Positions 1 through 21,958 of a stretch of DNA of 21,958 nucleotides are shown in pieces. Under the pieces are notes generated by a model. The model was not told where the DNA came from and ran no database searches. It worked only from the letters and a program-made list of their open reading frames with translations. The DNA lies in the IMG/VR virus record IMGVR_UViG_3300049916_000684, positions 1 to 21,958 of that record. One strand, 5' to 3'. This stretch comes from a virus. Position 1 is the stretch's first letter, and every line of letters begins with the position of its first letter. A program made the position numbers and the translations under genes.

Positions 1-178
1 CTGGGTCGTGTGAATCATTCCAGTCATGACAATACTCGATTGCTTCCTCCCTGGTTAATCCGGTTTCTTTAACGGTCCTGTCAGCTCCCGCGAATGGCAC
101 TAAGTTATTGGGCCAACTTCCGTCGCTTTTTTCAGCTTCTCTCCACCATGGTCGTGTAAACGTGTAATATGTTTTCAT
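1..178 (-). CDS. Partial hypothetical protein, cut by the left edge
   Basis: A leftward reading frame opens with ATG at 178 and stays open to base 1, giving 59 visible residues; the C-terminus lies outside the window. The N-terminus reads MKTYYTFTRPWWREAEKSDG, and the visible end carries a TREEAIEYCHDWNDSHDP segment. The composition is polar with several Trp and Tyr residues and looks like a small soluble phage protein. I do not recognise a family. The start is supported by the sequence just upstream on the same strand (AAGACAATG), which matches the AAGACAATG context of the leftward gene starting at 752. It is probably the most distal visible member of the leftward run of small genes. Confidence 0.65.
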   Translation of the reverse strand, partial: MKTYYTFTRPWWREAEKSDGSWPNNLVPFAGADRTVKETGLTREEAIEYCHDWNDSHDP

Positions 179-214
179 TGTCTTGTCTTTTTCTGTTTGG
201 GTTAATCGTTCAAG

Positions 215-238
215 CTAGCCCTCTTGTTAAAGAGCTAG
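215..238 (-). other. Hairpin between two leftward small genes
   Basis: CTAG (215-218) pairs with CTAG (235-238) and CTCTT (221-225) pairs with AAGAG (230-234). There is a two-base CC bulge and a four-base loop at 226-229. It sits in the 69-base gap between the stop of the 98-residue gene and the start of the next leftward gene. No T-run follows in the leftward direction, so a classical intrinsic terminator is not supported; an RNA-processing or attenuating stem is possible. Confidence 0.4.
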
Positions 239-247
239 ATCGAAGGA

Positions 248-544
248 TTAATACAAGGTCACTGACTCATCCCATACGCTAACAGTTTGAGAGTTATTAA
301 AAATAGTCACTTTTGTCTCATGACAATCACACGCTAGTCCCAATTCAGGATAAGGAGTGAAGCTAGACTCTTCCGAGATATCATAACAGGCATAAGAGCC
401 TTCCGGGTATTCCTCCAATGTTTCGCGCTCCCAGGCTAAAAGCATTTGATCCTCTTCTTCGGTAATTTCTGAAGAGTCAGCATTGACCAAGGGACAAATC
501 GCCCAATTAGGTAAGCTTATGGTATATTCTGCAAGTGTTGTCAT
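248..544 (-). CDS. Small acidic hypothetical protein
   Basis: A 98-residue protein, strongly acidic in its middle, with the cluster SSEITEEEDQ around residues 24-33 and further Glu-rich stretches to about residue 60. The N-terminus contains LPNWAICPLVNADSS, and the C-terminal third carries a CDC pair (residues 72-74). There is no signal peptide or membrane segment. Acidic, small and early-region in type, it would fit a phage accessory or host-takeover protein, but that is only inference. It lies in the leftward gene series and starts ATGACAAC after an A/T-rich leader without a clear Shine-Dalgarno. Confidence 0.75.
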   Translation of the reverse strand: MTTLAEYTISLPNWAICPLVNADSSEITEEEDQMLLAWERETLEEYPEGSYACYDISEESSFTPYPELGLACDCHETKVTIFNNSQTVSVWDESVTLY

Positions 545-575
545 GATTTATGTGTGTTGTGTTTTATGTTTTGTG

Positions 576-752
576 TTAGTGAATCTCCAACAGGGCATCT
601 GAAATTTCTTCGTTAATGCCGTCAATAGCATCTCTCACATCTTCCAGCTTAAAGGAAGTGTCACGGTTCATGTCGGGCATGCTTGTCAGGATTTCTTCCT
701 GTGCATACAGTTCAGCCTTGGTTCTTCTGAGTTCTTTTAAGGTGTGGGTCAT
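576..752 (-). CDS. Short helical hypothetical protein
   Basis: A 58-residue leftward gene from ATG at 752 to TAA at 576-578. It begins MTHTLKELRRTKAELYAQEE and continues with a charged helical pattern ending in EISDALLEIH. The first 25 residues have a heptad-like spacing of Leu and Tyr, so a short coiled coil or helical hairpin is likely. The start context CACAAGACAATG resembles that of the leftward gene at 178. No family is recognised. It is likely co-transcribed with its leftward neighbours. Confidence 0.65.
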   Translation of the reverse strand: MTHTLKELRRTKAELYAQEEILTSMPDMNRDTSFKLEDVRDAIDGINEEISDALLEIH

Positions 753-785
753 TGTCTTGTGGTTTGAGTTTAACGGGTCTTAAGG

Positions 786-965
786 TTAACCTTCTACGAT
801 TCGTATTCCGTAGTCAGCTATTCCGTCTGGGTTGCTCTGGTAGTGGTCAACGGCGGCAGCTAGTGCTTTTTTGTACGAATAATACAGGGCCGAATAGGCA
901 ACCCGATAATAACGGGGTGTGGATGTCTCGTAGTGCCAGTAGATTTGATAGAATTTCATTGTCAT
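786..965 (-). CDS. Small Tyr-rich hypothetical protein
   Basis: A leftward gene of about 59 residues. The frame is open to an ATG at 1001 (71 residues), but I prefer the closely spaced ATGs at 965 or 959, because the first residues of the longer version look like translated A/T-rich leader. The protein reads MKFYQIYWHYETSTPRYYRV, then an ALYYSYKKALAAAVDHYQS helix, and ends GIRIVEG. High Tyr content suggests a small compact alpha/beta protein. Function unknown. It is the first gene of the leftward series, next to the divergent control region. Confidence 0.6.
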   Translation of the reverse strand: MTMKFYQIYWHYETSTPRYYRVAYSALYYSYKKALAAAVDHYQSNPDGIADYGIRIVEG

Positions 966-1007
966 TGTGTTTCGTGGTTTGGGGTTTAAAACTGAGAACA
1001 ACTTAGC

Positions 1008-1019
1008 ACAACAATCGTT
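1008..1019 (+). repeat. 12-bp direct repeat, copy 1
   Basis: ACAACAATCGTT occurs exactly here and again at 1129-1140. The two copies sit near the two ends of the intergenic region that separates the leftward small genes from the rightward packaging block. Each lies close to a start codon, so an operator pair is plausible. Confidence 0.5.
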
Positions 1020-1117
1020 AAAAACAAGACATACTTTGTTGGAAACACCCTAAACCATTGATAGACAACCAAATCAAAAAGGATAAAAGTGATAGGATAG
1101 CTGTAAAACCCGGCGAT

Positions 1118-1146
1118 TTGACAGAATTACAACAATCGTTTTGAAT
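1118..1146 (+). promoter_or_regulatory. Putative rightward promoter (TTGACA, weak -10)
   Basis: A perfect TTGACA lies at 1118-1123. A 17-base spacer leads to TTGAAT (1141-1146), a 4/6 match to the -10 consensus that lacks the key A at position 2. Only eight bases separate the -10 from the ATG at 1155, so a transcript started here would be leaderless or nearly so. The preceding GAT is shared with the TTGACA element at 7597. The -10 is weak; the -35 alone could serve as a regulatory element. Confidence 0.4.
1129..1140 (+). repeat. 12-bp direct repeat, copy 2
   Basis: The second exact copy of ACAACAATCGTT, 121 bases from the first. It occupies most of the spacer between the TTGACA at 1118 and the possible -10 at 1141. 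Bound protein here would block that promoter. Confidence 0.5.
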
Positions 1147-1154
1147 GGTTTGAT

Positions 1155-1688
1155 ATGGCTTCAAAGGGACAACAAAAAGGTGATGGACCAAGCGCACTGG
1201 CTAAGAGTTCCGAGAATCAGCTCGTGCCCATTAATGAGGATGAATGGGTAGAGTCCATGATTCACCGTGCCAGGAGTGCGTCACAAAAGGTCCTGGATGC
1301 CATTGACAACTCGATTGATGATATCCCACCCGAAAACCTGGCTGCTGTATTAGATAAGACTGTGAATGTGGCCGAAAGGATGGCGCAACGCAATCAGGCG
1401 AATCTGAATGTTAACGTGGGGATAAAGTTGGATGGTGATGATTTGAGTCATGCTGATTTGGTTGGTATCATTTCCGGTTTATCCCCCTCTGATAATCTCC
1501 AGGAGACCAAGCGCGTTAATGAGATTCAGTCTCAATATGATAATGAGAACGAGTCTCAACAAGAGGCAACCAATAAGCAATGGGATGCTAAGGATTCGCA
1601 AGTCATTGATATTGAGCCGGAAGCAAAAGACGGCTCGTTGGACCAGTCCGTTGGTAATGCTAAATCGATTGGTGAGGGCACTAGCTAA
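1155..1688 (+). CDS. Putative small terminase subunit or DNA-packaging accessory protein
   Basis: A 177-residue acidic protein and the first gene of the rightward packaging block. The N-terminal 30 residues are polar and probably disordered. Residues about 30-85 form a helical segment with the pattern VLDAIDNSIDDIPPENLAAV followed by a VAERMAQRNQANLNVNVGI stretch. The C-terminal 70 residues are Gln/Asn/Asp/Glu-rich and low in complexity. Helical core plus acidic tail, and a location upstream of the large terminase, fit a small terminase subunit that would recognise the packaging site. However, no helix-turn-helix is obvious and 1.3 kb separates it from the large subunit. There is no Shine-Dalgarno before the ATG, so it may be translated from a leaderless mRNA. 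Confidence 0.55.
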   Translation: MASKGQQKGDGPSALAKSSENQLVPINEDEWVESMIHRARSASQKVLDAIDNSIDDIPPENLAAVLDKTVNVAERMAQRNQANLNVNVGIKLDGDDLSHADLVGIISGLSPSDNLQETKRVNEIQSQYDNENESQQEATNKQWDAKDSQVIDIEPEAKDGSLDQSVGNAKSIGEGTS

Positions 1689-1719
1689 AATGCTCCTAAA
1701 CCCAGTGCTCCCGGCGGTA

Positions 1720-1792
1720 CGTGGCCGAGAGGCATTCAATGCCCGTTCACCTAGACCGACCAGGGGGGGGGCGGTCGAGTCTTGGAGCCACG
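1720..1792 (+). other. Three-way-junction-like folded intergenic element with a G9 run
   Basis: This 73-base segment lies in the 176-base gap after the putative small terminase gene. CGTGGC (1720-1725) pairs with GCCACG (1787-1792) and encloses two hairpins. One is GGCAT/ATGCC (1731-1735 with 1739-1743, loop TCA). The other is a nine-pair stem (1753-1761 with 1773-1777 and 1779-1782, one bulged A) whose loop holds nine consecutive G. It could be a structured RNA, a DNA element such as a packaging site beside the terminase genes, or a terminator without U-tract. The rest of the gap shows no other signal. Confidence 0.5.
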
Positions 1793-1864
1793 CAATTATT
1801 TACGTATTAGTCCACCCAAACACAATTTTTCCTTTTCAGAGTTGTATCAGCTAACCAACTACAA

Positions 1865-2233
1865 ATGAGCCACAAATCCAAAATAGGTGATCTCGGTGAG
1901 AAGGCGTTTGAATATGAGTGCTTGCAACGGGGCATTGAGCTTTGGGCACCTCTTTGGAGTAACCAGCATGACATTGATTTCATTGTTCGGCGTGGTGGCG
2001 ACATCAAGACGGTCCAGGTAAAGTCTACCAGCACAGCTAAGGCTGATCGGGAAGCATACGGTTTCCGGTGGACCAATTGTAACTTTGACATACTAGCCTG
2101 CCATCGAGCTGAAACGCACGATTGGTGGATAATCGAGAACGACGGGAACCTGCCCAAGGGTGGCACCTGGATTACTTATAACGGAAAATGGAAGACGCAA
2201 CTGAACAACTGGACACCCCTTCTGACGAGCTAA
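1865..2233 (+). CDS. PD-(D/E)XK-fold endonuclease, resolvase-like or homing type
   Basis: A 122-residue protein whose first 55 residues follow the small PD-(D/E)XK nuclease pattern. It opens with a GDLGEKAFEYECLQRG helix in which Glu12 matches the N-terminal acid. HDIDFIV follows, with Asp36/Asp38 as candidate metal ligands, and then VQVKST with the Gln51-x-Lys53 motif. Archaeal Holliday-junction resolvases, the I-Ssp6803I type of homing enzyme and Vsr-like nucleases share this arrangement. The C-terminal half is Trp-rich (TWITYNGKWKTQLNNW). The last 46 bases overlap the next gene in another frame. Placement between the two terminase genes fits either a junction-resolving role in packaging or a selfish free-standing endonuclease. 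Confidence 0.7.
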   Translation: MSHKSKIGDLGEKAFEYECLQRGIELWAPLWSNQHDIDFIVRRGGDIKTVQVKSTSTAKADREAYGFRWTNCNFDILACHRAETHDWWIIENDGNLPKGGTWITYNGKWKTQLNNWTPLLTS

Positions 2234-2682
2234 CAGCTCAGGAAAAGGAACAACTACGCCAACTGCGAATCAAGGCTACTAGGCTGGAGAATCAGCTAAA
2301 GAAGCTCAAGACGGTTACCCGCACTAAGGACAGCGTTCAGCGGGAGAACGATCTACGAAAGGCCAGAGGGCAAGCCAGGCACGCTGAGATGGCTTTGGAG
2401 ATGCAAGTGGAACGCCTACCCTACGTTGACCGGGTGTGGTATGACGGGTTACCAGCTAAGGTCTTTAAGCCACTACCGGGTCGTGGTCGTCTACTAGTCA
2501 AGGTATGGTCCGAGAATGGGAGGATTATCACCCATGAGGGAATACTGGAATTGCCGTATCGGAATATGATTACCTTTGTGCCGAACGATGACTTATACGT
2601 TGAGCGGAATCCTAATAACCCGGATCGCTTTCAGTTGGTAGCGGGTAGTGAGTATAACTTTAGGGGAGTAAGGATTAAGTGA
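2188..2682 (+). CDS. Coiled-coil hypothetical protein
   Basis: A 164-residue protein with two parts. Residues about 15-75 are a charged helix, with LTAQEKEQLRQLRIKATRLE and a following Lys/Leu heptad pattern, likely an extended coiled coil. Residues about 80-164 are beta-rich, including VDRVWYDGLPAKVFKPLPG and FVPNDDLYVERNPNNPDRF. The ATG at 2188 overlaps the nuclease gene by 46 bases, which is long for this genome; an internal start near the MALEM residues is possible but would remove the coiled coil. Its stop overlaps the GTG of the next gene (GTGA at 2679-2682). No family recognised; a packaging-complex accessory protein is a guess from context. Confidence 0.65.
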   Translation: MEDATEQLDTPSDELTAQEKEQLRQLRIKATRLENQLKKLKTVTRTKDSVQRENDLRKARGQARHAEMALEMQVERLPYVDRVWYDGLPAKVFKPLPGRGRLLVKVWSENGRIITHEGILELPYRNMITFVPNDDLYVERNPNNPDRFQLVAGSEYNFRGVRIK

Positions 2683-3002
2683 CCCTACCCACCTACATTA
2701 ATATCCTATCCACCGAGTATTCGCTATTCGCGTATGACAAACAGATACCGGGAACCGAGGACGACTGGGGTTTATGCGACAAGGACAAGCGTATTATCAG
2801 CATCCGGTGGAACCGTGATCCGGTAGCCAATGTGGACACTCTTATACATGAGATCCTACATGCCATATGGTATGAGTATCAGATGTGTGAGGAAGGTGAA
2901 GAGGAAGAGATCTGTGTTGGTAAGCTGGCTAGTGGTTTAGCAAAAGTAATGAAAAGGAACCCAGTGTTATTGGACTGGATAAAGGAGCAATTACATGCCT
3001 AA
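2679..3002 (+). CDS. HExxH metallopeptidase-like protein
   Basis: A 107-residue protein with a clear zinc-protease signature: TLIHEILHAIWYEYQ, in which His57-Glu58-x-x-His61 would bind zinc and catalyse. An acidic run (EEGEEEE, residues 71-77) could provide a third ligand. The upstream half has a beta hairpin pattern (DKDKRIISIRWNRD) like SprT- or ImmA-type small metalloproteases. The C-terminus is helical and contains RNPVLLDWIKEQLHA. The start is GTG at 2679, overlapping the previous stop, with a good GGGAG/AAGGA context just upstream. The last eight bases overlap the terminase start. Small HExxH proteins beside phage terminase genes are common, but their substrate is generally unknown. Confidence 0.75.
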   Translation: MTLPTYINILSTEYSLFAYDKQIPGTEDDWGLCDKDKRIISIRWNRDPVANVDTLIHEILHAIWYEYQMCEEGEEEEICVGKLASGLAKVMKRNPVLLDWIKEQLHA

Positions 3003-5109
3003 GATCACTTATACTGACGAGGTAGTTGTTAACTTTGGAGTCCCATATGAGGAGTTCGTGGGTGGCAAGGTAAACCCCCTAGCCGCCAATCCTATACCGG
3101 CTGAAGAGGCTCAGAAGCTATCGCGTAAGGATTTGCGTATAGCTAACCTATGGAAGCGTAACCGGGAGCAGTTACAGTCTGTTGACCCAACGCAATATGG
3201 GTGGACCTTTGAACGGTGGCGAGCCATCATGGACGAGTGGGACCAGTATGCTGTGCACACTGTGTATGGCGGGAATAGATGTCTAGCTGCTGAACAAGAG
3301 ATCTACGATCCGGTTGCCAAGACAAGCCGACGCATAGACTCCATCAAGGAACCCTTTCATGTATATGCTTGGGACGGTGAAAAGCGAGTTATAGCGAAAG
3401 CATCTGCGCCCTTCCGGAAAACTAGTAAGCAACAGATTTATACAGTGACTCTAGCCTCCGGTGATGTCTTTCGGGCATCGGGTGCTCACCGCGTTTTAGC
3501 TTCAAACGGCGATTGGCTTTCCGTTTCTCAGCTTGAGCCCGGAGTCGAGCTTTGCCATCCTCGGTCCAATTTGGGCAGCGTTCAGCTAAGTGTCGCCGAT
3601 GTCAAATCGCTGAGGGAAGACTGGGTTTGGGATATCGAGGTCCCCGAACACCACAACTACCTTATCGGTAACACGGTTCACCACAACTCCAGCAAATCAA
3701 CGTTCTGTGCCCGCTTATGCGTGTTTATGGCTCAGGTAATACCCGAGGCTGAGATCCGGTGCTGGAGTGTTAATGAGCAATCCAGTATCAATGACCAGCA
3801 ACGCATGATATGGGAAGCCCTACCCGAAAAGTATAAGAACATGCCCAAGGCTAAGGGTGATAACTTTAGTGTCCAGTATAGCCAGAAGAACGGGTTCAGT
3901 GGTCGTAAGTTGATCCTGCCACCATTGAATGGCAAGGGCAAGGGTAGTATTATCCATTTTCAGAACTACCGGTCCTATCAATTGGACCCGCAGGTAGCTG
4001 AGGGTTGGAAGGCACATCTAGTCTGGTTGGATGAGGAATGTCCCCAGGCGTTGTTTGAGACAATGGTCTTCCGGGTAGCTGACTATCGCGGTAGGATACT
4101 GTTGTCGTTTACGACTCTGAAGGGTTGGACAAGTTTGATTCATGACATCAATGCGGGTGCTGAGACCATTGAGAAGCGTTACAGTAAGCTATTGGACGAG
4201 ACTGTGCCTTATGAGCAACTGAGCAAGAACCGCTCCCGGTGTAAGATCTGGTATTTCTGGACGGAGGATAATCCGTATATACCATCGGATATGCTAGCTG
4301 ACCTGAAGACCCGACCCCGTGAGGAACAACTAGCACGTGCTCACGGTGTGTGTGTTAAGAGTAGCACGACTAAGTTTCCGAAGTTTAACAGGCGTATTCA
4401 CGTTATACCGCATGAGGACCTACCGTGGATTAACAAACGTAACATGGTTGTAACCCGGTATCAGACCCTTGACCCTGCGGGTAAAAAGCCCTGGGTGTGG
4501 CTATATGCTGGTGTTACTCAGTCACTGGACGAGGATATGCCCAATATCTACATATGGGATGAGTTTCCCGATAGGAGTTATGGTCATTGGGGTGTTACTG
4601 ATGAGACTCCCAAGGGTAAGCCTGGTGATGCCATGAAAAGTCTTGGTTGGGGTATCCGACAGTATATCGCTAAGATGATGGACATGGAGGGTGGTATGGA
4701 TATCTTTGAGCGTGGGATTGATAAGCGGTTTGCTAATCATACTCATACCGGCAGGGATGGGGATACCCGGTTGTTGGAAGAACTGCTACAAGAGGGTGTC
4801 CGGTATGTAACGCCGGTTACTAAGCGAGTGGACATGCGTAACGAGATCGAGCTGGGTATCCAGGCTGTGAACGATTATCTGGACTACGATGAGACACGGG
4901 ACACGGACAGTCTTAACATGCCCCATATGTTCATTAGTGACCGCTGTGAGAACCTGATAGAGTGCATGGAGAACTTTACCGGTGAGGGTGGAACGGAAGA
5001 GGTCTGGAAGGATTACATTGACTGTTTAAGGATACTACTGGAGATCAACCCTCGGTGTATTGATATGAGTCAGTTTAAGGCGGGTCGAACGGCGGTTAGG
5101 GGGTATTAA
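2995..5109 (+). CDS. terL: Large terminase subunit precursor with P-loop mini-intein
   Basis: A 704-residue precursor; excision of residues 96-231 would leave 568 residues, a normal large-terminase length. The ATP-driven motor packages DNA into the procapsid and its nuclease cuts the concatemer. After splicing the Walker A reads GGNRSSKST (residues 92-95 joined to 232-236). Walker B is HLVWLDEE with Asp346-Glu347, followed by the SFTTLKGW coupling motif at 371-378. The C-terminal nuclease domain shows TLDPAG (Asp493), IYIWDEF (Asp522/Glu523) and DYIDCLR (Asp673/Asp676) as candidate metal ligands. AAGGAG lies eight bases before the ATG. The unspliced precursor should be inactive, because the intein splits the nucleotide-binding loop. 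Confidence 0.95.
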   Translation: MPKITYTDEVVVNFGVPYEEFVGGKVNPLAANPIPAEEAQKLSRKDLRIANLWKRNREQLQSVDPTQYGWTFERWRAIMDEWDQYAVHTVYGGNRCLAAEQEIYDPVAKTSRRIDSIKEPFHVYAWDGEKRVIAKASAPFRKTSKQQIYTVTLASGDVFRASGAHRVLASNGDWLSVSQLEPGVELCHPRSNLGSVQLSVADVKSLREDWVWDIEVPEHHNYLIGNTVHHNSSKSTFCARLCVFMAQVIPEAEIRCWSVNEQSSINDQQRMIWEALPEKYKNMPKAKGDNFSVQYSQKNGFSGRKLILPPLNGKGKGSIIHFQNYRSYQLDPQVAEGWKAHLVWLDEECPQALFETMVFRVADYRGRILLSFTTLKGWTSLIHDINAGAETIEKRYSKLLDETVPYEQLSKNRSRCKIWYFWTEDNPYIPSDMLADLKTRPREEQLARAHGVCVKSSTTKFPKFNRRIHVIPHEDLPWINKRNMVVTRYQTLDPAGKKPWVWLYAGVTQSLDEDMPNIYIWDEFPDRSYGHWGVTDETPKGKPGDAMKSLGWGIRQYIAKMMDMEGGMDIFERGIDKRFANHTHTGRDGDTRLLEELLQEGVRYVTPVTKRVDMRNEIELGIQAVNDYLDYDETRDTDSLNMPHMFISDRCENLIECMENFTGEGGTEEVWKDYIDCLRILLEINPRCIDMSQFKAGRTAVRGY
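3280..3687 (+). other. Mini-intein (Hint domain, no homing endonuclease)
   Basis: In-frame insertion of 136 codons within the large terminase, residues 96-231. Block A begins at Cys96 (CLAAEQEIYDP). Block B is DVFRASGAHRVLASNGDW with the conserved His165. Block F is VWDIEVPEHHNYLIG, and block G is NTVHHN with penultimate His230 and terminal Asn231. The first C-extein residue is Ser232. These residues are what a class 1 cis-splicing intein needs: Cys1, block-B His, His-Asn end and Ser+1. The roughly 40 residues between blocks B and F are too few for a LAGLIDADG or HNH endonuclease. By eye it uses more C-ending codons than the flanking terminase sequence, which suggests separate ancestry. Confidence 0.93.
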
Positions 5110-5130
5110 CTGGTCGAATGAAGGATAATA

Positions 5131-5547
5131 ATGTATTGTCTATATCTAATCACAGACGGAGAGCATACTAAGGCAGGTATTACAAATGACCCTAAGCGCA
5201 GGCTGGGAATGCTTCAGACGGGCAATCCAAAACCACTTAGCATCTTGTTAACATGTCCAATGAGGAATAAAGAGGACGCTAGGCAATTAGAGAAGGCTGT
5301 GCATGATAAGTATTCAGAGCATAGGATGATGGGCGAGTGGTTCAATCTGACAGGAGACAAGATGATTGACTACGCATTGGATGTAGCCATGGAAATAACC
5401 CTCCAGCAGCAGCTTACACTAGTCAAAAATTTAGATGAAGAGGTGATCCTGAATGACTATTTGGACAAGTATGACGGGCATTCCTGGCTTTGCGATGCTA
5501 CGAGAGAGAGTCTAATGGAGGCAGCTAAGAAGGAATTCAAGTGTTGA
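5131..5547 (+). CDS. GIY-YIG-like nuclease (T5orf172 / MUG113 type)
   Basis: A 138-residue protein. Its N-terminal 75 residues match the GIY-YIG-like domain common in phages: CLYLITDG (first strand), TKAGITNDPKRRLGMLQTGN (second strand, Arg24 as candidate catalytic Arg, then the LQTGNP signature), a helix with ARQLEKAVHDKY (Glu54 as candidate metal ligand) and GEWFNL (residues 68-73). The classical GIY and YIG triplets are replaced by LYLI and AGIT, as is usual in this subfamily. The C-terminal 60 residues are helical and unassigned. AAGGA lies just upstream of the ATG. It directly follows the intein-bearing terminase gene and could be a free-standing homing endonuclease. Confidence 0.78.
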   Translation: MYCLYLITDGEHTKAGITNDPKRRLGMLQTGNPKPLSILLTCPMRNKEDARQLEKAVHDKYSEHRMMGEWFNLTGDKMIDYALDVAMEITLQQQLTLVKNLDEEVILNDYLDKYDGHSWLCDATRESLMEAAKKEFKC

Positions 5548-5551
5548 TTGC

Positions 5552-5580
5552 TTGACAACTCACAACAAATCATCAATACT
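5552..5580 (+). promoter_or_regulatory. Putative rightward promoter, TTGACA-17-AATACT
   Basis: TTGACA at 5552-5557, a 17-base spacer, then AATACT at 5575-5580, a 4/6 match to the -10 consensus that keeps the key A2 and T6. The gene at 5589 starts eight bases after the -10, the same spacing as at the 1118 element, implying a leaderless mRNA. It lies in the short gap after the GIY-YIG-like gene. Confidence 0.4.
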
Positions 5581-5588
5581 CCTGCACC

Positions 5589-5837
5589 ATGCCAAAACAC
5601 ACCATAACCTATGACGCGGTTAAAGAAGCGTCAGAACTCTACGCTGCCCAACGTTGTTTACTTGTTGAGGACCGCCTAATACAAACCTTTGACTACCTAT
5701 CAGCTAGTGCCAGTCACAGCAAGAGGATCAACGTCGAGGTCATAATCCATGAGTTACAGAACCTATGGGCTGACGACAGCCTGGAGGATTTAGCGGATCA
5801 CTTATTCTATGAGCCGGTGGAGGATATTGAGCTGTAA
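5589..5837 (+). CDS. Small acidic hypothetical protein
   Basis: An 82-residue protein, helical and acidic, beginning MPKHTITYDAVKEASELYAA and ending in an acidic HLFYEPVEDIEL tail. No membrane segment, signal peptide or known motif is visible. The start lacks a Shine-Dalgarno (CTGCACC before ATG), and a TTGACA promoter-like element ends eight bases upstream. It is followed after three bases by the next gene, so the two are probably co-expressed. Function unknown. Confidence 0.7.
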   Translation: MPKHTITYDAVKEASELYAAQRCLLVEDRLIQTFDYLSASASHSKRINVEVIIHELQNLWADDSLEDLADHLFYEPVEDIEL

Positions 5838-5840
5838 CCC

Positions 5841-6224
5841 ATGTTCACCAAAGCCGACATAACCGGCATCCGCGTAGCCAAGACCTACCGCATACAGGGA
5901 CCACGCACCCGTGATCGGGTCACCTTCCGTTGTATGCCACGGACCCATAAGCTACTGGTGTGGTTATCCACTAGAAAGAAGAGTAAGGCACCGTGGGGCA
6001 AGAGTCCGGGTTACACCATTGACTACCTACCGCGTATCTTCTACTGGCACTTTATGCGACACCATCACAACAAGGAATACACCTGGCCGGATAAGAATAT
6101 GGCTACACTGGATTTGATGCAGCTATTGATCGATGAAGGGTTTAGTTGGAACCGGGGCCGGTTACTGGACCTCCTAACGGCCTGGGCGTATTTCTACGAT
6201 GGTGGTAAAAGGAGGTGCTGGTGA
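5841..6224 (+). CDS. Basic hypothetical protein
   Basis: A 127-residue protein that is strongly basic in its first half, with KTYRIQGPRTRDRVTFRCMP and then a Lys/Arg-rich STRKKSKAPWGKSPG segment (about residues 53-67). The second half is aromatic and helical (YLPRIFYWHFMRHHHNKEY). Basic charge suggests nucleic-acid contact. No family recognised. The stop (TGA, 6222-6224) overlaps the ATG of the following 33-residue gene, and the tail of this gene carries that gene's AAGGAGG ribosome site, so the two are translationally coupled. Confidence 0.7.
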   Translation: MFTKADITGIRVAKTYRIQGPRTRDRVTFRCMPRTHKLLVWLSTRKKSKAPWGKSPGYTIDYLPRIFYWHFMRHHHNKEYTWPDKNMATLDLMQLLIDEGFSWNRGRLLDLLTAWAYFYDGGKRRCW

Positions 6225-6325
6225 TGAACGGCAAAGGCTCCACACAGCGTCCCAAGGACGACAAGTATTGCACCGATGAGGAATTGGAGGAACGGTGGAA
6301 ACGGGTGTTTGGTAAGAAGGGTTAG
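6224..6325 (+). CDS. 33-residue phage GKGS protein (GKGSxxRP ... RWKRVFG)
   Basis: A short gene. It begins MNGKGSTQRPKDDKYCTDEE and ends ERWKRVFGKKG. This matches a widespread but functionally unknown class of tiny phage proteins with an N-terminal GKGS-x-x-RP motif and a C-terminal W-x-x-(I/V)FGKK motif. ATG at 6224 overlaps the preceding TGA. AGGAGG lies eight bases upstream, one of the best ribosome sites in the window, so it is certainly meant to be translated. It is the last gene of the packaging block before the terminator. Confidence 0.8.
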   Translation: MNGKGSTQRPKDDKYCTDEELEERWKRVFGKKG

Positions 6326-6365
6326 ATCAAACCGACACCATAGGGGTTTTCTCCTCATATAAGAC

Positions 6366-6596
6366 TCATAAGGACAACGACTGTTGCTCCGATGCAGTAG
6401 TGTCATTAACTATCTTCCTAAAAGCGTTAGCTATCCAAGATATACTACTAACCCCCTTTTGATAATGGGGGTTTTTTATGTACTCGTCTAGTAACCGGTT
6501 ATACGTACTTTCCGGGTATAACGTTTTTAACATCCTTTCCAGTGTTAAAGTATCAACTGCATCAACAGCTTCTTTGGGTATTAGCTTCTTTTTCAT
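6366..6596 (-). CDS. Hypothetical protein, convergent with the packaging block
   Basis: A 76-residue leftward protein. It begins MKKKLIPKEAVDAVDTLTLE, continues with RMLKTLYPESTYNRLLDEYI, and contains SISWIANAFRKIVND. It reads as a helical, natural-looking protein, and its start lies 35 bases after the HNH stop, so it is probably co-transcribed with HNH. There is no visible Shine-Dalgarno. The rightward terminator at 6450-6477 lies inside its coding sequence, corresponding to the KNPHYQKGV residues. No family recognised. Confidence 0.55.
   Translation of the reverse strand: MKKKLIPKEAVDAVDTLTLERMLKTLYPESTYNRLLDEYIKNPHYQKGVSSISWIANAFRKIVNDTTASEQQSLSL
6450..6477 (+). terminator. Intrinsic terminator of the packaging block
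   Basis: AACCCCC (6450-6456) pairs with GGGGGTT (6467-6473) across a ten-base loop, and six T follow the G-run (6472-6477). This is a classical rho-independent terminator on the rightward strand. The opposite strand lacks a comparable T-run, so it acts in one direction. It lies about 125 bases after the last rightward gene. Confidence 0.85.
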
Positions 6597-6631
6597 CTTT
6601 AGTAGATTCGGGGAGAAGGGTAAGTTTCTAT

Positions 6632-7108
6632 CTAGCAGCTGACCGAATTCCAGAACGGTTTACGCTCAACGGAAGTATTACCCGTCTTTTTGAATACTTC
6701 TACCTTGACCTTGTATTTGTCACGGAGTCGATTCAGCTCACCGGTTTTAAGGTCCTTTAAAAACTCGTAAGAGTAACCTGTTGCTTTCGACAGCTTTCTG
6801 ATTGCGGTTTGACGATTCTGCCACCGTTTTACACCCGTAACGTATTTTCGATTCTTTCTCTTCCGACTCTGCTTACGTGCCTTAGCCTTTAGTGGGTCCT
6901 TAGCATGTTCAGCCTCATGACATTTCCGGCACAACAATTCGAGGTCTGACATTAGTTCTCTACCTAACCTTGAGTATGTACGATGATGAACATCAGTAGC
7001 AAACCGGTCACACCTATTACACGTATTACCATAATGTTGAAACGCGGTTAAACGTTGTTTCAACCAGTGATCACTTAGAAGGTATTGTTGATATTCTGTT
7101 TTAGTCAT
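6632..7108 (-). CDS. Free-standing HNH endonuclease
   Basis: A 158-residue protein with an HNH domain in residues about 5-70. There is a helix EYQQYLLSDHWLKQRL, a zinc knuckle half Cys30-x-x-Cys33, the catalytic DVHHRTY (His41/42), then the DLELLCRKCHEAEH block with Cys60, Cys63, His64 and His68. Residues about 70-90 are a Lys/Arg-rich linker (KARKQSRKRKNRK), and the C-terminus has a SKATGYSYEFLKDLKTGELN helical unit that may bind DNA. The family nicks or cuts DNA and in phages is often a homing enzyme; some take part in packaging. It is oriented against the virion genes and preceded by a folded segment (7123-7382). GAGG lies 14 bases before ATG. Confidence 0.88.
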   Translation of the reverse strand: MTKTEYQQYLLSDHWLKQRLTAFQHYGNTCNRCDRFATDVHHRTYSRLGRELMSDLELLCRKCHEAEHAKDPLKAKARKQSRKRKNRKYVTGVKRWQNRQTAIRKLSKATGYSYEFLKDLKTGELNRLRDKYKVKVEVFKKTGNTSVERKPFWNSVSC

Positions 7109-7122
7109 TAGTGTTGTTGTTT

Positions 7123-7382
7123 CCTCAGCCGGTATTAGATTGGAGCACAGCGACTCCGAGGGATACTGGTGTGTAGCCCTTAGGAAGGAGTCATAAACCC
7201 CTTTGTTATCAGCGAGCCGGGTTGTTGCCCCCAGCTCTTATAGACCCTGTTAAAACCTCAGCCGTTTAATGAGTTATCGTTTTGCTTTCCCCACCTAGGA
7301 ACGGAGTCGACAGTTCCCCTAGGATTTACAGTTCACAGGATGTTAGCTTCCAACTTGGAGATTTCAAGGCACTCCTCGCCTT
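7123..7382 (-). ncRNA. Candidate structured RNA or leader upstream of the HNH gene
   Basis: About 260 bases with no credible gene but at least four local hairpins. They are AAGGC/GCCTT (7366-7370 with 7378-7382); a nine-pair stem with a two-base bulge (7294-7302 with 7313-7323); an eight-pair stem (7214-7221 with 7230-7237); and GACTCC/GGAGTC (7152-7157 with 7187-7192) enclosing AGGG/CCCT. The eight-pair stem has one mismatch if transcribed rightward but a G-U pair if transcribed leftward, which favours the leftward strand, the same as HNH. A second GGAGTC (7303-7308) in a hairpin loop could compete for GACTCC. CCTCAGCCG occurs at both 7123-7131 and 7256-7264. No known RNA class was matched; transcription is unproven. 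Confidence 0.45.
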
Positions 7383-7390
7383 AGAAAATA

Positions 7391-7596
7391 CTATAACACC
7401 ACATCATGCATAAAACTGAACATTTGTCAAATCCACAACAACATCCTTGCGCTCACGCCTGAGAAACCCCTTTACGGCCACAAGGGCGGGCAAAAGTCCG
7501 TGACTCACTGGATGGCCTTTATTAAGCATAACTATTAGGAAACGACAATGGGTAAAAACATGATTCTAATCGGAATTGCTAACAATACCCCCTGAT
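7391..7596 (+). other. Gene-poor stretch before the virion promoter
   Basis: No convincing gene. It contains a small hairpin (CCCTT 7468-7472 with AAGGG 7482-7486) and two GGCC copies (7476-7479 and 7514-7517). A leftward TTGACA (7425-7430, complement strand) has no good -10 at the right spacing. The stretch also holds a possible 15-codon reading frame at 7548-7595. Confidence 0.4.
7548..7595 (+). CDS. Possible 15-codon peptide MGKNMILIGIANNTP
   Basis: ATG at 7548 is preceded by TAGGAAACGACA, with AGGA at ribosome-site distance, and the frame ends in TGA at 7593-7595. Hydrophobic centre (MILIGIA). It ends just before the TTGACA at 7597, so it would need another promoter. It may be chance; nothing links it to a known leader peptide. 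Confidence 0.2.
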   Translation: MGKNMILIGIANNTP

Positions 7597-7625
7597 TTGA
7601 CAAAACCGATGTAATAGTATATAAG
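7597..7625 (+). promoter_or_regulatory. Sigma70-type promoter for the virion operon
   Basis: TTGACA (7597-7602), exactly 17 bases, then TATAAG (7620-7625); a TATATA lies two bases earlier. The downstream region to 7650 is extremely A/T-rich, with a further TATAAT at 7635-7640, which favours melting. It is the best promoter in the window and faces the portal-to-nozzle gene run, so it is the likely main virion (late) promoter. Confidence 0.75.
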
Positions 7626-7693
7626 TAACGCTTATATAATTATATACTATTATTAAAGACGAACAACGAGAATACCGCTACCAGAAGCCCAAT

Positions 7694-9754
7694 GTGAAGT
7701 GGCTGGTCGAGACCTATGAAGAGGCTCAATCAGACCTAAGTGGGTATAGGGATCAGATGTCGCATAACGCCGACATTCGTTTCTGTAAGTGGGCAGGACA
7801 AACCAGGGATGGCAGAAAGAACGGCGATGACGCTTTTCCGTGGAAGGGTGCATCCGATTTGCGCTTTCCACTGGTAGACGACCTTTGTAACACGGAAGCA
7901 GCCTACCTTACCGAATCCCTATTCCGGGCCAACATTACGGCTATCCCGGTCAACAGTGCTGACACTGCCCAGGCTGGACTGACGTCTAGTTTTATGAAGT
8001 GGCTCATTGGTTCCCAGATGGACGAGCTACCTGACGAGACCGAATTGGGAGCCAACTACTGGGCAGAAAAGGGCGGTTATGTAGTAGGAACTTTTTGGGA
8101 CCGGCGAACATGCCAGTATGCCGAAAAGGTCACAGCACAAGATATCGCCAGGGCGTTGTTGGAACAGGGTATCGATCCTGAATCCATCCATGACCCTCTT
8201 TTTGAAGAAGATTTGCGGCAACTCCTCCAAGCTAGCTATCCAGATGCGGGAGACGCAATAGTGGCCAATGCCATAACAAGCTTGCGAAATACCGGAGAAG
8301 CAGAGTTGCCCAGAGTCGGAACAACGGTGAATAGACCGTGTGTTCGCGTATTCAGAAAAGGTGAGGACATCCTCTACCCGAAGTCAGCAGCCAACATACA
8401 GTCGGCACCGTATGTCTTCAGGGTGGAGTATAAGACTGCTCAAGAGCTACAAGAGTATGCTGGGTCGGATGGGTGGAATCAACGTTGGGTGGATGCGGTT
8501 ATTGAGAAGTGCCGAGGACAGGACTCCACAAACTGGAACTCCTACGAGCGCAATCGTGACCGCTTTAATATGAACCTTGATCAAGACGACGATGAGGGCT
8601 TGATTAAGGTCGTTTGGTGTTACCAGCGTTTGATTAATAAAGACGGTATTCTTGGCATCTATGAGACAATCTTCTGTCCCGAATACACACCGGAATCCGG
8701 TGCTAAATACGCCAAGCATGGTCTATCGCCGTACCATCTAAAAGGTCGTTATCCGTTTTGGGATTTCAGCAGAGAGAAGACTAGCAGGCTTTCATTTAAC
8801 TCTAGGGGCATTCCTGACAATGCGGGTGACTTTCAGCGTATAGCCAAGGTCTACTACGACAATGAGATTGATCGTGGTTCAATGGCTACTCTGCCGCCGT
8901 TCTGGTATATTATGGGCCGCACCCCACCAGAATTGGGTCCGGGCGCAAAGTGGCCCGTGAGTCGTCAAGGTGAGGCTGGTTGGGCTGATCCACCCCGACA
9001 TGATGCTGCGTCCAAAGAGATGCGGGAAATGATCATTGATGTGGCTCGTAACTACACGGGACTAACAACGGATCAGGAACACGCCAATGAAGTCCGGGCC
9101 AAGAAACAGGCTAACATCAACAAGTGGTTACGAGGTTGGCAACAGGTCTATCGTCACCTCTGGTGGTTATACCAGCAATACGGTGACGAGGTTATAACGT
9201 TCCGCGTTATGGGGTCCAATACGGTGCATCCGCAAGAATTCCACAAGAACCCCAGCGAGGACTACGACTTTTATCTTGAATTTGATGCACTGAGTCAGGA
9301 ACCCGAGTTACAGCGCGAAAAGATCAAGTCAGCCATTGAGCTATTCAGTGCGGCTGACCGTGAGGCTAGGGGTGATTGGTCAGCGTTACTTCAAAAGGGC
9401 ATTGAAATTATTGATCCAACTTGGGCTGAAACACTGATTAAGCCCGAGGAACAGGCTACCCAAGATGAGGTTCGTCAAGAGCGTGAAATGCTGCAACAGA
9501 TGTATTCCGGTATGGATGTGGATTTGGCGGAACAGGGTGTGAACACTCAGTTACGTCGCCAAGTGGTGCAGCAGTTCGTGCAGGGTTCTGAGCAAATCCC
9601 GGCAACGGACGTTCAATCGCGGATGCAAAATGAGGAAGATCCATTTAGAGCTAGATTAGAGAAACACATGCAGCAGCTAGATTTTATTGATCAGCAACGT
9701 GAGAACGCCCAAATCGGACGGATCGGAACACAGCCAGGGAACATGAACGCATAA
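7694..9754 (+). CDS. Portal protein
   Basis: A 686-residue protein forming, by family precedent, the dodecameric ring at the capsid vertex through which DNA enters. Support comes from size and position (after terminase, before scaffold and capsid) and from portal-like sequence: FPWKGASDLRFPLVDDLCNT near residue 50; an acidic central part; the wing/stem-like GRYPFWDFSREKTSRLSFNS and a DVARNYTGLTTDQEHANEVR helical region; and a Gln-rich C-terminal helix (QQREN). The start used is GTG at 7694. ATG at 7692 is followed at once by TGA, and no ATG, GTG or TTG lies upstream in frame, yet the frame stays open and protein-like back to 7640. There is no clear Shine-Dalgarno. Confidence 0.9.
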   Translation: MKWLVETYEEAQSDLSGYRDQMSHNADIRFCKWAGQTRDGRKNGDDAFPWKGASDLRFPLVDDLCNTEAAYLTESLFRANITAIPVNSADTAQAGLTSSFMKWLIGSQMDELPDETELGANYWAEKGGYVVGTFWDRRTCQYAEKVTAQDIARALLEQGIDPESIHDPLFEEDLRQLLQASYPDAGDAIVANAITSLRNTGEAELPRVGTTVNRPCVRVFRKGEDILYPKSAANIQSAPYVFRVEYKTAQELQEYAGSDGWNQRWVDAVIEKCRGQDSTNWNSYERNRDRFNMNLDQDDDEGLIKVVWCYQRLINKDGILGIYETIFCPEYTPESGAKYAKHGLSPYHLKGRYPFWDFSREKTSRLSFNSRGIPDNAGDFQRIAKVYYDNEIDRGSMATLPPFWYIMGRTPPELGPGAKWPVSRQGEAGWADPPRHDAASKEMREMIIDVARNYTGLTTDQEHANEVRAKKQANINKWLRGWQQVYRHLWWLYQQYGDEVITFRVMGSNTVHPQEFHKNPSEDYDFYLEFDALSQEPELQREKIKSAIELFSAADREARGDWSALLQKGIEIIDPTWAETLIKPEEQATQDEVRQEREMLQQMYSGMDVDLAEQGVNTQLRRQVVQQFVQGSEQIPATDVQSRMQNEEDPFRARLEKHMQQLDFIDQQRENAQIGRIGTQPGNMNA

Positions 9755-9978
9755 TGAAGCCCTACCCAAAAGCCCAAAAAGAATTTCAGCAGGATCTACA
9801 ACCGATTCTGCAACGACTACGTGAGAACGACGACTTTCAAGCCTATCGGGAATCTCTATCAGAGACTCGAGAACGCTTTATACGTCTCGCCTACAACAGT
9901 GACTACGACCAGAGCCAGAATAAGGCATTGGGAGCGGTAGCTGTTCTGGATGAGATCTTACTACAGACGGAAACTTAA
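9754..9978 (+). CDS. Small helical protein between portal and scaffold
   Basis: A 74-residue, helical, charged protein, beginning MKPYPKAQKEFQQDLQPILQ and containing RLRENDDFQAYRESLSETRE. The ATG shares one base with the portal stop (TAATG), a coupled arrangement. The C-terminal helix (ALGAVAVLDEILLQ) is amphipathic. Unknown function; position suggests a head-assembly accessory protein. Confidence 0.75.
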   Translation: MKPYPKAQKEFQQDLQPILQRLRENDDFQAYRESLSETRERFIRLAYNSDYDQSQNKALGAVAVLDEILLQTET

Positions 9979-9987
9979 CACAGGTTA

Positions 9988-10005
9988 CGGACGCCTACTA
10001 GTCCG
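9988..10005 (+). promoter_or_regulatory. Hairpin just before the scaffold start
   Basis: CGGAC (9988-9992) pairs with GTCCG (10001-10005) across an eight-base loop. The stem ends three bases before the ATG at 10009, exactly where a ribosome site would be, and no Shine-Dalgarno is visible. It could restrain translation of the scaffold gene. Confidence 0.4.
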
Positions 10006-10008
10006 GGT

Positions 10009-11043
10009 ATGACAGATACAGCAACGGTGGACGCTCCACTTGAAACAGCGGGCGAGGATACGCAGGAACCCTCACAAGAATCTGCGGGAAAAAGTATAAG
10101 CGGTAGTGAATTGGCAAATATGTTTGCTACTCCACCCGCACCAGACGCACCGGAAGAACCGCAGGACGATAACGATGATGAAAGTCGAGAAGAACCCGTT
10201 ATCGAACCTGTCGAGGAATCCGAGCCGACCGAGGACAACTCGGACAATGATGAGAATGGTTCTTTAACAATTAATGACACTTCGGAAAAAGAGGTAGAGC
10301 AGGAATCCAATGATCCTGAATGGTATGTGAAGCGCATTGATAAGATCACTGCACAGAACAAAGCCAGGGAGGAAGAATTGGAAGCCCGTATAGCTTCATT
10401 AGAGGAAGGCAAGCCACAGGAAACACCTACCATCGATCAGGTAACATCCGTTGAGCAACTGGATCAGTTGGAACAACAAGCGCAGGATGCGGAAGATCAG
10501 GTAGATGAGATCCTTGATGGTGATCCAGAGTATGACGGCGACGGAAACGCAGTGTGGGTAGTGGGCGATCAAAAGCTTACCAAATCACAACTGATAGACA
10601 TCCGTAAAAACGCTCGTCAAACTTACCGAGCCATACCTAAGAAGAGACAGGTAATTGCACAGGTCTCTAATTACAGACAGGCAGTGGAAAAGGAATACTC
10701 ATTCTTCACCGACGAAACCGATCCCTACTATGAGTTTGCCCAGCAGACCATAAATAGCCCTATGCTAAAGAAACTCGAGCTTGAGTTTCCAGAAGCGGCG
10801 GGTGTAGCAGCATTGGCAGTCAGAGGAAAAATGGCAGTAGACGCGGAAGCTAAGGTAAAGGAAGCACCTAAGAAGTTAGCTAAGAAAGCTACTATTAAGA
10901 GCACTCCACCCAAGGCCCCCGTGGATACGGGCACAGTAGCTCAACCAAGAACACCTGAAGAGTCAGCAACTAAGCAGACAAGAAAGCTCATTAGAACAGG
11001 CAACGTCAGCAGCAAACAAGCGATAAATATATTTAAGCAATAG
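10009..11043 (+). CDS. Probable head scaffolding protein
   Basis: A 344-residue protein with the charge layout of phage scaffolds. A very acidic, disordered N-terminal half runs over residues about 1-105, with Asp/Glu/Pro-rich tracts such as EEPVIEPVEESEPTEDNSDN. A central helical region carries the AREEELEARIASLEEGK coiled coil (about 120-140). Residues about 260-344 are basic and Lys/Thr-rich (KEAPKKLAKKATIKS), likely to bind the capsid protein. Position immediately before the major capsid gene agrees with co-assembly and later removal. No protease domain is visible in it. The assignment rests on composition and synteny rather than a motif. Confidence 0.75.
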   Translation: MTDTATVDAPLETAGEDTQEPSQESAGKSISGSELANMFATPPAPDAPEEPQDDNDDESREEPVIEPVEESEPTEDNSDNDENGSLTINDTSEKEVEQESNDPEWYVKRIDKITAQNKAREEELEARIASLEEGKPQETPTIDQVTSVEQLDQLEQQAQDAEDQVDEILDGDPEYDGDGNAVWVVGDQKLTKSQLIDIRKNARQTYRAIPKKRQVIAQVSNYRQAVEKEYSFFTDETDPYYEFAQQTINSPMLKKLELEFPEAAGVAALAVRGKMAVDAEAKVKEAPKKLAKKATIKSTPPKAPVDTGTVAQPRTPEESATKQTRKLIRTGNVSSKQAINIFKQ

Positions 11044-11071
11044 GTTCTCTCGCTTTAACTAAATTAAAATA

Positions 11072-11077
11072 AAGGAG
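11072..11077 (+). promoter_or_regulatory. Strong Shine-Dalgarno of the capsid gene
   Basis: AAGGAG lies eight bases before the capsid ATG within an A/T-rich leader (11058-11085). It is much stronger than the sites of the neighbouring genes, matching the high output needed for the major capsid protein. Confidence 0.8.
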
Positions 11078-11085
11078 ATAATATA

Positions 11086-12084
11086 ATGGCAGGTGCAACC
11101 ACCTACGGTGACGGTTCAACCGTCAATCGGGAAGACCTACTGGATTTACTTTCAGTATTGGAACCCGAAAAAACACCAGTAACATCTTTGGCTGGAAAAT
11201 CAGCCAAACCCGGTAACCTATTTACTGAGTGGGGACTCGACGCATATGATGTGCCTGAGTTCGACGCAGTAGAACAGGGAGCTGACGTTACTGATTTCGA
11301 TAACAAGACTAAGAACCGCGAACGCGTTGGCAACTACCAACAAAAGATTCGTCGTTCTTGGATGGTAACTACCGAGCAGGAAGCTACGGACACAGCCGGT
11401 CACGGTTCTGATGTAGCTGAATCCAAAGCTCGTTGTATGGTAGAACTCAAGAGAGACATCGAGAGTGCTATCTGTTCTGACCAAGAAATGTCAGCCAGCA
11501 ACCCTACTGCTCTTCGCGGTATTGGTAAATGGCTACAGGCTACTGCTCAATCCGTTAATCCAGTTCCGGCTGATTATCTGACACCAGCAGGCAACATCAA
11601 CACGACTGCCACGGCTTCACTCGCTGACTCCGACATTAATGGCGTTCTCCAATCAATGTATGAGAACTCTGGTAATGACATGTCACGCACGACTCTCGTA
11701 GCTGGTCCTAACTTGCGTTCAGCAGTAACCAATCTGCAACGTTCAGTTGGTGGTGGAGCAGGTAACCCTTACACTGTTAATCAAGATGCCAAGGAGCATA
11801 ACATTACCTTCCGCGTTGACGAATACGTTGGCGATTACGGACGGATCTTTGTGGTTCCTACGCTTTTTAACGGTCGTGTTACCGGTGACACTACTCTCAC
11901 AAACCAGGCATCCGCTCGCGGTTACCTGATCGACCCTGATTACTTGAGCCTTTATTACATGAAGGCCCCGGTTATGAAGGACCTGGAAGACCAAGGCGCA
12001 GGACCACGTGGTTTCGCTGAAGTGATTTTGTCACTTTGCGTGAAGCACCCACAGGCTCTTGGTAAATTCTCTGCAACCTCTTAA
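11086..12084 (+). CDS. Major capsid protein, SU10-like (DUF5309 type)
   Basis: A 332-residue protein of the HK97-fold family type found in phage SU10 and relatives. The N-terminus, with REDLLDLLSVLEPEKTPVTS, and the motif FTEWGLDAYDVPEFDAVEQG (residues 46-65) followed by a conserved basic segment (QQKIRRSWMVT), are characteristic. A long helix region has KARCMVELKRDIESAI. The C-terminal half includes FRVDEYVGDYGRIFVVPT and DPDYLSLYYMKAP, which ends in the P-domain-like strands. It has the best ribosome site in the region. It probably forms the icosahedral or prolate shell, assembled on the protein encoded just upstream. Confidence 0.92.
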   Translation: MAGATTYGDGSTVNREDLLDLLSVLEPEKTPVTSLAGKSAKPGNLFTEWGLDAYDVPEFDAVEQGADVTDFDNKTKNRERVGNYQQKIRRSWMVTTEQEATDTAGHGSDVAESKARCMVELKRDIESAICSDQEMSASNPTALRGIGKWLQATAQSVNPVPADYLTPAGNINTTATASLADSDINGVLQSMYENSGNDMSRTTLVAGPNLRSAVTNLQRSVGGGAGNPYTVNQDAKEHNITFRVDEYVGDYGRIFVVPTLFNGRVTGDTTLTNQASARGYLIDPDYLSLYYMKAPVMKDLEDQGAGPRGFAEVILSLCVKHPQALGKFSATS

Positions 12085-12100
12085 TAGAAAGAACTAAAAA

Positions 12101-12583
12101 ATGGCTAATATTGCAATTACAGTTCCACGGCTCGTTCGCCTTCCTGAAAACTCGGCTTTTACACACGGTGTGAAAATCAAGGCTTCTGATGTGAATGATT
12201 CCGCAAATTCTACAGACGGTGACGTTGCTACCATCGAATTCACCGGCAGTGATCTGCCATCTAAATTCGTTGTTGCCCGTTGTGTAGCGGATGTCAGTAC
12301 GGCATTTGCTACCGATGGAACACTAACGTATTCAGTGGGAACCGATGGTGATGATGATAACTTCCTGACAGATACGGACGCAAAGACTGCTGGTGTCGAG
12401 ATCGCTGCTATCGGTGGTGCTCCCGTAACCCTGGCTGGGTCTTTCGGATCTTCAGGAGATGACTTGATGGTGAGTCTCAATACGCAGGCCGCTACAGGTG
12501 CATTGTCTGACATTACCGCAGGTGAGTTGGACGTTTATTTTGATATCATTGATATCGGAAGCGCGTCTCTCAACCTGAACTAA
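12101..12583 (+). CDS. Putative capsid decoration or head-associated protein
   Basis: A 160-residue, Thr/Ala/Asp-rich, beta-dominated protein without Lys-rich or membrane segments. It begins MANIAITVPRLVRLPENSAF. Features include the centre TLTYSVGTDGDDDNFL and the end GELDVYFDIIDIGS, an arrangement seen in small head proteins encoded next to capsid genes in many marine and environmental phages. Direct position after the capsid gene (16-base gap) supports a decoration or head-fibre role. The assignment is from pattern and synteny only. Confidence 0.55.
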   Translation: MANIAITVPRLVRLPENSAFTHGVKIKASDVNDSANSTDGDVATIEFTGSDLPSKFVVARCVADVSTAFATDGTLTYSVGTDGDDDNFLTDTDAKTAGVEIAAIGGAPVTLAGSFGSSGDDLMVSLNTQAATGALSDITAGELDVYFDIIDIGSASLNLN

Positions 12584-12591
12584 CACATTCT

Positions 12592-12628
12592 GTGAGAGCT
12601 GGCCCTGTCAATCCGGGGTCAGCCTCAC
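12592..12628 (+). other. Strong 13-pair hairpin downstream of the capsid gene pair
   Basis: GTGAG (12592-12596) pairs with CTCAC (12624-12628). GCTGGCCC (12598-12605) pairs with GGGTCAGC (12616-12623) with one G-U pair, leaving a bulged A and a ten-base loop. No T-run follows, so full termination is doubtful. Its place between the highly expressed capsid/decoration genes and the less abundant tail genes suits transcript stabilisation, partial attenuation or a processing site. Confidence 0.6.
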
Positions 12629-12641
12629 TACTTTCGTTAAT

Positions 12642-12950
12642 ATGTTAATACAAGTTGATCCCCAAGTTAAAGCAGAGGTAGAGCAAAAGAAGTTCTTAGA
12701 AGGACTTTACTGGGAACTGCGAGAGGGCAGGGAATTAGAAAAGTTCCACTACCTAAAGAAACGCCGCGAACTCGGCAAAGAGAACCAGGGTAAAGCTGGT
12801 ATGGTCGAGGGTTTAGGTCAACACACAGCATCCTATGATGCTCGCCAATGGTTTCGTTGGCAGGAAGAGGACAAGTATTTTTGGCAGGATGAATCCAATG
12901 TCAAAAAGTTCAAGCAGGACAATCCAGAAGTATTGGTAACAAAACATTAA
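12642..12950 (+). CDS. Basic/acidic helical hypothetical protein
   Basis: A 102-residue, highly charged protein, beginning MLIQVDPQVKAEVEQKKFLE and containing REGRELEKFHYLKKRRELGK. The second half is aromatic (WFRWQEEDKYFWQDE) and ends in a FKQDNPEVLV motif. No Shine-Dalgarno is evident after the strong hairpin upstream. The stop overlaps the next start (TAATG). Similar short charged proteins with a C-terminal aromatic-acidic and NPE ending occur near head genes of phages; function unknown, possibly head completion. Confidence 0.65.
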   Translation: MLIQVDPQVKAEVEQKKFLEGLYWELREGRELEKFHYLKKRRELGKENQGKAGMVEGLGQHTASYDARQWFRWQEEDKYFWQDESNVKKFKQDNPEVLVTKH

Positions 12951-15136
12951 TGCTACTAGCACCCACATTGAGCATGGTCGGAATCGTCCTTCGGGATGTT
13001 GTTCCCAGCCCATCCCCTGTTCAAACGATGACGATTGTGGACAGTGGTTGGATGCACGCCAATATCCAGTGGGAGGACGCTTCGGCTGACTGGAAAAACC
13101 CTTGCATATTACAGCGTAAATCCGGTGGTAGCTTTCCTACTCCTAATCTGGGCAACGCTCAAGATATCGAATCTAATTTTATTTGGGTAGGTGTTCGGGA
13201 AGCTAATCGCTATACCGACGTGACACTCACTGAGGGCACTACTTATGAGTATCGAGCCTGTTACGTAACGAACTACGACAGTGTTGTCAGGGATAGTGCC
13301 AGCCCGGTTTACACCGAATGGCAATACGGTGAAGTGACCACTAGCACCCGATCCAGTGTAACCACGATCAATGTTGTTACCGATCACAGTGCCGACAATA
13401 CTGGTGCTACTAATTCCTGGGATGCGTTCCAGGCGGCTGTTGTTGCTGCTAAAGCGGCTGACTATGCTGAGATCTACGTTCCTGCGGGAACCTATACTAT
13501 TTACCCAACTGACCCAGCGGTTACCTTTGATGGCACTTACCTCAAGGTGGTCAACGGTCAGTCTTATTCCAGTGCCCTTATAACGGGTGACTCTAGTAAT
13601 ATTACCATACGTGGTGACGTTGACGGTGGTGGTGCTCCATCAACCTTTATCAATTGTCGCTTGTGGCATAATCGCCCCGGAACGGAATACCTAACCGTAT
13701 TGAATTCGCCGGGTGGTGATCCAACCAATGACAACGACGTAGCTAACATTAAACGCTACGGCTTCTGGTTGTGTTCCGATCCCGATAGCGATGTGGAAAA
13801 CGTGGTGCTAAAGAATGTGGATGTGGACATGACATCCACTCCGGTATCCACGGGTAAACGCTGGTATAGCTTGGACGAGAAGCGCACCCAATGGGACATC
13901 AGCCAAAAGCTCATGTACGGGTTTTGGAATACTCGTAACGTATTATTGGATAATGTCCGCGCAAAGAACATTAGGGGCGAAATAGCTTACTGGGGCGGCT
14001 TGGGTTGTGAAAAATACCGCATGACCAATTGCGTGTTCAGTGCGTCCAACAGCTCCATTGTGAGCATGAGTGCTGACGCGGAATACGAGAACTGCACCTT
14101 CAGTGACTTTAGTAACAGTGGTATTGAATCCGCTCCCCATAGTAAGAACGGTGACGACAACGCGAGCCAATTAACCAGTCCATTCGGCTCATATGACTTT
14201 TACCAAGACACGATCGTTCGCGGTTGCACATTCAACTGCTTGGATCAATCGGTTAATGGTATAATGAAAGACCTGGCTGATTTGGAAACCGCTGAGAACA
14301 GTTTCGCGGGTATCCATATCTTTAACCAGAAGGGCACCTTTCAGAGTGTTACCGATTGCACTATCACCGCTTTCCGCAACTTGGCGTTGGGTCCGTGGTA
14401 TGAGTGCTACAATAGCTTTTACAACAACCTGACCATTACTAACCCACGTAAGGGTAGTGGATCGGTCATATACCTGAATCCTACGCCCTGGGCTTTATAT
14501 AAGCTATCGGGTGGCATGGACTACAACTACTGGTCGAATATCAATTTCACATTGGGTGACGTAAACCTAAATAACAGTGGAGCTTTCTTTAAAAACTTCG
14601 CTTCAATGAATAGCGAGAACAATACCATCATAGATAAAATGACTATTGATGGTGGCGGCGGTTCCATTTCTCGTCTCTGGCAGGATAAATACACTAACGC
14701 TTTGGGTCGTGATGGCTTTGAGTTGCGTGACTGGTCATCCACCAATCTTTCAACTGACACCTTTTCATTTTTCGTTAATCTTAACGGCGCTACCCCGTTA
14801 CCACTACCCTCTTTTGAAGATTTTGATTTTGAGTGGCACCAACGGGTGATTAACGAGGCCAACGGTAACACTGATATTTATTGGGGGCAGACCACCATCG
14901 AAAACTGGGAGTCGGACAGCAACTACGACTTTACCAGCGTTGATAACATCAGTGAGCACCAGGTCGGTTCCTACTTAAAATTTAAACCTCACAACGGTAG
15001 TGATACCATTATCTTCCGCGTCGATCCCACGTGGAATAACTTCAATCAAGAATACACCATTACCGGCACTGAAGTATTGACCTGCCAAGTGGTTAGTGAG
15101 GGCACCAACAAACTTCAATTCGTTTCAAAGGTATGA
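12950..15136 (+). CDS. Beta-helix tailspike-like protein with N-terminal FN3-like domain
   Basis: A 728-residue virion protein. Residues about 28-132 resemble a fibronectin-III-like sandwich (NIQWEDASADWKNPC, then the TLTEGTTYEYRACYV strand pair). From about 138 a pectin-lyase-like right-handed beta-helix begins, with the typical HSADNTGATNSWDAFQAA and IYVPAGTYTI cap motif (residues 146-184). Asn/Thr-rich repeats continue to about 590, followed by a C-terminal domain of about 140 residues. This family binds or cleaves surface polysaccharide. The start ATG overlaps the previous stop. Unusually for a spike gene, it sits just after the head genes and before the adaptor. Catalytic residues cannot be assigned by eye. 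Confidence 0.75.
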   Translation: MLLAPTLSMVGIVLRDVVPSPSPVQTMTIVDSGWMHANIQWEDASADWKNPCILQRKSGGSFPTPNLGNAQDIESNFIWVGVREANRYTDVTLTEGTTYEYRACYVTNYDSVVRDSASPVYTEWQYGEVTTSTRSSVTTINVVTDHSADNTGATNSWDAFQAAVVAAKAADYAEIYVPAGTYTIYPTDPAVTFDGTYLKVVNGQSYSSALITGDSSNITIRGDVDGGGAPSTFINCRLWHNRPGTEYLTVLNSPGGDPTNDNDVANIKRYGFWLCSDPDSDVENVVLKNVDVDMTSTPVSTGKRWYSLDEKRTQWDISQKLMYGFWNTRNVLLDNVRAKNIRGEIAYWGGLGCEKYRMTNCVFSASNSSIVSMSADAEYENCTFSDFSNSGIESAPHSKNGDDNASQLTSPFGSYDFYQDTIVRGCTFNCLDQSVNGIMKDLADLETAENSFAGIHIFNQKGTFQSVTDCTITAFRNLALGPWYECYNSFYNNLTITNPRKGSGSVIYLNPTPWALYKLSGGMDYNYWSNINFTLGDVNLNNSGAFFKNFASMNSENNTIIDKMTIDGGGGSISRLWQDKYTNALGRDGFELRDWSSTNLSTDTFSFFVNLNGATPLPLPSFEDFDFEWHQRVINEANGNTDIYWGQTTIENWESDSNYDFTSVDNISEHQVGSYLKFKPHNGSDTIIFRVDPTWNNFNQEYTITGTEVLTCQVVSEGTNKLQFVSKV

Positions 15137-16050
15137 TCGAACTCAAACAATCTACAGCTCGTTACATCAATATCGGACCCTTTCTGGATGTCGGTGATGC
15201 TGCAACCAATGAGACTGGCTTGGCCGGTTCCATGACCGTCTACCTGTCAAAGGCTGGCGGTGCTCGATCGGCCCGTAACAGCGCAACTGCCATCAGTTAT
15301 GACAGGGACGGCTGTTACCGTATTCACTTGGACGCTACAGACACTGGAACATTAGGGGATCTGGTGGTTAGCATTAGTGATCCCACGACCCATTTGCATG
15401 TTGAGCGCGAGTTTTCCGTGGTGACAGCTAACTATTACGACAGTAAATACTCCACTGATCTATTTCAGGTAGACATTCAGCAGTGCGCCGGTTCCAGTGT
15501 AGCGGGTGTAGCCGACTTTAAGGCAACCGGGTTCTCAACCTTTAACGCTGGATCGGACACCGTTACCCTAACAGCAGCCACCCACACTGGCGCGGTTATA
15601 CCAACCGTTACAGATGTAACCAATGGGCTAACCCCCGGCAACGTAACGGTTGGTGGCTATACGGCAGCAGCACTACTGGAACTCTTACAGACCGACACTG
15701 GTGAAACATCAGCGTCAGCCGGTTCGGTAGCCAAGCTTGCTCAAGGTGCTTCCGGTCTGGACAGCGCAACAGTAACCACAGCCTGCGAGACGGCTATTGA
15801 TAATAAGGGCTTAAGCGGCAATGGTATTGGGGCTGAAACCGTAACCATCACTATTGATGACGGTAGTGACCCGCTAGATGGTGCGGAGGTTTGGGTAACC
15901 ACTGATTCAATCGGAACTAATCGCGTAGCTAGTGGGATATCCAACGCTAGCGGACAAGTGACGTTCATGTTAGACACGGGCAGTTACTACGTTTGGAAGC
16001 AACTAGCCGGATACAACTTCACTAACCCATCTGCTTTAACTGTAACCTAA
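15133..16050 (+). CDS. Virion protein with phage N-terminal beta domain and C-terminal transthyretin/Ig-like domain
   Basis: A 305-residue protein. Residues 1-98 match a domain common in phage structural proteins: IELKQSTARYINIGPFLDVG, TGLAGSMTVYLSKAGGARS and GCYRIHLDATDTGTLGDLVV. The middle (about 100-232) is low-complexity Thr/Ala/Ser. Residues about 235-305 form a carboxypeptidase-regulatory or Ig-like unit (TITIDDGSDPLDGAEVWVTT, then NASGQVTFMLDTGSYYV), typical of adhesion modules. Start overlaps the tailspike stop by ATGA. A role as tail-fibre or spike adaptor next to the tailspike is inferred. Confidence 0.65.
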   Translation: MIELKQSTARYINIGPFLDVGDAATNETGLAGSMTVYLSKAGGARSARNSATAISYDRDGCYRIHLDATDTGTLGDLVVSISDPTTHLHVEREFSVVTANYYDSKYSTDLFQVDIQQCAGSSVAGVADFKATGFSTFNAGSDTVTLTAATHTGAVIPTVTDVTNGLTPGNVTVGGYTAAALLELLQTDTGETSASAGSVAKLAQGASGLDSATVTTACETAIDNKGLSGNGIGAETVTITIDDGSDPLDGAEVWVTTDSIGTNRVASGISNASGQVTFMLDTGSYYVWKQLAGYNFTNPSALTVT

Positions 16051-16051
16051 G

Positions 16052-16801
16052 ATGCCTACCTATTCAGGATCACCAGCTACGGTCACAGCGACCACTCCAC
16101 AGTATCCCACTCGGACCTATAAGGAATTGCTTTACGCTATTTCCCGCGCCGCTGGGATTGACCCTAACCGATTGCTGGACGATGACGCTCTAGCTATTCG
16201 TGACTACATTAACACCGCTCTTAGGACTATCTGGGAATACTATCCCTGGCCCAAGTTGATGCGGGTTGGTAGCGACACTTATGCTAATATCGACAACTAC
16301 GCCAACTACGATCTGTTTTTTATCAGCAGCACTGATCCGCGTGTTGACCGTAACCCTACTTTCTATACTTTTAGCGTGGACGCCGGTGGATTCAATATTA
16401 TTGACGACAACCTAGCCACAACCGCCACGCTATACTTTACTTACCGCGATCGTTTCTATCCCTTCGATGGCACTCGCTACTCCACGATTACCACCTATGA
16501 ATTGGATGGCATGTCGTATGACTCTACCACCGGCGATTACTATCGTTCCGTAGTGGGTAGTAACCTTAATAACGCGCTCACCGACACCGCTTGGTGGGAT
16601 CGTCGTTATATCCCGGCATTTCTTTTTGAATACACTAAGCTCTCAGCCCTAGCCCAAATGCGTGAAGCGGAAGGCCAAGGTGAAAAGAGCCGTATTCTGG
16701 AAGTCAAAGCCACAGCCGCTCTTATGGCCGAACTGGATAAATGGGAGCGACAAAAGAACCAACAACTACGACCGCACGTTAGAGTAAGATCGGGCGGTTA
16801 A
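16052..16801 (+). CDS. Putative head-tail adaptor
   Basis: A 249-residue protein. The N-terminal helical part (YKELLYAISRAAGIDPNRLL, DYINTALRTIWEYYPWPKLM) has the early-helix layout of short-tail adaptors that dock under the portal. A beta-rich insertion (about 80-190) follows, including TTGDYYRSVVGSNLNNALTD. The last 60 residues are helical (EYTKLSALAQMREAEGQGEK) and basic. Similar proteins lie between portal/capsid and nozzle genes in podovirus-like phages. One base separates it from the previous stop. Confidence 0.65.
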   Translation: MPTYSGSPATVTATTPQYPTRTYKELLYAISRAAGIDPNRLLDDDALAIRDYINTALRTIWEYYPWPKLMRVGSDTYANIDNYANYDLFFISSTDPRVDRNPTFYTFSVDAGGFNIIDDNLATTATLYFTYRDRFYPFDGTRYSTITTYELDGMSYDSTTGDYYRSVVGSNLNNALTDTAWWDRRYIPAFLFEYTKLSALAQMREAEGQGEKSRILEVKATAALMAELDKWERQKNQQLRPHVRVRSGG

Positions 16802-16825
16802 AACATTTCATAACCACATTACATT

Positions 16826-17122
16826 ATGCCAGCAAAAGACCAAATATCAGACAACAGTGATAGGACTATTGAGTCCTTCTCAGCCAACGCAGCATTCGCC
16901 GCTTCGGGTTCAAAATACTTAGATACCACCGACGCTACCACCTATGACTTTCAGGGCATACAAGTGCTCACGGATGCGGTGATAGCTGACGTATCCAATT
17001 TTGATTCGATCCATGAAGGATGGGCCAACGCTGATACCATGCTTCAGGCCGTAGGCTACTACCCTATTAGCGGTAGTGCTATCACGCTGACCAGCGGAAC
17101 AGTGTTGCTAATCGCCAAGTAA
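16826..17122 (+). CDS. Small virion-type protein
   Basis: A 98-residue, beta-rich, Ala/Ser/Thr/Asp-rich protein with few basic residues. It includes NAAFAASGSKYLDTTDATTY and ends in TSGTVLLIAK, resembling small structural proteins in tail loci of environmental phages. No motif allows a firm call. No Shine-Dalgarno is visible ahead of the ATG. Nine codons after its stop the next gene is already under way. Confidence 0.6.
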   Translation: MPAKDQISDNSDRTIESFSANAAFAASGSKYLDTTDATTYDFQGIQVLTDAVIADVSNFDSIHEGWANADTMLQAVGYYPISGSAITLTSGTVLLIAK

Positions 17123-17130
17123 TTAGTCGC

Positions 17131-17646
17131 ATGGGACCAGCGGGTTTAATATCATCTACGGTAGGTCGGTTAGGCAACGGACTAGGGCTGAGTAAGCCTA
17201 CTTCAGTAATTGAAGCGGGTGCCACGGCATACACTTATTATCGCTTTCGCGCAACTGATGAAAATTACGCTGGAGGTGCTCGCTGGGGTGTTACGGAAAT
17301 TAAAGGCTATGAGTCCAATGATAATACAGGGGATAATGTGTTTAATACCCTTTATGTGAGCGCATTGGGGTCAAGCGGAACTGACTCAGATCAGAGGGCT
17401 TTTGATGAAGACACTGGAACCTATTGGGATACTTTTAATAAGACTCCTCCTGACTACCAGAATATCTACGTGCGAATGTCAGCAGCTAAGGCAATACGAT
17501 CTATTACCTTTGACCACGCTCCTTTTGGGTGGGTTGCTAAGCAGTTTGTGGTGGAAGGCAGTGATGACGCGGCTAGTTGGACTGTTTTGGCTACCATAAA
17601 TCACCCAAATGACGCTTCGCCACAAAACTTCACCGACATTCAATAA
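17131..17646 (+). CDS. Discoidin / F5-8C-like (CBM32-type) sugar-binding protein
   Basis: A 171-residue protein. Residues about 36-165 follow the galactose-binding-like jelly roll of the F5/8C family. YYRFRATDENYAGGARWGVT and EIKGYES form the first strands. Then comes FDEDTGTYWDT, the typical 'altered water/aspartate with W' loop, followed by IYVRMSAAKAIRSITFDHA and FVVEGSDDAASWTVLATI. This domain usually binds glycans or glycoconjugates on a surface. The N-terminal 30 residues (GLISSTVGRLGNGLGLSKP) are Gly-rich and may attach it to the virion. It probably helps attach the phage to the host envelope. Confidence 0.72.
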   Translation: MGPAGLISSTVGRLGNGLGLSKPTSVIEAGATAYTYYRFRATDENYAGGARWGVTEIKGYESNDNTGDNVFNTLYVSALGSSGTDSDQRAFDEDTGTYWDTFNKTPPDYQNIYVRMSAAKAIRSITFDHAPFGWVAKQFVVEGSDDAASWTVLATINHPNDASPQNFTDIQ

Positions 17647-17648
17647 AT

Positions 17649-17690
17649 ATGACCGAATCCTATAAACTTAGCCGAGGGGATACTCCGTGA
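17649..17690 (+). CDS. Possible 13-codon upstream peptide, coupled to the holin-like gene
   Basis: ATG at 17649 reads MTESYKLSRGDTP and ends in TGA (17688-17690), which overlaps the GTG start of the next gene (GTGA). It is preceded by the previous stop TAA within three bases. May simply reflect chance, but a similar arrangement recurs at 18124. Confidence 0.25.
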   Translation: MTESYKLSRGDTP

Positions 17691-18124
17691 TAGGTATCCT
17701 GACCAACCTGCTATCAGGACCGGCTGGTGCTACCGCACTGGGGGCTGTATTGAAGTTGTTCAATACTTGGGTTCAGGGACGTATAGAAAAGCAGCAAATG
17801 GAAGCTGCACGGGAGGAAAAGATTTTAGACACATGGGCCAAATCTCAAATAGCTATTACGAAGGACCGGCAATCGAAGACAACAAGGCGTTGGGTTTTCT
17901 GGATGCTTACGGCAACCTATTGTTTTGTGTTTGTCTGGTTCACGATTTTCCCCGAAACGACCATTATTACCCTTGGGGGCCATTCGTCTGGGTGGATCAC
18001 CAACATTTTTGGGGGTGCAACTGACGCGCTGGTAACGGTAACCGGTGGTCATGTAGTGGTAGCGGGATTAGAATTGATTTTTATGGTAGTAGGTTTTTTC
18101 GCGCTCCCATCTCGACGTAGATAA
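17687..18124 (+). CDS. Holin-like two-membrane-helix protein
   Basis: A 145-residue protein with an N-terminal Gly/Ala-rich segment (SGPAGATALGAVLKLFNTWV) that could be a third weak helix, a charged coiled region (about 32-62, EKQQMEAAREEK), then two clear membrane segments at about 69-88 and 121-140. It ends in a basic SRRR tail. This fits holins of the three-helix type found in phages and gene-transfer agents, which permeabilise the inner membrane at lysis. The start is GTG at 17687, supported by GAGGGG seven bases upstream. It is the only obvious lysis candidate with multiple helices in the window; no endolysin is visible. Confidence 0.7.
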   Translation: MIGILTNLLSGPAGATALGAVLKLFNTWVQGRIEKQQMEAAREEKILDTWAKSQIAITKDRQSKTTRRWVFWMLTATYCFVFVWFTIFPETTIITLGGHSSGWITNIFGGATDALVTVTGGHVVVAGLELIFMVVGFFALPSRRR

Positions 18125-18177
18125 TGACACGAAACGAAAACAGTTTATATGCTCCAAAGCAGGAGACGATAATGTGA
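18124..18177 (+). CDS. Possible 17-codon peptide overlapping the next GTG start
   Basis: ATG at 18124 overlaps the holin-like stop (TAATG) and encodes MTRNENSLYAPKQETIM before TGA (18175-18177), which overlaps the GTG start of the following gene. It contains that gene's AGGAGA site. May serve in translational coupling. Confidence 0.25.
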   Translation: MTRNENSLYAPKQETIM

Positions 18178-18452
18178 GAATTGACAAAACAATAACTTGG
18201 GGCAATATAGGTGCAATGGTGTTTCCTATTATAAGCGTAATAGTAATTGCAGTTACCATGCGTGAGGATGTAAAGACAAACGCTGAAGACATCGTTCAAC
18301 TACAGGGTTTTAACAAAAACATAGGTAGCATATTAACCGCGCATACGACTTCAATAGCGGTTCACCAAGCCGAGATCCAAGGCTTGGAGAAGGACGAGCG
18401 GGAGATTAAGGAGCAACTAACCCGCATGGAACAGAAGATCGACGATTTGTAA
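18174..18452 (+). CDS. Membrane-anchored coiled-coil protein, possibly a lysis accessory
   Basis: A 92-residue protein. Residues about 11-29 (IGAMVFPIISVIVIAVTMR region) form one transmembrane helix. From about 60 the protein is a heptad-rich coiled coil (EIQGLEKDEREIKEQLTRME). This topology matches small phage proteins related to XhlA-like membrane proteins or inner-membrane spanins. The start is GTG at 18174 with AGGAGA seven bases upstream; ATG at 18172 is followed by TGA and is not usable. Its location after the holin-like gene supports a lysis role. Confidence 0.68.
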   Translation: MRIDKTITWGNIGAMVFPIISVIVIAVTMREDVKTNAEDIVQLQGFNKNIGSILTAHTTSIAVHQAEIQGLEKDEREIKEQLTRMEQKIDDL

Positions 18453-18499
18453 TGCCAATCACTAAACAGGATATGAGTACGCTCAATGGTAGCAGTTAA
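18452..18499 (+). CDS. Possible 15-codon peptide MPITKQDMSTLNGSS
   Basis: ATG at 18452 overlaps the preceding TAA (TAATG), and the frame ends TAA at 18497-18499, 14 bases inside the next gene. Third of three tiny frames in this stretch of the operon. No independent support. Confidence 0.2.
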   Translation: MPITKQDMSTLNGSS

Positions 18500-18794
18500 C
18501 CGGACAGTTATTGTTCCCCATATTTATGAGGGACCATGGAAGGGAACCTACGCGCTTAGCGACGAGGGTGCTGATCAGTTGCATGATGTAGAGATTACAA
18601 CCACCGGCACTACCCACGTATTGGATACCGCCGTTGGGTCCAATGGTGTTGTAACCATCAAGAACGCGACGGGTGACACCCTCACCGTATCCACTACCGA
18701 TTCACAAACCATCGACGGTGAGACCAGTATTCAATTGCTCAACAACGAAGCCCTAACAATATATAGTGACCAATCCAATTGGCATATAATATGA
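18486..18794 (+). CDS. Small beta-rich fibre-type protein
   Basis: A 102-residue protein. Its C-terminal 60 residues (VVTIKNATGDTLTVSTTDSQ, TIDGETSIQLLNNEAL, YSDQSNWHII) closely resemble the terminal domain seen in many phage tail-fibre and appendage proteins, where a repeating IK-(D/N)-x-(S/T)-G-(D/N) strand set ends in a W-x-I sequence. The N-terminus is short and beta-rich. The stop at 18792-18794 overlaps the ATG of the next gene. A trimeric appendage subunit or fibre tip is plausible. Confidence 0.6.
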   Translation: MVAVNRTVIVPHIYEGPWKGTYALSDEGADQLHDVEITTTGTTHVLDTAVGSNGVVTIKNATGDTLTVSTTDSQTIDGETSIQLLNNEALTIYSDQSNWHII

Positions 18795-19945
18795 GTTATT
18801 TTAAAGACAGCGGTTATGGTATCCCCAGTGAGTCGAATAACACGACTACACCACTGGCGGCTAGTGCTACCTACACCGGCACCTCGGAGTCCAACGTGCA
18901 TTCCGATGTTATGGTATCCTGTTATAGTGATACTGCCGGGATGCTCTACTTGGACTTTAGCGACAACAATACCGATTGGCACACGTTCCCCAGTAAAGGG
19001 TTTACGATTTCAGCCGGTAGCCATTTTGATCATGAAGCTGTTAAGGGACCGCGCTATTTCCGGGTCCGGTTTGTCAATGGATCATCCACGCAATCCATAT
19101 TACAACTCTACACTTACTTTGGCACCTTTCGCCAACCATCGACAGCATTAAATCAAACCCTTGGCCTTGATTCGGACGCGCTCACTGTTCGATCCGATGA
19201 CTTTCAGGATGAGGTTCGCCGTGGGTTACGTGCCGGTGTAACCGGGTGGAATAAGTTTGGTTATCGCAACGGTCTTACGTCAGGTGGTGGCGAGGAATCC
19301 ATATGGGCTACAACGGGTAATTTTAGTATTCTAACATCACCGAGCACCTTCACTATTACTTACGACGGTACTAGCGGCGGTTCTACGGATGGGAGTGGCA
19401 CCACGGGAGCTACACAGCTATACTTTTACTATATCGATGACGATGGTTTACCGGCGATCCGACCCCATACCCTGGGCACTGATGGTAGTGATGAAACCAG
19501 CTTTTCCGGTCTGGGTATCAATCGCTGTGTGGTAGCGGCCAGTGGTGCCCTGACCTATAACGCGAGTGATATTACTATTACCGCTACTACCGGTGGCACA
19601 ACCCAAGCAGTAATACCCGCCGAACAGAGTGTTACCCAGCAGGCTATTTTTTTTAACGGATCAAACCACATTGCTATAGCTAAATACCTGCACATCGGTT
19701 TAGCGTCATCCAGCAAGTCTCCAACGGTGCAAATCATCGGCTATGTTTATAACCGTCAGTTCAGCACCCGGTATGAGATCTTTAGAACCAACGTTGATAC
19801 CGCTGTGGAGTTAAGCCAGGACTTTATTGATCCCATTGGTTTCCCCTTAACCGATACGGATGTCCTTTACTTTGTTGCCGATAGTAGTGCTAACAGTGTG
19901 GACGTGAGTATCCGCTTTAGTCTTAATATGTATCAAACTACATGA
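18791..19945 (+). CDS. Tail-associated virion protein
   Basis: A 384-residue protein. I choose the ATG at 18791, which overlaps the previous stop as ATGA, rather than a TTG four codons earlier. Residues about 30-105 form a beta domain (GMLYLDFSDNNTDWHTFPSK, FRVRFVNGSSTQSILQLYTY). The central segment (about 130-180) carries RRGLRAGVTGWNKFGYRNGL and GGGEESIWATTGNF, matching the N-terminal part of a widespread virion protein family. The rest is Thr/Ser/Gly-rich beta structure. Its stop again overlaps the next ATG. It probably belongs to the tail hub or appendage. Confidence 0.65.
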   Translation: MSYFKDSGYGIPSESNNTTTPLAASATYTGTSESNVHSDVMVSCYSDTAGMLYLDFSDNNTDWHTFPSKGFTISAGSHFDHEAVKGPRYFRVRFVNGSSTQSILQLYTYFGTFRQPSTALNQTLGLDSDALTVRSDDFQDEVRRGLRAGVTGWNKFGYRNGLTSGGGEESIWATTGNFSILTSPSTFTITYDGTSGGSTDGSGTTGATQLYFYYIDDDGLPAIRPHTLGTDGSDETSFSGLGINRCVVAASGALTYNASDITITATTGGTTQAVIPAEQSVTQQAIFFNGSNHIAIAKYLHIGLASSSKSPTVQIIGYVYNRQFSTRYEIFRTNVDTAVELSQDFIDPIGFPLTDTDVLYFVADSSANSVDVSIRFSLNMYQTT

Positions 19946-21958
19946 GCCTTTTCTCATCATACGGTCAAACTGAATCCAACTTTGCTAGGGTGGGCGATAA
20001 CGGCTTTGTGGGTATTGATGCTCGCACAGCTCCCGATAAACTGCCTGAGGGTGTTCTGAGTCGTGCTGAGAACGTGCGGATGCGAACCAAAGAGATTGTT
20101 ACCCGACCCGGTAACCCTTTTATCAATGGCTTCTATCCTGACAACTGGCCCTACGACATTGAGTATTCTAACAGTGCTTTGACGGGGACATGGAATAACG
20201 ATGGTTTGGATGCCGACGTAACGGTTGACACGGGTGCTACATCTGGAACGCCTTACGCTGATGGTTATGAATATCTTCGTTTTGATTCTGGCCTTGTATT
20301 AAAGGTAACCGGCGAGGAAGCCGGTGGTGTTATACCGGTCGAAGCCCAGTTTGTAGCTAGTGGCCAATCCGCAGCCGCCGAAACCTTTGTATGGTGTAAG
20401 TTGGAAACCAGCCATGAGACCTGGGGTGACTTGTTCGACATGGCTCGCAGTGTGATCACTAACGCCGGGCAAACACCGATTACCACTGGTCGATTTAGTG
20501 ACCCTAATAGCTATGAATATTTTGTGGTCATTACCGCCACATCCGCTTGGTTTGCCAGAGAACATAACCGACCATTTGAGGTTACCATCCCGGGCGGTGT
20601 GGATGATACGGCTTACTTGGAGCAAGCATTTGATAGGCTATTTCTGTTCAGGGGCACCGGTCAAACGGTCCTGGATTATACAGCCAGCCGGGGAACCTGG
20701 GCCGAGTTGACATCTGACTTGGACGGCACTTACACTCTACCACTTCCCAATACCAAGCGTGGTGTGTTCTTTCAGAACCGCATGTGGGTTTGGGTGGATG
20801 ACTCTCTTTACTTTTCAGACATTGGCAACCCGGACCGTTATTACCTACTAGATAACGAGGTGCGTATCAACACCGGTCAACACTCTGATGGTATCGTAGC
20901 TGCCTTCCCCTTTGGAAAGTATGCATTACTCATATTTACTAGCGACAGCATTTATGCACTGGATAACCTTTATGGTGACGTAGCAGCCAATATGCGCTTA
21001 CGACAGATCAGCACCCGAGTGGGTTGTGGTTCACCGGATACCATCGTTAATGTTGGTAGCCGCGTTTGGTTCTGTGATCAGTCGGGTGACGTATGGGATA
21101 TTTCACAGGTGAACGAGGAACGTATGGAGATATCCGGTGAACCGGTATCCTGGCCTATTAGACCAGCAATGGAAGAGTTGGGGTTAGTAAATAACAACGA
21201 CTGGGCGGCGGCTTATCACGACGGTTATTATTACCTGTTTTTTCAGGGTGATAATATTTATCAGAGTAGCGTTGATTTCTTTGGTATTACCCTTTCGGGT
21301 CTAAACTACGTAGCTGTCTATGATACCATTAACGAAGCTTGGGTATCGATCGATAAGGATGCTATGATGGATATGGTTGGTCTGCCGGTTGTCATGGATT
21401 GGTATGGTGATCAACGCTTACTAACCCTAAACAAGCAATCCAGCAACCTACGCATGACCGGTTACGGGCTTACGGATGGCACGAGAAGTACCAGTAATGT
21501 TAGTGGCTTAGGCGGTCAACCCTACGTCACCCTATGGACTCGCGGATATACCGCTGACAAGGGCATTACTCAGCAGTTCAGGCGGTTTCATTGCAATATA
21601 GCTAGGCGGGATGCTGACACCGCTTTTTACCCATACACTGATGGCCATAACGAATATGAGGCGATTTGGCAGTTAAAGAACAGCACCACCACCGATCGTG
21701 TGGAATACATGACATGGGATACGCCGGATTGGGACCCCAGTAATACTAATGACGATTTTGATAATCCCTATCGTAAGGATTACCGGGTGGTTCCCTCTGA
21801 CAGTGCAACCGGCATTAATTTAAAAGGCGGTCTAAACCTGGGTAAGTATCAGACCTACAACTACGCACAAACCTTCAACGCTACCGGCAACTACTGTCAG
21901 TTGAAAATCGTCAATCAAGAAGGTAATATAAAAATCAAGGACATCGCCCTATCATCCA
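19942..21958 (+). CDS. Tail nozzle-like protein, partial at the right edge
   Basis: The frame opens at ATG 19942 (overlapping the previous TGA) and remains open for 672 codons to the end of the window; the C-terminus is missing. It begins MSLFSSYGQTESNFARVGDN, and the following GIDARTAPDKLPEGVLSRAE, NVRMRTKEIVTRPG is the typical opening of large podovirus nozzle / tail-tube B-type proteins. The body is beta-rich and propeller-like, with RMWVWVDDSLYFSDIGNPDR, GKYALLIFTSDSIYALDN and the repeated YDTINEAWVSIDKD blades. In short-tailed phages this protein closes the tail and opens for DNA release. It would bind the protein encoded at 16052. Confidence 0.85.
   Translation, partial: MSLFSSYGQTESNFARVGDNGFVGIDARTAPDKLPEGVLSRAENVRMRTKEIVTRPGNPFINGFYPDNWPYDIEYSNSALTGTWNNDGLDADVTVDTGATSGTPYADGYEYLRFDSGLVLKVTGEEAGGVIPVEAQFVASGQSAAAETFVWCKLETSHETWGDLFDMARSVITNAGQTPITTGRFSDPNSYEYFVVITATSAWFAREHNRPFEVTIPGGVDDTAYLEQAFDRLFLFRGTGQTVLDYTASRGTWAELTSDLDGTYTLPLPNTKRGVFFQNRMWVWVDDSLYFSDIGNPDRYYLLDNEVRINTGQHSDGIVAAFPFGKYALLIFTSDSIYALDNLYGDVAANMRLRQISTRVGCGSPDTIVNVGSRVWFCDQSGDVWDISQVNEERMEISGEPVSWPIRPAMEELGLVNNNDWAAAYHDGYYYLFFQGDNIYQSSVDFFGITLSGLNYVAVYDTINEAWVSIDKDAMMDMVGLPVVMDWYGDQRLLTLNKQSSNLRMTGYGLTDGTRSTSNVSGLGGQPYVTLWTRGYTADKGITQQFRRFHCNIARRDADTAFYPYTDGHNEYEAIWQLKNSTTTDRVEYMTWDTPDWDPSNTNDDFDNPYRKDYRVVPSDSATGINLKGGLNLGKYQTYNYAQTFNATGNYCQLKIVNQEGNIKIKDIALSS

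Follow-up and report, generated by a model that had tools for sequence, protein, structure and literature searches.

What does the gene-free DNA upstream of a viral HNH endonuclease gene encode, and does it act on that gene? We addressed this question in a 21,958-base fragment of virus DNA (IMG/VR record IMGVR_UViG_3300049916_000684), which is referred to as the window. The segment 7123-7382 contains no genes, as the initial annotation had claimed, and sits between the divergent HNH (minus strand) and portal (plus strand) genes, the HNH gene lying in the terminase-portal slot. As the HNH gene is on the minus strand, this is also the strand on which its leader has to be read. The predicted structure model of the HNH protein (pLDDT 62) was too poor for a structure search.

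The neighborhood of this slot has several further features. The terminase large-subunit ORF (2995-5109) carries an in-frame mini-intein-like insert from ~3280 to 3690, right at the Walker A motif (junctions GGNR/CLAAEQ...HHN/SSKST), and the L005 homologue described below is devoid of it. Directly after the terminase, the ORF 5131-5547 is GIY-YIG-like (T5orf172/MUG113) and putatively represents a second mobile nuclease of this region. At the aligned start of the portal gene, ATG, GTG and TTG are all lacking, and the sequence is the same in its relative L003; an ATT at ~7655 apparently marks the N-terminus, and TTGACA-17-TATAAG is found just upstream of the portal start at ~7595-7625. A motif, TTGACAA/TTTGTCAAA-(T)C-ACAACAA, is repeated near gene starts (window ~5552 and ~7422; L003 ~2528) and may be a promoter or operator element of the phage.

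We compared the locus among related viruses. IMG/VR holds near-identical copies (L002/L013, L006/L010 and L007/L011), and the sole diverged lineage is L005, a 45.9-kb contig whose portal and HNH are 75% and 67-69% identical, respectively. At the equivalent position before HNH, L005 carries a homologue of the leader, with 115 bases at 75% identity and recognizable similarity over the next 150. The 5′ end of the leader is invariant between the two lineages and TAAGGCGAGGAGTGCCT is identical in both leaders, though the HNH proteins are now only 67% identical; conservation does not extend to the 3′ third. We rejected plus-strand coding as the source of the conserved 115-bp block, in which an indel shifts the frame and several changes hit first and second codon positions.

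The leader and the HNH gene were found together in both lineages carrying this HNH type. In L003, which is ~93% identical in the flanking genes, both are missing: homology ends at window position 6310 and resumes at 7551. C75C1 and the marine phages (42% identical) yielded no match to the leader; the HNH gene is absent from them too and, in those examined, the portal gene lies much closer behind the terminase. This joint presence and absence, in a sample of two, suggests that the leader and HNH gene form one accessory unit, and the sporadic occurrence of the gene (present in the window and L005; absent from L003, C75C1 and the marine phages) is as expected of a mobile gene. Beyond these viruses, blastn against phages and plasmids found no relative of the segment, three RNA patterns scanned for exact matches across the viral collection returned only the two lineages and chance matches, and a covariance-model search of 398 genomes from a single phylum yielded no copy, a weak search as the phylum was picked without knowledge of the host.

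Two other folded segments were encountered during this comparison. In the same slot, L003 has a different intergenic segment of ~500 nt (1983-2530, minus strand) that folds far better than shuffles (z -2.9) and precedes a 65-aa ORF with a relative at window 6366-6596. In L019 (2530-2960), another phage HNH gene is preceded by a strongly folding leader of ~400 nt (z -3.6); this leader is probably not HNH-specific, because 71% similar DNA in Pseudomonas phage vB_PsaM_M1 precedes annotated hypothetical proteins.

The initial annotation had described the segment as a multi-hairpin, possibly switching RNA, in which one GACTCC can pair with either of two GGAGTC copies. These motifs are located where it had placed them (GACTCC at 7152; GGAGTC at 7187 and 7303; the repeated CCTCAGCCG at 7123 and 7256), but the switching model found no support, since the pairs occur at chance level and are absent from L005. 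The segment contains 7.5 six-base inverted pairs against 9.4 expected, and 6-mers with two complementary partners are as frequent in 12.6% of shuffles. The CCTCAGCCG repeat is likewise unremarkable, as a 9-base direct repeat arises in 14.6% of shuffles and this one is missing in L005. Nor was the proposed masking of a GAGG ribosome site supported: the GAGG is 14 nt away from the ATG, whose surroundings are predicted to be unpaired, and L005 has no equivalent. Neither a Shine-Dalgarno sequence for HNH nor a masking helix is conserved between the window and L005. Folded as a whole, the segment is no better than dinucleotide shuffles on either strand (plus, z = +0.38; minus, z = +0.04). What survives of the earlier description is a multi-hairpin RNA upstream of HNH that is shared with L005 on the minus strand; its features are collected in Table 1.

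Table 1. Features of the leader and its surroundings (window positions unless stated otherwise)
Feature	Position	Strand	Remarks
Conserved core of structured leader	7182..7385	minus	homology to L005; consensus fold beats column shuffles on this strand only
Leader core homologue in L005	4838-4636 (L005)		matches window 7385-7182
5′ domain	7349..7385	minus	helix P0 enclosing hairpin P1 and a possible H-type pseudoknot
Helix P0	7385-7382 with 7352-7349	minus	one double-sided change
Hairpin P1	7381-7378 with 7370-7367	minus	AGGC/GCCT; invariant (conserved, without covariation)
Possible H-type pseudoknot	7375-7372 with 7360-7357	minus	GGAG with CTCC; invariant (conserved, without covariation)
Hairpin P2	7294..7323	minus	5 + 4 bp; four pairs changed on both sides; loop TGNCNACT conserved
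Hairpin P3	7214..7237	minus	GAGCTGGG/CCCGGCTC, in L005 GAACTGAG/CTCGGTTT; two pairs changed on both sides
Hairpin P4	7185..7203	minus	AAGGGG/CTCCTT; loop TTTATGA conserved
Predicted promoter	7403..7430	minus	TTGACA-16-CATGAT; 10/12 consensus matches
HNH endonuclease gene	6632..7108	minus	158 aa; PF01844; 67% identical to L005 protein; 3′ of leader
Portal ORF	start ~7655/7694	plus	divergent from HNH gene

The five helices P0-P4 are common to both leaders, and once the alignment is corrected by hand, each leader forms all 31 pairs. Seven of these pairs are changed on both sides and four on one side, a number of changes reached by 164 of 20000 letter swaps in a test biased in favor of the structure, because P2 and P3 need structure-placed gaps. 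As the hand correction favors the structure, the untouched MAFFT alignment is the fairer test. On this alignment, RNAalifold gave z-values of -2.4 to -2.6 for the whole leader on the minus strand (1-6 of 300 shuffles) and of about 0 (+0.3) on the plus strand, while P3-P4 reached a consensus-fold z of ~ -3 on the minus strand. Against the portal-gene controls, whose 20 z-values average ~ -0.9 with one at -3.7, this signal is good without being overwhelming. When the pairs were shifted by one to three columns, the paired cells fell from 84% to 36-61%, and seven cells are G-U wobbles on the minus reading that would become A-C mismatches on the plus strand.

The individual hairpins differ in how they compare with 1000 shuffles: none folds as well as P3 of the window and 2 as well as that of L005, whereas P2 of L005 is matched by 4 and the window copy, at 340, is not unusual. 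The conserved TGTAAA/TATAAA immediately 5′ of P2 is a possible pairing partner of the P4 loop, a contact with little or no covariation. Taken as a comparison of two independent sequences only, conservation of the structure is moderately supported.

The predicted promoter would place the transcript start at ~7396, roughly ten bases before the conserved core. An A at 7405 in L010, L011 and L013 changes the second hexamer to CATAAT, closer to consensus (11/12 matches). L005 keeps TTGACA but has a poor second hexamer, for which the conserved TTATAGT just upstream of the core may be an alternative.

Several roles can be considered for such an RNA. A spacer with chance hairpins, retained through common descent, would account for the failure of the fold energy to exceed shuffles and for the diverged 3′ third, and only two sequences are at hand; nevertheless, the strand specificity of the consensus fold, the seven double-sided pair changes and the constancy of TAAGGCGAGGAGTGCCT despite 67% HNH identity argue against a non-functional leader, which we regard as rather unlikely. 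The conserved loops GAGGAGT, TGNCNACT and TTTATGA, the compact 5′ domain and the end of the conserved part ~75 nt before the HNH start would also suit a small phage RNA acting in trans, or an RNA scaffold, that shares the HNH promoter and is processed from the leader. This is doubtful, given that no terminator-like site separates the core from HNH on the minus strand, the rest of the window offers no long stretch of complementarity, and the RNA is seen only before HNH genes.

The covariance-model search that the initial annotation had proposed, with HEARO and group I models included, returned nothing: the segment matches no Rfam family at the gathering threshold or at permissive E-values, and contains no tRNA. 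A guide or scaffold RNA of the HEARO/omegaRNA kind, bound by the HNH protein, is suggested by the location upstream of an HNH gene and by a weak IscB-model match, which is confined to the HNH region (28.5 bits vs a cut-off of 175). Such a role is very unlikely, since the 158-aa protein lacks the split RuvC around its HNH domain, the HEARO model does not match at any threshold, and the leader has no variable guide but a 5′ end that is invariant between lineages. It is equally improbable that the RNA and this small RuvC-less protein work as a ribonucleoprotein, with the RNA assisting the nuclease in target choice or cleavage. Nothing beyond position favors a guide-like role, though it would matter far more if true. 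HNH genes often reside in introns and the nearby terminase gene carries the mini-intein-like insert, yet a group I or other self-splicing intron, or a ribozyme remnant, is exceedingly unlikely: no intron or ribozyme model of Rfam matched, HNH runs opposite to portal, and the segment is not flanked by a split gene.

We therefore favor, with about even confidence, a structured 5′ leader of the minus-strand HNH mRNA that acts in cis on HNH expression. In the two lineages, a conserved RNA structure is found upstream of the endonuclease gene and on the same strand, as in homing-endonuclease leaders. A cis-acting leader is the simplest reading because structure and gene lie on one predicted transcript and phage endonuclease genes are often leader-controlled, including the homing endonuclease genes of T4 and Aeh1, which are governed by leader RNA structures (PMC2988022). 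Judged from its position and the practice of phage homing endonuclease genes, the role is most likely cis-regulatory, and the leader is most likely a control element of the HNH gene rather than a guide RNA. As masking of the ribosome site is unsupported, we infer the step from structure to expression. Minus-strand transcription would probably start near 7396, and the first ~200 nt would fold into a pseudoknot-like 5′ domain and three hairpins. The leader may limit, time or stabilize HNH expression in cis, and would travel with the gene as an accessory cassette in the terminase-portal slot. It is best read as a narrow, undescribed structured RNA that accompanies a free-standing HNH gene. Confirmation would extend the short list of structured leaders known from phage nuclease genes by a small undescribed motif, and would illustrate how selfish nuclease genes may be held in check.

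Among known systems, the HEARO/omegaRNA of IscB is likewise a structured RNA of ~200 nt upstream of an HNH-containing gene, but model match, RuvC domain and guide segment are all lacking here. The operator of T4 gene 32 is an mRNA leader with a 5′ H-type pseudoknot. The possible compact pseudoknot near the 5′ end of our leader resembles it, though in resemblance only, as the gene is different and the pseudoknot here is a candidate. The T4-type homing endonuclease genes, free-standing or intron-borne (I-TevI, segB and the HNH gene mobE of Aeh1), likewise carry RNA structure in their 5′ leaders (PMC2988022). Whereas the T4-type leaders usually, if not universally, hide the ribosome site in a hairpin, the HNH start codon is predicted to be open and the multi-hairpin domain lies well upstream.
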